Shown here piece by piece: positions 1 through 64,000 of a stretch of 64,000 nt of DNA. Position 1 is the first letter of the stretch. Every line of letters starts with the position of its first letter. The stretch covers positions 1-64,000 of the forward strand of contig NZ_BATP01000002.1 of assembly GCF_000739615.1 (NCBI RefSeq). The letters are read 5' to 3'. The notes beneath the pieces are model-generated. The model worked only from the letters and a program-made list of their open reading frames with translations. It made no database searches and was not told the DNA's origin. The stretch comes from Haloferula sp. BvORR071. GTDB lineage: Bacteria > Verrucomicrobiota > Verrucomicrobiia > Verrucomicrobiales > Akkermansiaceae. The position numbers and the translations under genes were made by a program.

Positions 1-48
1 CATGCCGATCAAGGCCACTACGATTGTATTGAAGAGACTCGCTTTCAT
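1..48 (-). CDS. 5' end of a secreted or membrane protein (partial)
   Basis: Only the first 16 codons lie in the window, from an ATG at 48 read leftward (MKASLFNTIVVALIGM). The short basic start followed by a hydrophobic run looks like the beginning of a signal peptide or membrane anchor. It begins 21 bases after the stop of the secreted protein gene on the same strand, so the two may be co-transcribed. The function cannot be told from so little sequence. Confidence 0.45.
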   Translation of the reverse strand, partial: MKASLFNTIVVALIGM

Positions 49-69
49 GACTTGAATGCTGTTAGGGGC

Positions 70-1005
70 TTACTTTTTGTCGTCGTCGTCATCGTCGCTG
101 GCCTCCGGGGCCTGACGCACCACCCGCATGTTCACGTCGGGCTGCAACTCGCCATCGATCAGGCGTCCCTTGGAGGTGAAGGTGAAGGTATCCTTGTCCT
201 CGAATGAGAGGAGCTGGTTGGCGCTGGTTTCCTCGCCATCGGCGGTAGTTCCCTCGGTGCGGATCATCCAGCCCTCGTCGATAGGCGTCCATTCGCCTTT
301 GGAGAAGCCGCCGCCATCATCGAAGGACCACCAGGTGATCTTCTTCTTAGAGGGGTCCCAGCCGATGCGGATGTCGGTGCTGACCTCCTTGGAATCGGAG
401 GCGGTGGCCAGCATCTCGCCTTTAAGGTATTTGCCGGTGTCGTCCCAGCCGAAGGCAATGTCGAGGCGCATGCCGTTGGCTTCGGCGGTCCAATCGCCCT
501 TGAGCTGCTTGGCCAGGATCGCGAGATGGCCGGCGGTGTCGCTAACGTCGCCGAGATCGCGGGTGCTGGCGATCTGCCAGACGCCCTTGTCATTCTTTTG
601 CAAGACGGCGGTATAGGACATTGATTGCGGCGCGTCGTCCTCGTCGGGCGAGGTCAAATGCACGGTGCCGTCCTCAATGGCGAGATCCTTGCCAACGATC
701 CGCACGGTATCAACCTCGACAGCCATTTTTGGGGCATCCGGTGCGGCGAAGATCGCTTCGTAGCGCGCCTGGATGTCCTCGCGGCCGGAGGTGACATCGT
801 CCGCCTTGAGGTCGGCGATCTCACCATTCTCGGTGAAGAGCGCTGCCACGGCGGCGGCGTCCTTCTTGTTGTAGGCTGCGACAAAGTCGGAGGCGGCCTT
901 GTGCAAACCAACGATTTCGGGGGACTCTTCCTGGGCCTGCAGATGCGGGCTGGAAGAGAAGAGCAGGGCCGAACTGAGGCCGGCGTACAGGAGCGTGGTT
1001 TTCAT
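70..1005 (-). CDS. Secreted NTF2-like (SnoaL/DUF4440-type) protein
   Basis: This is a 311-residue protein with a clear signal peptide (residues 1 to about 24, ending in LQAQ). Residues about 30-150 look like an NTF2-like fold of the SnoaL/DUF4440 type: the helix 'AASDFVAAYNKKDAAAVAAL', the segment 'FTENGEIAD', and a later strand set around 'LQKNDKGVWQIASTRD'. Residues about 160-300 form a second beta-rich domain with many Trp and Gly. The C-terminus is a run of acidic residues ending in two lysines. NTF2-like proteins of this class bind small ligands or are enzymes of unknown substrate, and no catalytic set is recognisable here. A perfect inverted repeat lies about 90 bp upstream of the start and is a candidate operator. 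The product is probably periplasmic. Confidence 0.7.
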   Translation of the reverse strand: MKTTLLYAGLSSALLFSSSPHLQAQEESPEIVGLHKAASDFVAAYNKKDAAAVAALFTENGEIADLKADDVTSGREDIQARYEAIFAAPDAPKMAVEVDTVRIVGKDLAIEDGTVHLTSPDEDDAPQSMSYTAVLQKNDKGVWQIASTRDLGDVSDTAGHLAILAKQLKGDWTAEANGMRLDIAFGWDDTGKYLKGEMLATASDSKEVSTDIRIGWDPSKKKITWWSFDDGGGFSKGEWTPIDEGWMIRTEGTTADGEETSANQLLSFEDKDTFTFTSKGRLIDGELQPDVNMRVVRQAPEASDDDDDDKK

Positions 1006-1096
1006 GGAACGAGGAACGAAGTTTTCCCCGGAACGGGCAGAGACATGATGCAGTCACCGCTCGGTTCTGGTGGTCCTCTCCGGCATAGCTGGAAAA

Positions 1097-1122
1097 ACCA
1101 AAGTAGAGTATACTACTTTGGT
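1097..1122. promoter_or_regulatory. Perfect inverted repeat, candidate operator
   Basis: ACCAAAGTAG, six bases (AGTATA), then CTACTTTGGT: perfect 10-bp arms in a locally AT-rich stretch. It sits 92-117 bp upstream of the secreted NTF2-like protein start and beyond the 3' end of the histidine kinase. Short loop, AT-rich arms and lack of a T-run favour a dimeric repressor site over a terminator. The binding protein is unknown. Confidence 0.5.
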
Positions 1123-1205
1123 GCAATGCCATCGCCACGACTTGCGATGAGAATAGTTAACTCTCGGGAAGCTTACCCGGGATAATGCGGGTCCCCGGGA
1201 TCTAC

Positions 1206-3389
1206 TCAGGCTTGCTCTTGCACGGTCGCGGGAATGTCCAAGTGGAATACCGCGCCCCCTTCCGCATGGGGCTCCGCCCGGAGGCGTCCGCCGTGGGCGG
1301 CCACGATTGAGCGGCAGATCGCCAGACCCATGCCCAAGCCCTGGGCTTTGGTGGTATAGAAGGGTTCGAACAGTCGTTCGATGTCTTCCGGTAGCCCGAT
1401 CCCGGAATCCCGCACCGCCAGCCGGACGATGCCATCTTTCTCTGAGGTGGAGATCACCACGTGACGGCTGCCGCCGGGCTTCTCCATTGTCGCTTCGGCG
1501 GCGTTGAGCACGAGATTGAGGAGGATCTGCTGGAGCTGGACCCGGTCGCCCGACACCAGTGGCAGATCATCGGCGAGGTCAGTGCTCACTGTGACGCCGC
1601 GTCCTAACAAGTCGGTATGAGTCAGGTGCAGGACCTGGGTGACGATGTCATTGAAGGAGACCGGCAGCATCTGCGTCTCGCCACGCTTCAGCAGGGCGCG
1701 CAGGCGCTGGATCACTTCACCGGCGCGGCGGTCTTCATCCACGATGTCGGAGAGGATCTCCTTCACCTCGACGAGGTCGGGCGGGCTCTGGGCGAGCATC
1801 CGTTGGGCGGCTTGGGCATTGGCCAGGATGATCGCCAGGGGCTGGTTGAGCTCGTGCGCCAAGGAGCCGGAGAGTTCGCTCAAGGTAGTCACGCGGGTCA
1901 CGTGGGCCAGCTCATCGCGATGCCGTCGGGCCTCCGCTTCCGCTTCCCGGCGCGCGGAGATATCGACGATCACGCTGAGGATCAGGATGCCTTCCGGGCT
2001 TTCGACCGGGGTGATGCTGATCTCCACGGGGAACTCGCTGCCATCCTTGCGCCGTGCGAAGCGCTCGCGCCCGCCGCTCATGCCGAGGGCCCTGGGAGCT
2101 TTTTGGAAGCCGGGCCGGGAATTGCCCGAGGCCCGGCGGTGGCGTTCCGGGACCAACAGGTCCGCGGATTGGCCGAGTAACTCGCCGGGAGCAAAGCCGA
2201 ACATCTCATCGGCGCGCTGGTTCGTGAGGAGGATGGAGCCTTCCGCATTGGCGAGGACCACTCCATTGGGCGAGGAATCCACCGAAAGGCGGAAGCGCTC
2301 GTGCATCATCTGGCGCTCGGTAACGTCGATCGAGACGGTGCGCATCCGCAGGGGCTTGTGGTGGGGGTCATATTCGACCTTGCCGCGGGCCTCGATCCAG
2401 TGGCGCGCTTCCGCGGGAACCACCACCCGGTAGTTGGCGTGAAAGCTGCCATCGCCTTTGACGGCCGCATCCAGTTCGCGGCGAGTGGGTTCCCGGTCAT
2501 CGGGGTGCAGGGTGGCGAGGAAGTCGTCGAGAGTCACGATTGCTTGGGCAGGCACTCCGTAGAGCTGGCGGCCGCGGGGATCCATCGAGATCGAGTTGTC
2601 GGCGATATTCCACTGCCAGAAGGCGATACGGGCGGTGTTTGCGGCGAGCTGCATGCTCTCCGCGTTTTCCCGCAAGGTGGCGGCCATGGCTGCGGAGCGC
2701 TTCAGGTCGCGGCTGCTCTCGTAGCCCATCGCGGCCAGCAGCAGGCAGAAGGGCAGGCTGATCAGATAGGGCATGGGCACCGTGCCGGTGTGGATCAGGA
2801 CGCCTTGCAGCAAGGCCGTGGCGATGAAGATCACTACGCCGCCGCCCATGAGCAGGGCCCGGCGCTTTGAATCCGGGTCTCCTTTGCTCCATAAGCGCAG
2901 GGAGGCATCGAAGGCGAAGACCAGCAACAGCAAGGTGCTCGCCTCCGCAAGCCGGGTGCGCTGGCTGAAGACCGCATCCGCGACCTTTACCGATGATCCC
3001 AGGAAGTGGATCTCCCGCAGGCCGAGGATCTTCTCGTGGTTCAGATTCGGATAGAACCAGAAGTTCATGGCCAGGCAGACCATGCGGACCGACAGGGCCA
3101 GGGTGCCAAGCCAGCGCCGGCCGGTGCCAAAGGACCAATCGACGAAGCCGACGATGGCGACGAAGGCGGTGTAGATCGGTAAGTGAATCCAGCGGACCGT
3201 GCGCCCGAAGTATTCCGGAGTCGGGGCATACATCGCGGCCAATTCGCCGGCGGCGATCCCCGCGATCGAGAGCGCCAGCAGGGTGACCCAGGGGGCGGCC
3301 TTGTTGCTGCTGCGGGCCAGCCATTGGATTGCCGCGAGCATCAGGCAGGCACCGATCATCGTCTGCCAAAGAATCTGAACGGTGCTCAT
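1206..3389 (-). CDS. Membrane-bound PAS sensor histidine kinase
   Basis: About 727 residues from the ATG at 3389. The longer in-frame extension to 3509 is low-complexity and lacks a membrane-like start. The N-terminal 220 residues hold about seven hydrophobic segments. Two PAS regions follow (about 250-350, and about 366-470 with 'SVDSSPNGVVLANAEGSILL'). The kinase core has an H-box 'GSLAHELNQPLAIILANAQA' (His near 511), an N-box 'QILLNLVLNAAEA' near 624, G1 'DSGIGLP' near 660 and G2 'GLGMGLAICRS' near 685. The H-box is of the FixL/DctB type. It should autophosphorylate and pass phosphate to a separate response regulator, but no regulator gene adjoins it, so it is an orphan here. The signal is unknown. 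Confidence 0.9.
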   Translation of the reverse strand: MSTVQILWQTMIGACLMLAAIQWLARSSNKAAPWVTLLALSIAGIAAGELAAMYAPTPEYFGRTVRWIHLPIYTAFVAIVGFVDWSFGTGRRWLGTLALSVRMVCLAMNFWFYPNLNHEKILGLREIHFLGSSVKVADAVFSQRTRLAEASTLLLLVFAFDASLRLWSKGDPDSKRRALLMGGGVVIFIATALLQGVLIHTGTVPMPYLISLPFCLLLAAMGYESSRDLKRSAAMAATLRENAESMQLAANTARIAFWQWNIADNSISMDPRGRQLYGVPAQAIVTLDDFLATLHPDDREPTRRELDAAVKGDGSFHANYRVVVPAEARHWIEARGKVEYDPHHKPLRMRTVSIDVTERQMMHERFRLSVDSSPNGVVLANAEGSILLTNQRADEMFGFAPGELLGQSADLLVPERHRRASGNSRPGFQKAPRALGMSGGRERFARRKDGSEFPVEISITPVESPEGILILSVIVDISARREAEAEARRHRDELAHVTRVTTLSELSGSLAHELNQPLAIILANAQAAQRMLAQSPPDLVEVKEILSDIVDEDRRAGEVIQRLRALLKRGETQMLPVSFNDIVTQVLHLTHTDLLGRGVTVSTDLADDLPLVSGDRVQLQQILLNLVLNAAEATMEKPGGSRHVVISTSEKDGIVRLAVRDSGIGLPEDIERLFEPFYTTKAQGLGMGLAICRSIVAAHGGRLRAEPHAEGGAVFHLDIPATVQEQA

Positions 3390-3571
3390 GCGGGCGACTG
3401 CGGAACCGGAAAAAGGCGGTGCCCCGGTCCTAGGGCTAAAAGGGAAGATTGTCGAGTTATCAAGGATACTTCGGCAAAGGCCGCCCGGGGCCATTAAACT
3501 AAAGTACAATGGCGGGTGATCGCGGTCTCTGGCAGTTTCGGGGCCGCTCTAGCAGAAGAAGCATCCATTCC

Positions 3572-4096
3572 ATGATTCCTGCCATCTCAATCCCACGCCA
3601 GGCCCTGCGTGCGTGGACCCGGCTACCGGTGGCGGCCGCGGTTTTCATCCCGGCGAATGTTCACGCCTCGCTGCTCCATGGCGAGACGCTCGACAAGGTC
3701 GCCGATGTGCTCTCCTGGGTCGTCCTCGTCCTCGTGCCGGTCGTCGGCATCGTCGTCTTCTGGCTGGTGCACATCCTGCCGGAGAAAATCGCCGAGAAGA
3801 AGGGGCACCCGCAGGCGAAGGCGATCCAGTGCCTGTGCCTGCTCTCGCTGGCCTTCGGCGGCCTGCTGTGGCCGATCGCCTGGCTCTGGGCCTACACCAA
3901 GCCGGTGCTGCACAAGCTGGCCTACGGGACGGATGTGGATCACTCGCACGGTCATGGCGATGCCAAGACAGAGGTGAAGGCCGAGGGGGAGGCCAAGCCA
4001 TCCAAGGGCAAGCAGCCGACGGATGAAGTCGAGAATCTGCGCGCTCGCGTCGCTGAACTCGAAGCCAAACTCAAACAGGGGGACGACCAAGCCTGA
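3572..4096 (+). CDS. DUF3302 (YiaW-like) inner-membrane protein
   Basis: 174 residues from the ATG at 3572. Two strong membrane helices lie at about 46-68 and 84-105, followed by a His-rich patch (DHSHGHGD) and a charged coiled-coil-like tail ending 'VENLRARVAELEAKLKQ'. The helical part resembles DUF3302 proteins such as E. coli YiaW, which is encoded beside the membrane-fusion protein YiaV. The same order is seen here, with the HlyD-type gene starting two bases after this stop. It is probably a small accessory subunit of the export system. Its exact role is unknown even in E. coli. Confidence 0.75.
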   Translation: MIPAISIPRQALRAWTRLPVAAAVFIPANVHASLLHGETLDKVADVLSWVVLVLVPVVGIVVFWLVHILPEKIAEKKGHPQAKAIQCLCLLSLAFGGLLWPIAWLWAYTKPVLHKLAYGTDVDHSHGHGDAKTEVKAEGEAKPSKGKQPTDEVENLRARVAELEAKLKQGDDQA

Positions 4097-4097
4097 C

Positions 4098-5282
4098 ATG
4101 GATATCTTGCTTCTAGGAATCTACGCGTTCTTCGTCTGGCTGATCTTCATCAAGCTGAAGTGGCTGCCTTGGAACATCACCAGCCAGGTGATCGTGGTGA
4201 CCATCCCGATCATCGCGCTGACCACCTTGATCCTGCTGCTGAATATTTTCGCGCCTTCCTCATCGGACGTGCGGGCGATGAACTACGTGATCCCAATCGT
4301 GCCGCGGGTGACCGGTCAGGTCACAGAGGTTCCGATCGAGCCGAACCGCCCGATCAAGAAGGGCGACGTGTTGTTCAAGATGGATCCGGAGCCCTTCGAG
4401 GCGGCGGTGAAGCTTGCCGAGTCCAACCTGGAGGAGGCGAAGGTCGCCCTAGTTACCGCGGAGGCAGGACAACGCGGGCTGGAATTTGAGCTCAAGAATG
4501 CCCAGGCCCAGAAGGCGGCGCTGGTAGCCCAGATGGAGCTCTCGCAGAAGCGGGTGAACCAGTTCACCACACTGGCGGGAGCCGGTGCCGGTCGCGGTGC
4601 GGACCTCGAATCCGCGCAGGCCCAGCTTGCGAGTTACCAGAGCCAGATCGTGGGCGCGGAAGCCGTCGAGTCCCAGGTGAAGCAGAAGCTCGGGGCGCTG
4701 ACTGCCACGGGTGAACTCGACACGGTGGCCAAGGCCAAGACGAAGATCGCGCAGTCCGAGGCCGCCTTGCGGAGCGCGAAGTACGACTTGGAAGGCTGCG
4801 TGCACACCGCGCCGGCAGATGGGCGCGTGGCCAACCTCGCGCTGCGGCCGGGGGTGCGCGCGACTCAATTCGCGACCATGCCCGTGATGAGCTTCATCGA
4901 GGACAAGGACCAATGGCTGCTGGCCTTTTTCCGTCAGAACGAATTGCGCTACGTGGAGCCGGGGAATGAGGCTGAGATTTTCCTGGAGACCTATCCCGGC
5001 AAGATCATCAAGTGCAAGGTGGACTCGATCCTGTGGGCCACCGCCCAAGGCCAGATGCCGATCAACGGCAACCTGCCGAATACCTTGCCCGTGTCCATGC
5101 CCGAGCAACGCATCGCGGTGCGCTTGCTGGTGAACCCTGAGGACAAGGAATTGTTCCTGGCGGCCGGTGCGCGCGGTGCCGGTGCCATCTTCACCGAGCA
5201 TGGCACCTTCACGCACATCCTGCGCAAGGTCTTCCTGCGTGTCTCGACCAAGACCGATTGGTTCGTGCTGAAACTCCACTAG
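4098..5282 (+). CDS. HlyD/EmrA-type membrane fusion protein
   Basis: 394 residues from the ATG at 4098, almost touching the upstream stop, which implies translational coupling. Two N-terminal hydrophobic segments (about 3-20 and 28-50) precede the biotinyl-lipoyl-like half-motif 'VTGQVTEVPIEPNRPIKKGD', a long alpha-helical hairpin (about 105-230), and the second half 'APADGRVANLALRPGVRA'. A beta-barrel region follows. This is the usual order of periplasmic adaptor proteins. The paired N-terminal helices match YiaV/AaeA-like members more than RND adaptors. It should bridge the inner membrane to the TolC-like channel encoded next. No ABC, MFS or RND transporter gene is next to it. Confidence 0.88.
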   Translation: MDILLLGIYAFFVWLIFIKLKWLPWNITSQVIVVTIPIIALTTLILLLNIFAPSSSDVRAMNYVIPIVPRVTGQVTEVPIEPNRPIKKGDVLFKMDPEPFEAAVKLAESNLEEAKVALVTAEAGQRGLEFELKNAQAQKAALVAQMELSQKRVNQFTTLAGAGAGRGADLESAQAQLASYQSQIVGAEAVESQVKQKLGALTATGELDTVAKAKTKIAQSEAALRSAKYDLEGCVHTAPADGRVANLALRPGVRATQFATMPVMSFIEDKDQWLLAFFRQNELRYVEPGNEAEIFLETYPGKIIKCKVDSILWATAQGQMPINGNLPNTLPVSMPEQRIAVRLLVNPEDKELFLAAGARGAGAIFTEHGTFTHILRKVFLRVSTKTDWFVLKLH

Positions 5283-5291
5283 GCCCAGCCC

Positions 5292-6773
5292 ATGAAATGC
5301 ACCCTGATCTCCGGCAGCTTGGCCTGCTTTGCGGTGGCGGCCTGCGCCTTGAAGACGCCGCCTACCAAGGAGGACATCCTCACCAGCATCCATGCGAAGG
5401 TTCCCGGAAGCTTCAGCGCCAGCCACGGCAGCGGGCCGATCGTGCCGAACTGGATCTCCAGCTTCAATGATCCGGAGCTGACCAACCTGGTGAACTATGC
5501 GGTGGCGCGGAATCCGGACCTTACCGCCGCGGCCGCCAAGGTGGAAGCCTCGCGCCATGCGGTGACGGTTGCCAGCGGGGCGCTCTATCCGCGCGCGGGG
5601 ATCAAGGTCATGGGCCAGCACGAGGGTCGCGAGATCCTGAACGATGGGCCCCAGATCACTCCCCCGGACCTCGGGAGCTCCGGGGAGGACAACAGTGGCG
5701 GTGCGCCCTCGACCGACCGGGGCAGTGACAATACCTCGATCCGCTGGGTCGGTGGGCTGGGCTTCGGCGCCTCCTGGGAAGCCGATGTCTGGGGCCGCGT
5801 CGGCTCGAAAAGTGCGGCGGCGCAGGCCGATGCCGATGCTGCGGAGGCGGACTACCTGTATGCGCGCCAGTCGCTCGCGGCGGCGGTGGCACGGGCCTAT
5901 ATCTCGGCGATCGAAGCTTCCCAGCAGGCGGCGAATGCCCGCGAGGCGATCGGCCTCTACAATGACTACCTCAATCTAACCGGCATCCGCAAGGAGCAGG
6001 GCCACGCCAGTGACTTCGAGATAAGCCAGATCAAGTCCCGCACTGCCGGGGCGCAGGACACCCTTCATGCCGCGGAGGCCGCGCGTGCAAAGGCGATCCG
6101 CGGCATTGAGGTGATCACCGCCCAGTATCCGTCGGGCCGCTTGAGCACGCGCGACGATTTCCCACGGACACCGAAGACCGTGCCCGCCGGGCTGCCTTCG
6201 CAGATCTTGGAGCGTCGCCCGGACCTGATCGCCGCGGAGCGCCGCTTTGCGGCGTCCTTCCACCGCGTGGAAGAAGCCCGCACCGCCCGCCTGCCACGGT
6301 TCGCACTGAGTGCCGCGAATGGCCTCGGCAGCGCCCACCTCAACGGCGTGGGCACCCTTAGCTCCGTGACATGGACCTTGGCCGGTGGAATCACGCAGCC
6401 AATTTTCTTCGGCGGCGAGCTGAAGGCGATGCAGGATCTGCGCACGGCCGAGCAGAAGGCCGCGGCCGCCCTCTACACCAGCGCGGCGCTGCATGCCTTC
6501 GAGGACGTGGAGGACGCGCTGGCCAACGAATACTACCTGCGCATGCGCGAGGAAGCGCTCGGCGAGATGGTCAAGCAGAGCAGCGACTCGGTAAAGTATG
6601 CCCGGATGCAATTCGACCAAGGGCAGATGGACATGTTCCAGATCCTGCGCCTCGTCGGTGAGAATCTGGCCGCCAAGGTCGAGCTCACGCAAGTGCAGGC
6701 CTCGCGCTTGCGGGAGCGGGTTAACCTGCACCTCGCACTGGGCGGCGACTTCAAGGGAACTTCCTACAAGTAA
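5292..6773 (+). CDS. TolC/NodT-family outer-membrane efflux lipoprotein
   Basis: 493 residues. The N-terminus carries a lipobox (FAVAAC, Cys about residue 18), so it is probably a lipid-anchored outer-membrane factor like OprM/NodT. Two homologous halves typical of outer-membrane efflux proteins can be seen: the first begins near 'LTNLVNYAVARNPDLTAAAA' and the second near 'RRPDLIAAERRFAASFHRVE'. Each is rich in Ala, Gln and Glu heptads that would form the periplasmic tunnel. A Gly/Asp/Ser-rich insertion near residues 122-145 is unusual. It starts 9 bases after the HlyD-type gene and is the third gene of the export operon. Confidence 0.9.
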   Translation: MKCTLISGSLACFAVAACALKTPPTKEDILTSIHAKVPGSFSASHGSGPIVPNWISSFNDPELTNLVNYAVARNPDLTAAAAKVEASRHAVTVASGALYPRAGIKVMGQHEGREILNDGPQITPPDLGSSGEDNSGGAPSTDRGSDNTSIRWVGGLGFGASWEADVWGRVGSKSAAAQADADAAEADYLYARQSLAAAVARAYISAIEASQQAANAREAIGLYNDYLNLTGIRKEQGHASDFEISQIKSRTAGAQDTLHAAEAARAKAIRGIEVITAQYPSGRLSTRDDFPRTPKTVPAGLPSQILERRPDLIAAERRFAASFHRVEEARTARLPRFALSAANGLGSAHLNGVGTLSSVTWTLAGGITQPIFFGGELKAMQDLRTAEQKAAAALYTSAALHAFEDVEDALANEYYLRMREEALGEMVKQSSDSVKYARMQFDQGQMDMFQILRLVGENLAAKVELTQVQASRLRERVNLHLALGGDFKGTSYK

Positions 6774-6838
6774 ACAAAACCAGAAGCACTTCGAGACCTG
6801 CCTATCGCCCACAAGCCGGCCTGATCCAGCTCACCAAG

Positions 6839-6868
6839 CCAAGGGAACTGTTGGCGTTTTTCCCTTGG
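6839..6868 (+). terminator. Stem-loop after the export operon
   Basis: CCAAGGGAA pairs with TTCCCTTGG across a 12-base loop, 66 bp after the outer-membrane factor stop. A T-run lies in the loop and 3' arm but not after the stem, so it is a weak candidate for an intrinsic terminator. The rest of the 260-bp gap up to the antiporter shows no gene. Confidence 0.35.
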
Positions 6869-7033
6869 TGCCATCATCAGGGCCGGTCCGACCGACTTGT
6901 GGGTCATGGGCAGGATGCTGGAGTGAGCGATGTGCTCCAAATTGCCGCTTGTCCGGAGCGGCATCCGAGGCTCACGCCCGGGTCGGTTCTCAAGGGCAAA
7001 CCTTGCAGATGAACCTCCAACAGAGCTTCTCCC

Positions 7034-8128
7034 ATGAGCCCCTTGCTAAAAGAAATCCGCCACAATCCGCTGTTGTGGCTGCTGGTGTTTGTGCCTCTGG
7101 TGTTCGCCTTTCATCACCTCAGGTCGGAATCGCATACGCTGCTGTTTTTGCTGTCGGTGCTCGCGATCGTGCCGCTGGCGGCGCTGCTGAGTCACGCCAC
7201 GGAATCGGTGGCGGCGAAGACCGGAGACGCCGTCGGCGGCCTGCTCAATGCCACGCTGGGGAACCTGACGGAGCTGGTGATCGCTCTCGCCGCCCTGCGC
7301 GCCGGACAATACATGCTGGTGAAGGCGTCCATCGCTGGCGCGATCGTCACGAATACCTTGTTCATGCTGGGCGCTTCCTTCCTCCTCGGCGGCCTCAAGC
7401 ACCATGTGCAGGAATTCAACCGGGTTAGCGCGCGTCTTCAAGCAGCCCTGCTTTTCCTGGCCACGGTGGCGCTGTTGATTCCTTCGGCCATTTCCAAAGT
7501 TGACTCCGCGCCGGGGGCGCTCTTCACCCACAAGTTGAGCGTCGGGCTGTCGCTGCTGTTGATCGCGACCTACGGGCTGAGCATGTTGTTTTCGCTCAAG
7601 ACGCACCGCGGATTGTTTGCCAGCGCGGAATCCGGGGAGGCTGGTGAAGAGCCATGGCCCCTGGGTCTGGCCTTGGCCACACTGGCCGGGGTCACCGTGC
7701 TGGTCGCGCTGGTGAGCGAGGTGTTCGTGGAGTCAGTGCAGAAGGCAGCAGAGTCCTTCGGGATGAGCCAGGCCTTCGTGGGCTTCATCGTGGTGGCACT
7801 GGTCGGCGGTGCTGCGGAAATGGCCTCGGCGTTTTCCGGGGCGCGCAAGAACCGCTTGGACCTGAGCGTGGGCATCGCGCTGGGCAGCGCATCGCAGATC
7901 GCGCTCTTCGTGGCACCCGTGCTGGTGCTGTTGAGCTACGGCCTGGGCCCGACGCCGATGGATCTGCAATTCTGGCCGGGTGCGGTGGTGATGATGCTCA
8001 TCGCCACGATGACCGCCTCCCTGGTCACCAACAGTGGCCGATCGACGTGGTTCGTCGGCGTGCTGGTGCTAATGGTCTATGGGGTTTTCGCCATGACCTT
8101 GTATTTGCTGCCGCCGTCAGCCGGCTGA
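7034..8128 (+). CDS. Calcium/proton antiporter (CaCA/CAX family)
   Basis: 364 residues with about eleven hydrophobic segments. The alpha-1 repeat is well kept ('GDAVGGLLNATLGNLTELVI'). The alpha-2 repeat reads 'VVALVGGAAEMASAFSGA', followed by 'LDLSVGIALGSASQIALFVA', the usual CAX signature except that the family Gly-Asn-Ala-Ala-Glu-His is Gly-Gly-Ala-Ala-Glu-Met. The acidic residue that carries Ca2+ is kept in both repeats. It should expel Ca2+ (or Na+/K+) in exchange for protons at the inner membrane. The gene stands alone, with a 260-bp gap before it and 66 bp to the next start. Confidence 0.9.
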   Translation: MSPLLKEIRHNPLLWLLVFVPLVFAFHHLRSESHTLLFLLSVLAIVPLAALLSHATESVAAKTGDAVGGLLNATLGNLTELVIALAALRAGQYMLVKASIAGAIVTNTLFMLGASFLLGGLKHHVQEFNRVSARLQAALLFLATVALLIPSAISKVDSAPGALFTHKLSVGLSLLLIATYGLSMLFSLKTHRGLFASAESGEAGEEPWPLGLALATLAGVTVLVALVSEVFVESVQKAAESFGMSQAFVGFIVVALVGGAAEMASAFSGARKNRLDLSVGIALGSASQIALFVAPVLVLLSYGLGPTPMDLQFWPGAVVMMLIATMTASLVTNSGRSTWFVGVLVLMVYGVFAMTLYLLPPSAG

Positions 8129-8194
8129 AGCGTTGCCTCCCTGCTGATGCAATTTGCCGGTTGTCCAGTGCGGCTTCCGGGCTATCAGTCCGGC

Positions 8195-9106
8195 ATGTCT
8201 GGAAATCCCTCGGTTCTTTCCCTCACCGAACTGAAACAGCGACTGGAGGGCGCGGAGCCGCCCTTGCTGGTCGATGTCCGTCTGCAGGAGGACTGTGACT
8301 GCAAGCGTCTCCCCGGTGCTTGGAACAACTGCGTCTATGAGGTCGCCTTTCTGGAGCGGATGCAGGAGAAGCTGCCGGCCACCGCCCAAGCGGTCTGCGT
8401 CTATGGGAGCGGGCCGGATAGCCAGGAGAGCCGGGTGGCGGCGGAGAAGCTCTGCCGTGCGGGCTACACGCAGGTGTTAGAGTTCCGCGAAGGCGTGGAG
8501 GGCTGGAAGGCCGCTGGCCTCGCGGTGGAGGAGGGGACTCCGGCGGCTGCGGCCGCTAAACCCCGCGATGGCACCTATGCCCTGGATCTCGCGGAGAGCC
8601 GGGTGCAGTGGACCGGTCGCAACCTGCTGAACCATCACCACGGGACCCTGTGCTTGAAGTCCGGTGAGCTGAGCATCGCCGGTGGCAAGCTGACGGGTGG
8701 TAGTTTCGTTTTCGATATGCAGGGCATCGCCTGCGAGGACCTCGCTGGTGATCCCTTGCACGAGATGCTGATCGCGCACCTGCTGAGCGATGACTTCTTC
8801 GAGGTGGACAAGTATCCGGAAGCTTCCTTCAAGATCAGCGGTGCCTCCGAAGTGGCCGGTGCCACGCCGGGATCGGCGGACTTGAAGGTGAAGGGCGTGC
8901 TGACGCTGAAGGGGATCGATGGCGAGATCGAGTTCCTGGCCAGCAGTGGTATCACCGCCGAGGGCAAGCTCGCGGCGCAGGCGGCCTTTGCGATCGATCG
9001 CACGCGCTGGAATGTGATCTACGGATCCGGGAAGTTCTTCCGCAGCCTCGGCGGACACCTGGTGAATGATATGATCGAGCTGCAGTTGAGGATGGTGACG
9101 GCGTAG
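8195..9106 (+). CDS. Rhodanese-like domain fused to YceI-like lipocalin domain
   Basis: 303 residues from the ATG at 8195; an earlier in-frame ATG at 8147 would add 16 residues. Residues 1 to about 112 are rhodanese-like ('PPLLVDVRLQEDCDCKRLPG', 'GVEGWKAAGLAV'). The active loop reads 'VCVYGSGPDSQESRVAAEKL': where active rhodaneses have Cys, this protein seems to have Gly, so sulfur transfer is doubtful. After an Ala/Pro linker, residues about 127-303 match YceI proteins, which bind polyprenyl-type lipids in a beta-barrel ('LDLAESRVQWTGRNLLNHHH', 'MLIAHLLSDDFFEVDKYPEA', 'FAIDRTRWNVIYGSGKFF'). No signal peptide is visible, so it may act in the cytoplasm. Confidence 0.85.
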   Translation: MSGNPSVLSLTELKQRLEGAEPPLLVDVRLQEDCDCKRLPGAWNNCVYEVAFLERMQEKLPATAQAVCVYGSGPDSQESRVAAEKLCRAGYTQVLEFREGVEGWKAAGLAVEEGTPAAAAAKPRDGTYALDLAESRVQWTGRNLLNHHHGTLCLKSGELSIAGGKLTGGSFVFDMQGIACEDLAGDPLHEMLIAHLLSDDFFEVDKYPEASFKISGASEVAGATPGSADLKVKGVLTLKGIDGEIEFLASSGITAEGKLAAQAAFAIDRTRWNVIYGSGKFFRSLGGHLVNDMIELQLRMVTA

Positions 9107-9115
9107 TGCCTTCTC

Positions 9116-9139
9116 GCGGCGTAGCCGCCTTGGAGTGCG
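9116..9139 (+). repeat. Short dispersed repeat (copy 1)
   Basis: The word CGGCGTAGCCGCCTTGGAG followed by TGCG closely matches a second copy at 50095-50118, which differs by two substitutions and one inserted base. Both copies lie just after genes and next to larger repeats or hairpins. Function unknown. Confidence 0.4.
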
Positions 9140-9211
9140 CGCAATCGCGGTCTGCATCTTTTCCTCAAGTTCGTATGAGATCGGACCGATCCATGGAACG
9201 AAGGCGGCGAT

Positions 9212-9462
9212 TCAAGAGTCCCAAAGGGACGGCACGGAGATAGCCCAAGGTAAGCAAGCGAAGCGCAGCGCAACCTTGGGTTCGAGGTCCAGGAAGAAGG
9301 CCCCCTGAATTGGGGGAAAGGAGGTCGCGGGTGAGAAAACCGTCTGGAGTCACCACACTCCTGGCCCCCAGTTCAGGGGGCATGAATGGCTTTCGACATG
9401 ACCCAGGGCTGCGCTGTCGCTTGCCCTGGGCTATCTCCGTGCCGCCCCCTTGGGGCTTTTGA
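9212..9462 (+). repeat. Multi-hairpin repeat, copy C (divergent)
   Basis: This fills most of the 438-bp gap between the YceI fusion and the phosphoesterase. The outer arms contain GGCACGGAGATAGCCCAAGG and, at the far end, CCCTGGGCTATCTCCGTGCC. Inside are four smaller stems: CCCAAGGT/ACCTTGGG, CCCCC/GGGGG at 9301-9316, CCCCC/GGGGG at 9365-9380, and CCCAGGGC/GCCCTGGG. It matches copies at 14747 and 15622 in order and orientation. Stem positions differ in both arms at once: the outer arm has GATAGC/GCTATC here against GAAAGC/GCTTTC there. Conserved folding is therefore the likely selected trait. Confidence 0.75.
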
Positions 9463-9544
9463 GCCGGGCAAGATTCAGCCACTTGCGGGTAATGTGCAGG
9501 GCAAGCGCCGCACTGCGAGTGTGCCAAGTGGCCCTTGAGCTTTG

Positions 9545-10603
9545 TTACACCACCACCTCAAACTGCTGCTCAGGCCCATCCATCCACTTGTCGAGCCAGG
9601 GCGAGTAGGTCTTCACGCGCACGGTCTTCTTGTCCGCCAGGAACTGCATCAGGCGGAAGTAGCCGCCACCGTGGAAGGGGCGGTCGGGCTTCACGCCGTA
9701 TTGATAGTTCGAGAGGATCTGGTGGACGTTCTGTCCACCCTTGCCCGGGCTCACGGTGCGGGCGGCACCGTCGTTCAGGACGTGGCCATTCAGCGTGAAG
9801 CGGATGTTTGCATGCTGTGAGACGAGCTTCTGCCAGAGGTCCTCGCCATCGTTGACCTCCTCGTTCTTGGCGAGGGGATAGGTCTTCGGGTTCCAAGTCT
9901 GCTTGCTGCCGAACTTCGCGAGATCGTAGCGCGTGTCGTCGGAGAACATGTAGGCATGCGTGGTCATGATCACCGTGTGGTGAGGATGCGCCGAGGCCTG
10001 CTCATTTGCCCAGGCGACCACCGCATTGCGCGGCGCGAACTCGAGCGCGAGGATCAGGAAGTCGCCATGCGGAGTGTTGAAGCCGTGGGCGGAGTTCTCC
10101 AGGTGGCCGGGCTCGAAGTAGACCACGCTCTGGCTGTTAGAGTAGTCCGCGGGCTTGAAGAAATCATTCATCAGCGTGCTGCGGTCGGCGGTGCCACCAT
10201 TGGCACCGAGGTCATGATTGCCGGGCAGCAGGGAGTAGGGGATGCCGGCCTTCTTGATCACATCCATCGCCGCCTTCGCATTCGTCCACTGGTAGGGCAG
10301 GTTGTTGTCGGTAATGTCGCCGAGATGGGCGACGAAGCGGATGTCGTGGCTCTCCTTGTGCGCCGCGACCCACTCCGCCTGGCGGATGAAGACCTCCGGG
10401 TGCAGGCGGGTGAGGCTCTGGCTATCCGGGAAGACGGCGAGGGTCCAGCTGCCCTTCGGCGCATCGAAGGGGATCTCCGGGATCTTCTCCGCATGCGGCT
10501 CGACCGCTGGTGCCTCGGCCGGGGCTTGGGCAAGCAGCGAGGGCGGAATGACGCCAGCGAGCGTGCCGGCGGCGAGCGATTTCAGGGAAGTGCGGCGGTC
10601 CAT
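9545..10603 (-). CDS. Exported calcineurin-like metallophosphoesterase
   Basis: 352 residues. The N-terminus 'MDRRTSLKSLAAGTLAGVIP' has a twin-arginine followed by a hydrophobic stretch and LLAQ, so Tat export is likely. The metal-binding motifs of the calcineurin-like family are present: 'VFPDSQSL' (first Asp; the usual His of DxH is Gln), 'VAHLGDITDNN', 'LLPGNHDLGANGG', 'VIMTTHAY' and 'FTLNGHVLNDGAA'. It should hydrolyse phosphomono- or diesters in the periplasm. The substrate is unknown. It is a single gene with the multi-hairpin repeat just beyond its stop. Confidence 0.85.
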   Translation of the reverse strand: MDRRTSLKSLAAGTLAGVIPPSLLAQAPAEAPAVEPHAEKIPEIPFDAPKGSWTLAVFPDSQSLTRLHPEVFIRQAEWVAAHKESHDIRFVAHLGDITDNNLPYQWTNAKAAMDVIKKAGIPYSLLPGNHDLGANGGTADRSTLMNDFFKPADYSNSQSVVYFEPGHLENSAHGFNTPHGDFLILALEFAPRNAVVAWANEQASAHPHHTVIMTTHAYMFSDDTRYDLAKFGSKQTWNPKTYPLAKNEEVNDGEDLWQKLVSQHANIRFTLNGHVLNDGAARTVSPGKGGQNVHQILSNYQYGVKPDRPFHGGGYFRLMQFLADKKTVRVKTYSPWLDKWMDGPEQQFEVVV

Positions 10604-10669
10604 GGGTTTGCGAAAGGGCGCGTGAATCCCTTTCTACGCCCGATGCGGCGGCCGCGTTTCAAGTCCGCC

Positions 10670-11524
10670 TTAGATCCCGGTCAGCAGCAGCGCACCGACA
10701 ATCCCGGCCTGCTGCTCCAGGAGCGGCGGGACCACGTAGGGGCTGGCTGAGAGCGGCACGAAATATCCCGCGGCGATCTCCTTCAGGATCCGCTCGGTCT
10801 TCTCATGGAAGCCCTCTGCCTGCGAGACGCCGCCGCCGATGATCACCCGCGCGGAGGAAACCACGCCTAGCAGCGAGAGCACCCCGTGCGCGAGATACCA
10901 AGCCTCCGTATCCCAAGCGGCATGATCGCGGGGCAGCTCCGCGGCAGGCTGGCCCCAGCGCGCCGCGATCGAGGGACCGCTGGCCAGGCCTTCGAGGCAA
11001 TCCTTGTGGAAAGAGCAGATGCCGGGATACTCATCGCCGGGGCAGCGGGGCACCTTGATGTGGCCGAACTCCGGGTGCAAAGCACCGTGGATCAGGTGCC
11101 CGCCGGAGAGAATGCCCGCGCCGATGCCAGTGCCGATGGTGATGTAGGCGAGATCGTCCACGCCTTGGCCTGCGCCCAGCCGCGCCTCCGCCAGCACTGC
11201 CGCATTCACATCGGTATCGAGCGTGACCTTGGCCGCGGGGAAGACCTCCGCGATAGCGCCGGTGATCGAAAAATCCTTCCAGCCCGGCTTGGGCGTGGCG
11301 ATGACCTTGCCATACTCCGGGCGCCCCGGGACGATGCCGATCGGCCCGAAGGCCGCCACCCCGATCGCCTCCGGCGTGCCGCGCTCCGCGAACCACTGCA
11401 GCGCCCGCCCGAAGGTCTCCGCCGGGGTGGTGGTCGGGAAGCGCCACTCCTCCTGCACGAGGCCCGTAGCCGTGCCAATGGCGACGACCGTCTTGCCGCC
11501 GCCCAGTTCGATTCCCGCGATCAT
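10670..11524 (-). CDS. ROK-family fructokinase
   Basis: 284 residues. The N-terminal phosphate-binding turn is 'IAGIELGGGKTVVAIG'. The catalytic region 'VTLDTDVNAAVLAEARLGAG' and 'YITIGTGIGAGILSGG' follows, then the zinc-binding ROK segment 'HPEFGHIKVPRCPGD' and 'GICSFHKDCLEGLASGPSIA' with one His and three Cys. The spacing fits ScrK/Mak-type fructokinases that make fructose-6-phosphate from fructose and ATP. Other hexose substrates are possible. It lies 10 bases after the KDPG aldolase stop on the same strand, so the two form a small sugar-breakdown operon. Confidence 0.88.
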   Translation of the reverse strand: MIAGIELGGGKTVVAIGTATGLVQEEWRFPTTTPAETFGRALQWFAERGTPEAIGVAAFGPIGIVPGRPEYGKVIATPKPGWKDFSITGAIAEVFPAAKVTLDTDVNAAVLAEARLGAGQGVDDLAYITIGTGIGAGILSGGHLIHGALHPEFGHIKVPRCPGDEYPGICSFHKDCLEGLASGPSIAARWGQPAAELPRDHAAWDTEAWYLAHGVLSLLGVVSSARVIIGGGVSQAEGFHEKTERILKEIAAGYFVPLSASPYVVPPLLEQQAGIVGALLLTGI

Positions 11525-11534
11525 GGAGGCGACT

Positions 11535-12167
11535 CTAACGAGCCGCCGCGGCCGCTGCCAGCGCCTCGCGAGTCAGGCGGGTAATTTCCTCCCACTTGCC
11601 CTCATTCACGAGCTGCTTGTCCACCATCCAGGAGCCACCGATCGCGGCGACCACCGGCAGCTTCAGGTATTCCGCCAGATTCGCGCTGGTCACCCCGCCA
11701 GTCGGGATGAATTTCACGCCGGTGTGGCCGTAGGGACCGGCCAGCGACTTGAGCATCGCGGTGCCACCGGCGGCCTCCGCGGGGAAGAACTTCAGCAGCT
11801 TGCAACCCAGCGCCAGCGCCTGCTCGACCTCGCTGGGCGTCATCACGCCGGGAGAGAATTGCAGGCCCACCTCGGCGGCCTTGGCCACCGTCCGCGGGTT
11901 CAGGCCCGGTGCCAGGCCGAAGACCGCGCCAGCATCCTTCGCCCGCGCGACCTGATCATTCTCCAGCAGCGTGCCAGCACCCACCAGGATCTCCGGGAAG
12001 CGCTTGGCAATCCGCCGGATCGATTCCTCCGCCGCCTCCGTGCGGAAGGTGATCTCCATGATGTCCAGCCCACCGGCCAGCAGCGCCTCCGCCAAGGGCT
12101 CGGCGGAATCGGCGTGGTCGAGGACGATGACGGGAACAATGCGCTTGGCGAGGACTCGGTCGAGCAT
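11535..12167 (-). CDS. eda: KDPG/KHG aldolase
   Basis: 210 residues, the usual length for Eda. The Schiff-base lysine lies in 'LGCKLLKFFPAEAAGG', the catalytic glutamate in 'LDIMEITFRTEAAEESI', and the phosphate-binding turns are 'FIPTGGVT' and 'VAAIGGSWMV'. It cleaves 2-keto-3-deoxy-6-phosphogluconate to pyruvate and glyceraldehyde-3-phosphate in the Entner-Doudoroff or uronate pathways, and may also act on 4-hydroxy-2-oxoglutarate. No edd or kdgK gene is nearby; the partner downstream is a fructokinase. Confidence 0.92.
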   Translation of the reverse strand: MLDRVLAKRIVPVIVLDHADSAEPLAEALLAGGLDIMEITFRTEAAEESIRRIAKRFPEILVGAGTLLENDQVARAKDAGAVFGLAPGLNPRTVAKAAEVGLQFSPGVMTPSEVEQALALGCKLLKFFPAEAAGGTAMLKSLAGPYGHTGVKFIPTGGVTSANLAEYLKLPVVAAIGGSWMVDKQLVNEGKWEEITRLTREALAAAAAAR

Positions 12168-12402
12168 GGACGGGAGAAGAGTTTGCTAGTGGTCAGTGTG
12201 CAGTTTTCAGCAAGACGCAGGAAGTCCCCGAAGGGGTGAGCGGGGAGACTCTGTGGCAGTGCTATTCCGCGCGGCAAGGCGCATCCGTGGCTGCGGCAGG
12301 AAGGCGAATGAGGAATGCAGGATTCGGGATGCCGGAATGGAGTGGGGAGTTCCTGCGCCAACCGCGAACTTGCTGTTGGTGCAGGAGGACGCACTTGACC
12401 CG

Positions 12403-12452
12403 ATTTTCCATTCCATTCCAAAACCCTAGGGAGTTGGAATGGAATGGAAAAT
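12403..12452. repeat. 50-nt palindrome with a CCCTAGGG core
   Basis: Left arm ATTTTCCATTCCATTCCAA (12403-12421) and right arm TTGGAATGGAATGGAAAAT (12434-12452) are perfectly complementary over 19 bp. The 12-base loop itself holds the palindrome CCCTAGGG (12424-12431). It lies in the 362-bp gap upstream of eda, where 12168-12402 shows no gene or clear signal. It resembles the two GTCCGAT palindromes beside it in size and loop. Confidence 0.7.
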
Positions 12453-12475
12453 GGGAGCGGGGACCACACTCATTC

Positions 12476-12519
12476 GTCCGATCCGTCCGATAGTCCTAGG
12501 GGAATCGGACGGATCGGAC
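12476..12519. repeat. 44-nt palindrome, GTCCGAT arms, CCTAGGG loop (left copy)
   Basis: GTCCGATCCGTCCGAT (12476-12491) pairs perfectly with ATCGGACGGATCGGAC (12504-12519) across a 12-base loop containing CCTAGGG. The same arms recur at 13072-13119, just past the small membrane protein gene, so the gene lies between two copies. There is no T-run on either side. Confidence 0.7.
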
Positions 12520-12529
12520 AGAAGAAGGC

Positions 12530-13060
12530 GTGGCTCCTGATAAAATTACGCTGCTCGCTTTGTGGCAGAAGCCTGCTCAGCTTGCTGCGGTGAAGCTCGC
12601 CCTCCACCGCTCCCTCACCTTCTGGTCTGGCATCCTCGTGATGGCGTTCATTTGTTGGGCTTGGTGGGATTCGAGGATCGTTTGGACAACGATACAAGGC
12701 GGTGCCATTCACTGTGATACGATGGAGGCGGCAGTGGCTGTCCGATATGATCACTACAATCGAACCAAGTTTAGATTCAGCAGGTTCGATCACCGGAATT
12801 GGGTTTACACCGGAAAGGGGAGCCCGTCCCGCATGAGGCCCCTCTTTGTTCGGGGTGGTGGGAAACCGCGAGAGGAAATGCCCCTGCCATTGGAACCGGA
12901 CGAACGGTCGCCCTACGAGGAAATCCGAGACACTTGGGCCTACGATGATCCACGAGATTGGTATCTCATGCTGCCATATTGGGTTGCTCTACTTGCCGCG
13001 ATGGTTCCTTGGCTCGGGCTGCTCTTCTGGCGGGCGAGGCGGAGGAGGAAGGCATACTGA
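12530..13060 (+). CDS. Small two-helix membrane protein, unknown
   Basis: 176 residues from a GTG at 12530. A membrane helix at about 30-48 ('LTFWSGILVMAFICWAWWDS') and another near the C-terminus (about 147-168, 'LPYWVALLAAMVPWLGLLFW') flank a polar middle of about 95 residues. The C-terminus is very basic (RARRRRKAY). The polar part is probably outside the cytoplasm. I do not recognise the family. The gene sits tightly between two copies of the same palindrome (12476 and 13072), with starts and ends 10-11 bases away, so it may be carried with them. Confidence 0.6.
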   Translation: MAPDKITLLALWQKPAQLAAVKLALHRSLTFWSGILVMAFICWAWWDSRIVWTTIQGGAIHCDTMEAAVAVRYDHYNRTKFRFSRFDHRNWVYTGKGSPSRMRPLFVRGGGKPREEMPLPLEPDERSPYEEIRDTWAYDDPRDWYLMLPYWVALLAAMVPWLGLLFWRARRRRKAY

Positions 13061-13071
13061 GGAGCCCCGGT

Positions 13072-13119
13072 CTGTCCGATCCGTCCGATTCCCCTAGGGT
13101 TGTCGGACGGATCGGACAG
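13072..13119. repeat. 48-nt palindrome, GTCCGAT arms, CCCTAGGG loop (right copy)
   Basis: CTGTCCGATCCGTCCGA (13072-13088) pairs with TCGGACGGATCGGACAG (13103-13119), 17 bp without mismatch. The 14-base loop includes CCCTAGGG. The arms are nearly the same sequence as the copy at 12476. It lies between the stop codons of the small membrane protein and the AAA protein, so it could also act as a bidirectional transcript end. Confidence 0.7.
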
Positions 13120-13133
13120 GGTTGAACGGCGTC

Positions 13134-14339
13134 TCAAGCTTCGGGATCTTCCTTCCACCAGAACTTGCCCATCGCATCTTCCACGATGTTCTCGGGAAGC
13201 TCGGCCAGCAGCTTATAGCCAGTGGAACGGACACAGACTCCTGCATTCACCAAACGAGCCACGGCGCTGCCCTTGGTCTCGCCGGACATGCCGCGAAGGG
13301 CTTGAGCCACGGCCTCGAAGGGAAGCCGCGAGCCGGTGCCTGCACTCTCCTCGGTAGGATTGAGGAACCCCTCCATATCAAACTCCGGACACGGATCGAA
13401 GAGCCCGTTCTTCCGATGCCAGGCGCTCGGCGCGCCTTCCAGCCCGTCGTTGTTCTTGCAGCAGGTCAGCACCACCGTGCCATCGCTCAGGTCCTTGCTC
13501 GCCGGTTCCAGCGCGAAGACGCACCTGGCCGCGGCACCGATCTGATAACTCCCCGCCAGCTCATGCAGCAGGTCGCGGCCGTGCTTGCGGTTCGACTCAT
13601 TGCCCTTCTTGCGCATGTGGTGGATCACCAGCAGCGCGGGCTTCTGCGCCGGATCCTCTGGCAAGCAGGCGAAGATCGAGTCGAGCGCTTGCCGGTAGTC
13701 CTGCTGCTTGTCGCCATCCGCGGCGCGGTTCCAGGGATCGATGATCACCAGTCCCGGCTGCCACTCGGCGATGTAGCGCCGCAACTCGGCACGGAAGGAT
13801 GGCTCGCTGAAGGCCAGCCCATAGGTCGGCGGCGGGGTGATCCGCAGCCAGTCATCCAGCACCTCATCATCATCGCCCGGCGTGGCCGCTCCCAGCTCGG
13901 CCTTGAGACGGAAGGGACCGTTCTCGCACTGGATGATCAGGGTGCGGAAGCGGCTGTGGATCGGGTGCCCCAGCCAATCCGCGCCACTCGCCCCGGCGAT
14001 CGCCATGGCCATCGCGGCACGGCTCTTGCCCACGCCCGGCCAACCGCTGATCACGGTCAAATTGCCACGGGTCAGGTGGCAATCGCCCATCAGCACGAAG
14101 TCCGCCGGCGGGGTGAAGTTCATGAACTCCGAGGGCTTCCACGCTTGCAGCCATTGGCGCTTGGCACCGGTCTTGTCCTGGGACTGCGCGCTGGACTCCA
14201 GGGTCTCGAAGCTGATCGCCCGCGGACCGGCGTCATCGATGTGCTCGATGGCTTCCCGCCAGCGGGCTTCGGCGGCTTCGATCTCTTCGGGCGAGCATCG
14301 TTCGTCGCGGTAAGAAGGATGATCGAGGGGAGCAATCAT
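13134..14339 (-). CDS. RepA-like AAA ATPase (KaiC/DnaB-type fold)
   Basis: 401 residues from the ATG at 14339, which overlaps the upstream stop as ATGA. This start is preferred over the long out-of-context extension to 14555. Walker A is 'VISGWPGVGKSRAAMAMAIA', about residues 101-120. Walker B is the region 'PGLVIIDPWNRAADGDKQQD', and a conserved His pair follows in 'ALLVIHHMRKKG'. This order is typical of the AAA_25/RepA-like hexameric helicase family found in plasmids, prophages and satellites next to a small HTH gene. It probably binds DNA or ATP in replication of a mobile element. No integrase or replication origin is visible, so it may be a remnant. Confidence 0.8.
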   Translation of the reverse strand: MIAPLDHPSYRDERCSPEEIEAAEARWREAIEHIDDAGPRAISFETLESSAQSQDKTGAKRQWLQAWKPSEFMNFTPPADFVLMGDCHLTRGNLTVISGWPGVGKSRAAMAMAIAGASGADWLGHPIHSRFRTLIIQCENGPFRLKAELGAATPGDDDEVLDDWLRITPPPTYGLAFSEPSFRAELRRYIAEWQPGLVIIDPWNRAADGDKQQDYRQALDSIFACLPEDPAQKPALLVIHHMRKKGNESNRKHGRDLLHELAGSYQIGAAARCVFALEPASKDLSDGTVVLTCCKNNDGLEGAPSAWHRKNGLFDPCPEFDMEGFLNPTEESAGTGSRLPFEAVAQALRGMSGETKGSAVARLVNAGVCVRSTGYKLLAELPENIVEDAMGKFWWKEDPEA

Positions 14340-14656
14340 GCTGCACCTCCTTTCTTCGCCGCTTGCTGCTGTTGCTGCTCCGCCAGCAAAGTCTCCAGAT
14401 AGTCGTTCAGGCTGGCGAGGCGAATGATCCGCGTGCCCTGCTTCTCGCCCGGGCTCTCCAGCCGGACCGAATCGATCTTGCCCTGGCCGATCAGCGCGTA
14501 GAGCCGGGTCCGGCTGATGCCGAAGCCAGCGATGACCTCCTTCGGCCGGATCCACTCGCGGAGGATCGCCTGGGTGGGGGATTTGGATTCAGCTTTCGCG
14601 GCCTGCGTCCCGGCCGCGGGCTCTTGTGTCTCTTGCGTGTCATGTCGTTTCAACAT
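14336..14656 (-). CDS. Excisionase/AlpA-like helix-turn-helix protein
   Basis: 106 residues. The core 'WIRPKEVIAGFGISRTRLYA' followed by 'LIGQGKIDSVRLESPGEKQG' and 'TRIIRLASLNDYLETLLAEQ' is the MerR-like HTH_17 (excisionase/AlpA) pattern. A polar tail rich in Gln follows. Its stop overlaps the ATG of the AAA gene (ATGA), so the two are translated together. Such pairs occur in satellites and integrated plasmids, where the HTH protein regulates excision or replication. Confidence 0.8.
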   Translation of the reverse strand: MLKRHDTQETQEPAAGTQAAKAESKSPTQAILREWIRPKEVIAGFGISRTRLYALIGQGKIDSVRLESPGEKQGTRIIRLASLNDYLETLLAEQQQQQAAKKGGAA

Positions 14657-14746
14657 GACGTCATGGGATCATCCCGGCCGGGTGCCGCGTAACGGGCGCA
14701 ACTCGGGGTGGGGGAGTTTTTTGGGGCGGGGGCCTGCCCTGCTTCA

Positions 14747-15003
14747 AGAGCCTCGAAGAGGCGGCACGGAGAAAGCCCAGGGTAAGCACGCACCGCGTGC
14801 GCAACCCTGGGAACCGGCCCGAAGAACGAATAGGTCCCCTGAAGGGGGACACGGAGGTCGCGGGTGGGATCACGCAAAGAATCACTGCACTCCGTGCGCC
14901 CCTTCAGGGCGCGTCATGCGTTAACCGCTAGACCCAGGGCTGCGCGCGCTTCGCTTGCTTGCCCTGGGCTTTCTCCGTGCTGCCCCCTTGGGGCTTTGGA
15001 AGC
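14747..15003 (+). repeat. Multi-hairpin repeat, copy A
   Basis: The outer arms GGCACGGAGAAAGCCCAGGG (14763-14782) and CCCTGGGCTTTCTCCGTGCT (14962-14981) pair with one mismatch. Within lie four local stems: CCCAGGGT/ACCCTGGG (14776-14811), GTCCCC/GGGGGAC (14834-14850), GCGCCC/GGGCGC (14896-14912) and CCCAGGGC/GCCCTGGG (14933-14968). The second half is thus an inverted version of the first, as in paired REP elements (BIMEs). It ends about 97 bp before the transposase start. The remaining gap 14657-14746 shows only G-runs. Confidence 0.8.
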
Positions 15004-15099
15004 GCTGCCGCGTTCTTCTGGAACTTTCTCTGCTGTTCGGACCTTTGGGCTCTGGAAGCCACGCTTGATTCGGCCACGGCAAATTGTGAGCTTCTAACA

Positions 15100-15552
15100 A
15101 TGCCGCAATCCCTCGCTTCCTTGCTGGTGCATCTCGTCTTTTCGACCGAGGACCGCGAGCCTTGTCTTGCCGATGAGTTCCGCGACGATCTCCACGGTTA
15201 CATCGGTGGAATTGTCACGCGCTTGGGTGGGCATCTTCTCGCTGCCGGCTCAGTGGCTGATCACATTCACCTTCTGATCTCCCATCCTCGCACGATCTCG
15301 CCCGCCGAGCTCGTGAAAGAGATCAAGATCGGCTCATCCAAGTGGATCAAGGATCGCGACAAGCGGCAGGCGGCGTTTCATTGGCAGGGTGGGTATGGAA
15401 TGTTCTCCATCAGCCCCGGACATCGTGAAGATCTGGAGAAATACATCGCCAACCAAGCGGAGCATCACCGGAAGACCACGTTTCAAGATGAGTTCCGGAA
15501 GCTGCTCACCAAGTATGGGGTGGAGTGGGACGAGCGGTATGTGTGGGATTGA
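15100..15552 (+). CDS. IS200-like Y1 (HUH) transposase
   Basis: 150 residues from the ATG at 15100. The frame stays open upstream into the repeat, but that part translates repeat sequence. Features of the Y1_Tnp family are present: the N-terminus 'LASLLVHLVFSTEDREP', the HUH metal motif in 'SVADHIHLLISHP', the segment 'KEIKIGSSKWIKD', 'FHWQGGYGMFSISPG', and the catalytic tyrosine helix 'LEKYIANQAEHHRKTTFQDE', ending 'YGVEWDERYVWD'. The protein should cut and rejoin single-stranded DNA at hairpins. No TnpB-like gene is present. It looks intact. Confidence 0.9.
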   Translation: MPQSLASLLVHLVFSTEDREPCLADEFRDDLHGYIGGIVTRLGGHLLAAGSVADHIHLLISHPRTISPAELVKEIKIGSSKWIKDRDKRQAAFHWQGGYGMFSISPGHREDLEKYIANQAEHHRKTTFQDEFRKLLTKYGVEWDERYVWD

Positions 15553-15570
15553 AGGGGTCCCAACCCCCGA

Positions 15571-15600
15571 TGGGGCGGCACGGAGAAAGGCCAAGGTGTG
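15571..15600 (+). repeat. Truncated arm of the multi-hairpin repeat
   Basis: GGCGGCACGGAGAAAGGCC followed by AAGGTGTGAAG resembles the 5' outer arm of copies A to C, but no matching 3' half follows. It sits 19 bases after the transposase stop and just before complete copy B, so it is probably a leftover half unit. Confidence 0.5.
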
Positions 15601-15621
15601 AAGACAGGGAGTGACGCCTCC

Positions 15622-15871
15622 AGAGCCTCGAAGATGCGGCGCGGAGAAAGCCCAGGGTAAGCACGCACCGCGTACGCAACCCTGGGAACCGGCCCGAGCG
15701 AACATGTCCCCTGAAGGGGGACACGGAGGTCGCGGATGGGAACACACAAGGAATCACTATGCTCCGTGCGCCCCTTCAGGGCGCGTCATTCGCTAACGGC
15801 ATGACCCAGGGCTGCGCTCGCTTCGCTTGCTTGCCCTGGGCTTTCTCAGTGCCGCCTCTTCGAGGCTCTTG
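15622..15871 (+). repeat. Multi-hairpin repeat, copy B
   Basis: Same order and orientation as copy A. The outer arms run from AGAGCCTCGAAGATGCGG and GCGGAGAAAGCCCAGGG at the left to CCCTGGGCTTTCTCAGTGC and CGCCTCTTCGAGGCTCTT at the right. The inner stems CCCAGGGT/ACCCTGGG, CCCC/GGGG (TGAA loop), CGCCCC/GGGCG and CCCAGGGC/GCCCTGGG are all kept. The right edge is two bases from the stop of the synthetase gene on the other strand, so it may also end that transcript. Confidence 0.8.
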
Positions 15872-15872
15872 A

Positions 15873-18014
15873 TCACCTCATCGCCAACTCCTCGCACCCC
15901 TTCAGATCCAGCTTCCCAGACGCCAGCACCGGGATCTCCGTCACCGGCACGATGATCTTCGGGCACCACAGCGAAGGGAAGCCCGCGTCCATGAGCTTGT
16001 AGCGCAGGTCGATGCACTCTTGCTCCAGCGCCGGTCCGGCGATGGTCGACAGGAGAACGATCGCCTCACCCTTCTGCTCATCCGGGATGCCGACGATCGC
16101 GATCTTGCGCTCGGCTTCGGCGTCGAGGCCGAGAGCCTTGTTCACCGCAGCCTCGACGGTCTCGTGCGGCACCATCTCACCCGCGATCTTCGAAAAGCGC
16201 GAGATGCGGCCCTCGATGTAGAGGAAGCCATCGTCATCGATGCGGCCCACGTCGCCGGTGCGGAACCAGCCATCGGCGGTCAGCACTTCGGAGGACTGCT
16301 TCGGGTTGTTCAGGTAGCCCGGGAAGATGTTCGCGCCCTTCATCCAGATCACGCCCTGCTTGTCGCCGCGCACCGCCTTCTCCGTCGCCGGATCGGTCAT
16401 GCGGAATGCGATGCCCGGCAGCATGTGCCCCACCGAGCCGCGGCGGTGCGATGGGATCACCACGGTATCGGCTGGGGCTGTTAGATCGGGCAGGTTGACG
16501 TTGGTCGCGGGCGAGGTCTCGGTCAGGCCATAGCCTTCTTGCGGCGGGATGCCGAAGCGTTCCTGGAAGGCCTCGGCGAGATTGTCCGGCAGCTTCTCCG
16601 CACCGGTCACCACCAGTTGCAGGGAGCGCAGTTGCTCCGGCTCCACGCGCTTCATGTAGCCGCGCAGGAAGGTCGGCGTGGCCAGCAGGATGTTTACCCC
16701 GCGCTGCGCGATCAGCTCCGCCAGACGCTTGGTCTCGATCGGATTCGGATAGGTCACCAGGTCGATGCCCTCGATGATCGGATACCACAGCGTGACCGTG
16801 CAGCCGAATGAGTGGAAGAGCGGCAAGCTCCCGAGGATCGCCGCACCGGGTGCCAGATTGAGGCGCGTGCCGAATTGGCAGACATTGCCCAGCACGTTGC
16901 GATGCGTGAGCGGCACGCCCTTCGGCTCACCGGAGGAGCCGGAGGTGAAGAGCAGCGCGCACTCGTCGCCATCGCGCTTCTTGCCGATGCGGAAGAGCGT
17001 CGCGATCGCGGCGGCTGGCATCAGCTTGCCCAGGATCGTCCAGGAGATGATCTTCTTCTTCAGCGAGGGCAGCACGCGCTCGATGAAGATCAGGTCCCGG
17101 TTAGGCGGCCAGGGGAAGGATGCGATCTTCCGCACGAAGGGGTCCGCCGTGATATAGCGGTCGAGCCCGGACTGGCGCATCGCCGAGCGGATCGCCTCAT
17201 GGCCCGCGGTGAAGTTGAAGTTCACCGGCGTCTTGCCGGCGAAGAGCGCGGCGAGGTTTGCGATCAGGCCCGCCTTGCCCGGGGGCAGAATCACGCCGAT
17301 GCGCTGGTTGTCGGTGGACTCGCGGATGTATTTGGAGAACACCAGCGCCGCGCCCAGGATCTTGTCGAAGCCGATGGTCGAGTCATCCGAGCCGTCGTGG
17401 ACCTTGTTGCGGCTGTGCTTCTTGAGGCCGTGCAGCAGCGCCATCGCCAGCGAGCCTTTCAGCAGCGGCCGGCGGGAGAAGGATTCCTCCACCATGCCCA
17501 GGAGTTGTTCGCGGAAGAGCGCCGGGCAGGCTTCCTCGGCCGGGATCACCGTGCCGATCCCGATCATCGCGTGCGGCATCGAGCTGGGGCGCTCGATCGA
17601 GAGGCAGGCCTCGCGCGGGTAATCGATCAGCACCGGCAGCACCGGCAGGCCGAAGGAGCACAGGGTCCGCAGGGTCTTGCCCGGGATGTGGCAGGGGACG
17701 CCAGCGCGGGCTACAGCCTTGCCATGCACGAAAATCAGCACCCCGCCATTGGCCAGGAGGGGTTTCAGGTGCTCGCCGGCGACCGCGTGAGAGGGATCAT
17801 CGTCCGAAAACAGCGCCCCCGAGCCCGAGCGCTCCAGGTGCGCCTGCACCCCCGGATCCAGCTTGGAATGCTCCTCGATGAACCAAGTGATCTTCCGCCC
17901 CGCGAAAAGTTTCTCCAGGTGCGGCAACTCGTTGAGTGTGATTCGACCGGGAATGACGAGACAACCGCTGGAAGGAATGCGTTCGGCGTGAAGGACTTGA
18001 ACAGGACTGGACAT
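15873..18014 (-). CDS. Aas-like acyl-CoA/acyl-ACP synthetase with N-terminal acyltransferase-like domain
   Basis: 713 residues from the ATG at 18014. The C-terminal 500 residues are an AMP-forming acyl synthetase: P-loop 'ALLFTSGSSGEPKGVPLTHR', A5 'QEGYGLTETSP', A7 'GWFRTGDVGRIDDDGFLYIE', and the late lysine in 'VLASGKLDLKG'. The first roughly 215 residues resemble the acyltransferase part of Aas (2-acylglycerophosphoethanolamine acyltransferase/acyl-ACP synthetase), but no HxxxxD motif is evident, so this part may be inactive. It should activate fatty acids, perhaps for lysophospholipid repair. It is a single gene whose stop abuts a multi-hairpin repeat. Confidence 0.82.
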   Translation of the reverse strand: MSSPVQVLHAERIPSSGCLVIPGRITLNELPHLEKLFAGRKITWFIEEHSKLDPGVQAHLERSGSGALFSDDDPSHAVAGEHLKPLLANGGVLIFVHGKAVARAGVPCHIPGKTLRTLCSFGLPVLPVLIDYPREACLSIERPSSMPHAMIGIGTVIPAEEACPALFREQLLGMVEESFSRRPLLKGSLAMALLHGLKKHSRNKVHDGSDDSTIGFDKILGAALVFSKYIRESTDNQRIGVILPPGKAGLIANLAALFAGKTPVNFNFTAGHEAIRSAMRQSGLDRYITADPFVRKIASFPWPPNRDLIFIERVLPSLKKKIISWTILGKLMPAAAIATLFRIGKKRDGDECALLFTSGSSGEPKGVPLTHRNVLGNVCQFGTRLNLAPGAAILGSLPLFHSFGCTVTLWYPIIEGIDLVTYPNPIETKRLAELIAQRGVNILLATPTFLRGYMKRVEPEQLRSLQLVVTGAEKLPDNLAEAFQERFGIPPQEGYGLTETSPATNVNLPDLTAPADTVVIPSHRRGSVGHMLPGIAFRMTDPATEKAVRGDKQGVIWMKGANIFPGYLNNPKQSSEVLTADGWFRTGDVGRIDDDGFLYIEGRISRFSKIAGEMVPHETVEAAVNKALGLDAEAERKIAIVGIPDEQKGEAIVLLSTIAGPALEQECIDLRYKLMDAGFPSLWCPKIIVPVTEIPVLASGKLDLKGCEELAMR

Positions 18015-18261
18015 CGTTACGCGGGAATACCCTGGAGAAGAATGACGGAGCTTGCTTGGGGGGTATTGAAGCGTATCGCCCCCGGCAGGCACGGATTTTT
18101 TTGAGAATGACGAATGCTAGATTTTCGATGATCGGCTGGCGCGGGAAGCGGAAGCTCGGCCAAGGTCCCGCCTCGGCACCAAGATTCATCGAGAATTCGG
18201 CATTTCCTCATCCCGGTTCCGCGTGGAAACGCCCTGCTATCGCCCCGCTACGGCGATTTTG

Positions 18262-18639
18262 ATGAGAGCTTCCAAGCCTGAATACCCGGAGGAGTATCTG
18301 ACAGAGAATCCCTATGAGTTCCGAGAATCTGAGCCTCCATGGTTCACGGTTTTCTCGTTCTTCTCCGTGCCTGGTTTGACTTGGGGCTCTGTGAAATTCG
18401 TGCAGGCGGAAGGACTACGGCCGTTTTTCTCCGGCCACTCGCTAAACTCGTTTGGTGCATTGGTCTTTGGAATAACCTTCGTGGCTGGCGCTGCTTCGCT
18501 GCTCGGGTTGATCTTGGCCGATATCGCGAGGAAGAGGCGCGAGCCTTGGAAGGGATTGAGAGCGGTCGCATGGATCCTCAATGGGATCACCGCGTTTTAC
18601 GTCTTCGGCCATTTCACGCTCTGGCTCACCTTGGGTTGA
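18262..18639 (+). CDS. Small membrane protein, unknown
   Basis: 125 residues from the ATG at 18262; a 13-residue in-frame extension is possible. It has three hydrophobic stretches: 'WFTVFSFFSVPGLTWGSV', 'ALVFGITFVAGAASLLGLIL' and 'WILNGITAFYVFGHFTLWLT'. The first 30 residues are acidic. This resembles the small DUF-type membrane proteins common in this phylum, but I do not recognise the family. It converges on the amidohydrolase-like gene with a 38-bp gap. Confidence 0.6.
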   Translation: MRASKPEYPEEYLTENPYEFRESEPPWFTVFSFFSVPGLTWGSVKFVQAEGLRPFFSGHSLNSFGALVFGITFVAGAASLLGLILADIARKRREPWKGLRAVAWILNGITAFYVFGHFTLWLTLG

Positions 18640-18677
18640 TGGGCCTAGCGACCGAGCTTTCCGTCCGGCCTCCAGCC

Positions 18678-19337
18678 TCACTCCTTCGGCAGCGTCTCCA
18701 GCAGCAGCTTCTTCAGCTTGTCCCAGCGCAGCGGCGTGCCCTCCAGGAAGCTCGACTGCGCCGCCACCACCGAGATGCTGCCGAATTTCTCCGGGAATTG
18801 CTCCCGCAAGACCGTCGAGAGCCCGTAGTTCGGGTCGGAGGCCACCGCGAATTTCAGTTCTGGTGCCGCGGCCCGCAAGGCGTCCGTCCACTTGCGTACG
18901 AAGGCGGTCTCCACGTCCCGCGAGGGATCCTGCACAAATTCGACCACCGGGGCATCCGCAGCCGGCGCCGTGCGCAGCGAGAGATGAATCACCGACCCGC
19001 CGTGCTTCATCTCCTCCACGATCCGCTGGCGCAGCAGGTTGATGTGGGCCTGATGGTGCCGCTCGTCGAGCTTGCGCCGGTGGTCCTCGGTCAGCTTGGC
19101 GCTGAAGCGGCTGAAGCGTGCCGGATCGTCCGGGCGGCGTGAGAAATCGACCAACAGGCGGGTGATATCACCGTGCGCCAGCAGGCTCCGCAGCTTGGTC
19201 GCGAAGGCTTGGGCCAGGTTCAGCGAACCCGGCGACCAACCCTCCTCGGAGGTCACCGTCTCCTCGTGGCCTCGGAAGATGTCCTTGTGCCACTCCGGGA
19301 TCGCACAGGTCGCCGGTTCACAGGAAAGAACGAACAT
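18678..19337 (-). CDS. N-formylglutamate amidohydrolase-like protein with altered active site
   Basis: 219 residues from the ATG at 19337. The frame stays open much further upstream, but only as the antisense of the esterase gene. The backbone follows FGase-family proteins: 'MFVLSCEPATCAIPEW', 'EEGWSPGSLNLAQAFATKL', 'ITRLLVDFSRRPDDPARFSR', 'SVIHLSLRTAP' and 'FVQDPSRDVETAFVRKW'. From memory of the family, active members have CEHA (here CEPA), a WDPG-type Asp (here WSPG) and HLSVH (here HLSLR). Key metal-binding or catalytic residues thus seem to be lost, and it may be a non-catalytic relative. It diverges from the carboxylesterase across 183 bp. Confidence 0.7.
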   Translation of the reverse strand: MFVLSCEPATCAIPEWHKDIFRGHEETVTSEEGWSPGSLNLAQAFATKLRSLLAHGDITRLLVDFSRRPDDPARFSRFSAKLTEDHRRKLDERHHQAHINLLRQRIVEEMKHGGSVIHLSLRTAPAADAPVVEFVQDPSRDVETAFVRKWTDALRAAAPELKFAVASDPNYGLSTVLREQFPEKFGSISVVAAQSSFLEGTPLRWDKLKKLLLETLPKE

Positions 19338-19520
19338 CGCCGCCCCAGTAGCAGCTCTGGGATGGTTTGTCGAATATTGGTTAATTTCGCTTAACCTTTT
19401 TCTCCCGGCTTCGGGAATGGTCGACCTCGGGGCTTCCATTCGTCGTGTCGAGCGATCTGCCGCTGCAAATTCGCAGAACCGGCGTAACCTCGGCAGCCTC
19501 GATTCCCGTACCCTCTGCCG

Positions 19521-21101
19521 ATGCCTGTCCGTCCGAATCGCTTTTCCCTGCTCTCCATTCTGCTTGGCCTCGGCCTCAGCTCTGCCTGCTTGGCGCAGGG
19601 CCCGCAGGTGAGAGTCACTGGCGGCACCATTGAGGGCATCGCGGCGAAGGATGGTATCCAAGCCTTCAAGGGCATCCCCTTTGCCGCGCCGCCGGTCGGG
19701 CCCCTGCGCTGGAAGTTCCCCCAGCCGGTCCAACCTTGGGAAGGCATCCGCCCGGCCAAAGACTACGGCCATTCCGCCGAGCAAAGCCGCGTCGCGGCCC
19801 TCGCGATGGGCGTGACCGGCGGACTCGATGAGGATTGCCTCTACCTCAATGTCTGGTCTTCCACGGGGGCCAAGGACCTGCCGGTGATGGTCTGGATCCA
19901 CGGCGGTGCCTTCACCAGTGGCTCCGGTTCGCAGGCACTCTACGATGGCGCCCACTTGGCGGGGAAAGGCGTGGTCGTGGTCACCATCAACTACCGCCTC
20001 GGCCCCCTCGGCTTCATGGCGCACCCGGAGCTCACGCAGGAGGGCGGGGGATCTTCTGGCAACTACGGCATCCGCGACCAGATCGCGGCGCTCGAATGGG
20101 TGCGCGACAACATCACGAACTTCGGCGGCACCCCCGCGAATGTAACCATCTTCGGTGAATCCGCCGGAGCCTACTCGGTGAATATCCTCGCCGCCTCGCC
20201 CAGGGCCAAGGGCCTCTTCCATCGCGCGATCGCCGAGAGCGGTGGCAGCTTCGCACCGCCCAAGAACGATGCCGCGGCCTTCGGCCCGCTCCACCTGCCG
20301 CTCAAGCGTGCCGAGACCGAGGGCGAAAAGCTCTTGGGTCGGCTCAAGGTCAGCAGCATCGCCAAGGCCCGCGAACTCCCGGCGAAGGCGATCATCGATG
20401 CCGCGACATCCGACACCACCGGTTCCGCGGTCTTCGATGGCACGATCCTGCCCAAGGACATCTTCGAGCTCTATGCGCACAAGCAGTTCAACGACACGCC
20501 GCTGTTAGTCGGCAGCAACTCGGATGAAGCTGCCATGTTTGTCTGGGGCAAGCTCACACCGGACAAGGTCAAGCAACAGGCTGCTGCCGGCCTCGGCGAC
20601 TATGCTGGCAAGATCCTCGCACTCTATCCGCATACCAGCGTGGATGAGGCCACTTGGGCGGGTAAAGCGATCCTCACCGATCTAGCCTTCACCTGGCATG
20701 CCTGGACTTGGGCCGGCATGCAGGGCTCCCATGGCAAGAATCCCGCTTTCCTCTACTACTTCGACCACCGCCCGCCTGGGAATACCAGCGGTGCCAGCCA
20801 TGCCGCGGAGATCGGCTACGTCTTTGGCAACCTCTCGCCCCTCGGCCTCTTCAGCCGCGGCTCGAGCGCGGAGGACAAGCGGCTCTCCGAGCTGATGATG
20901 AACTACTGGGTGAACTTCGCGAAGACCGGCGATCCCAACGGCGCAGACCTGCCCAAGTGGCCCGCCTTCACCAGGCAATCTCCAGAGGGCATGATCTTCG
21001 ATGCCAAGCCCGGCGCTCGCGCCATGCCTTATGCCTACCGCATGCCCACCTTCGATGCCTACTTCAAATGGCGGCGCGACGGCTCCAAGCCCGGGAAGTG
21101 A
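19521..21101 (+). CDS. Secreted type-B carboxylesterase
   Basis: 526 residues. It has a signal peptide (about 1-25, 'LLGLGLSSACLAQ'), then the family signatures: 'FKGIPFAAPPVGPLRWKFPQ', 'EDCLYLNVW', the oxyanion loop 'VMVWIHGGAFTSGSG', and the nucleophile elbow 'VTIFGESAGAYSVNILAASP' with Ser about residue 215. The acidic residue and His of the triad should lie in 'VGSNSDEAAMF' and 'NTSGASHAAEIGYVFG'. It should hydrolyse carboxylic esters in the periplasm; the natural substrate is unknown. It starts 183 bp from the divergent amidohydrolase-like gene. Confidence 0.92.
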   Translation: MPVRPNRFSLLSILLGLGLSSACLAQGPQVRVTGGTIEGIAAKDGIQAFKGIPFAAPPVGPLRWKFPQPVQPWEGIRPAKDYGHSAEQSRVAALAMGVTGGLDEDCLYLNVWSSTGAKDLPVMVWIHGGAFTSGSGSQALYDGAHLAGKGVVVVTINYRLGPLGFMAHPELTQEGGGSSGNYGIRDQIAALEWVRDNITNFGGTPANVTIFGESAGAYSVNILAASPRAKGLFHRAIAESGGSFAPPKNDAAAFGPLHLPLKRAETEGEKLLGRLKVSSIAKARELPAKAIIDAATSDTTGSAVFDGTILPKDIFELYAHKQFNDTPLLVGSNSDEAAMFVWGKLTPDKVKQQAAAGLGDYAGKILALYPHTSVDEATWAGKAILTDLAFTWHAWTWAGMQGSHGKNPAFLYYFDHRPPGNTSGASHAAEIGYVFGNLSPLGLFSRGSSAEDKRLSELMMNYWVNFAKTGDPNGADLPKWPAFTRQSPEGMIFDAKPGARAMPYAYRMPTFDAYFKWRRDGSKPGK

Positions 21102-21139
21102 GAGCTCTTTGCATCACCCGCCCTCAAGCCTTGCGTCTC

Positions 21140-22660
21140 TCAAGGCACCACCGCATCCCAGGTCAGCCCGATGCGGATCTCGTCGAAGGTCGAGGGAAAG
21201 ACTCCGGCACCGCTTCCTGAGCGCAAAACGATCCGATCGAAGTCCGGCACGTCCTGATAGCGGAACTGCCGGGTGGCGGAAGACTCCGGTTGGCCGGGCA
21301 CGGGATCGAGGAATAGATCCGTGACCAAGCGCGTCCGGTCGATCCGCACCACGAAGAGATGCGGCTTGCCATCCAGCGGCAGGCCGAATGCGTCTTGGGT
21401 GAGCGATTGCTTCAGCCGCGAACCATAGGAGTTGGCGACGCTCAGCTTGCCGATGAAAAGCTCCTCGCGGTCGTCTTGATAGAGGATGAGACCCGCGAAG
21501 CAGTTGGCGGTGGCCTTGTCGGGATTCCGCATCAGGAAGCTCAAATAAGTTACGCCCTGCGGTGAGAGCTGCTTGGGATCCGGCCGCAGGGTGGCACCCA
21601 CGTTGGTCTCACCAGTGGTGCTCAACGCACCGCCACTGCTCTTCAGGGATGCGCCACCCGCGGCAAAGCTCAGCCCTTCCGGCTCGAAGACCCCTGTGCC
21701 TTCCCACTTCCCCTGTGGTCCGGTGAAAGACGCGTTGCGGAAGGGGCCCGTGGGGTAACTCGCAAAGCTCTCCTCAATGCGTAACGCGGCCGGCTTGGAG
21801 GAGGCATCATTCGCCTTGGTGCCATAGAAGTCCTCGACCACATCCGGAGATCCATCACCGTCCTGGTCCGCCAGCACCGGATCCAGCGGCACAATCAAGC
21901 GCTGGGCCAGGAACTCGGTGCTCACCAGCTTGCCGCCCTTGAGAATCGCCGCGTTCTCGCCCTTCAAGCTGTGCGGGGAGCCGCTGGCTGCGGTGAAGGC
22001 CTCCACCAAGCCCTCCAGCACATGCACCTCTGTTCCTGATGGCGTGCCCGCCGCGGTGACGAAACGGGTGCCGAGGTCCACCACCTTGCCGTCCGTGGTA
22101 TCGACCGTGAAGCCGTGCGCATAGGTCGGCGCATAGGTGCTGATCCGGCCCTTCCCGAGGCGGATCTTGTCCGGCCCATCGATCTGGAAGTCCGCCGGTC
22201 CGCGCACCTTCAGCCGCGCTCCGCCACGCATCGCGATGCCGATCTCCGAGCCGTCCGGCACCGTGAAGGAACCTTTCTCCAGCGGCTGCCCGATCCGCAT
22301 CCCCGCATTCTCAGCAAGTTCATCCGCATCGGTGATCGTGGCCACATGCGTCGCCGCAGCTGGCTTCACCGTGAGACGCTGGCCTGCCAGATAAGAAGCC
22401 GCGGCCACCAGCGCGATCCCGGCGGCAATCGCCGCGATCCGCGGCCAGCGCCGGAAGGGCACCACCACCGGCGCCTCTGGCTTCGCGAAGGGATTCGGCA
22501 GGTCCTCCGCCTCTAGTCCCACTTCCGTGAGGAGGGCGTCCAGATAGGCATCGCGCTGGGCGGGGTCTTTCTCGATGGCCGCCTGGAATTCGCGCAGCTC
22601 GGCCTCCGTGAGGTCATACGACTTCAGGCGCTCGATCCATTTCTGCCAGTCCTGGTTCAT
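21140..22660 (-). CDS. FecR-type anti-sigma factor with C-terminal laminin-G-like module
   Basis: 506 residues. The cytoplasmic N-terminus (about 1-68) should bind the sigma factor. One membrane helix follows (about 75-95, 'IAAIAAGIALVAAASYLAGQ'). A FecR domain covers about 100-245 ('TVDTTDGKVVDLGTRFVTAA', 'TEVHVLEGLVEAF'). A short 'DPVLADQDGDGSPDVVEDFY' segment leads to a beta-sandwich module of about 210 residues ('FAGLILYQDDREELFIGK', 'FDRIVLRSG'). The same module is found in the two divergent secreted proteins at 23456 and 25874. It follows the sigma gene by 41 bases and should hold that sigma factor inactive until a signal arrives outside. Confidence 0.88.
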   Translation of the reverse strand: MNQDWQKWIERLKSYDLTEAELREFQAAIEKDPAQRDAYLDALLTEVGLEAEDLPNPFAKPEAPVVVPFRRWPRIAAIAAGIALVAAASYLAGQRLTVKPAAATHVATITDADELAENAGMRIGQPLEKGSFTVPDGSEIGIAMRGGARLKVRGPADFQIDGPDKIRLGKGRISTYAPTYAHGFTVDTTDGKVVDLGTRFVTAAGTPSGTEVHVLEGLVEAFTAASGSPHSLKGENAAILKGGKLVSTEFLAQRLIVPLDPVLADQDGDGSPDVVEDFYGTKANDASSKPAALRIEESFASYPTGPFRNASFTGPQGKWEGTGVFEPEGLSFAAGGASLKSSGGALSTTGETNVGATLRPDPKQLSPQGVTYLSFLMRNPDKATANCFAGLILYQDDREELFIGKLSVANSYGSRLKQSLTQDAFGLPLDGKPHLFVVRIDRTRLVTDLFLDPVPGQPESSATRQFRYQDVPDFDRIVLRSGSGAGVFPSTFDEIRIGLTWDAVVP

Positions 22661-22701
22661 GAATGGTGGTGCAAAAGGCTTACTTCAAAATGGGACGCAG
22701 G

Positions 22702-23277
22702 TTACCCCTCAAACGGCATTTCATCCACATTGGACTCCGCGCGGCGCTTCAAGATGCAGTTCTTCAGTTGGTTCCGGATCCGGAAAAGCTTCTGCTTGAG
22801 CGCTCCCTCGGTGGTCTTCCAGCGGGTGGCGATCTCCTCCAGCGGAACCCGGGCCTGGTAACGCAGCTGCAGGAGCTGGGCACCTTCGTCCGGCAAAAGC
22901 TTGCGGCACTCGGCCAAAGCCTCCAGCCAGGCATCGGTATCGTCGGCGCGGTCTTCGGCCCCTTCCGCGAGGTGCTCTAACAGACCGCTGTCCACCGGCA
23001 CCTTGCGGCGCGCTTCGTAGCGCCGGAGATAGGTGAGGCATTCGAAGCGCGCGATCGCGAAGGCCCACGATTTGAAATCGGTGCCCGCGGCGAAGCGCTC
23101 GCGCTTGCGGATGATCAGGGCGTTGACGTCCTGTAGCACATCGCGCGCATCGTCCGGGTTGAACACCATCGCGCGGATGAAGAAGTAGATCCGGTGCTGG
23201 TGCGCGATCAACAGCGCCTCGAATTCCCGGGTGACCGCTTGGTCCGGTGGGGGAGTGACGGGACGCTGGCCGTTCAT
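22702..23277 (-). CDS. ECF sigma factor (Rhodopirellula/Verrucomicrobium type)
   Basis: 191 residues from the ATG at 23277; the longer frame to 23544 runs into the promoter region of the divergent gene. Region 2 is 'FEALLIAHQHRIYFFIRAMV' to 'DFKSWAFAIARFECLTYLRR'. Region 4 is 'LLQLRYQARVPLEEIATRWK' followed by 'TTEGALKQKLFRIRNQLKNC', with a typical HTH. It should direct RNA polymerase to a small regulon and is the first gene of an operon with the FecR anti-sigma factor. The divergent secreted protein at 23456, 178 bp away, is a plausible target. Confidence 0.9.
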   Translation of the reverse strand: MNGQRPVTPPPDQAVTREFEALLIAHQHRIYFFIRAMVFNPDDARDVLQDVNALIIRKRERFAAGTDFKSWAFAIARFECLTYLRRYEARRKVPVDSGLLEHLAEGAEDRADDTDAWLEALAECRKLLPDEGAQLLQLRYQARVPLEEIATRWKTTEGALKQKLFRIRNQLKNCILKRRAESNVDEMPFEG

Positions 23278-23455
23278 CGGGAGACGGCATCCATGCGGCA
23301 AATCCGCTGGAAGTTCAACAAGGACCTGCCGCGGATCGCAGGCGATGTCACGCTGCCGCGATTTTTTCAGATCGCCCCGTAACCTGGAAAAGAAGGCGAC
23401 GTAAGCCGCGGTCCACCCGTCGGCGAACCCCCGTCGGGTGGCGGAAACCCCTACC

Positions 23456-25747
23456 ATGAACCTGAGACACCTTTGTATCGCCACCTCCCTCCTCGGCGTC
23501 ACTGCGGATGCCAGTGCCGCCATCTTTGCCCGCGAGGATTTCAATTATGCCGATGGCAATCTTGCCGGCAGCAACGGCGGCGTGGGCTGGCAGTCTGCCT
23601 GGAGCAATGCCCTGGGGACCCCCACCGCCGCCGGAGGGAAGGGCGTGATCAATACTGTCAGCGGCCAGCAAGGCGCGCGGCTCATCTCGGCATTGCAGGA
23701 ACCGCCGCTCGGTGGCAGCAAGACCGTCTGGGTCTCCTTTGAAGGCAAGCAGACCACCAATGTGGCGGGCACTGCCTCTACCAATTCCTACGGGGGCCTC
23801 GGTCTCTATCGCGGCAATACCGAGCAGCTGCTCATCGGCAAGTCGTGGCCCGGCGACTATCAGTGGAAGGCGGGCACGGGCGGAACTTTGATCGGTCCAG
23901 CCGTGCCGGTCTCGACCTTGGCCATGACCAAGATCGTCGCACGCATCACCATGGTGGACGCGGCGACCGATACCCTCGACGTCTGGATCAATCCGGCGGA
24001 CACCAGCAGTGTTGCCGCGCTCGGCTCGCCCCACATCACCCGCACTGATCCGGACCTGTCCTTCGATACCCTGCGGATCCGCGGCGGCGAGGGCGATGCG
24101 GGAGTGACGGCGGAGAGCTGGGCCTTCGATGCGGTGACTGCCGGCGATACTCTCGCCGATGTCGTGGCCTCCGACAGCGATGGCGACCAAATGTTGGATG
24201 CTTGGGAGACCCAACACGGCTTGGTGGTCGGGATCAACGACGCCAATCTGGACCGTGAGCCGGATGGAGCCACCAATCTCCAGGAATACCAGCGCAGCTC
24301 GGATCCCAATGTGGCGGACACGGACGGCGACGGGCTTTCAGACGGAGTCGAAACCGGTACTGGAATCTTCGTCAGCGCTGCCAACACCGGCAGCAGCCCC
24401 ACGCAGATCGATACCGATGGCGACGGTTTGCTCGACAACGAAGAGAACGGCAGCGGTGTCTTCAACGGTCCGCTGGATCCCGGCACCAATCCGAACAAGG
24501 TGGACAGCGACGGCGACACCCATCGCGATGAATTCGAGGTGGCTCGTGGCAGTGACCCGAACTCCGCGGCCTCGGTGCCGGCCACCGGAGATCTGGCCTT
24601 GGTCGGCAGCGACGATTTCAATTCCTATCCCGACGGTCCCGTCGCCGGACTCACGGGGGGCAGCGGCTTCGACTATGACAATACTACTGCCGACGAATCT
24701 TTCGTGGGGCACGATGGTCCAGCCGCGACTGCGGATTGGGATGATGTATTCGGCGCCAGCAACGTGGCGGGCGGCAAGCTTGTCACCCTCAACAGCGGGG
24801 CCAAGCGCGAGTTCAATGGTCCCGGCGAAGGCGCTACCGCCGGCAGCGACGAATACAAGGGTGCCGTGAATGATACCGCGGACACGGTCGGCAGGACGGT
24901 CTATATCCGTGCGGACATGCGCCGCGGTGCGGGTGCCACGTGGAGCGGGATCTCCGCCTTCGACTTCGGCACCGAGCGCGCCTTCGCGGGTGTGACCAGC
25001 GCGCCCAATCCTGCTTCCGGGAATCTGGAGTTCGGCATCGGCGCGCCCTCGCCCACGCCCGTCTATAGCGGCATCCAGCCCATCGCCGGCCGCGACTACA
25101 CTCTGGTGATGAAGCTCGATTACCAGAACGACCTGATCAGCCTGTGGGTGAATCCCGACCTTTCTGCCCCGGAGTCAGCGCCTACGCTCAGCGCCCCATT
25201 CACGCTCACCAATTGGACCACCGCCGGTCGTATTGGTTCGGGCGGCACCGATGCGACCGAGTGGGATCACTTCGTGGTCGCGCGCCAGTGGTCTGCCCTC
25301 GCGGTCTTCCCCGGAGTGGTTCCGCCTACGGACGATTACCTCGCATGGATCTCCGGCTATCCGGTCGCTGGGCAAAGCGGCTTCGACCAGGACCCGGATC
25401 ACGATGGCCTGGCCAATGGCATCGAGCAGGTTTTGGGCACCAGCCCGGCCTCTTCTAACAGCGGCCTGCACGAGGTGGCCGCCACCGGCCCGCACTCCTA
25501 CCGCTTCCGCCATAGCCGGACCAATGCACCGGCCACGGATGTCACCGCTTCCTACGAGTGGTCGGCGAACTTGCTCGACTGGAAAGCTTCGGGAGAAACC
25601 GATCCTAACGGCGTCACCGCGACCATCGCGAGCAGCGTGATCACCGATACCACCGCGCCTGGTGTGGATGAAATCGAAGTGACCGTGACCGTCACCGGAG
25701 GCTCTACCAACAAGGTCTTCGCCCGCTTGAAAGCGGAGCAACCCTGA
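23456..25747 (+). CDS. Large secreted protein with laminin-G-like and thrombospondin-3-like repeats
   Basis: 763 residues from the ATG at 23456; a GTG at 23438 is also possible. The signal peptide ends near 'TADASAA'. Residues about 22-235 form the same module as in the adjacent anti-sigma factor ('YGGLGLYRGNTEQLLIGK', 'LDVWINPADTSS', 'FDTLRIRGG'). Residues about 238-375 hold calcium-binding DxDxDG repeats ('DSDGDQMLDAWETQHGL', 'DTDGDGLSDGVETG', 'DTDGDGLLDNEENG', 'DSDGDTHRDEFEVARG'). A second beta-sandwich (about 385-620) follows. The end has 'DPDHDGLANGIEQVLGTSP' and a last beta domain common at the C-termini of Verrucomicrobiota surface proteins. Probably exported by a sorting system; function unknown. 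Confidence 0.82.
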   Translation: MNLRHLCIATSLLGVTADASAAIFAREDFNYADGNLAGSNGGVGWQSAWSNALGTPTAAGGKGVINTVSGQQGARLISALQEPPLGGSKTVWVSFEGKQTTNVAGTASTNSYGGLGLYRGNTEQLLIGKSWPGDYQWKAGTGGTLIGPAVPVSTLAMTKIVARITMVDAATDTLDVWINPADTSSVAALGSPHITRTDPDLSFDTLRIRGGEGDAGVTAESWAFDAVTAGDTLADVVASDSDGDQMLDAWETQHGLVVGINDANLDREPDGATNLQEYQRSSDPNVADTDGDGLSDGVETGTGIFVSAANTGSSPTQIDTDGDGLLDNEENGSGVFNGPLDPGTNPNKVDSDGDTHRDEFEVARGSDPNSAASVPATGDLALVGSDDFNSYPDGPVAGLTGGSGFDYDNTTADESFVGHDGPAATADWDDVFGASNVAGGKLVTLNSGAKREFNGPGEGATAGSDEYKGAVNDTADTVGRTVYIRADMRRGAGATWSGISAFDFGTERAFAGVTSAPNPASGNLEFGIGAPSPTPVYSGIQPIAGRDYTLVMKLDYQNDLISLWVNPDLSAPESAPTLSAPFTLTNWTTAGRIGSGGTDATEWDHFVVARQWSALAVFPGVVPPTDDYLAWISGYPVAGQSGFDQDPDHDGLANGIEQVLGTSPASSNSGLHEVAATGPHSYRFRHSRTNAPATDVTASYEWSANLLDWKASGETDPNGVTATIASSVITDTTAPGVDEIEVTVTVTGGSTNKVFARLKAEQP

Positions 25748-25873
25748 GCCGGCCAGAGGTCCCCGGCACGGACACCAAGCCATTCACCTCCGGGCTTTTG
25801 GGTTTGCCCGGGGGTGGATGGCGCCCGCAACGGATTTCCCGCCATTTTTTCACCAAGCTTCAAGTAAACCATC

Positions 25874-26626
25874 ATGAATCGAGCCTTCCTCTCCACTGCC
25901 GTCTGCCTTGCCACCGTTTCCTTGCCCGCAGTTGCCGCGGTCCTCGCCACCGAGAATTTCAGCTACGCGGATGGCAGCCTTGCCGGGAGCAACGGAGGCA
26001 GCGGCTGGTCCACCACCTGGACCAATGCCGTCGGCACCACCGCCTCTTCACTCGGTGCTGAAGCCAATATCACCTCCACGCCCGGATCGGAAGTCGCCCG
26101 CACTCTGGCGGCCGCGCAATCCGGCACGGCGACCATCTGGATCCTCTTCGAGGCGCAACAGTTCACCACGCTCTCGGGCAGCACCAACAGCTTTGGAGGC
26201 TTCGGCCTCTACAATGGCAGCACCGAGCAGTTGCTCATCGGCAAGGCTTGGCCCGGGCCCTACGAATGGCGTGCGGGCACCGGCGGTGGTCTGGTCGGCC
26301 CCGCCAGTCCGGTCTCCACTTTGAGCCTGACCTCGGTGCTGGCCCGCGTGACGCTGAATGCCTCTGGCAACGACGTCCTCGATGTCTGGTTCAACCCCGC
26401 GGACATGAGCAGTGAGGGCGCTCTCGGCGCAGCCTCCATCACCCGCACCGATACTGACCTGAACTTCGACACGATCCGCCTGCGCGGCGGGTCCGGTGCC
26501 GGTGGCACGGAGTCCTGGCAGTTCGACAATCTGATCGTGGCCACGGCGCTTTCCGACGTGCCGGAACCATCGTCCGCACTACTGGGTGGCCTTGCCTTGC
26601 TGGGCTTGCTGCGCCGCCGGCGCTGA
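25874..26626 (+). CDS. PEP-CTERM protein made of one laminin-G-like module
   Basis: 250 residues. A signal peptide (about 1-22, ending VAAV) is followed by one beta-sandwich module nearly identical in plan to that of the upstream protein: 'FGGFGLYNGSTEQLLIGK', 'LDVWFNPADMSSEGAL', 'FDTIRLRGGSGAGGTESWQF'. The tail is a classic PEP-CTERM signal: 'VPEPSSALLGGLALLGLLRR' plus more Arg. In other bacteria this is processed by an exosortase and linked to biofilm or exopolysaccharide export. It follows the 763-residue protein by 126 bp and is likely regulated with it. Confidence 0.88.
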   Translation: MNRAFLSTAVCLATVSLPAVAAVLATENFSYADGSLAGSNGGSGWSTTWTNAVGTTASSLGAEANITSTPGSEVARTLAAAQSGTATIWILFEAQQFTTLSGSTNSFGGFGLYNGSTEQLLIGKAWPGPYEWRAGTGGGLVGPASPVSTLSLTSVLARVTLNASGNDVLDVWFNPADMSSEGALGAASITRTDTDLNFDTIRLRGGSGAGGTESWQFDNLIVATALSDVPEPSSALLGGLALLGLLRRRR

Positions 26627-26632
26627 GGAGAT

Positions 26633-28669
26633 TCAGAACGCCGTGCCGATCGCGAAGTGCCAGGTGCCGCTCGGCTCGCCTTCGTCTTGCGTGAGGTTGT
26701 GTCCATACTCGAGACGGATCGGTCCCACCGGCAGGTCGATCCGGATCCCGAGACCTGCGGCGATCTCCGGGGCACTGAAGTTGAAGGCATCGCCGATGCC
26801 CGAAAGGTTCCCCGCATCGACGAAGGCGACTCCCTTCACCGGGCCAGCCAGCACGTGGACATACTCGACGTTGGTCACCCAATAGCTCTCGCCGCCCAGC
26901 GGGTCGTTGCTGCGGGTCCGGGCTCCCAGCTCGTTGTAGGGATAGGAACGCACCGAGTCCGCCCCGCCGGTGAAAAGCCGCAGGTCGATCGGGAAATCCG
27001 CCGCGCCGGTGGAGGGGAAGAGCATGCCCAGGCGCGCTGCCAGATTCACTTGGCCGCTCTTGCCCATCGGGATGTAGCCGGCACCGAGTGTCTCGAAGCG
27101 AATGTAGTTCGAATTCGTGTCGGCCGCCACCAAGCCCGCCTCTAACAGCGCGCTGACATGATAGCCTTTGGTTGGCGAGAGCGGGTCGTCGCGGCGGTCG
27201 TAGCCCAGGTCCGCGCGCACGTAGCTGTGGTTGTAGATCGTCTCCCCCAGCTCATCGCGGGCGATGCCCTCGCTGCTGATGTTCACGATCGAGGTGCCGA
27301 AGATCAGGCTGGCGTCGATGTGCTCACCCAGGTCGTCGCGGGAGAACTCCGCCGAGATCCCGGTCTCGAACTTGTCGTAGCCTTCCAGCGTGCGGTTCAC
27401 CGAGAACAAGCGCAGGCCGAGGTAGGTATCGGTGTCCCAGAACCAGGGATCGGAAAGCCGGATGTCGCCTAACAGGCCGCGCGAGCTGACTTCCGCACCC
27501 GCGCTGAAATTCCACAGGTATCCGAAGAGGTTGCGGTCATGGTACTTCACGCCGATGATCCCACCTTCGTAGCTGCCGACACCGCCGTAGACGGAGGCAC
27601 CCTTGGCCTTGCCTTCCACCATGTGCAGGGTCGCATCGAGCTGGCCGGTCGCGTCGGTCTGGTTCTCCACCCGCACCGAGGCGAAGGCACCCGTCGCCAG
27701 CACCTTCTTGAGGCGCTTGTCGAAGGCCTCGGCATTGAACCACTCGCCGCGCAGATCCTCGAAGCGCTTGGTGATCCGCTTCACCTTCGTCTTCACCGTG
27801 CCTTCCACGAAAACATCGCTCAGCCGCTGCCGCGTGCCGAACTTGATGATGAAGCGCGGCGTCAACGTAGACCCCGCGATGATGCTGTTCATCTCGAAGG
27901 TCTCCAGTGGATAACCGGTCGAACGGAAGACGCTCTCGATCTCGCCGCGCAAGGTGGTCAGCAGGTCGGTGTTCGCCACCTTGCCGACGTGCGGCGCGGC
28001 CTTCTCACGCAACTTCGACATCAGGTCCGGGGGCGCGCCTTCGAATTCCGGTGCGCCCAGATGGTGCAGCGGGCCTTGATCGACCTTGATCGCGAAGGCG
28101 ATCTCATCCGTGCCCGGACGAATCTCGCGCTTGTCCACCTTCACCTCCGCCTGCCAATAGCCGCGCGAGGAGAAGTCCGCCTTCAGCAGCGAGAGCCCCT
28201 CGTCCACATCCGCCTCGCGGAAGGGTGGATCCTGGCCCATTTTCAAGACGCGCTCCTGCCCTGGCAGCTTGAAGAGATGGGAGAGGCGTGTCTGCTCCTT
28301 CTCGTCGAAGCCCGGGACATAGACCGAGCCGATCTTCAGGCGCTGGCCTTCATTGACCACCAGCCGGATGGTATTGCCGGAGATCACGCCCGTGACCTTC
28401 GGGTCCTGGAAACCCTGCCGCTTCAAGAGGTTCTCCAGCAGGAAGGCCGCGTCGCTGGCCCGCGCCGGGGATGGCGGCTTCGACTTCACGTGCTCCAGCC
28501 GGTCGCCTAACAGATCGATGGCTTCCGACTCCTTCATCGCGTTCATCCCCTCCACGCGGATGTCGGCAGCAGACAGAAGTCCCGAAGACAACAGACAGAA
28601 GACTGGAGCCAGCTTCACGCCTCCAGTCTTCCGTCTTCTGTCTGGCAGTCTTTTGTCTCTTCTCCTCAT
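26633..28669 (-). CDS. TamA/BamA-like outer-membrane insertase
   Basis: 678 residues from the ATG at 28669, which overlaps the tamB stop as ATGA. This supports coupling despite a long basic leader. The hydrophobic core 'LAPVFCLLSSGLLSA' would be a signal peptide. A GTG at 28618 directly before it is an alternative start. POTRA-like repeats fill about residues 35-330 ('LKIGSVYVPGFDEKEQTRLS', 'RQRLSDVFVEGTVKTKVKRI'). The last 330 residues form an Omp85 beta-barrel with 'YVRADLGYDRRDDPLSPTKG', 'LFTGGADSVRSYPYNELGA' and a C-terminal aromatic ending 'WHFAIGTAF'. With TamB it should help insert or transport outer-membrane proteins or lipids. Confidence 0.88.
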   Translation of the reverse strand: MRRRDKRLPDRRRKTGGVKLAPVFCLLSSGLLSAADIRVEGMNAMKESEAIDLLGDRLEHVKSKPPSPARASDAAFLLENLLKRQGFQDPKVTGVISGNTIRLVVNEGQRLKIGSVYVPGFDEKEQTRLSHLFKLPGQERVLKMGQDPPFREADVDEGLSLLKADFSSRGYWQAEVKVDKREIRPGTDEIAFAIKVDQGPLHHLGAPEFEGAPPDLMSKLREKAAPHVGKVANTDLLTTLRGEIESVFRSTGYPLETFEMNSIIAGSTLTPRFIIKFGTRQRLSDVFVEGTVKTKVKRITKRFEDLRGEWFNAEAFDKRLKKVLATGAFASVRVENQTDATGQLDATLHMVEGKAKGASVYGGVGSYEGGIIGVKYHDRNLFGYLWNFSAGAEVSSRGLLGDIRLSDPWFWDTDTYLGLRLFSVNRTLEGYDKFETGISAEFSRDDLGEHIDASLIFGTSIVNISSEGIARDELGETIYNHSYVRADLGYDRRDDPLSPTKGYHVSALLEAGLVAADTNSNYIRFETLGAGYIPMGKSGQVNLAARLGMLFPSTGAADFPIDLRLFTGGADSVRSYPYNELGARTRSNDPLGGESYWVTNVEYVHVLAGPVKGVAFVDAGNLSGIGDAFNFSAPEIAAGLGIRIDLPVGPIRLEYGHNLTQDEGEPSGTWHFAIGTAF
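28592..28644 (-). repeat. Hairpin-forming repeat at the tamB-tamA junction
   Basis: CAGACAGAAGACTGGAG (28592-28608) faces CTCCAGTCTTC, CG, TCTTCTGTCTG (28621-28644); the latter arm has a 7-base duplication. In the mRNA the alternative GTG start (28618) would sit in the loop. The sequence codes for the basic leader and signal peptide of the TamA-like protein. The GACAGAAGAC-type wording looks like an inserted palindromic repeat rather than normal coding sequence. Confidence 0.5.
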
Positions 28670-31600
28670 TTGAACTTGATGACAAAGGCCCCCAGCACGC
28701 GGGTGTTACTCTGCTTGTCGACTGACCCGCTGGCATACCAGCGGTCGGTGACCTCGATGGTGGCGGAGTTCAGGCGCTTGCCGGTGAGCGGATCATCCTC
28801 GTTGATCCGAACGTCCACCTTGTTCACGACCTCCATCACCTTGGAGACTTGGTCCGCGAAGGGCAGGCGGCCCTTGCGCCACTCCTCCACCAGCAATTGC
28901 GCCGCCTTCAGGGTCGCGGCCTGGCCACCCTCAAGGCCATCCGAAGTCGTCCCGGTGGCCAGCAGGGTCATGATCTCGTTTTCCGGCAATGGCGGGTCGG
29001 AAGTGAGCGCCGTCTTCGGCGAACTCACCGGCCCGTAGAAGTAAAGGCTCAGGTCATAGCGTCCCACGGTGGAGGTCCCGCGGATGTTCAGCTCGGGAGT
29101 AAGGCCACCGGCCGGAGTGAAGACCACCGCCCCATTGTCCACCTTCAGCGTGCTGAAGGGCAGCCGCGCCGTGACCTCGCCGATGGTCGCATTGCCCTGC
29201 GGCTGAATGTTGCCCAGGGTTCCTCCGAAGAGGACGTTGGCCACCACCACGCCCTTCGCCAGGTTGCCGCGGATCAAGAGCGGATCACGTGTCCGGACCC
29301 GCACATTCAGCGCCCAGTTCCGGAAGGGCTCCGGCATTCCAGCACCGGACTTCCGCTCCGGATCGATCGAAGGCAGTTTCGGCCGCGAGGGCGCGGTGAA
29401 GGGTACCCGCAGCGGCAGGATCTCCACGTCCTTGTAGAAGAGGCTGTCCACGATGTCGACCGTGCCGGAAATCGTCGCCTGCTGAAGATCCCCGCGCAGA
29501 GCCAGGTCGGCATCCGCCCGCACGATCATCGATTCGTCGCGCTTCAGCGGCAGGGCCTGGCCCTTGATGGAGAGATCGAAGGTCGGCTTCGCGGCATCCG
29601 CCAGACCGACCCGGCCGCTGCCACGCACCGTGCCGGCCGCCAGCTCTACGGCCAGCGATTGCAGCAGCACTTCCTTGCCCTGCAGGCGCACTACCGCATT
29701 GGCCCCGGTAATCGGCGGCACCTCGGAATCCTTCAGGGTGACAGCCCCGTTCGACAGACGCAGCTCACCGCTGAGGTCCGGCTTCCCGATCGTTCCCGAT
29801 CCCGCGAAGTAGCCCTCCAAGGAACCGCCAAGCTGCGAGGCGCTTGGCACCATCTTCTGGAAGGTCGCGAGCTCCAACCGCGGGATATTCGCGCGCGCCT
29901 CGAACTTCTCCTCCAGCACCGACTTCGGATCGTCCGCCCACTCGCCGGGCTTGAAGGGCATCTTGCCGGAGAGCGTTACCGGCGGATATCCGGCCGGGCG
30001 GATATCGCCCTTGAGCGCCAGTGAACCGCCCTCGCCATCGATGTTGATCGCCGCATCCGTCACCGGCACATCCGGTTTCTCCGGCACCCGCAGGCCCTTC
30101 AGTTGGGTCTCCAGGTTGATCTTCGGCGCGGCGGGCGTGCCAGTGATCACCAGGTGCACACGTCCACTGCCATCCGCGAGAGGCGACTTCTTCTCCGGCA
30201 TCCACGCGGCCAGCCGGGCGTTGTCGATCCACTCGGACTCGAGGAAGACGCTGATCGGCTCGGTCTGCTTGAGGAAGGCCTTCACATCCCCGGGCTTCTC
30301 CGGAACCGGGATCTCCGCCTGACCGCCGACCAAGCGGGTCTCGCCATCTTTCCACTCGATCTTCGGAATCTTCAGCACCCGGTTGGCCAAGGCCGCCTGC
30401 GCGGTGATCGTCTGGCCTTCGGCAACCGCGGTCAGGCTGGTGAGGTTCACCTCCTGCGGCCAGTGGTAGTCGCCCTTGGTGCGCAGGATCAGTGGCGGGG
30501 TGTCCTGGCGGACGTATTCAAAGGAGGGGATATCGAAGTTGCCTTGGTGTGGCTCAGCCGCGAAGGCCCCGCTGCCCTGCCAGCTCCCGGTGGCGTTCAT
30601 GCCGGTCGGCAGCTCGACCCCGGCCGCCATCGACCACGGCGTGAGCCGCTCGGGCCGGAAGCCTTCGAAGTTCGCAGTGGCCTCGTAGGTCTTGCCTGTT
30701 AGATCGAGCGCGTAGGTGGCGCGCAGGCCGTCGCTGCCGAGCGTTCCGCCGAGCTTGCCGTCCGGCGTCCACTTCACTTCTCCGGCCAGCGAGGGAGCAT
30801 CCTTCTCCGGGGAGAGCAGCCAGGTCGCACTGGCGGAGCGGATCTTCTCCGGGCCCATGTCGGCCTTGGCGTCCAGGGTCAGCGCGGAAGCGGGCAGGGG
30901 TTTGGCCTCCGGCGGCGCGAAGTGGAACTTCTGGTTCAGCGCGGCATAGAGCGGAGAGAGCTGCGGCACCTTGAGTTTCGTGTTCGCCTCGAAGTCGGTC
31001 CAAGTCCCGCTCGTCAGGTCCCGCCAGTGCAAATCGCCCTCGCCAGTCAGAGTGGAATCGAGCGCCGCGACCGAGAAGTTGAGCTTGCCGTCGCTGCCGC
31101 TTTTGCTCGCCTCATACTTGAGGTTGGCAACCCGCCAGTCCTCGTAGCGGATGTCGGAAAGTTCGGCCTTGGCCGTCGCCAGCCACTCGATCGGCTTCTT
31201 TTGGAAATCGATGAACTCGGCATCCAGGCTGCGCAAGGTGGCCTCCACCGGCAAGCCGAAGGCGAAGTTCTTGGCCGCCTCGTGCAAGGGCAGGGGAGCT
31301 CCCTCCATCCGCAGGTGACCCCGGGTCGTGGTGCCGTCTAGCACCAGCCGGGAGTCCTCGATCCGCACTACGCCCGCGGCAGACATCCCGCCGGACTTGG
31401 GCATGCCGATCAGCAGATTGTCGATGCCGACCCGTGGTGAGAAATCGAAGCGGTTGAGGTAGAGGCTGTCCTCCTTCCAGGTGATCACCGAGTCCTGCGC
31501 CTCCAGCGCATAGCCGGGACCCGCTGCGATGGTGCCGAGCTTGAGGACGAAATCATCGCTGCCCGGCGCATGGCCGAAGTTGGTGGTATCCAGCGTCACC

Positions 31601-32130
31601 AGCTTTTCGTCCCCGCGCAGGACCTGGAGACGCAGGTCGGCGGCACCCAAGTCCAGTGGCAGCAGGAACTTCCGTGTCTTGCGAAGGGATTCTGCCAGCA
31701 CATCCGGATCGAAGGGCTTCTCCGGCTCATTCGGATCCTTCGGCGGCGCGGCCGCGAGGTCGATCACCGCGTCGATTCGCCGGACCTTCACGCCTTCCAG
31801 CACCGCATTCCAGTCGCCCTTCAGGACTCGGGTGACCTTGTAGAGCGGCTCCACCGCATCGATCTCCAGCTTGCGCACGGCCCCGCCGCTCAGGGACAGC
31901 TTCTCGACCCGGATCCCGCCGAGCAGGGTGCCTTGAAGGGTGAAGTCCGCCTTCATGTTGGACTTCGTCAGGGCCTGCTCGATGCCGATCTTGCCGAGCC
32001 AGCGCCAGCCCGGGCCGTTCAGCCAGACCAGAAAGGCGGCGAAGAGCAGCAGGAGCACCCCAAACCTCCTCCGCCAGCGACGCGGCTTCTTCGTTTTCTT
32101 CTCCGGTGCTGCTTCCTCCTCGCGGCTCAT
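28666..32130 (-). CDS. TamB-like translocation/assembly protein (DUF490)
   Basis: 1154 residues. A basic start is followed by a single membrane helix (about 22-40, 'RFGVLLLLFAAFLVWLNGPG'). A very long run of short beta-strands then matches the AsmA/TamB bridge proteins that form a hydrophobic groove across the periplasm. The C-terminal DUF490 region is clear: 'PLLIRGNLAKGVVVANVLFG', 'ATIGEVTARLPFSTLKVDNG', 'LPENEIMTLLATGTTSDGLE', and the terminal strand 'NTRVLGAFVIKFK'. Its partner, the TamA-like barrel, begins at its stop codon. Together they should move lipids or help outer-membrane protein insertion. Gene length is usual for the family. Confidence 0.9.
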   Translation of the reverse strand: MSREEEAAPEKKTKKPRRWRRRFGVLLLLFAAFLVWLNGPGWRWLGKIGIEQALTKSNMKADFTLQGTLLGGIRVEKLSLSGGAVRKLEIDAVEPLYKVTRVLKGDWNAVLEGVKVRRIDAVIDLAAAPPKDPNEPEKPFDPDVLAESLRKTRKFLLPLDLGAADLRLQVLRGDEKLVTLDTTNFGHAPGSDDFVLKLGTIAAGPGYALEAQDSVITWKEDSLYLNRFDFSPRVGIDNLLIGMPKSGGMSAAGVVRIEDSRLVLDGTTTRGHLRMEGAPLPLHEAAKNFAFGLPVEATLRSLDAEFIDFQKKPIEWLATAKAELSDIRYEDWRVANLKYEASKSGSDGKLNFSVAALDSTLTGEGDLHWRDLTSGTWTDFEANTKLKVPQLSPLYAALNQKFHFAPPEAKPLPASALTLDAKADMGPEKIRSASATWLLSPEKDAPSLAGEVKWTPDGKLGGTLGSDGLRATYALDLTGKTYEATANFEGFRPERLTPWSMAAGVELPTGMNATGSWQGSGAFAAEPHQGNFDIPSFEYVRQDTPPLILRTKGDYHWPQEVNLTSLTAVAEGQTITAQAALANRVLKIPKIEWKDGETRLVGGQAEIPVPEKPGDVKAFLKQTEPISVFLESEWIDNARLAAWMPEKKSPLADGSGRVHLVITGTPAAPKINLETQLKGLRVPEKPDVPVTDAAINIDGEGGSLALKGDIRPAGYPPVTLSGKMPFKPGEWADDPKSVLEEKFEARANIPRLELATFQKMVPSASQLGGSLEGYFAGSGTIGKPDLSGELRLSNGAVTLKDSEVPPITGANAVVRLQGKEVLLQSLAVELAAGTVRGSGRVGLADAAKPTFDLSIKGQALPLKRDESMIVRADADLALRGDLQQATISGTVDIVDSLFYKDVEILPLRVPFTAPSRPKLPSIDPERKSGAGMPEPFRNWALNVRVRTRDPLLIRGNLAKGVVVANVLFGGTLGNIQPQGNATIGEVTARLPFSTLKVDNGAVVFTPAGGLTPELNIRGTSTVGRYDLSLYFYGPVSSPKTALTSDPPLPENEIMTLLATGTTSDGLEGGQAATLKAAQLLVEEWRKGRLPFADQVSKVMEVVNKVDVRINEDDPLTGKRLNSATIEVTDRWYASGSVDKQSNTRVLGAFVIKFK

Positions 32131-32181
32131 GATTCGATCACGCGGTTAAGTCCTCGCGTTTTGGCGCCAAATGGTCAACGA

Positions 32182-32209
32182 TTGCTGTTCCTGCGTGCCA
32201 TTTTAAAAT
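32182..32209 (+). promoter_or_regulatory. Candidate sigma-70 promoter of the K+ channel gene
   Basis: TTGCTG (32182-32187), a 16-base spacer, then TAAAAT (32204-32209), 20 bases before the channel ATG. The stretch is AT-rich compared with its surroundings. This is a pattern match only. Confidence 0.4.
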
Positions 32210-32229
32210 CCGTTAGGCATACTAACACA

Positions 32230-33051
32230 ATGGCGGGACCGGAACAAGCACGCTCATCACGCCGCGAACGCTGGCGGGAAATCGTCTTCGAGGCCGAGAC
32301 TCCGGAAGGCCGCCGCTTCGACGTGACCCTTCTCTGGTTCATCGGCTTGAGCGTGCTGGCCGTGGTCCTCGAGAGTGTGCCCTCGATCGCCGCGAAATAC
32401 GGCATCTTTCTCCGTACCATTGAGTGGATTTTTACCGGCATCTTCACGGTGGAATTCATCTTCCGGCTTTACGTGGTGCGCCACCCGCTGCGCTACGCCC
32501 GCAGCTTCTACGGAATCGTGGATATCCTCTCGGTGCTGCCAGCCTATCTGACCCTCTTCTTCCCGGGCTTCCAGTCCCTGCAGGTGATCCGGATCCTGCG
32601 CATGCTGCGGATGTTCCGGGTCTTCAAGATGGTCCGCCATGTCAATGGCGCCGAGCTGCTGGTCCGCGCCCTCTACGCCGCCCGGGCGAAAATCACCGTC
32701 TTCTTCAGCTTCATGCTGGCGATCACCGTCATTTTCGGGACCCTGATGTACCTCGTCGAGGGCCCGGAGAGCGGCTTCGACAGCATCCCGACCTCGATCT
32801 ACTGGGCGATAGTCACCATCACCACCCTCGGTTTCGGGGATATCACCCCGGACACGGTGCTGGGCCGGATGCTGACTTCCGTCCTTGTCCTGGTCGGCTA
32901 CGCCATCATCGCCGTCCCGACCGGGATCGTCAGCTCGGAAATCTCCAAGCTGGACGGCTGTGACGATACCGACGCCTGCCCCTCCTGCGGGGTCCACGGC
33001 CACCTCCCGGATGCCCGCTTCTGCCGCCGCTGCGGCGCTCCGATGGCATGA
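32230..33051 (+). CDS. Voltage-gated K+ channel with C-terminal zinc ribbon
   Basis: 273 residues from the ATG at 32230; the longer frame is antisense to tamB. Six membrane helices are visible. S4 is 'LQVIRILRMLRMFRVFKMVR' with regularly spaced Arg. The pore helix and filter are 'SIYWAIVTITTLGFGDITP', the K+ channel signature. S6 is 'LTSVLVLVGYAIIAVPTGIV'. After S6 the tail contains 'CPSCGVHGHLPDARFCRRCG', a four-cysteine zinc ribbon. It should conduct K+ across the inner membrane in response to voltage. The ribbon may bind metal or regulate assembly, which is inference. No partner gene adjoins. Confidence 0.88.
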   Translation: MAGPEQARSSRRERWREIVFEAETPEGRRFDVTLLWFIGLSVLAVVLESVPSIAAKYGIFLRTIEWIFTGIFTVEFIFRLYVVRHPLRYARSFYGIVDILSVLPAYLTLFFPGFQSLQVIRILRMLRMFRVFKMVRHVNGAELLVRALYAARAKITVFFSFMLAITVIFGTLMYLVEGPESGFDSIPTSIYWAIVTITTLGFGDITPDTVLGRMLTSVLVLVGYAIIAVPTGIVSSEISKLDGCDDTDACPSCGVHGHLPDARFCRRCGAPMA

Positions 33052-33239
33052 ATTGGCGGGCTTTTGCGGCCCCTGAGACCGCATCGTCAATACCGCGTGG
33101 GTACCCGCGACGGGAATCCTTTCCGATGCTTGGTCGGTAGGTTGACAAAGGGGGAGACGCTTGACCAATGTGCCAGAGCCGGGACGCGCACAATGCCGTC
33201 CCGACCTTTCAATTGATTTTCTAAAGGCCCCGAAAACCC

Positions 33240-34889
33240 GTGTTCTCTAACGAAGACTACCTGGCTGACCTGCTCGTCGAGGCAGGTGCCGTCGCACCCG
33301 AATCGGTTGATCAAGCCCGTCGCAAGGGCGGCTCGCTCATTGACCACCTTCTGGCAGATACCGATCTCTCGGAAACCACGGTCTGCGCCGTTTTGGCCCA
33401 GAATGCCGGGCTTGATACCGTCGATATCGGTGACATGGCGATCCCGCCGAACGTCGCCAGCGCGATCCCGGACGACATCGCCCGCCGCTATAAGGCCATT
33501 CCGGTCCACGATGACGGCGTCTACCTGACCGTTGCGGTCGTCGATCCCTTCAATTTCGATACGATGGACAGCCTGCCCCAGGTGCTGGGGCGGGAGGTTA
33601 ACTTTGTCTGCGCCCCGGCCAAGCAGGTCCGGAACATCCTCAAGGCGATCTACGGTGCCAATGATAGCGGCGGACTGGATATCTCCGGCGGCCACGAGGT
33701 CGAGTCTTCCGACAGCGACGCGCCGATCATCCGGTTGGTGCAGAACCTCCTGACGGAGGCCATGCGGAACCGCTGTTCGGACATTCACATCGAGCCCCTC
33801 GAGACCTCGGTCCGGATCCGCTATCGCATCGACGGCAAGCTGATCGAGGTGGACAACCACCCGAAAAAGCTGCTGCCGGCCATCATCGCCCGTCTCAAGG
33901 TGATGAGCGGCTCGATGTCGATCGCCGAAAAGCGCCTGCCGCAGGACGGCCGTATCCAGGTCAAGACCGCGGAGAAGGAAATCGACCTTCGTGTTTCTTC
34001 CGTCCCGTCAAACCACGGCGAGTCGATCGTCATGCGTATCCTTGACAAGTCGGCCCTTGTGCTCGGCTTGCCGGAACTGGGCTTCTTCTCGGACGACCAG
34101 GCGACTTTCGAGGGCCTGATCGGCCTGCCGGACGGCATCATTCTAGTCACCGGCCCCACCGGTTCCGGCAAGACCACCACGCTCTATGCCTGCTTGAACG
34201 TCATCAACAAGCCGGACAAGAAGATCATCACCGTGGAAGACCCGGTCGAATACGAGCTTCCCGGCATCAACCAGGTGATGGTCAAGACGGACATCGGCAT
34301 GACCTTCGCGGCGGCCCTTCGCGCCATGCTCCGCCAGGCGCCGAACATCATCATGATCGGGGAAATTCGTGACGCGGAAACGGCGAACATCGCCATCAAC
34401 GCGTCGCTTACCGGTCACTTGGTGCTCTCCACCCTCCACACCAACGATGCGCCCTCCGCAGTCGCCCGTCTCGCGGACATCGGCATCAAGCGCTTCCTCA
34501 TTGCTTCGGCGGTGCGCGCGGTGCTCGCCCAGCGTCTGGTCCGCAAGCTCTGCCCGGTCTGCAAGGCCCCGGTGGACCTGACCGACAAAGAGGCCCGCGC
34601 CCTGCGCTTCGACAACCGCGGCAGCGACACCTCCTCGGTCATGGGCCCGGTGGGCTGCGAAAAGTGCCGCGGCAACGGCTTCCGCGGCCGTGCCGGTATC
34701 TTCGAGCTTTTCCAGATCGACGACGAGGTGCGTCACATGATCAACGAAAACCTGACCTCCAGCCAACTGCGCAAGCGCGCCCGCGAACTGGGCATGCGCA
34801 CGCTGCGCGACGACGGGATCCGCAAGGTTCTCTCCGGCATGACCTCGGCCGATGAAGTCATCCACGTCACCATGTCCGACCTCGACTAA
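33240..34889 (+). CDS. GspE/PilB-type secretion ATPase 1
   Basis: 549 residues from a GTG at 33240. An N-terminal MshEN-like domain (about 1-135) precedes the bidomain motor: 'RCSDIHIEPLETSVRIRYRI' (N2), Walker A 'VTGPTGSGKTTTLYACL' about 302-318, Asp box and Walker B 'NIIMIGEIRDAETANIAI' near 369, and His box 'LTGHLVLSTLHTNDAP'. A tetracysteine zinc module is present ('KLCPVCKAP' and 'GCEKCRGNGF'), which marks assembly ATPases rather than PilT. It should power pseudopilus assembly. It is first of a four-gene operon with a second ATPase, GspF and GspG. Confidence 0.9.
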   Translation: MFSNEDYLADLLVEAGAVAPESVDQARRKGGSLIDHLLADTDLSETTVCAVLAQNAGLDTVDIGDMAIPPNVASAIPDDIARRYKAIPVHDDGVYLTVAVVDPFNFDTMDSLPQVLGREVNFVCAPAKQVRNILKAIYGANDSGGLDISGGHEVESSDSDAPIIRLVQNLLTEAMRNRCSDIHIEPLETSVRIRYRIDGKLIEVDNHPKKLLPAIIARLKVMSGSMSIAEKRLPQDGRIQVKTAEKEIDLRVSSVPSNHGESIVMRILDKSALVLGLPELGFFSDDQATFEGLIGLPDGIILVTGPTGSGKTTTLYACLNVINKPDKKIITVEDPVEYELPGINQVMVKTDIGMTFAAALRAMLRQAPNIIMIGEIRDAETANIAINASLTGHLVLSTLHTNDAPSAVARLADIGIKRFLIASAVRAVLAQRLVRKLCPVCKAPVDLTDKEARALRFDNRGSDTSSVMGPVGCEKCRGNGFRGRAGIFELFQIDDEVRHMINENLTSSQLRKRARELGMRTLRDDGIRKVLSGMTSADEVIHVTMSDLD

Positions 34890-34948
34890 GCCGGATCCGG
34901 CCAATCGTTCATCTCAAATTTCTAATCTCAGATTTCAAAACCCGGATC

Positions 34949-36622
34949 ATGGATAGCAACCAGATCGTCGAACTCTTCATCAGCCGCGGGCTCATCGACC
35001 GCTCGCTCGGCCAAGACATTCTCCACGAGGTGGAAAACAGCGGCAAGGAGGCCGCTGAAATCCTCGCCGACTTCCAGGTCATCAATCATCGCGACGACGT
35101 CTGGCCGGTGGTTGCCTCCGAGTTGGGGTCCCACCTAGTGGAACTGCGTAACTGGAATCCCTCCGAGCAACTGCTGGCGCTGGTTCCCGCCGGCATGGCC
35201 CGCCTGCACGGCGCGCTCCCGGTTCATTTCGATGCCGAGGGCCTGCACATCGCGCTGGTGGATCCGATGAATCCCCAGACCTTGGAAGACCTGCGCTTCG
35301 CCTTGGGCCGCGAGGTCGTCCTCGCGATTGCTCCGGACTACCTCGTAGAGCAGAAGATCAACGAGTGCTACGGTGGCGAGGGCAAGGCAATGGATGACAT
35401 CCTCCAGCAGCTCCAGACCGGCGTGGACGCCGCGATGAGCGCGGCGGACATGGAAGCGGAAGCCAACTCCGCACCGATCATCCGCTACGTGGATCTGGTG
35501 CTTTTCCAAGCTATCAAGGAGCGCGCCTCGGACATCCACTTCGAGCCCTTCGAAAAGGACTTCAAGATCCGCTACCGGGTGGACGGCTCGCTCTACGAAA
35601 TGGCCCCGCCGCCGGTGCATCTCGCCGTAGCGATCACTTCGCGTATCAAGGTGATGTCCAATATGAACATCGCCGAGCGTCGCGTCCCGCAGGACGGCCG
35701 TATCGTGAAGCAGGTGGGTGACCGTCAGGTGGACATGCGCGTTTCGACGCTGCCTACCCAATACGGCGAGTCTATCGTGCTCCGCGTTCTTGACCGCTCC
35801 TCGGTGAACCTCTCGCTGGAGGCGCTTGCGATGCCGCCGGCCATTTACGAATACATCTGCGACACGATCGAGAAGCCGAACGGGATCTTCATCGTCACGG
35901 GTCCGACCGGTGCGGGCAAGACCACGACGCTCTACGCCGCGTTGGCCCGGATCAACACCATCGATTCCAAGCTCCTCACCGCCGAGGATCCGGTGGAATA
36001 CGACATCGACGGGATCATCCAAATCCCGGTCAACGAGGCGATCGGCATGACCTTCCCCCGGGTTCTCCGAGCCTTCCTCCGCCAAGACCCGGACCGGATC
36101 ATGGTGGGGGAGATGCGTGACATGGATACCGCCCAGATCGCTATTCAGGCCTCGCTCACGGGTCACTTGGTGCTCTCCACCCTGCACACCAACGACGCAC
36201 CCGGCGCGGTGACCCGTCTGGTGGACATGGGCTGTGAGCCCTTCCTGGTGGCGGCTTCGCTCGAAGGCGTTCTTGCTCAGCGGCTTGTCCGAACCATTTG
36301 CAAGTCTTGCAAAGCCTCGTATGAGCCGAATGAGAGCATCCTGACCCAGCTGGGCATCGCCGTGCATGAGATCGGCGACAAGGATTTCTTCACCGGTCGC
36401 GGCTGCGAGGTTTGCGGCAACTCTGGCTACAAGGGCCGGAAGGGCCTTTACGAGCTGCTTGATATCACGGACCCGATCCGGGAACTAATCACTGACCGGG
36501 CGCCCTCGGTGGTGATCAAGCAGAAGGCGATGGAGCTGGGGATGCTGACCCTCCGCGAGGACGGCCTGCGGAACATTTACCTCGGCCACACCACCATCGA
36601 AGAAGTGCTGAAATACACCTGA
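34949..36622 (+). CDS. GspE/PilB-type secretion ATPase 2
   Basis: 557 residues, a paralogue of the gene just upstream, with the same layout: MshEN-like N-terminus (about 1-150), 'ERASDIHFEPFEKDFKIRYR', Walker A 'FIVTGPTGAGKTTTLYAALA' (about 312-331), Walker B 'DRIMVGEMRDMDTAQIAI' near 383, 'LTGHLVLSTLHTNDAPGAVT', and zinc module 'TICKSCKA' with 'GCEVCGNSGY'. Both copies look intact, so they may work as a pair or on different fibres. The 59-bp gap between them contains an AT-rich repeat-like word (ATCTCAAATTTCTAATCTCA), also seen in part near 44981. Confidence 0.9.
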   Translation: MDSNQIVELFISRGLIDRSLGQDILHEVENSGKEAAEILADFQVINHRDDVWPVVASELGSHLVELRNWNPSEQLLALVPAGMARLHGALPVHFDAEGLHIALVDPMNPQTLEDLRFALGREVVLAIAPDYLVEQKINECYGGEGKAMDDILQQLQTGVDAAMSAADMEAEANSAPIIRYVDLVLFQAIKERASDIHFEPFEKDFKIRYRVDGSLYEMAPPPVHLAVAITSRIKVMSNMNIAERRVPQDGRIVKQVGDRQVDMRVSTLPTQYGESIVLRVLDRSSVNLSLEALAMPPAIYEYICDTIEKPNGIFIVTGPTGAGKTTTLYAALARINTIDSKLLTAEDPVEYDIDGIIQIPVNEAIGMTFPRVLRAFLRQDPDRIMVGEMRDMDTAQIAIQASLTGHLVLSTLHTNDAPGAVTRLVDMGCEPFLVAASLEGVLAQRLVRTICKSCKASYEPNESILTQLGIAVHEIGDKDFFTGRGCEVCGNSGYKGRKGLYELLDITDPIRELITDRAPSVVIKQKAMELGMLTLREDGLRNIYLGHTTIEEVLKYT

Positions 36623-36705
36623 AACTGGCCATACCGTGAGAATTTTGAGTCGCCAGCTTGCATTTCGGCGATCACAGTCCAATCACTCGATTTAAAAACA
36701 ACCCC

Positions 36706-37995
36706 ATGCCCCAATTCCAATTCACCGCCGCCGATGCCAAGGGCGAGCAGATGTCCGGCACGATCGAATCGACGAACGAAGCTGAGGCCATCCAGCAACT
36801 CCGCTCCCAAGGCTACTACCCCTTGCAGGTTGTCGAGGCAGGCAAGGGTAAGCTCGCGAAGAAGGCCGCCAAGAAGGGCAAGCCAGCCAAGGGTGCCGTT
36901 GACAAGAGCAAGGGTACCACTGGCGGCCGCATCAAGCCGAAGCTGCTGATGATCTTCACCCGCCAGCTCGCGACCCTGATCGATTCGGGCCTGCCGTTGC
37001 TGCGCGGCCTGACCGTGCTGGCCAAGCAGGAGCCGAATCTCGTGCTCAAGGGCACCATCGGTGCCTTGGCGGACTCGGTGCAATCCGGTTCAACCTTCTC
37101 CGAAGCGCTGGCCCAGCACCCGAAGATCTTCAACAAGCTCTACGTGAACATGGTCAAGGCCGGTGAGCTTGGCGGTGTGCTCGAAGTCGTGCTCGTCCGT
37201 CTTGCGGAGTACCAGGAAAAGGCCCATAAGTTGAAGAACAAGATCGTCTCGGCGATGGTCTATCCGGTGATCGTGATGTTCATCGCCGTCGCCATCTTGA
37301 TCTTCCTGATGCTCTTCATCGTGCCGAAGTTCGAGTCGATGTTCCAAGAACTGGGCAGCGCCGAACTTCCGATGATCTCGCAGGTCGTCTTCGGCACCTC
37401 GAAGTTCTTCCTGAACGCGACGATCAAGCCGATCCCGAACGTTGTCTGGGTCTTCGTCGTCTTCGGTATCATTGCCTTCTTCTTCAACATGTGGGGCAAG
37501 ACCAAGGGCGGCCGCCGCACGATCGACTCCTTGAAGTTGAAGTTGCCGATCTTCGGTGACATCCAGCGCAAGTCGGCCATCGCCCGCTTCTCCCGCACGC
37601 TCGGCACCTTGGTGACCTCCGGTGTTCCGATCCTCCAAGCCCTCAACATTACCCGCGACACCGCCGGTAACGTCGTCGTTTCCGACGCTATCGAGAAGGT
37701 CCACGAGGCGGTCAAGGAAGGGGAATCGATCGTGACCCCGCTGCAGGCTGCCGGCAGCGTCTTCCCCTCGATGGTTATCTCGATGGTGGACGTGGGTGAA
37801 GAAACCGGCCAGCTCCCGGAAATGCTTCTGAAGGTGGCGGACGTCTACGACGATGAAGTGGACAACGCCGTGACTGCGCTTACCTCTATCTTGGAGCCGA
37901 TCATGATCGTCATCCTGGCCCTCGTTGTGGGTGCCGTGGTGTTCGCGCTGTTCCTGCCGCTGATCAAGATCATCTCCGAAATGGGCAACATGTAA
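36706..37995 (+). CDS. GspF/PilC-type inner-membrane platform protein
   Basis: 429 residues from the ATG at 36706. The N-terminus 'MPQFQFTAADAKGEQMSGTI' and a Lys/Ala/Gly-rich linker (about 50-80) precede two GspF domains. Each holds the family pattern ('FTRQLATLIDSGLPLLRGLT' and 'FSRTLGTLVTSGVPILQALN') and membrane helices ('MVYPVIVMFIAVAILIFLML', 'VWVFVVFGIIAFFF', 'IMIVILALVVGAVVFALFLP'). It should sit at the base of the pseudopilus and contact the ATPase. The Lys-rich linker is longer than in most GspF proteins. Confidence 0.92.
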   Translation: MPQFQFTAADAKGEQMSGTIESTNEAEAIQQLRSQGYYPLQVVEAGKGKLAKKAAKKGKPAKGAVDKSKGTTGGRIKPKLLMIFTRQLATLIDSGLPLLRGLTVLAKQEPNLVLKGTIGALADSVQSGSTFSEALAQHPKIFNKLYVNMVKAGELGGVLEVVLVRLAEYQEKAHKLKNKIVSAMVYPVIVMFIAVAILIFLMLFIVPKFESMFQELGSAELPMISQVVFGTSKFFLNATIKPIPNVVWVFVVFGIIAFFFNMWGKTKGGRRTIDSLKLKLPIFGDIQRKSAIARFSRTLGTLVTSGVPILQALNITRDTAGNVVVSDAIEKVHEAVKEGESIVTPLQAAGSVFPSMVISMVDVGEETGQLPEMLLKVADVYDDEVDNAVTALTSILEPIMIVILALVVGAVVFALFLPLIKIISEMGNM

Positions 37996-38057
37996 GGGCG
38001 ACAAGCGGGGCTCCGCTATCGGTCGCCCCGCACCCGCAAAAACCCGATCAATTACCC

Positions 38058-38615
38058 ATGAAAATCCAAAAGTCACGCCGCCCGGCCAAGGGCTTCAGCT
38101 TGATGGAGCTGGTGGTCGTTGTCTCCATCATCGTCGTGCTCGCAGCCCTGACCTTGGGCGCGCTCAATATGATCCGCGGCAAGCAAGCCCGGGACACGGC
38201 TCTGGTGCAGATCAATCTGCTCGCTCATGCCTTGGCGGATTACAATCTGGAGAACCGGACCTATCCGACCAACGCTGACCCCGAAGGGGCGAAGGGCGAT
38301 GAGGTGCTCTACAAGGCCCTCTTCTACGACGGTTTCGAGGCCAAGGAAAACGACCAGAAGGGCGGCGCAAGGATCTACTTGGCCGAACTCGACCCGCAGA
38401 ACAACACCAAGGGTGGTCAGGCTTGGATCCAAGGCACCGGTGCCCAAGCAAAGATCGTCGATCCCTGGGGGAATCCCTACCGTTATCGTTCCGGCGATTC
38501 GTCGGCTGCCAAAAACCCGGATTTCGACATCTGGTCGGCTGGCCCCGATGGCAAGACCAACACGGATCCCAAGAATGCCGCTTGCTTGGACGACATCAAG
38601 AATTGGTCGAACTGA
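38058..38615 (+). CDS. GspG-type major pseudopilin
   Basis: 185 residues. The prepilin cleavage and methylation motif 'AKGFSLMELVVVVSIIVVLA' (Gly before Phe, Glu at +5, long hydrophobic helix) lies at the N-terminus. The C-terminal half has the GspG-like pattern 'IVDPWGNPYRYRSG', 'FDIWSAGPDGKTNTD' with the calcium-site aspartates. It should be cut by a prepilin peptidase encoded elsewhere and polymerise into the pseudopilus. It ends the operon, just before a strong terminator. No GspD, C, K, L or M gene is nearby. Confidence 0.92.
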   Translation: MKIQKSRRPAKGFSLMELVVVVSIIVVLAALTLGALNMIRGKQARDTALVQINLLAHALADYNLENRTYPTNADPEGAKGDEVLYKALFYDGFEAKENDQKGGARIYLAELDPQNNTKGGQAWIQGTGAQAKIVDPWGNPYRYRSGDSSAAKNPDFDIWSAGPDGKTNTDPKNAACLDDIKNWSN

Positions 38616-38651
38616 GGACCTCCACGAGGACTTCTCTGGATGAATATTCTG

Positions 38652-38681
38652 CCGGCGGCCTTCGGGCCGCCGGTTTTGTTT
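38652..38681 (+). terminator. Intrinsic terminator of the pseudopilus operon
   Basis: CCGGCGGCC, loop TTCG, GGCCGCCGG, then TTTTGTTTT: a 9-bp perfect GC stem with a T-run, 36 bp after the gspG-like stop. This is a textbook rho-independent terminator. Confidence 0.9.
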
Positions 38682-38774
38682 TGGGAGCGCCGGAAATCCG
38701 CAGCAAGATATCCGCGTCTTGGCTTCGCTTTACGCTCGACGCGCGTGAATCGCGTGGCCTTTTTCGCCGCAGCA

Positions 38775-39512
38775 ATGAGCGACGAGATCGAACATACGCC
38801 CGCAGAGTCCGAAGTGCCGCCCGCCGCGAAGGTGGCCAAGAAGCGGCCCGCGGTCCGCAAGTCGTCCAAGCCGGCCGCCAAGGCCGCTGAAGAGAAATCC
38901 GCGCCGAAGGAAGCCGCACCAGAAGCGCCCCCTGCTCCTGCGCCCGCCTCTGTGGAAGTGGCTCCGCAACGGGAAGCCCCGGCACCCGCCGCCGAGCGCT
39001 CCGACGATTCTTCCGATGGGGGGCGCATCGCCTTCCTGGTTGAGACTCCTGCCCCGGAACCGGGCGGCGGCTCCAAGAAGCGCCGCCGCCGGAAGAAGAA
39101 GCACGGCCAGCAAGCGCAGGGCCAGGGCCAAGGACACCAGCAGCACCCGCACGCCGTGTCTGCTCCCGATGAAGCACCGGTCTCAGCCCCCGCGACAGCG
39201 GAGAGGGAGCGCGATCGCGACCGTGACCGGGATCGCGACCGTGACCGGGATCGCGACCGTGACCGGGATCGCGATCGGGGCCGCGATCGCGAAAGGGAGG
39301 CTGGCTCGCACTCCCAAGCCATGCACGCCTCACCCCGGCCCCAGCTCGATCCCGAGCAGGTTGCCCAGAAGGCATGGAAAATCTTCCAATCCGAAGTCGG
39401 CGAAGAAGGCCTTGCCTTGATCGACGATCACGACGCCCGGGAAATTTCGCGCCGCTGCTTCCGCCTTGCGGAGATCTTCCTGGAGGAAGCCGCCCGCCGC
39501 GCCTCCCGCTAA
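38775..39512 (+). CDS. Low-complexity Ala/Pro/Lys protein with Arg-Asp repeats, unknown
   Basis: 245 residues from the ATG at 38775; an earlier in-frame ATG would start inside the terminator region. Residues 1-140 are rich in Ala, Pro, Lys and Glu with basic clusters (KKRRRRKKKHGQ). Residues about 142-175 are an alternating Arg-Asp run. The last 55 residues form a likely helical domain ('QVAQKAWKIFQSEVGEEGLA', 'REISRRCFRLAEIFLEEAAR'). RD/RE dipeptide repeats occur in RNA-binding proteins, so nucleic-acid binding is a guess. The family is unknown to me. Confidence 0.6.
   Translation: MSDEIEHTPAESEVPPAAKVAKKRPAVRKSSKPAAKAAEEKSAPKEAAPEAPPAPAPASVEVAPQREAPAPAAERSDDSSDGGRIAFLVETPAPEPGGGSKKRRRRKKKHGQQAQGQGQGHQQHPHAVSAPDEAPVSAPATAERERDRDRDRDRDRDRDRDRDRDRDRGRDREREAGSHSQAMHASPRPQLDPEQVAQKAWKIFQSEVGEEGLALIDDHDAREISRRCFRLAEIFLEEAARRASR
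39213..39266 (+). repeat. Three exact 18-bp tandem repeats inside the Arg-Asp gene
   Basis: The unit GATCGCGACCGTGACCGG occurs three times back to back (39213, 39231, 39249) and continues in degenerate form. The unit is a multiple of three, so gains or losses lengthen or shorten the Arg-Asp run by six residues without breaking the frame. Confidence 0.85.
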
Positions 39513-39537
39513 GCGTTTAGACCGGGGGAAGGGGAGC

Positions 39538-40071
39538 TTAGCAGCTCGTTTTCCCCAATTTTTCCCGCAGGTCCCGGGCAAGATCACTCTTGCCCGTGGC
39601 CTCAGCGAGAGCGATCCGCGAGCGGAGGACTTCTGGTCGCTCGCGTTCGGCGGAACTCATGCCGTCGAGAATGGCTATCGCCTGTCCGTGATCGCCAATG
39701 GCCAGCGCGCCCTCCAGTAGGTCGGCCTCCGCCACGGTGCCAGGCTCCAAGGGCTTGTTGGGATAGATTGCCCAGCGGGCTTGGTCGGGTAGGCCGGCCG
39801 GAGCGTCTTGGACCTGCTCCAAGTAGACCAGTTCGTCACCCTCTCGCATTTGGCGCCACTGGTTGAGCGTCAGCACGATCACAAAGCCGAGAATGAAGAA
39901 GCTGGTCTCGAGGATGAAAGGGGTGGTGAGGAGGCCCAGAACCCGCGCAAAAAATTCCCCGGCAAGCCCCGGCAAATGAGCCGCGGCAGCCATCCCCAAC
40001 AAGGAAAGCGCGACAATTCCCAGAATCACCAACGCTACTATCACCTGCTTCCGGCGTTCGTGCTGTGCCAT
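39538..40071 (-). CDS. Membrane protein with tetratricopeptide-like tail, unknown
   Basis: 177 residues from the ATG at 40071; the frame also has a Met six codons earlier. Two membrane helices are clear: 'KQVIVALVILGIVALSLLGM' (about 8-27) and 'FILETSFFILGFVIVLTLNQ' (about 51-70). The rest is soluble and helical, with a TPR-like pair 'EADLLEGALAIGDHGQAIAI' and 'VLRSRIALAEATGKSDLARD'. It converges on the Arg-Asp repeat gene with a 25-bp gap. Role unknown. Confidence 0.65.
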   Translation of the reverse strand: MAQHERRKQVIVALVILGIVALSLLGMAAAAHLPGLAGEFFARVLGLLTTPFILETSFFILGFVIVLTLNQWRQMREGDELVYLEQVQDAPAGLPDQARWAIYPNKPLEPGTVAEADLLEGALAIGDHGQAIAILDGMSSAERERPEVLRSRIALAEATGKSDLARDLREKLGKTSC

Positions 40072-40173
40072 CTCGGGAAGACGATGCACCGGCTTCGGCT
40101 TGGATGCGAACCGGAATATTTTTTAAATTAAGTTGATTATTTCTAAAAATTTAGATTCTCTCGGAAGGTCTTC

Positions 40174-40395
40174 ATGTCCTTCGAGCGGATCAGACTCATC
40201 GGCGTTGCCGTACTTTGCGTTACCCTGACCTTGGCGGTCCGGCGCACGCTCGCGGAGTCGTCGCGTGAATCCGCAGACCATTCGGTCCTCCCGGTCTCTA
40301 CGATGCACGAGGACAGTGCGGTCTGGACGATTCCAGTGGAGATCGTCGAAGCCGGGGGAACCCCGCGGCTTCACCAGGTGCCGCTGCGGAATTGA
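40174..40395 (+). CDS. Small exported or membrane protein, unknown
   Basis: 73 residues. The start 'RIRLIGVAVLCVTLTLAVRR' looks like a signal or anchor sequence. The remainder is short and polar. Upstream (40106-40160) is a very AT-rich stretch that could hold divergent promoters for this gene and the membrane protein on the other strand. A frame on the opposite strand (40123-40374) is also open, so this call is tentative. Confidence 0.42.
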   Translation: MSFERIRLIGVAVLCVTLTLAVRRTLAESSRESADHSVLPVSTMHEDSAVWTIPVEIVEAGGTPRLHQVPLRN

Positions 40396-40462
40396 GGAGA
40401 CCGTGGCAAATCCACGCCGTTGCGGTTGATATTGCCCGGCCCAGACGTTAGACCCGCCGGTG

Positions 40463-41851
40463 ATGCGGCTTTACGACACGCTGGACCGCGAGCTCAAGGA
40501 GCTCCGCCCCCTCGACGGCACGACCTACCGGTTCTACTGCTGCGGGCCCACGGTGTATGGTCCCGCCCACATCGGGAACTTCCGGACCTTCGTGCTCCAG
40601 GACGTCTTCCGCCGTACCTTGGAGACCGGGGGCATGCGCACCTTCCACGTCCGGAACATCACCGACGTGGACGACAAGACGATCCGCGATTCCCAAGCTG
40701 CCGGCCAATCGCTCACCGACTTCACCGGACAGTGGACGGCCAAGTTCCATGCCGATTGCGAGGAGCTGGGTCTGCAGCCCCCGCATGTCGAGCCTGGCGC
40801 GGTAGAGCATATTCCGCAGCAGATTGCGATGATCGCGACCTTGGTGGAGAAGGGGAATGCCTACGCCTCGGAGGATGGCTCGGTCTATTTCAAGATCGCC
40901 TCCTATCCGGAATACGGACGGCTCTCGCGGCTGGACACCCGCGAATTGGAGTTGGGCCGAACCCAGAACGAGCGGGCGAATTCCGACGAGTACGAGAAGG
41001 ACAGCCTCTCGGACTTCGTGCTCTGGAAGGGCCGCAAGCCAGAGGATGGTGACAACTATTGGCCTTCGCCTTGGGGTGAAGGCCGCCCCGGCTGGCACCT
41101 CGAGTGCTCGGCCATGATTGCGGAATACCTCGGCTCCGACTTCGACCTGCACGGCGGTGGCGAGGACCTGATGTTCCCGCACCATGAAAATGAGATCGCC
41201 CAGAGCAAGTGCGCCTGCGGAGGCCATTTCGCCAAGCATTGGTTTCACGCCACACACCTGCTGGTGGACGGTGGCAAGATGGCGAAGTCGAAGAACAATT
41301 TCTACACCCTCGACGACCTCAAGGCGAAGGGCTTCACCGCGATGGAGGTGCGCTACGTCCTTATCGGTGCGCACTACCACAAGCAGCTCAACTTCACCTT
41401 GGACTCGCTCGCGGGTGCCCGCGAAGCCATGGCGAAGCTGGCCAAGGGCCAGCGCAGCTTGGCCGCGAAGGTTGGCGGGGAAGTGCAGCTCACATCGGTC
41501 GATTTCGGGCCCTTCCAGGAAGCTTGGGATTCCCTCAACGATAACCTTAACACGCCCGGCTGCCTCGGCGGTCTTTTCACGGGCCTGCGTGAAGCGGCCA
41601 AGCTCGAAGGCGTGGAAGCGGCCAAGGCCCTTGCCGGCTTCAATCGCATCCTCCGCGCGCTGGGCCTGACGCTGCCCGAGGAAGAGCCCGAAGCCGAAGT
41701 GCCCGCCGAGATCCGCGCCATTGCGGAGGAGCGCTGGGCTGCCCGCACCGCGAAGGACTGGGCCAAGGCCGACGTCATGCGCCAGCAGCTCACCGGCCTC
41801 GGCTGGAATATGAAGGACGGCAAGGAAGGCTACGAACTCACGCCGGTCTGA
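40463..41851 (+). CDS. cysS: Cysteinyl-tRNA synthetase
   Basis: 462 residues from the ATG at 40463; a GTG one codon earlier is possible. The class I signature is '[20 protein letters not shown]' (HIGH region), and the KMSKS loop is '[11 protein letters not shown]'. Zinc ligands fit Cys in 'YCCGPTVYG', Cys in 'GWHLECSAM' and His/Glu in '[11 protein letters not shown]'. The C-terminal anticodon-binding part ends '[10 protein letters not shown]'. It attaches cysteine to its tRNA. The toxin-antitoxin pair and hemB follow on the same strand. Confidence 0.96.
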
Positions 41852-41894
41852 GCCGACCCTTGAAGCAGAGAGAAAGCTAAGCTAGAATTTGATC

Positions 41895-42080
41895 ATGTCC
41901 ACCAAGGAGCTGGCCCTCGATACGATCCGGGATTTGCCGGAGGATGCTTCTTGGCAGGATGTTGAAGAGCGTATCCGTTTCGTGGCGGCCATCGACAGGG
42001 CCCGCGAGGATGTTCGCCAAGGACGGGTGACGCCACACGAAGAGGTCCGAGCCCTTTTGGACGAATGGATTTCCGAGTAG
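41895..42080 (+). CDS. Antitoxin of a ParE/RelE-type module
   Basis: 61 residues from the ATG at 41895. It is acidic and helical ('LALDTIRDLPEDASWQDVEE', 'RAREDVRQGRVTPHEEVRAL'). The 'RVTPHEEVRALLDEW' ending is shared by many short antitoxins paired with ParE toxins. It overlaps the toxin gene by 16 bases. It should bind and block the toxin and repress its own promoter, which would lie in the 43-bp gap after cysS. The region is less GC-rich than its neighbours. Confidence 0.8.
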   Translation: MSTKELALDTIRDLPEDASWQDVEERIRFVAAIDRAREDVRQGRVTPHEEVRALLDEWISE

Positions 42081-42397
42081 TCTGGTCTGCTGCGGCGCTT
42101 GCGGATCTCCGCGACTTGGTCCGCTACATAGCACGCGATGATCGTGTGGTAGCGAAGAGATTTGGCGATCTCATCGTTACGAAAATTGATGCCTTGGTCA
42201 AATTTCCGAGGATAGGTCGCAGGGTTCCCGAGTTTGCAGAGGAAAACCTTCGGCAAATCGTTGTTTCATCGTATCGGGTCGTTTACGAGATCGATGACTC
42301 GATGGGTAATATTTCTGTTCTTCGCGTGTGGCATGGAGCCCGCGATGCTCTTGATGAATTGTCTTTAAAACCCGGCAACGGATCTTCTCGTTCATGA
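42065..42397 (+). CDS. ParE/RelE-family toxin
   Basis: 110 residues. The fold signature is present: 'VVWSAAALADLRDLVRYIAR' at the N-terminus, 'LVKFPRIGRRVPEF' in the middle, and the late strands 'RQIVVSSYRVVYEI' and 'ISVLRVWHGARD'. The 'YRVVYEI...VLRVWHG' pattern fits ParE (gyrase-blocking) and RelE relatives; the target cannot be told from sequence. Its stop overlaps the hemB start as ATGA, so hemB may be translated from the same mRNA. Confidence 0.85.
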   Translation: MDFRVVWSAAALADLRDLVRYIARDDRVVAKRFGDLIVTKIDALVKFPRIGRRVPEFAEENLRQIVVSSYRVVYEIDDSMGNISVLRVWHGARDALDELSLKPGNGSSRS

Positions 42398-43380
42398 ACC
42401 TGCCCATTCGTCCCCGCCGCAACCGTCGCACGGCTGCGATCCGTTCCTTGGTCCGTGAGAACACGTTGAGCCCGGCGGACTTCATCCTGCCGATGTTCCT
42501 TCACGAGGATGCGGAGAACACTCCGATTTCCTCGATGCCTGGCGTCACCCGCTGGTCCTTGGATGGTCTGGTGAAGGAAGCGGGGGAGGCACATGCCTTG
42601 GGGGTGCCCGCAGTGGTGCTCTTCCCGAAGATTGAAGAAAACCTCAAGACCCCGCTCGCCGAGGAATGTGCGAATGACGAAGGCCTCGTTCCACGCGCCA
42701 TTCGCGCCCTGAAGGCCGCCCACCCCACGCTCTGCGTGATCACGGACGTGGCGCTCGATCCTTACAATTCCGACGGCCACGACGGCGTGGTCCGCCGCGA
42801 TGAAAGGGGCGAGCTTCAGATTCTCAACGACGAGACCGTGGAGATCCTCTGTCAGCAGGCGCTCTGCCACGCCCGCGCCGGTGCCGACATCGTTTCGCCC
42901 AGCGACATGATGGACGGCCGCGTGGCGGCGCTGCGCAGTGCCTTGGACGCCGCCGGCTTCGAGAAGGTCGCGATCCTCAGCTACTCGGCCAAGTATGCCT
43001 CCGCCTTCTACGGGCCCTTCCGCGGGGCGCTCGACTCCGCGCCCAAGGAAGGCGACAAGAAGACCTACCAGATGGACCCCGGCAATGCCCGCGAGGCCAT
43101 CCGCGAAGCGCTCCTCGATGAAGCCGAGGGTGCGGACATGGTGATGGTGAAACCCGCCGGCCCCTACCTGGACATCATCACCCGCGTTCGCGAAAGTACG
43201 ACGCTTCCCGTAGCCGCCTATCAGGTCAGCGGGGAATACCTGATGATCGAGAGCGCCGCCGCCGCAGGTTGGGTGAATGGCCAGGCGATCGCACTGGAGA
43301 GCTTGATGGGCATTAAGCGTGCCGGAGCGGACATGATCCTGACCTACTATGCCAAGCGCGCTGCGGAGTGGCTCAAGTAA
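42394..43380 (+). CDS. hemB: Delta-aminolevulinic acid dehydratase
   Basis: 328 residues. It joins two 5-aminolevulinate molecules into porphobilinogen for heme and other tetrapyrroles. The two active-site lysines lie in 'LSYSAKYASAFYGPFR' and 'MVMVKPAGPYLDII'. The metal loop reads 'DVALDPYNSDGHDGVV', the aspartate-rich Mg2+-type rather than the cysteine zinc-type. The start overlaps the toxin stop. Without the toxin mRNA, another promoter would have to lie inside the toxin gene. Confidence 0.96.
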   Translation: MNLPIRPRRNRRTAAIRSLVRENTLSPADFILPMFLHEDAENTPISSMPGVTRWSLDGLVKEAGEAHALGVPAVVLFPKIEENLKTPLAEECANDEGLVPRAIRALKAAHPTLCVITDVALDPYNSDGHDGVVRRDERGELQILNDETVEILCQQALCHARAGADIVSPSDMMDGRVAALRSALDAAGFEKVAILSYSAKYASAFYGPFRGALDSAPKEGDKKTYQMDPGNAREAIREALLDEAEGADMVMVKPAGPYLDIITRVRESTTLPVAAYQVSGEYLMIESAAAAGWVNGQAIALESLMGIKRAGADMILTYYAKRAAEWLK

Positions 43381-43393
43381 GCCGGCTGGCCGC

Positions 43394-43708
43394 TCAATCG
43401 AGGTGGAATACCTCGCGTAGCCCAACTGACACCGGCGAAGCATCCTCGTTTGCCGGCATCACATCGCTCATGTGCTGCCACCAGCGCTGGCACACCTCGG
43501 TCGCCGCGATCGCCGCCCAGCGTTCTTCGCTCTCGATCTCCGCATAGCCGAAAAGCTGCCGCGTCTCCGGATGCAGGAAGATCGAGTAGTTGTGCACGCC
43601 ATGGGCCCGCAGCACCTCCGCCAGCTCTTCCCAGATCGGCCGGTGCCGCCGCTCGTATTCCTCCTCGCAGCCGGCATTCACCGACATCACGAATGCCTTC
43701 GGGATCAT
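43394..43708 (-). CDS. rhaM: L-rhamnose mutarotase
   Basis: 104 residues, the normal RhaM length. The family pattern is clear: '[20 protein letters not shown]', '[20 protein letters not shown]', '[13 protein letters not shown]' and 'WWQHMSDVM'. It interconverts the alpha and beta forms of L-rhamnose (or a related sugar). It lies 7 bp after ribBA on the same strand, though no other rhamnose gene is nearby. Confidence 0.92.
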
Positions 43709-43715
43709 GGCGGCC

Positions 43716-44918
43716 TTAGAGTCGATGCCCCATCCGCTCGCGCTTCGTTTCCAGATAGCGGGCGTTGTGTGGATTGGGGGGCAGCTTGATCGGCAGTTGC
43801 TCGACGATCTCCAGATTGTAGCCCTCCAGGCCGACTACCTTCTTGGGATTGTTTGTCAGCAGGCGGATCCGGCGGACGCCGAGATCGTAGAGGATCTGTG
43901 CTCCCATCCCGTAGTCGCGCAGGTCGGAGCCGAAGCCCAGTTTCTCATTCGCCTCCACGGTATCGAGCCCCTGCTCCTGCAGCTTGTAGGCATGGATCTT
44001 CGCCGCCAGGCCGATGCCGCGGCCTTCCTGGCGCAGGTAGAGCAGCACGCCGCCCTCCTTCGAGATCCGCTCCATCGCCGCGTCGAGCTGGCCGCCGCAA
44101 TCGCAGCGCTGGGACAGGAAGACATCCCCGGTCAGGCACTCGGAGTGCACGCGGACCAGCACCGGCTTCTCGGGATCGATCTCGCCGCGGACCAGCGCTA
44201 GGTGGTGCGAGCCATCGGTCTCCACCCGGTAGAGGTGGCAGGTGAATTCACCGTGATCGGTCGGCAGCCCGATGGTTTCCTCCCGGACTACCAGCTTCTC
44301 CGAGCGGCGCCGCCATTCGATGAGCTGGGCGATGGTGCAGGCCTTCAGGCCATGGGTATTCTGGAAATCCCCGAGGTCGCCGACCCGGCCCATGGTGCCG
44401 TCCTCGTTCATGATCTCGCAGATCACTCCGGCGGGTTCGAGTCCGGCCAGTCGCGCGAGGTCGACCGAGGCTTCGGTATGCCCGGCACGGCGCAGCACCC
44501 CGCCATCGCGGGCTTGGATCGGGAAAACGTGGCCCGGGTGGACGAAATCCTCCGGCCCGGAGTTCGGATCGGCCAGCAGCTTCACGCAGAGCGAGCGGTC
44601 CGCGGAGGAAATTCCGGTGCTGATGCCCTTCGCCGCGTCCACGGAAATGGTGAAGGCGGTCCGCTGGATCTCCCGGTTGCGCCGCGTCATCTGCGGCAGG
44701 TCGAGCGCCTCGGCCCGCTCCTGGGTGATCGGCGCGCAGACCAAGCCGCGGCCATGCACGGCCATGAAGGAGATGATTTCCGGGGTGCAGAGGGCTGCGG
44801 CGGCGATCAGATCCGCTTCGTTTTCGCGATTCGGATCGTCGGCCACGATCACGATGCGACCGTTACGGATTTCCTCGATGATTTCCTCGATCGGGCTAAA
44901 GGCAAGCGGGGTGGCCAT
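43716..44918 (-). CDS. ribBA: Bifunctional DHBP synthase/GTP cyclohydrolase II
   Basis: 400 residues. Residues 1 to about 205 are RibB: '[20 protein letters not shown]', '[16 protein letters not shown]', '[17 protein letters not shown]' and '[20 protein letters not shown]'. Residues about 206-400 are RibA: '[20 protein letters not shown]' followed by CGG (the three zinc cysteines), '[15 protein letters not shown]' and '[20 protein letters not shown]'. It supplies both precursors of riboflavin from ribulose-5-phosphate and GTP. I saw no FMN riboswitch pattern in the 256-bp region upstream. Confidence 0.95.
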
Positions 44919-44980
44919 GGGCAGGGCCCAGACTCGGCGCGTCGGGGCCGCAGGTCAAGGGGGAGGGGGCGGAGCTTCTG

Positions 44981-45018
44981 AATCTCAAATTTGAAATTTA
45001 AGATTTGAAATTAGGAAT
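44981..45018. repeat. AT-rich imperfect palindrome
   Basis: AATCTCAAATTT, one base, AAATTTAAGATT pairs with one mismatch, followed by a third related word (TGAAATTAGGAAT). A similar word occurs at 34910-34936 between the two secretion ATPases. It lies upstream of both ribBA and the sugar isomerase-like gene. The rest of that gap shows nothing recognisable. Confidence 0.5.
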
Positions 45019-45174
45019 CCCGATTGGCGGGTCAAACGCCCTGCCTGCGCATGAAGATCTTCGCCCGGGCTCGACTTGTCCTAGCATGTCGCAAATTTCC
45101 TCCCTCAGCGGGATTTTCACGTTCCCCCGGTGAAAGGGCTTCGCCAATCTTCACGCACCATCCACCCCACGACT

Positions 45175-46227
<1,053 letters not shown>

Positions 46228-46237
46228 GAAGAATCCA

Positions 46238-46370
46238 GGACCGGAATGGATAGGACTCTGGGGCGTTGAGGGCTTGGCGCGGCTTGTCCCCGTTAATGGG
46301 GGCGAATCGATCTCGCTTCAGCCCGCTCATCTGTTTTTCTGCCCCTCTTCCATCCATCCCGTTCCGGTCC
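46238..46370. repeat. Spaced inverted repeat between two sugar genes
   Basis: GGACCGGAA then TGGAT (46238-46251) has an inverted counterpart ATCCAT, CCCG, TTCCGGTCC (46352-46370). The arms are about 100 bp apart, so this is either a long stem or two inverted copies of a short repeat. It fills most of the gap before the first Gfo/Idh gene. Confidence 0.35.
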
Positions 46371-46394
46371 CATCTTCCTTCCCCGACAAGAATC

Positions 46395-47474
46395 ATGTCC
46401 ACCAAAGTAGGTATCATCGGAGCGGGCGGCATGCTGCGCTATCACGCCGCGGGCTTCCGCCAGGCCGGAGCCACCGTCACCGCCGTCGCCGACCCAGCCC
46501 CGGGCGCTGCGGCCAAGGCTGCGGCCGCATGGGATGTCCCCGCGTCTTTCGAGAGCGTCGATGAGATGCTGGCGAATGCTGATATCGACGCCGTGTCGAT
46601 CATCGTGCCGAACAAGTTCCACATGCCGCTGGCGATCCAGTGCCTCAAGGCTGGCAAGCACGTCTTCAGCGAGAAGCCCCCGGCGCTCAATGCCGCGGAG
46701 GTGGAGGAGATGATCGCTGCAGCCAATGCCGCGGGCAAGAAGCTGATGTTCAACTTCAACAACCGCGCCCGGCCGGAGTCGATCGCGATGAAGGAATACA
46801 TCGCCGATGGCACCGTGGGTAAGATCAACTCGGCACAGGCGAAGTGGATCCGCCGCACCGGCATCCCGGGCTTCGGCGGATGGTTCACCACCAAGGCCCT
46901 CTCCGGCGGTGGTCCGGTGATCGACCTCCTGCACATGATCGACCTGGCGCTCTACTTCATGGGCTACCCGGATCCGGCTCACGTGCTGGCACAGACCTTC
47001 AACGACCACATCACCGACAAGGGCTTCAAGGGCCCTTGGGGCATCCCCGATCGTGCCGATGGCACCAATGACGTCGAGGCTGCGGCCCACGGCTTCGTCA
47101 CCTTCAAGACCGGCCAGGTTCTCACGCTCCAGGTTTCCTGGGCGGAGATGATCAAGCGCGAGGAAGTCTCCGTGGTCTTCCAGGGCAGCAAGGCCGGTGG
47201 CAAGGTAGAGCGTCTCTTCGGCCGCGATGGCATTGATGAGACCGCCATCGATACTTGCGAACTCTACGTCCAGGAAGGTGGCCGCTCGGTCAACCGCAGC
47301 ATCGTCACTGAAGCTTGCGAGGACATGGGCCGCAGCGCCTCCGCCGCGAACTTCATCCATGCCATCGAAGGCACGGCCGAGGCATTCAACACGCCGGACC
47401 AATCGCTGAAGCTGATGAAGATCATCGACGCGATCTACAAGTCCGCCGCGACCCAGGCACCGGTGGCGGTGTGA
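46395..47474 (+). CDS. Gfo/Idh/MocA oxidoreductase 1
   Basis: 359 residues from the ATG at 46395. The N-terminal Rossmann fold has 'STKVGIIGAGGMLRYHAAGF', then the conserved cofactor loop with the lysine 'GKHVFSEKPPALNAAEVEEM'. The C-terminal half has the substrate pattern 'GGGPVIDLLHMIDLALYFMG' with the His/Asp pair. These NAD(P)-dependent enzymes oxidise or reduce sugars and inositols. It follows the isomerase-like gene and is followed by a small unknown gene and a second oxidoreductase. Confidence 0.9.
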   Translation: MSTKVGIIGAGGMLRYHAAGFRQAGATVTAVADPAPGAAAKAAAAWDVPASFESVDEMLANADIDAVSIIVPNKFHMPLAIQCLKAGKHVFSEKPPALNAAEVEEMIAAANAAGKKLMFNFNNRARPESIAMKEYIADGTVGKINSAQAKWIRRTGIPGFGGWFTTKALSGGGPVIDLLHMIDLALYFMGYPDPAHVLAQTFNDHITDKGFKGPWGIPDRADGTNDVEAAAHGFVTFKTGQVLTLQVSWAEMIKREEVSVVFQGSKAGGKVERLFGRDGIDETAIDTCELYVQEGGRSVNRSIVTEACEDMGRSASAANFIHAIEGTAEAFNTPDQSLKLMKIIDAIYKSAATQAPVAV

Positions 47475-47496
47475 GATCTCCAACAGGGTGGCTGAC

Positions 47497-47790
47497 ATGG
47501 GGCGCGAATATAAAATCGTTTGTGATCCGCAGGCGGTTGCATCATTCGACGGTTTCCTGCGCAGCCAGCCCTATTTCGATTCCTACGATGCCGTGAACTC
47601 TCTCTACAATCTGAGGGAGTCCGGCATCGCGAAGGAAGGGGATTGGCCGGATGGCTACGCCAGCATCGAGCCGAACGGCGTCTACTTTTGCGACAATCTC
47701 ACGGCGACGAAATCAGCAGCGTGGATTCTCAAGAGCCTGATTGATCAGGCTTTGACCCATTGCGACCGGATTGTCGTGTACGAGCCCTAA
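47497..47790 (+). CDS. Small hypothetical protein
   Basis: 97 residues from the ATG at 47497; a GTG at 47488 would add three. An AGGG lies nine bases before the ATG. It has a balanced composition ('YKIVCDPQAVASFDGFLRSQ', 'YASIEPNGVYFCDNLTATKS', 'LTHCDRIVVYEP') and no signal peptide or membrane segment. I do not recognise the family. Its base composition is less GC-rich than the two oxidoreductase genes around it, so it may be an insertion. Immunity-like or sensor roles are guesses. Confidence 0.6.
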   Translation: MGREYKIVCDPQAVASFDGFLRSQPYFDSYDAVNSLYNLRESGIAKEGDWPDGYASIEPNGVYFCDNLTATKSAAWILKSLIDQALTHCDRIVVYEP

Positions 47791-47814
47791 CCAGCAATTT
47801 AATCTACTCTTTCT

Positions 47815-48975
47815 ATGAACCGCAAACTCCGCATGGGCATGGTCGGTGGTGGCCGTGGCGCCTTCATCGGCGGCGTCCACCGCATGGCTGCCAACCTCGA
47901 CGGCAAGATCGAACTCGTTGCCGGCTGCTTCTCCTCCGATCCAGAGAAGAGCAAGGCCTCCGGCGAGGATTTCTTCCTCGATCCTTCCCGCGTTTACACT
48001 TCCTACGAGGAGATGGCCAAGGCAGAGGCCGCCTTGCCTGCGGACAAGCGCATCGACTTCGTCTCGATCGTCGTCCGTAACAACCTGCACGTGCCGGTGG
48101 CCACGGCCTTCCTGAAGGCGGGGATCAATGTGATCTGCGACAAGCCCTTGGCCCTCTCACTTGAGGAAGGCAAGGCCTTCGCTGAAGTGGTGGCAAAGTC
48201 CGGGAAGGTCTTCGCGCTCACCCACAACTACACCGGCTACCCGATGGTGAAGGAAGCCAAGGCGATCGTTAAATCCGGCAGGCTCGGTCGCTTGCTCAAA
48301 GTGGTCGCCGAGTACCCCCAAGGCTACGCCTCGAGCGCCTTCAAGGAGGCCGCGCCGAGCAAGATCGCCAACTGGCGTATGGACCCGAATGTCTCCGGCG
48401 TCTCAAACTGCATGGGCGACATCGGCTCTCACGCTGAGAACCTCGCCCGCTACATCACCGGTCTGGAGATCGAGGAACTGGCTGCCGAACTGACCACCTT
48501 CATTCCCGGCCGTAATCTGGATGACGATGGCAACGTTCTCGTCCGCTACCAGAACGGCGTGAAGGGCATCATCTACGCCTCGCAAGTATCGAGTGGCGAT
48601 GAGAACAATCTGAACATCCGGGTCTACGGCACGGAAGGTTCGATCGAGTGGCACCAGGAGCATCCGAATGAACTGATCGTGAAGTTCCCGGACAAGCCGC
48701 GCGAGATCTGGCGCCGCGGGAATTCCTACAATGGTCCGGAGGCCACGGCTTACACGCGCCTGCCCTTCGGTCACCCGGAAGCCTTCATCGAGGCCTTCGC
48801 GAACATCTACCTCGCCGCTGGCGAAGCGATCCGTGATGAGCTTGCCGGTAAGTTCCCTCGCCCCGAGGGCTACGACTTCCCGAATATCGACGACGGTCTT
48901 GCCGGCATGGCCTTTATCGAAGCCACCGTTGCTTCCTCGAAGAACAATGCGGCTTGGACCAAGCCCGGACACTAA
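47815..48975 (+). CDS. Gfo/Idh/MocA oxidoreductase 2
   Basis: 386 residues. The Rossmann motif is 'RMGMVGGGRGAFIGGVHRMA', the conserved cofactor lysine lies in 'GINVICDKPLALSLEEGKAF', and the catalytic region is 'NCMGDIGSHAENLARYITGL'. 'EGSIEWHQEHPNELIV' and 'PEAFIEAFANIYLA' follow the usual C-terminal beta-sheet plan. It is only about 20% like its upstream paralogue by eye. It likely acts on a different sugar in the same pathway. A 101-nt palindromic region separates it from the ThuA gene. Confidence 0.9.
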   Translation: MNRKLRMGMVGGGRGAFIGGVHRMAANLDGKIELVAGCFSSDPEKSKASGEDFFLDPSRVYTSYEEMAKAEAALPADKRIDFVSIVVRNNLHVPVATAFLKAGINVICDKPLALSLEEGKAFAEVVAKSGKVFALTHNYTGYPMVKEAKAIVKSGRLGRLLKVVAEYPQGYASSAFKEAAPSKIANWRMDPNVSGVSNCMGDIGSHAENLARYITGLEIEELAAELTTFIPGRNLDDDGNVLVRYQNGVKGIIYASQVSSGDENNLNIRVYGTEGSIEWHQEHPNELIVKFPDKPREIWRRGNSYNGPEATAYTRLPFGHPEAFIEAFANIYLAAGEAIRDELAGKFPRPEGYDFPNIDDGLAGMAFIEATVASSKNNAAWTKPGH

Positions 48976-48985
48976 AACTCCATCC

Positions 48986-49086
48986 AGGCACCACGAATTT
49001 GACGAATCTTGATGTGTGATGAGAAGTCGGAACGCATCCAGTGGTATCTAGCCCGATCCGTCGGATTTGATGGATTCGTGGTGCCT
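48986..49086. repeat. Long inverted repeat between oxidoreductase and ThuA gene
   Basis: AGGCACCACGAAT (48986-48998) and ATTCGTGGTGCCT (49074-49086) are perfectly complementary over 13 bp with 75 bases between. The inner flanks pair loosely (TTGACGAATC with a TTTGATGG-type word). It ends 11 bases before the ThuA start and could act as a terminator or be a mobile palindrome remnant. Confidence 0.55.
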
Positions 49087-49097
49087 ATATTCCAGTC

Positions 49098-49970
49098 ATG
49101 AAACCCAGTCTATATCTCCCTCTCGCTGCGGCTTCCGCAGCTCTGTTCTTCGCCACTTCTCCTGCCGCGGACGGCCCTCCGGATGGCGGTGCGGAGAAGA
49201 TCGCCGCCGCCCTGCCGGCCAAGGCTTTTGCCAAGCCCGAGAAGCCGCGCAAGGTGCTGATCTTCTCGAAGACCGGCGGCTTCCATCACGATTCGATCGG
49301 CACAGGCAAGCTGGCTCTGACCGAGCTCGGCAAGAAGACCGGTGCCTTTGAGACCGTGATCAGCGATGATCTCGCCAACTTCGAGCCGAAGACCATTGAT
49401 CAGTTCGACGCGATCTTGTTCTTGAGCACCACCGGCGAGCCCTTTGATGGAGCACCTGACCAGGACGTCCTCAAGAAGAGCCTCATGGACTTCGTGAAGG
49501 GTGGCAAGGGCTTCATCGGCATCCATGCCGCGACCGACACCTTCTACAAGTGGTCGGACTACGGCGATATGATCGGCGGCTACTTCGACGGCCACCCTTG
49601 GGGCTCCGGCACGCAGGTCTCGATCAAGGTCGAGCCGGGCCAGGAGAAGTTCCCGCTGGTCGCCATGTTCGAAGGCAAGAACGTGGACTTCAAGGAGGAG
49701 ATCTATCAGCTCAAGGCCCCCTACGATTCGAAGAAGGTTCACATGATGCTCCGCCTCGACCCCGAGAAGTCCGACATGAAGGTCAACGGCCTCAAGCGCG
49801 AGGACAAGGACTGGGGTGTGTCTTGGGTCAGGTCCTGGGGCAAGGGCCGTGTCTTCTACTGCTCGCTGGGTCACAACCACGAGATGTATTGGAATCCCAC
49901 CGTCCTCAGCCACTACCTCGCCGGCATCCAGTGGGCCCTCGGCGACTACAAGGTGAAGATCGACAAGTAA
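49098..49970 (+). CDS. Secreted ThuA-domain protein
   Basis: 290 residues. A signal peptide (about 1-24, 'LAAASAALFFATSPAADG') precedes a ThuA/trehalose-utilisation domain: 'RKVLIFSKTGGFHHDSI', 'IDQFDAILFLSTTGEP', 'FVKGGKGFIGIHAATDTFYK', 'YGDMIGGYFDGHPW', 'KREDKDWGVSWVRSWGKGRV' and 'GHNHEMYWNPTVL'. ThuA domains have a glutamine-amidotransferase-like fold and are often tied to disaccharide oxidation with Gfo/Idh enzymes, which lie just upstream. This supports a shared sugar pathway. Confidence 0.9.
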   Translation: MKPSLYLPLAAASAALFFATSPAADGPPDGGAEKIAAALPAKAFAKPEKPRKVLIFSKTGGFHHDSIGTGKLALTELGKKTGAFETVISDDLANFEPKTIDQFDAILFLSTTGEPFDGAPDQDVLKKSLMDFVKGGKGFIGIHAATDTFYKWSDYGDMIGGYFDGHPWGSGTQVSIKVEPGQEKFPLVAMFEGKNVDFKEEIYQLKAPYDSKKVHMMLRLDPEKSDMKVNGLKREDKDWGVSWVRSWGKGRVFYCSLGHNHEMYWNPTVLSHYLAGIQWALGDYKVKIDK

Positions 49971-50000
49971 GACCTCCCACTCCTTCCGATGGATTTCATT

Positions 50001-50038
50001 GCCCCGGACCTCCTCATCGGAGGCCGGGGTTTTTCTTT
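50001..50038 (+). terminator. Intrinsic terminator after the ThuA gene
   Basis: CCCCGG, AC, CTCC, TCATC, GGAGG, CCGGGG followed by TTTTTCTTTT: a strong stem with a T-run, about 30 bp after the stop. Confidence 0.85.
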
Positions 50039-50094
50039 TCAGTGATCTCGAAAGTGGCAGTGTGTCGCGCGTCCTCTGGAGGCGCCCCCTTTTA

Positions 50095-50118
50095 CGGCGC
50101 AGCCGCTTGTGGAGTGCG
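50095..50118 (+). repeat. Short dispersed repeat (copy 2)
   Basis: CGGCGCAGCCGCTTGTGGAG then TGCG closely matches the copy at 9116-9139. It lies between the ThuA terminator and the end of the GDSL hydrolase gene. Confidence 0.4.
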
Positions 50119-50147
50119 CTGCTAAAATTCTACACGCTTGCTGGGGC

Positions 50148-51482
50148 TCACGGCTTCACGGTCGCCCTGAGCCGTACATAGCTATTCTTCACCCCCGCCG
50201 CGGGGCTCACCGATACTCGCCCATCCTGGGCAGTCGTGATCCGGGCGGCCGGCACCGGTGTCCAGGTTTTCAAGTCAATCGACTCCTCTGCCGTCAAATT
50301 TCCGAAGCGTAGGCCGACGGCATCCGGCATCCAACTCAAGCTTGTCCCGGGAGCAAAGGCACCGCTGAAGGGCTGGCTGTAATTCTTCGGCGAGGTCCCT
50401 AACAGATACTCCACAAGGTTTGGCAAGCCATCACCATCCGGATCCGCCTCCATTCCCGAGCCGGGAATGCCTGCGGCCGAGATCCAACTGAGATAAGGTT
50501 GGTCGGGATTCAGGCCTAACAGATTCCGCAGGATTTCCCGGTCGCTGAACTTGGTGATCGAGGTGCCCAGCGCGGTGTTCAGGGCCCCGATGATCTCATT
50601 CGCGATATAAGCTTGTGCCACGGTGGAGGGGTGGAAGCCGTCCTTGCAGAAGACTTGCGTCGGCGGATTCTCCTGGCTGCCGGCAAGGGTAAACACCGTG
50701 CCGTTGATCTGGAAAGGTGCCTGATCGAAGACCCGGTCGGTCAGCAGGTCGAGCCGCGCGACGGTGGGCGGAACTGGTTCCGCCGCGGCCCAATCGATGA
50801 TCGATTGGTTGAAGGCGGCGATCTTCGCCCGCGTGCTCGCCCGCTTTTCCGGAACATTGTAGATGTTGGAGATCTGCGGCGTGGCACCGACATCCGGCAC
50901 CGTGCACACGATCACGGCCGGCGGATGTGCCCCGCGGTTCGCTCGCACCCAGTCGTGGATCGAGTTCAGGCGATTGCGGATCTGGTTGAAGAAATTGGCG
51001 GCCTCCGTGTCGTTGAAAATGTCGTTGTACTGCTGCTTCAGGTCGTTGGCGCCCAGCATGATCACTACCGCCGGAGTCACGAAGATTTGGTCTTCCAGTG
51101 CGTCCTTGGTGATCGCGTAGCCGAAGCCGAGGGGCTCTCCGTTCGGTGAGTCGGCCAGCAGGCGAAACCAGTTCAAGGTCGTCATCCCGGGGATGCCGAA
51201 GTTCCACTCATGACCGGCATTGCGGAGGTCGACATAGGAACCGCCGGTTGCTTCGAAGGGGCCCAGGCTCACCTCGTTCGGCCGGAAGATTCGCAAAAGC
51301 TCGGGCCAGCTCCGCACGTTGGCGTTGGTGCTGTTGGAGTCTGGCGCGGAGAAGGTCAGCTCATAGGCATACTCCTCCGTCATGCTGTCCCCGATGGCCA
51401 ATACCTTCAATGGGTCCGCGGCTTGCGACGCGGCGGCGAGGACGGTTAGAGAAGCAAGGATTCGAAACAACGCGCGCATCAT
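50148..51482 (-). CDS. Secreted SGNH/GDSL hydrolase
   Basis: 444 residues. A signal peptide (about 1-21) is followed by the SGNH blocks: 'VLAIGDSMTEEYAYEL' (nucleophile Ser), 'RNAGHEWNFGIPGMTTLNW' (Gly block), 'VVIMLGANDLKQQYND' (Asn block) and 'FCKDGFHPSTVAQAYIANEI' (Asp/His). It should hydrolyse esters on lipids or polysaccharides outside the cell. The last 110 residues are the phylum-typical C-terminal region ('YLSWISAAGIPGSG', 'DPDGDGLPNLVEYLLGTSP'), also seen in the proteins at 23456 and 51619, probably for sorting or anchoring. Confidence 0.88.
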   Translation of the reverse strand: MMRALFRILASLTVLAAASQAADPLKVLAIGDSMTEEYAYELTFSAPDSNSTNANVRSWPELLRIFRPNEVSLGPFEATGGSYVDLRNAGHEWNFGIPGMTTLNWFRLLADSPNGEPLGFGYAITKDALEDQIFVTPAVVIMLGANDLKQQYNDIFNDTEAANFFNQIRNRLNSIHDWVRANRGAHPPAVIVCTVPDVGATPQISNIYNVPEKRASTRAKIAAFNQSIIDWAAAEPVPPTVARLDLLTDRVFDQAPFQINGTVFTLAGSQENPPTQVFCKDGFHPSTVAQAYIANEIIGALNTALGTSITKFSDREILRNLLGLNPDQPYLSWISAAGIPGSGMEADPDGDGLPNLVEYLLGTSPKNYSQPFSGAFAPGTSLSWMPDAVGLRFGNLTAEESIDLKTWTPVPAARITTAQDGRVSVSPAAGVKNSYVRLRATVKP

Positions 51483-51558
51483 TCACGGCAGCTCCGCCGC
51501 GAGGGAACCTAGCCTCGATCAATGGGCTGCCAAGGGGCACAATGGCCGGTAATCTACG

Positions 51559-51592
51559 CAAAAAATGGGGCAGACCCTCGCAGGTCCGCCCC
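51559..51592 (-). terminator. Intrinsic terminator of the Calx-beta protein gene
   Basis: Read on the minus strand: GGGGCGGACC, six bases, GGTCTGCCCC, then ATTTTTT. The stem has one mismatch and starts 27 bp after the stop codon. Confidence 0.8.
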
Positions 51593-51618
51593 TTGGGGAT
51601 TCAAATCGGTTAGATCAA

Positions 51619-53970
51619 TCAGGGGTTCTGGGTCACCACTAGGCGCGCGAAGACCTTCTGCACCGTCGGGCTCGGGTCGGGAAGCTTGTAGGTGATGATC
51701 GAGGGGTTGTTCGTGGTGGGGTTGGCGTCAAGCCAAGAGCCGTTAGCCAGCGTGCTGGAGGTCTGGATCTTGTAGCTCACGTCGCCATTGGCCACGGCTT
51801 CAGCCCCCTTCGGATAGCTCACCAGACCATTTACGAGACTTCCCGCAGGCTGGCTGTCTGCCTTGGGATCGAGGCCCATGGCGTATTCCAGCAGATTTTC
51901 CAAGCCATCATTGTCGAAGTCTTGGGTGGGGCCACCGACACCGTTGGTGGAGGCCCAAGTGCCGTAGTTGCTACCGCCGCTGCCGAGGGTAAAGGCGGTG
52001 GTATCGAAGGGCACGTCAGGAGCAGTGCCATTGGCGCTTTGATCGTTGGTTCCGTCTTCGTCCGCCCAGTTGGCAGCCGCATTGCCGATGAGGGTCAGGT
52101 AGTCCGCGAAGCTCGCTTGTGTATTGCGAGCACCAGTATAGGCCGCCACATCGATATCCTTGCCCAAGGTCACCAAATGAGAGGCGCTGAGGCCCGTGCC
52201 TGCAATCGAGTCCGTGTCCGTGGTCGTAAGGGCAGCCAAGAAACCAGTCGCGACACTGAGCGAGCCCTGATATGCATAGACGGTTTCACCACTGCCACCG
52301 AGATCGAAGCTGTTTGACCTGGTGATGCTGCCCGCGTTGGCGGTGGGTGTGGCCGTGCTCAGTCCATCCAAGGCAACGATCGCACCAGCAGCTACGCCAC
52401 CGGTTGGAGCCGTCCAGGTGATGAAGCCTTCGCCGGTATTGAAAGCCCCGCCAGAGCCGATGTCGCTTCCGTTCCACTCATTGTCGGTGAAGTAAATCAC
52501 ATCGCCTTGTGCGATCGTAGTCAGAGCGACGAAGGCAAGGTTGTCGTTGCCATCAGCATTGAAGCCGACGAAGGCAATGGCTCCGGGACTGAGCGTCGGA
52601 GGGGACGGGATGTCGCCGTCGTCTTTCACCGTGATGCTTGTCGTCCCTTGGGTGTAGCCAAGCGCCGTGGCGCGGATCGTCACAGGACGGTCGCCGTCCT
52701 GATCGGTGTCATTGACCGCATTGATCGGAAAGGTGATCGAATCGGTATTGGCAAGAACGGTGACTGTCGCGGGAACCGTCGCCTCAGAGGTGTCGAAGGA
52801 GGTCAGGGTGACCACCAAATCCACCGGCGTGTTTTGCGCCAGTTCGATTGTGCCAGTGGCGGCATTCGCTCCCGCGCCCTCACTAAAGGTATCCGGCTCG
52901 ACCCCAATGCCGATCGGGGTATCGATGCCGTCGTCGGCTACGTTCACTTGGAATTGGCCTGTAGTATAGCCGCCGACGGTGGCTGTCAGCGTAACCGGAA
53001 TCGGATTGGCCTCGACCAGGAAGTCATCCACCGCAGCAATAGGGAAGGGGGCGGAAGTGCTTCCAGCCGGAATGGTCACAGTCGGTGGGACAGTGGCCTC
53101 CGTGGTGTCGCTGGAAGCAAGTGTTACTATCAGGGGGGCACCCAAGGCAGCGGGGATGGTCACGGTACCAACGGCTGCCGTGGCCCCGGCATTCTCAGCG
53201 AAGCCGGCTGGCGTCGCAGTCAGAACAATGGCAGGTTGGCTTTCGACCACCCAGGAAATGGCCAAGTTATCGACGGCCAAGCCTTGGTCCGCGCCCGCAT
53301 CATCGGGGTCTGCCCAGCGCAGCATCACATACTCGCCATTTGCTACGGTAATGGCCGGATTGCTGGAGATAGCTACCTTGTTTGCAGCATCATTGCCAAC
53401 CAAGGCTCCCGCCGTGCCGCCGGTGATCGGCCCAGTGAAATCGGCTGTAGCAATTGCCGTCCAACCTGCGGGGAGGAGATCCGAGGGCTCCACCGCGATT
53501 GGGGCGCTATCTTTCTTGTACGAAACCGTGAGCTTGTTAGAGTTAGCCGCAGCCCCGTTGCGCCACTGCTCACCGGTGTAGGCGAGTGAGTTGATCGTAA
53601 GGGAGGACCCAGAGGTGTTGTGGAGAAGAACACCGTAGGTCATGATCTGCGGAGTACCCGATCCGACCGAGCCTAGAGCTCGCTCTGTGTCAGTGCCGAC
53701 ACCATAGGAATAGAGTTGCCCGGAATTGCTGCCTCCGGCGTTAGCTGCGATATTGAAGTTTCCGGTTCCTGCCTTTCGGGCTGCATACCAGTTGGGCAGA
53801 GTCGTGTTGTCTGCCCACGCGGCATTGGTGGTGCTAGTGGTCAGGGTGTCGAAATCCTGAGCGTAACTCCCAGCTCCGGACATGGTCACAGCCTGACCGA
53901 AAGCGCTGGAACAAAGGCATAGCGAGACCGCGGATAGCGGAAACAGCGACAGGGGATGCGTGCTTTTCAT
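51619..53970 (-). CDS. Large secreted Calx-beta protein
   Basis: 783 residues. The signal peptide is about 1-25 ('LSLFPLSAVSLCLCSSAFGQ'). Residues about 28-245 form a beta-sandwich found in many secreted proteins of this phylum. Two Calx-beta repeats follow ('GFAENAGATAAVGTVTIP' with 'VTLASSDTTEATVPPTVTIP', and 'TFSEGAGANAATGTIELA' with 'VTLTSFDTSEATVPATVTVL'). Next is a lamin-tail-like domain ('IAFVGFNADGNDNLAFVALT', 'IYFTDNEWNGSD'), and last the 'DFDNDGLENLLEYAMGLDP' terminal region. Calx-beta repeats bind Ca2+. Adhesion or matrix function is likely but unproven. The gene diverges from the GbsR-type regulator. Confidence 0.85.
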   Translation of the reverse strand: MKSTHPLSLFPLSAVSLCLCSSAFGQAVTMSGAGSYAQDFDTLTTSTTNAAWADNTTLPNWYAARKAGTGNFNIAANAGGSNSGQLYSYGVGTDTERALGSVGSGTPQIMTYGVLLHNTSGSSLTINSLAYTGEQWRNGAAANSNKLTVSYKKDSAPIAVEPSDLLPAGWTAIATADFTGPITGGTAGALVGNDAANKVAISSNPAITVANGEYVMLRWADPDDAGADQGLAVDNLAISWVVESQPAIVLTATPAGFAENAGATAAVGTVTIPAALGAPLIVTLASSDTTEATVPPTVTIPAGSTSAPFPIAAVDDFLVEANPIPVTLTATVGGYTTGQFQVNVADDGIDTPIGIGVEPDTFSEGAGANAATGTIELAQNTPVDLVVTLTSFDTSEATVPATVTVLANTDSITFPINAVNDTDQDGDRPVTIRATALGYTQGTTSITVKDDGDIPSPPTLSPGAIAFVGFNADGNDNLAFVALTTIAQGDVIYFTDNEWNGSDIGSGGAFNTGEGFITWTAPTGGVAAGAIVALDGLSTATPTANAGSITRSNSFDLGGSGETVYAYQGSLSVATGFLAALTTTDTDSIAGTGLSASHLVTLGKDIDVAAYTGARNTQASFADYLTLIGNAAANWADEDGTNDQSANGTAPDVPFDTTAFTLGSGGSNYGTWASTNGVGGPTQDFDNDGLENLLEYAMGLDPKADSQPAGSLVNGLVSYPKGAEAVANGDVSYKIQTSSTLANGSWLDANPTTNNPSIITYKLPDPSPTVQKVFARLVVTQNP

Positions 53971-54121
53971 GGGTCGTCTTTTGAGCCTTGAGAAGGGAAT
54001 TGGGCGGGCGGGAAGCAGAATAGGTGCCGACCGTTAGTAAGCATCTGAACAAATGTTCCCAATTCGTCACTGGGTGAGCGCAATCTCAGGATCGCAAAGT
54101 TTCCGCTTGCTGTTCTCGAAC

Positions 54122-54139
54122 TTTCAGTAAATAGTGAAA
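54122..54139. promoter_or_regulatory. Inverted repeat TTTCA-N8-TGAAA before the GbsR-type gene
   Basis: TTTCA, GTAAATAG, TGAAA, ending five bases before the regulator ATG. The same arms with the same 8-base spacer recur before the next gene at 54691. A candidate autoregulatory operator of the GbsR-type protein. Confidence 0.5.
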
Positions 54140-54144
54140 ACAAG

Positions 54145-54666
54145 ATGAGCGGCGAGCGCGAACGGTTGAAAGCGGCACGAGAGGAGTTCGTGGCGCAGTG
54201 GGGCGCGATGGGCTCGCAGTGGGGGATCAACCGCACGATGGCGCAAATTCATGCACTTCTCATGACCGCTCCTGAGCCGGTCTCGACCGACGAGGTGATG
54301 GAAGAGCTCGAAATCAGCCGCGGAAATGCCCACACCAATTTGAAGGAGCTCGTTGCTTGGGGTCTTGTCCGGATCGTTGTGAAGAAGGGCGAGCGCCGCG
54401 AGTTTTTCGACGCGGAGAAGGACGTTTGGCAGATTTTCACGATCGTCACCCGCGAGCGCAAGAAGCGCGAGATTGAGCCTACACTTGGGGTTCTGAATCA
54501 CTGTGCGGAAAGCACCCGCGACCTAACCACGGCTGACGGCAAGGCCTTTCACGCTCAAATCCGCCAGCTCGAAGAGTTTGTGGGATTTGCTTCAAAAGTC
54601 GCGGACCGGGTGGGCTCCATGAAGCATGGCTTTGCCATCCAGCTCGCCGCCAAGCTGTTGGGCTGA
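54145..54666 (+). CDS. GbsR/MarR-type transcriptional regulator
   Basis: 173 residues. The GbsR-family pattern is clear: 'FVAQWGAMGSQWGINRTMAQ', 'IHALLMTAPEPVSTDEVMEE', the recognition helix 'LEISRGNAHTNLKELVAWGL', the wing 'VRIVVKKGERREFFDAEKDV', and a dimerising C-terminal helix pair. Members control osmoprotectant uptake or synthesis in other bacteria. No glycine betaine gene is nearby here. Matching inverted repeats before this gene and the next suggest it regulates both. Confidence 0.88.
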   Translation: MSGERERLKAAREEFVAQWGAMGSQWGINRTMAQIHALLMTAPEPVSTDEVMEELEISRGNAHTNLKELVAWGLVRIVVKKGERREFFDAEKDVWQIFTIVTRERKKREIEPTLGVLNHCAESTRDLTTADGKAFHAQIRQLEEFVGFASKVADRVGSMKHGFAIQLAAKLLG

Positions 54667-54688
54667 AGCGTCTTTTTGGCGCGAACCA

Positions 54689-54710
54689 ATTTTCAAAAGA
54701 TCCTGAAAAT
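54689..54710. promoter_or_regulatory. Inverted repeat ATTTTCA-N8-TGAAAAT before the epimerase gene
   Basis: Perfect 7-bp arms with an 8-base spacer, about 40 bp before the epimerase start. The inner five bases and spacing equal the site before the regulator gene. A Shine-Dalgarno-like AGGAAAGG follows at 54733-54740. Confidence 0.5.
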
Positions 54711-54749
54711 AGCGTAAATTAACCACGCTCAGAGGAAAGGTAGGACAAG

Positions 54750-55767
54750 ATGAATCCGCAAATCGTGATCTTCGCCGCCAACGGCTTTATGGGCCGCTAT
54801 TTGGCACGCCACTACCAACGCCAAGGACGCGAGGTCGTCTGCGTGGCACGGCATCGCGAGGGCTGGAGTGGCGACGGGATGTTTCTCGAATGGGATGGCC
54901 GGACCGAAGGTCCATGGGCCTTGGCTCTCGAAGGTGCCGAGCGGGTCATCAACCTAGCAGGACGCAGTGTGAACTGTCGCTACGACGAGCGGAACCGGCG
55001 TGAGATCATCGAGTCGCGGGTCGCTTCGACAAGCGTGATAGGCCAAGCGATTGCTGCCTGCCGGATCCCGCCGAAGCTGTGGATGAACGCCAGTACGGCC
55101 ACCATCTATCGGCATGCCGAAGATAGGGCACAGGATGAGTGGGAAGGGGAGCCCGGCGATGGCTTCTCGATGCAGGTCGCCCGGGCCTGGGAGGAGGCCT
55201 TCTTCGCCGCCAAAGTGCCCGGCCTGACCCGGAAGGTGGCTCTGCGTGCGGGCATGGTCCTCGCGAATGAATATGGCACCGTCTTCGAAGTCCTCCGCCA
55301 TCTGACCCGCCGTGGGCTCGGCGGCACCATGGGGAATGGGAAACAACGGGTGAGCTGGATCCACATGGATGACCTGCTGGCCGCCATCGACTTCATTGCC
55401 GCGGATCCCTTGTTGGATGGCGTCTTCAATCTCACAGCTCCAGAGTTTCCCTCCAACCGCGAGCTGATGCGGGCCTTCCGCGAGCAGCAGGGAGCCCCCC
55501 TTCGGCTTGCCAGCCGCGCGCTGGATGTTGGAGATCGGTGCCCGCTTGCTGAAGACGGAAACCGAGCTGGTCCTCAAGAGCCGCTGGGCCGATCCCCGCC
55601 GCCTCCGCGAGGCCGGTTTCCGCTGGCGCTGGCCGCGACTTGATGCCGCGCTAGCGGATTTGGAGATGAGACCGGGCCTGAGCGGTTTTTTCCGGGAGGC
55701 GGAGCGTCGCTCGGCCGGTGTCCACGTGTGGACTGCTGGCAAGAAGCTAGCCGCCGGCACGCGCTGA
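54750..55767 (+). pseudogene. TIGR01777-family NAD-dependent epimerase, frameshifted
   Basis: The first 250 residues match TIGR01777 (YfcH-like) short-chain dehydrogenases: 'VIFAANGFMGRYLARHYQRQ', 'GAERVINLAGRSVNCRYDER', 'WMNASTATIYRHAED' and 'VSWIHMDDLLAAIDFIAADP'. At 55495-55500 a run of six C shifts the frame. The first frame then ends at 55643 in unrelated Pro/Arg-rich sequence. The missing C-terminal DUF1731 region ('RLLKTETELVLKSRWADPRR', 'GFRWRWPRLDAALADL') continues in another frame to 55767. With five C the reading would be seamless. Real mutation, slippage-based switching, or a sequencing error are all possible. Candidate GbsR-type target. Confidence 0.8.
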
Positions 55768-55803
55768 AATTTCCCAAGCTTCTACTGGTTTTCCTCTACT
55801 CTC

Positions 55804-56007
55804 ATGTTGCGCTTCCTTCCTGCCGCGCTTGCCGTTCTCGGCCTATGCATGTTCGCGCTGAGCCTCTGGTTGCAGGAAGGCTCGGCCCCGACCGCGGCTG
55901 AGGTTCTCTCGCCACCGCCGACTCGTGAGGAGCCCGCGAAGCCACGCGAAACTCTCGCACCTGATGCGCTTGAAACGGTGCCGGTGGCGATGGAGTGGAG
56001 TCGATAG
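55804..56007 (+). CDS. Small membrane-anchored protein, unknown
   Basis: 67 residues. An N-terminal hydrophobic stretch ('FLPAALAVLGLCMFALSLWL') is followed by a Pro/Glu-rich tail ('VLSPPPTREEPAKPRETLAP'). This is a likely single-pass or lipid-free anchored periplasmic protein. It is 36 bp after the broken epimerase gene. The family is not recognised. Confidence 0.55.
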   Translation: MLRFLPAALAVLGLCMFALSLWLQEGSAPTAAEVLSPPPTREEPAKPRETLAPDALETVPVAMEWSR

Positions 56008-56117
56008 ATCCCACGGGTTCCCAGCCTTTCTGCGGATGGTGATGTCATGCAGGTGCTTTTTGCACAGGAAAGCTTTGTGAATCAGGAGCTGCTCGGCTAA
56101 TCTAGGGAACTCTCCGC

Positions 56118-57299
56118 ATGGCCGAACCCGGACTGTCCCCCAAGAAGCCCCGCGCCACCCAGATGTTGCTTGTACTAGCGGCACTTGTGGTGGTGATCGC
56201 AGGCTTGAAGGCAGCGCAGGCCTTTTTCGTGCCGGTGCTGTTGGCTTTCTTTATCGCCACGGTGAGCTTTCCGGTCACCGATTGGTTGATGCGCCACCGC
56301 ATGCCGCCTGCCGTGGCGGTATTTCTCACGGTGTTGGTGGACTTCGCGTTCTTGGCCGGTGTGATCGTGCTGGGAATTACCATCATTGGCGACCTCCAGG
56401 ACAAGTGGGATTCCGAATACTACAACCTCGCCCGGGCAAAGATTCAGGACGCCAGCACCGCCATCGCCGGCAAGCTGGAAGAGTGGGGCGTGGAAGACGG
56501 GGCGGAGAAGGTGAAGGAATTCACCACCCAGAACCTGGCCGAGCTTAGCAACATCAAGGGCTCCACCTACCTGAGCCTCGGCACGGGCGTGGTGAGCCGC
56601 GTGTTTTCCTTTCTCGCCACCTCCGTGGTGGTGATCGTGTTGACCATTTTCATGCTCTCGGAAGCGCGAGGCTTCAGCAACCGCTTCGGGGCGATCCGTG
56701 AGGCCCGGGGGCCCAATTTTGGCCGGATGTCCGGCGCGATGCTGGATACCCAGCGCTATCTGGGGATCAAAACCATCATCAGCTTGGCGACCGGGATTCT
56801 GGCCGGGGTGCTCTGCTGGGTGGCGGGGCTCGATTTCTTCCTGCTGTGGGGAATTCTCGCCTTCGTGATGAATTTCATCCCAGCGGTCGGCTCGGCGATC
56901 GCGTCGGTTCCGCCGATCCTGCTTGCCTTGATCGCGAAGGATGGTGGGGTCGCGGATGCGGTGGTGGTCGCTGCCGGCTACGGGCTGATCAACATGTTCC
57001 TCGATAACTTCGTGCAGCCAATGCTGCTCGGGCGCCGCTTCGGCCTGTCGATCCTGGTGGTTGTGCTCTGCGTAATCTTCTGGGGCTGGCTCTGGGGCTT
57101 GGTGGGAATCATCCTCGCGGTGCCGCTGACGATGATTCTCAAGGTGATCTTGGACAATAGCGACGAGTTCCGCTGGGTGGCCGTGGCCATCGGTCAGGAG
57201 GGTCGCAAGCCGCCGCAGGAAGAAGATGCGGTCATGAATCTGCCGGGCGGGAGCGAGGTGCCGCCGCGCGGGACGCCGGATGTAGCGAGCCGCGGCTAG
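56118..57299 (+). CDS. AI-2E family (PerM/TqsA-like) membrane transporter
   Basis: 393 residues with about eight membrane segments. The family pattern includes 'KAAQAFFVPVLLAFFIATVS', a periplasmic-like central part ('SEYYNLARAKIQDASTAIAG'), 'TQRYLGIKTIISLATGILAG', 'LLWGILAFVMNFIPAVGSAI', 'DNFVQPMLLGRRFGLSILVV' and 'GWLWGLVGIILAVPLTMIL'. The family includes AI-2 exporters and Na+/H+ antiporters, so the substrate is unclear. It stands alone between the small anchored protein and heme A synthase. Confidence 0.9.
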   Translation: MAEPGLSPKKPRATQMLLVLAALVVVIAGLKAAQAFFVPVLLAFFIATVSFPVTDWLMRHRMPPAVAVFLTVLVDFAFLAGVIVLGITIIGDLQDKWDSEYYNLARAKIQDASTAIAGKLEEWGVEDGAEKVKEFTTQNLAELSNIKGSTYLSLGTGVVSRVFSFLATSVVVIVLTIFMLSEARGFSNRFGAIREARGPNFGRMSGAMLDTQRYLGIKTIISLATGILAGVLCWVAGLDFFLLWGILAFVMNFIPAVGSAIASVPPILLALIAKDGGVADAVVVAAGYGLINMFLDNFVQPMLLGRRFGLSILVVVLCVIFWGWLWGLVGIILAVPLTMILKVILDNSDEFRWVAVAIGQEGRKPPQEEDAVMNLPGGSEVPPRGTPDVASRG

Positions 57300-57366
57300 T
57301 TTGGTTGCTCTGGAGCGACCTTGCATTTGCATCGCGGACGGCTAGTGCCAATGCTCGGCGGTGCGC

Positions 57367-58383
57367 ATGAATCTGTTCCAGAAGTTTGCCACCGCGGCGC
57401 TCGTCGCCGTCATCGTATTGATTTGCGTGGGTGCGATCGTGCGGGTCAGCGGTGCGGGGATGGGCTGCCCGGACTGGCCGAAGTGCTGGGGAGGCTATGT
57501 GCCGCCTTCGAGCAAGGAGGAGATCGACCTGTCCAAACTGGATTTCTCCAAGTTCGAGCGCGCGGCGAAGCGCTATGGACGCGATCCCTCCACGGTCACG
57601 CCAGAGCATGTGCTGGAGAGCTTCAATCCGGTCTTCGCTTGGACCGAATACATCAACCGCCTGAGCTCCACGCCGGTTGGATTCTTCACGGTGGGCACCT
57701 TGGTCTTAGCCCTGCTCAGGCAGCGGCGCAGGCCCTTGGTGGTCGCTGCGGCGACTCTCTCGGTGCTACTCGTGGGAGTGAATGCCTGGATGGGCAAGGA
57801 AGTCGTTTCGAGCGACCTCAAACCGGGCGTGCTAACGGTCCACATGGCACTGGCGATGTTGCTGGTGCTGCCGCTGAGCTATGCTGCATGGCGGGGATGT
57901 GATGAGCCGTGGCGGGTGGCTGGTGATCCAGTGTCCGTCCGGCGTTTGCGCATTCTGACCGGCTGCTTGTTGCTGCTGATCTTCGTGGAAGGGGTCTTGG
58001 GCACCCAGATCCGCGAGTTGAACACGCATCTCCTCAAGACGCATCCGGGAGTTGGCCGGGTGGAATGGATCGGGTCTCTGGAGCGCTCTTGGGAGTATCT
58101 GGTGCACCGCAGCTTCTCTTGGATGATCTTGGCCGTGGCGATCGGGGCATGGTTGAGAACCAGAAAGAGTGGTTCGGCCGGCAAAATCGCGACTGGGGCC
58201 TTGGCCGTCGTGATCGGGCAGATGGTTCTCGGCCTGATCATGGCACGGGTGGAGATCCATCCCGCGGTGCAGGTGGCGCACCTCGGGCTTTCGGCGATCT
58301 TGCTCGCGCTGGTGACTGTGTGGTTTTGCGGGGCGGGGTCAGGAACGCCGCGGCGCGCCGCCGCTTTGGCTGCGGATAAGTGA
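57367..58383 (+). CDS. Heme A synthase (COX15/CtaA family)
   Basis: 338 residues from the ATG at 57367; a GTG two codons earlier is possible. Eight hydrophobic segments are visible. 'IVRVSGAGMGCPDWPKCWGG' is the CtaA/Cox15 signature with its cysteine pair. 'FAWTEYINRLSSTPVGFFTV' and later 'VHMALAMLLVLPL', 'EYLVHRSFSWMILAVAIGAW' and 'VQVAHLGLSAILLALVTVWF' carry the heme-ligand histidines. It oxidises heme O to heme A for cytochrome oxidase. One His normally seen before the second helix of the first half seems replaced by Asn in 'EYINR', so a modified member is possible. Confidence 0.85.
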   Translation: MNLFQKFATAALVAVIVLICVGAIVRVSGAGMGCPDWPKCWGGYVPPSSKEEIDLSKLDFSKFERAAKRYGRDPSTVTPEHVLESFNPVFAWTEYINRLSSTPVGFFTVGTLVLALLRQRRRPLVVAAATLSVLLVGVNAWMGKEVVSSDLKPGVLTVHMALAMLLVLPLSYAAWRGCDEPWRVAGDPVSVRRLRILTGCLLLLIFVEGVLGTQIRELNTHLLKTHPGVGRVEWIGSLERSWEYLVHRSFSWMILAVAIGAWLRTRKSGSAGKIATGALAVVIGQMVLGLIMARVEIHPAVQVAHLGLSAILLALVTVWFCGAGSGTPRRAAALAADK

Positions 58384-58470
58384 TGCAGCTATAGCGGTTA
58401 CGGTTCGCCAGCACGGCTCGCTGCGCCCTTTGGGTGGCTCTGCCCGGGGGCCTCAGAGGCGGTCATCCAC

Positions 58471-58513
58471 GAGAAGTGCTTCGTCCGCACACGGCGTGTG
58501 CGGACTACTTCTC
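58471..58513. terminator. Bidirectional hairpin between heme A synthase and alanine dehydrogenase
   Basis: GAGAAGT, five bases, GTCCGCACAC, GGC, GTGTGCGGAC, T, ACTTCTC: a 10-bp perfect inner stem and a 7-bp outer stem. It overlaps the stop codon of ald and lies 88 bp after the heme A synthase stop. No long T-run follows, so termination would rely on the stem. Confidence 0.6.
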
Positions 58514-59624
58514 AGACTCCTAACAGCTCTGCAGCGGATTCGACCGGCATGCCGTGGGCCTCGCCGACGGGGGAGCAGGTGAGCTTGCCGCCAGTGCAGT
58601 TGACCGCGCCGAGGATGTCCTTGCGGATTTTGCAGGCTCCGGCCACGCCGTTGTCGGCGAGCATGGTGATCCAGCGCTGGGTCACGTTGTTGAGAGCTTG
58701 GGTTGCCGTGCGGGAGTAGGCTCCCGGCATGTTGGCCACGCAGTAGTGGATGACGTCTTCCTCCACGTAAGTCGGGGACTGGTGGGTGGTCGGGCGGGTC
58801 GTTTCCGCACAACCGCCTTGGTCAACCGCGATATCCACGAACACACTGCCCGGCTGCATTTGCCTGAGCATCTCGCGGGTGATCAGCTTGGGTGCCTTCG
58901 CACCGGGAACGAGCACGGCACCGATGACCAGATCGACGCGGGGCAAAAGTTCGGCGAGATTTGCCTCGCTCGAATAGACCGTGTGGGTGCCGGTCATCGT
59001 GATGTCGAGGAAGCGCATGCGCTCGAAGTCGACCTCAAGGATGGTGACGTCCGCGCCGATGCCGGTGGCCACGCGGGCAGCATTCACACCCGCGGTGCCG
59101 CCGCCGATGACGACCACGCGGCCCGGGGCCACGCCGGGCACGCCGCCGAGCAGGGTGCCGCGGCCGCCATTGTGCTTTGCCAAATGATAGGAGCCCACGA
59201 TCGAAGCCATGCGGCCGGCGATCTCACTCATCGGCTCTAACAGCGGAAGGCGATGGTTCACCTCCAGCGTCTCGTAGGCGAGTGCAGTGCAACCGCTGGC
59301 GACCAAGGTTTCGGTGAGCGTCTTGCCTGCAGCCAAGTGCAGGTAGGTGAAGAGAATGTGATGCGGCTGCAGGCGGGCGATCTCCTCCGGTTGTGGCTCC
59401 TTGACCTTCACGATCATCTCCGCAGCGCTGAAGACGGCATCGGCATCGGGCAAGATCTCGGCCCCTGCTGCGAGGTATTGCTCGTCGCTGTAGCTGGCGC
59501 CGTTGCCGGCACCGGCTTGCACGAAAACCCGGTGGCCACGCTTCACTAGATCCCCCGCGGAAGCTGGAATCATGGAGACGCGGTTTTCCTGTGCCTTGAT
59601 TTCCTTCGGGATGCCGATGTTCAT
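58512..59624 (-). CDS. ald: Alanine dehydrogenase
   Basis: 370 residues, the usual length. The N-terminus '[20 protein letters not shown]' and substrate residues, the catalytic His in '[19 protein letters not shown]', the glycine-rich NAD loop '[20 protein letters not shown]', and '[20 protein letters not shown]' are all present. It interconverts L-alanine and pyruvate plus ammonia with NAD+. The gene stands alone, ending in a strong hairpin. Confidence 0.96.
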
Positions 59625-59716
59625 GAGCGTGGCCTTACACGCTAGTCGGCATCGCGGCGCTTGTCTTTGCGGAATCGGGCAGCTGGACGGAAGGTTCGGG
59701 CCAAATCAGCGCGTGA

Positions 59717-60031
59717 GGAGGGGGGAGCCGGGACTTATTCGCTGACGGGACCTTGTTGGAACTGCTCACATTCGGCGATGGCGACGTCGATGCCATCTAT
59801 GGGGATCTTTCCCGATTCGCAACCGAGGAGGTATTGGATTGCCGGAGCTTTACCACCGGTGCCGACCGCCTTTCGGGTCACTTTGCTTTATTCAGAAACT
59901 GCGAAGAGACGATCTCGGCCTTCAGGCGAATCGTTGATATCGATCTGCTTTATCCACTGCTGAAAGACATGTCTTTTCCGGCCATCCCGGATGATGGTTC
60001 CGGCTTGATGTCCCATGTGTCAGGTCCGTAG
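59717..60031 (+). pseudogene. Glycosyltransferase (DUF6625-like) fragment
   Basis: An open stretch without a good start codon codes for 'LELLTFGDGDVDAIYGDLSR', 'FATEEVLDCRSFTTGADRLS' and 'GHFALFRNCEETISAFRRIV'. From memory this resembles the middle of polysaccharide glycosyltransferase-like proteins with a 'DxDxVxGDL...DRLSGHFxLFRN' pattern (DUF6625-type). The N-terminal half is missing and the ORF ends early. It is probably a decayed or truncated gene in the 523-bp gap before the large fusion enzyme. The rest of the gap (59625-59716, 60032-60147) shows nothing recognisable. Confidence 0.45.
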
Positions 60032-60147
60032 TTTCGATCCATGCGGGCACCTGCGACCGTTCAACCCGAGAGGCCGGATAGGGGCCCTGATCAAGACCCC
60101 ATGTCATTGATCTGCCTGAGCGGGATCCGCAGGCAATAATACCGCCG

Positions 60148-62739
60148 ATGAATCCGGATTCCCCAGATGGAAACGATCATGCGGCTTACTCCGCGATCAT
60201 TCTCTATGGCGTGATTCACCGGAGCTTGAAACACACGGCCGCGGCTTTGCTCGGCAATCTGGTCGCCCCCTTGGCGCGGAGGGGCCCCGTCGATATCTTC
60301 TATCACTCGTGGGATCTCCGCGAGATTGGCAATCCGCGGGCGGGAGAGAACTGCCTGATGGTGGATCCGGATTCTTCGCGGGGGCTGCTCCCGAATGCCA
60401 AAGGTATCTTCGAGTCCCAAACGGAATTTGATGATTCGCTCGATTGGGATCGCTTGTTTCGGAGAAACCCCATGCGGCATTTCTGTGATGGGGAGCATGA
60501 GGCCCGGATCACGCTGATGAATTTCCGCCGTGCGATGGAGTCGCTGCGGCGCGCGTGGGACTTCTTCCAAGCAAGCAAGGAGCGCCACTACCAGCGTGTG
60601 ATCGTCACACGGCCTGACCTGAAATTCATCCAGGAGTTTGAGCCCCCCTTGTCCGGGGGGCTTCGGCGGCACTTGTGGATTCCCCGGTTCGGGTCATGCG
60701 GTGGACTCAATGACCGGTTCGCGGCCGGGAATGAGGAGAGCGCGGCGGTCTATTGCCAAAGGGCGGATTTCGCCCACGAGTGGCTCCTGTCGGGCGAGGA
60801 GGGTAATCCCGAGACGCTGCTGAAGCGCTGGCTGCAGCAGCAGGATATTTGCTGGAACTTGGTGGATTTTCCCTTCCAGAGGGTTCGTGCGAACGGGGAA
60901 ATCGCCGCCAAGGACAGCAAGCTGAAGCCGCTGATCAAAGAGCGATTCCTCATCTTGGGCCGCAAAGCGAGCCAGGCGACGCGACGGCTTGAAAAGGTAT
61001 TCGCGACGCTGGGCAAAGTGGAGACCATCGTCGACCAGCCCGGGGATGAAGGCATCTGGTATGACGACAATCAGGTGAAAGGCTATGGCGGGCTGACAAG
61101 CCATTCGTCGCATTCTCCTCCGGTCACGGCGTGGTCGCGCGCGATGTATCATTTGGCGAAGAACCTGAGGGCGGACGAGGCCGTTTGGTTTGTGGAGGAC
61201 GAGGTGGCGGGTAGCACCGAGTTCTTCCGGGCCTTGGTTCGCAGAACCGCGGCCAGCGGAGCAGATCTCGCCAGCTTCGATATTCGATCCCGGCGCAACG
61301 ATGCAAGCTGGCCCGATTGGGACCACGCGGAACCTTGGTTTCCCGAGCCATGGAGATCGTTCGGGTCCCTTTCGCGCAAGAGCGCTCGCCTGGTCAGGGC
61401 CGCATTGGAGTTCCGGGAAAAGAACGGGCACTTCGCTTGCCACGAGATTTTGTTCCCTTCGATTGCGATGAACCAGGGAATGCGCTGCTTCGACTGGAAT
61501 GTCAGCATGCAGCGGAACCGTCTGTTCGGCAGCCTTTCCCTGCAACTGTCGGGCAACTCTTCGCCGGGAGCGATATGTTATCCGGTGAAGGATGCAGCCG
61601 ATCACGAAGCGATTTGCAATTGGGAAGGCCTCCCCGCGCCGGTCGCGAGTTCGGAGGAGTTTCCGTGCTTCCATCTCGCGAGGTGTTCCGGCCATTCAAT
61701 TTCCGTCGAGGACTATATCGTTCTCGGACGCTATTGCCGGCATCTGGGAATCAGGAATGTGGTGGAATTCGGCCCCGGTGACTCCACCCTCGCCTTCTTG
61801 GATGCTGGATGTCGGATCGTTTCCTTCGAAAGCGACGGCAACTGGCTTGACCAGTGCTTGGTGCGGTTCGGGACGGAGACTCGAGCGGAGATCCGGTTTT
61901 GCGCAGCGGAGAGCACACCGGAGAGTCTGCCATTCGCTCCCGATTTGGTTTTTGTCGATGGTCCATCCCGATGCGATTCGCACGCGGTGCCGCGCCTGGC
62001 CCTATGTGAATGGGGCCTCGCCATTTGCGGTCACGTGATCCTGCATGACTCGCGTCGGGAAGAGGAAGGGAGGATACTTGAGGAACTGGCGGGGCGCGGA
62101 ATGCGAGTGGAGCAGATCCCTACCCGCAAGGGCATGGCCTCCATCGTAAATCCACAGAAGCGTCCAACCATGCCGACAGCCGAGTTTGTTTTCGGAGACG
62201 CAAGCCGGTATCAGCTTCGGGATGAGGACCAATGGTTTGCCAAAGATCTTCCCGCTTGGCAGAAGCCGTTCAAGTCCAGTCAAGCCGTGCGTGCGCTCGA
62301 CATCGGATGCGGCGAGGGGAGACGGGCGAACCTTCTTCTGGAGCTTCTGTTTCCCGCGGAGGGGAGTGAGGTCCATTGTGTGGAGGATTTCGAGACCCTG
62401 CCCGGAGGCGATGCCATAAGGGCCGATTTCGAGCGCAACGCGGAAACATCCGGCAATGCGGGTAGGCTTCATCTCTACGAAGGCACCACGACGGAAGTTT
62501 TGGCTTGGATGATCGCTTCGAAAGACGCCTGGGAGAGCTTCGACTTCATTCAACTGGGAAGAGGCCGGCCCGCCCACGAGCAGCTTACCGCTGCTTGTCA
62601 GGCTTGGTGCCTGCTCAGACGTGGCGGGGTCCTGGTTTTTGGGGAAAGAGGTGCGGCCTATGCGGGATTTGAAACTGGTTTCCGGCGATTGGCAGAGCGC
62701 CTTTTCGAAGGGACATCAGTGGTACTTCGTAAGCGATAG
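60148..62739 (+). CDS. Multidomain glycosyltransferase-like/methyltransferase fusion
   Basis: 863 residues in four parts. Residues about 15-240 resemble an N-terminal glycan-processing domain ('AIILYGVIHRSLKHTAAALL', 'VDIFYHSWDLREIGNPRAG', 'YQRVIVTRPDLKFIQEFE'). Residues about 265-440 resemble a second transferase-like domain ('AMYHLAKNLRADEAVWFVED'). Residues about 500-680 are a class I methyltransferase-like domain ('IRNVVEFGPGDSTLAFLDAG', 'APDLVFVDGPSRCDSH'). Residues about 710-863 are another ('AVRALDIGCGEGRRANLLLE', 'GVLVFGERGAAYAG'). No signal peptide or membrane helix is visible. A role in building or capping a surface glycan fits the domains. The exact combination is not one I recognise. 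Confidence 0.65.
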   Translation: MNPDSPDGNDHAAYSAIILYGVIHRSLKHTAAALLGNLVAPLARRGPVDIFYHSWDLREIGNPRAGENCLMVDPDSSRGLLPNAKGIFESQTEFDDSLDWDRLFRRNPMRHFCDGEHEARITLMNFRRAMESLRRAWDFFQASKERHYQRVIVTRPDLKFIQEFEPPLSGGLRRHLWIPRFGSCGGLNDRFAAGNEESAAVYCQRADFAHEWLLSGEEGNPETLLKRWLQQQDICWNLVDFPFQRVRANGEIAAKDSKLKPLIKERFLILGRKASQATRRLEKVFATLGKVETIVDQPGDEGIWYDDNQVKGYGGLTSHSSHSPPVTAWSRAMYHLAKNLRADEAVWFVEDEVAGSTEFFRALVRRTAASGADLASFDIRSRRNDASWPDWDHAEPWFPEPWRSFGSLSRKSARLVRAALEFREKNGHFACHEILFPSIAMNQGMRCFDWNVSMQRNRLFGSLSLQLSGNSSPGAICYPVKDAADHEAICNWEGLPAPVASSEEFPCFHLARCSGHSISVEDYIVLGRYCRHLGIRNVVEFGPGDSTLAFLDAGCRIVSFESDGNWLDQCLVRFGTETRAEIRFCAAESTPESLPFAPDLVFVDGPSRCDSHAVPRLALCEWGLAICGHVILHDSRREEEGRILEELAGRGMRVEQIPTRKGMASIVNPQKRPTMPTAEFVFGDASRYQLRDEDQWFAKDLPAWQKPFKSSQAVRALDIGCGEGRRANLLLELLFPAEGSEVHCVEDFETLPGGDAIRADFERNAETSGNAGRLHLYEGTTTEVLAWMIASKDAWESFDFIQLGRGRPAHEQLTAACQAWCLLRRGGVLVFGERGAAYAGFETGFRRLAERLFEGTSVVLRKR

Positions 62740-62860
62740 CTGGAGAGCCAATGATCGCTGGAGCAATGCGGCATCCGACAGCCGGATCTTCCTCACCGCC
62801 CTGAATCGATTGCGGCCCGTCGGGCGGGCATAAAAGCAAAGGGAGCCATCGTCTCCTGCG

Positions 62861-62930
62861 GGAGCCTGCGGGAGCCTGCGGGAGCCTGCGGGAGCCTGCG
62901 GGAGCCTGCGGGAGCCTGCGGGAGCCTGCG
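62861..62930. repeat. Seven exact copies of a 10-bp tandem repeat
   Basis: The unit GGAGCCTGCG is repeated seven times without error, with partial matches at both ends. It lies in the 246-bp gap between the convergent fusion enzyme and response regulator genes. There are no spacers, so it is not a CRISPR. The rest of the gap codes for nothing I can support. Confidence 0.9.
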
Positions 62931-62985
62931 GCGCCATGGCAGTGTCATCTCTACCTCCGGGGATCGGGTGACGATGCGAATGCCC

Positions 62986-63621
62986 TTACTGCCGCCCCAA
63001 GTACTTCACCACGGCCTCGGTCCGGGTGCGCACGTGGAGTTTCGCGTAGATGTTGTGCAAGTGGGTGCGCACGGTTTCCACGCCGATCCCGAGGTCCCAG
63101 GCAATCTCCTTGTAGAGTCCGCCCTTCACCAAGAGTTCGAGGATTTGCTTTTCCCGGGGCGTCAGGTTGTGGTCCTCGTTCTTCGCGGGCGGCTCCTTTT
63201 GGAAATGCTGGACCACCTTGCGCGCGATCGCGCTCGACATCGGCGAGCCGCCCGAAAGCAGGTCCTCCAGGCATTCGAGCAACTTCGTCGGTGCATCGCG
63301 CTTCAGCAGGTAGCCGGAAGCTCCCGCGGCCAGTGCGTCGAAGATCCTGTCGTTGTTGTCGTAGACCGTGACCATCAGCACCTGGATGTCCGGATGCAGG
63401 GCCTTGAGCCGGGCCACGCATTCGATGCCGGACATGCCGGGGAGCTGGATGTCCATCAGGACGACATCAGGGTGTTGCTGCTTCATCGCGGCCAGCGCGG
63501 ATTCGGCATCGGAATAGGCAGCCGTGACCTGCCATGTGCCGGAGGCGGTCAGCACTTCGGTAATGGTTTCGCGCAAGACCGGATCATCCTCGACAAGGGC
63601 AATGGTGCGGGTGGTGGACAT
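62986..63621 (-). CDS. NarL/FixJ-type response regulator
   Basis: 211 residues. The receiver domain (about 1-120) has 'IALVEDDPVLRETI' (acidic pocket), the phospho-acceptor Asp in 'HPDVVLMDIQLPGMSGIECV', the Thr in 'VLMVTVYDNND' and the Lys in 'GYLLKRDAPTKL'. The LuxR-type HTH (about 148-205) is 'LTPREKQILELLVKGGLYKE' with 'GIGVETVRTHLHNIYAKLHV'. It should bind DNA when phosphorylated by the kinase encoded just upstream (4-bp gap). Confidence 0.94.
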   Translation of the reverse strand: MSTTRTIALVEDDPVLRETITEVLTASGTWQVTAAYSDAESALAAMKQQHPDVVLMDIQLPGMSGIECVARLKALHPDIQVLMVTVYDNNDRIFDALAAGASGYLLKRDAPTKLLECLEDLLSGGSPMSSAIARKVVQHFQKEPPAKNEDHNLTPREKQILELLVKGGLYKEIAWDLGIGVETVRTHLHNIYAKLHVRTRTEAVVKYLGRQ

Positions 63622-63625
63622 GGGA

Positions 63626-64000
63626 TCAATTCGGATGTTCAGGGAGGCGGCAGAGCATTACCACACAGGTTCCGTGGCCCTTTGACGAGTCCAAGGCGTA
63701 GCTGCCGCCAATTTCCCGGATGCGTGCGGCCGTATTGTCGAGGCCGTGGCCGTGCGGCTGGGCGGCGGGGTTGAAGCCCTTGCCGGTATCGCGCACGGTG
63801 ATGGCGAGTGTCTCGTCCTCGAGTGCCACGGAGAGGAAGACCTCGCAGGGCCCCGCGTGCTGCAATACGTTGTGCAGGCTTTCCTTCACGGCCAAGGCCA
63901 CATGGTGGCGATAGTCGGAGCCCAAGGGGCGCGCGGGTAAGATGGCCGGGATATCGAGTCGGCAGCGCACCGGCGTATCGCGGAACATTTCCTCGGCCAT
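63626..64000 (-). CDS. NarX/UhpB-type sensor histidine kinase, C-terminal part (partial)
   Basis: The last 124 residues of a kinase cut by the window edge. The N-box 'DYRHHVALAVKESLHNVLQH' and the ATP-lid region 'AITVRDTGKGFNPAAQPHGH' followed by 'GLDNTAARIREIGGSYALDS' are those of HATPase_c in the HisKA_3 class that pairs with LuxR-type regulators. The Met at 64000 may be internal. Sensor and dimerisation domains lie outside the window. Confidence 0.88.
   Translation of the reverse strand: MAEEMFRDTPVRCRLDIPAILPARPLGSDYRHHVALAVKESLHNVLQHAGPCEVFLSVALEDETLAITVRDTGKGFNPAAQPHGHGLDNTAARIREIGGSYALDSSKGHGTCVVMLCRLPEHPN

Follow-up and report, generated by a model that had tools for sequence, protein, structure and literature searches.

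A predicted sigma/FecR switch whose anti-sigma factor carries a remote homologue of the modules in its exported neighbors

The SigI/RsgI systems have anti-sigma factors with module types that are also found in the regulon, such as the GH10 module of RsgI6 and the GH10 xylanases (PMC4711584). In the FoxR/FoxA system of Pseudomonas, a sigma-controlled gene product binds the anti-sigma factor (PMC11637429), and E. coli FecR is cut by membrane proteolysis (PMC8144685). Here we describe a locus that, judged by protein family, is FecI/FecR-like, and whose closest working parallel is, by analogy, the RsgI/SigI system of Clostridium thermocellum, which serves cellulose and biomass sensing. The locus lies in a 64,000-nucleotide stretch of DNA from Haloferula sp. 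BvORR071 (contig NZ_BATP01000002.1; the window). The host genome is 7.8 Mb and Luteolibacter-like, and it shares its GTDB genus with L. marinus NBU1238. Verrucomicrobia have many sigma factors of the TIGR02989 family that are paired with a FecR protein, and our literature search found no paper on what such pairs sense or control.

The sigma gene is directly upstream of the FecR-domain gene, and both products score above their family cutoffs (TIGR02989 and PF04773). The divergent 763-residue protein (P0002) and the PEP-CTERM protein (P0003) are encoded on the opposite strand (Table 1). Further neighbors of the sigma/FecR pair encode a carboxylesterase, Omp85, and TamB. No TonB-dependent transducer with a signaling domain was present among the genes adjoining the pair, which were the genes examined. 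An earlier, sequence-only reading of the locus had called the C-terminal module of FecR extracellular. The topology points to the periplasm instead, because the protein has one membrane helix and the adjoining Omp85 and TamB genes indicate a diderm cell.

Table 1. Features of the sigma/FecR locus (nucleotide positions in the window; aa, residue numbers in the protein)
Feature	Position	Strand	Evidence or remark
FecR-type anti-sigma factor, 506 aa	21140..22660	-	PF04773, 27.7 bits; ten-ortholog alignment; module homology
FecR parts: cytoplasmic N terminus; one membrane helix (aa ~73-94); FecR domain (aa 142-220)			helix read from sequence
FecR C-terminal half: calcium-type DxDGDG linker (aa ~258-285), then predicted ConA-like module (aa ~288-506)			
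FecR C-terminal module	21143..21799	-	profile A2; fold model with ConA-like/galectin-type matches
Predicted sigma-dependent promoter of fecR, GGTAACC-N15-AGTAAGC	22678..22706	-	2 mismatches; PWM score 19.8
ECF sigma factor, TIGR02989 (Rhodopirellula/Verrucomicrobium) family	22702..23278	-	142.8 bits versus cutoff 124.55
Predicted sigma-dependent promoter of the P0002 gene, CGTAACC-N15-CGTAAGC	23378..23406	+	exact pattern
P0002, exported, divergent from sigma/fecR, 763 aa	23456..25747	+	orthologs in L087, L088, and L089
P0002 order: signal peptide, module N (aa 21-240), TSP3-type repeats, module 2 (aa ~375-620), C-terminal region			
Module N of P0002	23516..24175	+	alignment A1, BLAST
Module 2 of P0002, closest match of the FecR linker-plus-module unit	24578..25315	+	profile comparison
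P0003, PEP-CTERM protein, 250 aa: one module and sorting tail	25874..26626	+	PF07589, 27.9 bits versus 20.7

P0002 has no match to the PEP-CTERM motif (PF07589), and its TSP3_bac match falls below the cutoff. Its C terminus reads VFARLKAEQP. Near-identical endings (FARLKATQP, FGRLKATKP, and FARLKATMP) close several large exported proteins of the same genome, and this ending may be a new kind of tail for export or anchoring. A perfect hairpin of 17 pairs with a 10-nt loop lies between the P0002 and P0003 genes (25779-25822, + strand) and has no T-run right after it. The hairpin may act in attenuation or mark a processing site. A pattern search found no intrinsic terminator between these two genes, and the locus has no Rfam match.

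The profile comparisons indicate that the C-terminal half of FecR is a remote homologue of the modules in P0002 and P0003. The locus holds four copies of the module: one in FecR, modules N and 2 of P0002, and one in P0003. Module N of P0002 is 52% identical to P0003 (E 3e-77), and ~56% identical to the module of P0003. Pairwise, FecR matches module N and P0003 weakly, with E values of 5e-4 and 1e-6 and 23-29% identity. We built profiles from the orthologs for the FecR module (A2), the N-type module (A3), and the second module (A4). A2 matched A3 with a probability of 94% (E 1e-7) and A4 with a probability of 95% (E 2e-8), and the N-type and second-module profiles matched each other at 97.6%. 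The FecR linker and module aligned collinearly, over 237 columns, with the linker and module 2 of P0002 (probability 96.8, score 74.6), whereas 60 column-shuffled controls scored 22.7 at most. A profile built only from modules of other proteins recovered the FecR of the window (E 6e-8) and those of nine orthologs (E 2e-10 to 6e-4). The sequence-only reading had proposed one shared fold for FecR, P0002, and P0003, and this held: the modules are homologous by profiles (94-97%), and the same fold is predicted for them at low confidence. The N-terminal part of P0002, which had been named as the partner of the FecR module, is homologous to it, but the best match is the second module unit of P0002.

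In a phylogenetic tree, the FecR modules form one clade that is separate from all secreted modules (support 99/99). No FecR module of this clade was seen in the order outside this family. Given the separation, the match to the secreted modules dates far back and is no more than remote, and the single origin means that it is old and was not made repeatedly. We rejected recent copying between FecR and its neighbor, because the FecR modules are one clade.

Searches of Pfam, NCBIfam, and PDB sequences gave no match for the module; weak matches to adiponectin and MlaD were taken as chance. Laminin_G_3 (PF13385) had no match at E 1 among 21 module sequences from the A1 and A2 alignments. Two fold models (mean pLDDT 57) have the same strand order, but they come from a shallow alignment of five sequences and share that one set, so they are not independent. 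Their matches are ConA-like lectins and galectins. The best structural matches, again at pLDDT 57, had Z 8.8 with an rmsd of 3.6 over 157 residues and Z 12.3 with an rmsd of 3.5 over 158 residues. With low confidence, the models suggest that the module is a ConA-type lectin jelly roll.

We found a FecR ortholog in 9 other genomes among the 260 searched in the family, which gives ten loci including the window (L-, G-, and C-numbers designate loci, genomes, and contigs). The orthologs are 47-70% identical where they are full-length, and one was found in two pieces. Sets of sigma factor, FecR, and secreted module recur: a secreted module protein adjoins the sigma/FecR pair in nine of the ten loci, although gene order, orientation, and protein type vary. 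The neighbor is a P0002 ortholog in L087, L088, and L089, none of which has a P0003 counterpart beside it, and a 1593-aa two-module protein in L091. PEP-CTERM proteins bearing the module take this place in L092, L093, and L094. L096 has a 527-aa protein and a PEP-CTERM protein, with a weak HMM match (E 3e-4) and visible motifs. The exception is L. marinus (L090), which has kept the FecR module but has a promoter-bearing neighbor with LamG-like modules. In three genomes (G099, G173, and G217), the sole non-FecR module proteins found sit at this locus. The host genome has module proteins at four places, one of which, on C42, also adjoins a sigma/FecR pair.

At the C42-type sister loci (L049, L135, L142, L155, and L166), FecR ends in a LamG-type module, and the exported neighbors carry the window-type module. 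Strict matching of sensor and target modules is contradicted by these loci and by L. marinus. The gap beside the sigma gene has a TTAGCA...TGCTAA inverted repeat in L049, L135, and L142, and the first half only in L155. Module proteins also form a second conserved cluster (L179 on host contig C54, L191, L192, and L193), with a PEP-CTERM protein of ~264-301 aa and proteins of ~1100 aa and ~1600 aa. This cluster is followed in L192 and L193 by a TIGR02989-like sigma gene that has no FecR match next to it, and a sigma gene of this type likewise comes after the C54-like cluster in the relatives G081 and G085. The opposite flank holds a gene of kinase size and another sigma-like gene. No site of the window promoter motif was found at the C54 and L191-L193 clusters. 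Paralogous FecRs with the same module occur in L097 (9197-10771) and L098 (8906-10378), each directly after a PEP-CTERM gene and with no upstream sigma gene found.

In ECF promoters, the -35 box contains AAC and the -10 box CGT. The aligned divergent intergenic regions contain a motif of this form, CGTAACC-N15-CGTARGC, directed at the divergent gene. The site before the P0002 gene is its sole exact match in the host genome, and a scan of seven genomes (about 42 Mb) gave eight exact sites, none of them outside this locus. The window, L087-L090, L093, and L096 also have a weaker site, directed at fecR, between the sigma gene and fecR; in L091 and L092 it can be read by eye as CGTWACC-N15-NGTAWNN. 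The PWM background is low, at 3 sites scoring at least 16 in 1.69 Mb. One-mismatch matches elsewhere were not commoner than in the reversed control, and therefore we counted only exact or well-placed sites. No site directed at the sigma gene was found. Because the exact matches are confined to the locus and the orthologs have the fecR sites, the motif appears tied to this sigma lineage.

The conserved sigma-type promoters before the P0002 gene and fecR make a regulatory link likely. The sigma factor likely drives fecR and its exported neighbor P0002, and the exported neighbor and fecR appear to be its main targets. This predicted, promoter-defined local regulon is the strongest new evidence from the locus. 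It supports the proposed sigma control of the two secreted proteins for P0002, but not directly for P0003, whose gene has no motif copy of its own that we could find and has a strong hairpin upstream. Motif sites also lie upstream of the PEP-CTERM genes in L092, L093, and L094. One promoter-bearing target in L092 is a LamG protein, and another promoter-bearing gene in L091 encodes a protein with autotransporter-type repeats. In L. marinus, motif copies at 11218-11246, 11427-11455, and 12226-12254 (+) of L090 precede a NarL-type response regulator and a LamG/TSP3 protein. The L. marinus regulon may therefore include a second regulator, of the NarL type.

The host genome has 15 sigma matches above 80 bits (TIGR02989) and 11 FecR matches. 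We surveyed 90 sigma/FecR pairs and found that the FecR module matched a neighbor in 11 of them, with 4.9 expected by permutation. The associated p value of 0.0007 is only indicative, because the loci were picked by similarity to the window FecR and are related to one another. Matches were present in 5 of the 30 FecR-module groups. The modules at the ends of FecR proteins in this family are diverse, and for most of them no neighboring protein has a match. Co-occurrence, which the sequence-only reading had proposed to survey, is thus enriched, but most pairs share no module with a neighbor, and we rejected the match as a general rule. In two loci on other host contigs, L044 (C62) and L046 (C27), the C-terminal part of FecR matches a domain of the neighbor, with E values of about 5e-27 and 2e-27.

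We suggest, with a probability of roughly 60%, that a dedicated ECF sigma/FecR switch governs its own anti-sigma gene and the adjoining exported module proteins, and that sensor and effectors share a kind of ligand. In this scenario, the sigma factor would stay bound to FecR at the inner membrane as long as no signal reaches the periplasmic part of FecR. Once a signal arrives, membrane proteolysis would cut FecR, as it does in E. coli, and free the sigma factor, which is predicted from the conserved motif to recognize CGTAACC-N15-CGTARGC-type promoters before fecR and the P0002 gene. Because the FecR module, predicted to be lectin-like, is related to the target modules, sensor and exported targets would most likely bind ligands of one kind, a situation known from RsgI and the cellulosomal enzymes. 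This ligand may be the signal, or FecR may respond to the exported proteins as they pass. More exported protein and more FecR would be made, and the latter would reset the switch.

The likeness of sensor and targets could also be a matter of common fold and composition. Pairwise identity is only 23-29%, and jelly-roll proteins are common in the host genome. However, a collinear alignment that includes the linker and scores more than any shuffled control makes a likeness without homology very improbable. It is more conceivable, if still rather unlikely, that FecR captured the jelly-roll module of a neighbor once, that the module is now a generic periplasmic domain, and that sigma regulation has kept the genes linked. 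The single origin of the FecR module clade, the varied and mostly unmatched ends of other FecRs in the family, and the exceptions at L090 and the C42-type loci would all fit such a history. Yet the match has lasted across several genera while the neighbor was swapped for other module proteins (L091-L094 and L096), which inheritance alone predicts poorly, and matches are enriched over permuted loci (indicatively) and spread over several FecR-module groups.

The exported proteins themselves could be what is sensed. The FecR module would then make periplasmic contact with the modules of the proteins that its sigma factor controls, and so directly read an export backlog or the absence of product. 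The sequence-only reading had proposed such a surface-protein feedback circuit, by module-module contact or by competition for one glycan ligand. Sensor and target have a unit of common descent and can be expected to come together in the periplasm, the sigma factor is predicted to control the target, and FoxR/FoxA offers a precedent for a sigma-controlled product that binds its anti-sigma factor. A similar contact is made by TonB-dependent transducers with their anti-sigma factors. Against this, the module match is broken in L. marinus and at the C42-type loci, and remote homology is no argument for homotypic pairing. We therefore consider sensing of this type unlikely, and hold the same doubt about a product-counting circuit for surface-protein export, in which contact between the related modules would let FecR gauge how much of its exported product is present in the periplasm. 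On the shared-ligand reading that we prefer, promoter and target are both defined here and the sensor module is related to the target, so that signal and regulon are directly testable.

Several known systems resemble parts of this switch. The predicted jelly-roll fold would place the module with Laminin_G_3 and other ConA-like lectin domains, but the module sequences scanned lack a Pfam LamG match. P0003 and several ortholog targets have the tail of PEP-CTERM/exosortase surface proteins, whereas P0002 lacks it, and the module is outside the named PEP-CTERM families. As in FecI/FecR systems (E. coli Fec and Pseudomonas FoxI/FoxR/FoxA), an ECF sigma factor is followed by a single-pass FecR anti-sigma factor, and a sigma-controlled product is predicted to share the periplasm with FecR. 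Unlike those systems, the locus has no TonB-dependent transducer among the neighboring genes, its FecR has a C-terminal module that is predicted to be ConA-like, and the targets are exported surface proteins. Like SigI/RsgI (PMC4711584), it has a sigma gene beside the anti-sigma gene, and the anti-sigma factor is a membrane protein whose extracytoplasmic C-terminal module belongs to a type that exported proteins under the sigma factor also carry, although here that control is predicted. SigI/RsgI is autoregulated (PMC4711584); here, the sites found point at the P0002 gene and fecR. The locus differs in that the sigma factor is of the TIGR02989 family and the anti-sigma factor is a FecR, with no RsgI model among the matches. 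The host is diderm, so the module is predicted to be periplasmic; the regulon appears confined to the locus; and the anti-sigma gene has its own predicted promoter. The RsgI principle, in which the sensor carries the module kind of its effectors, would thereby be extended to FecR proteins.
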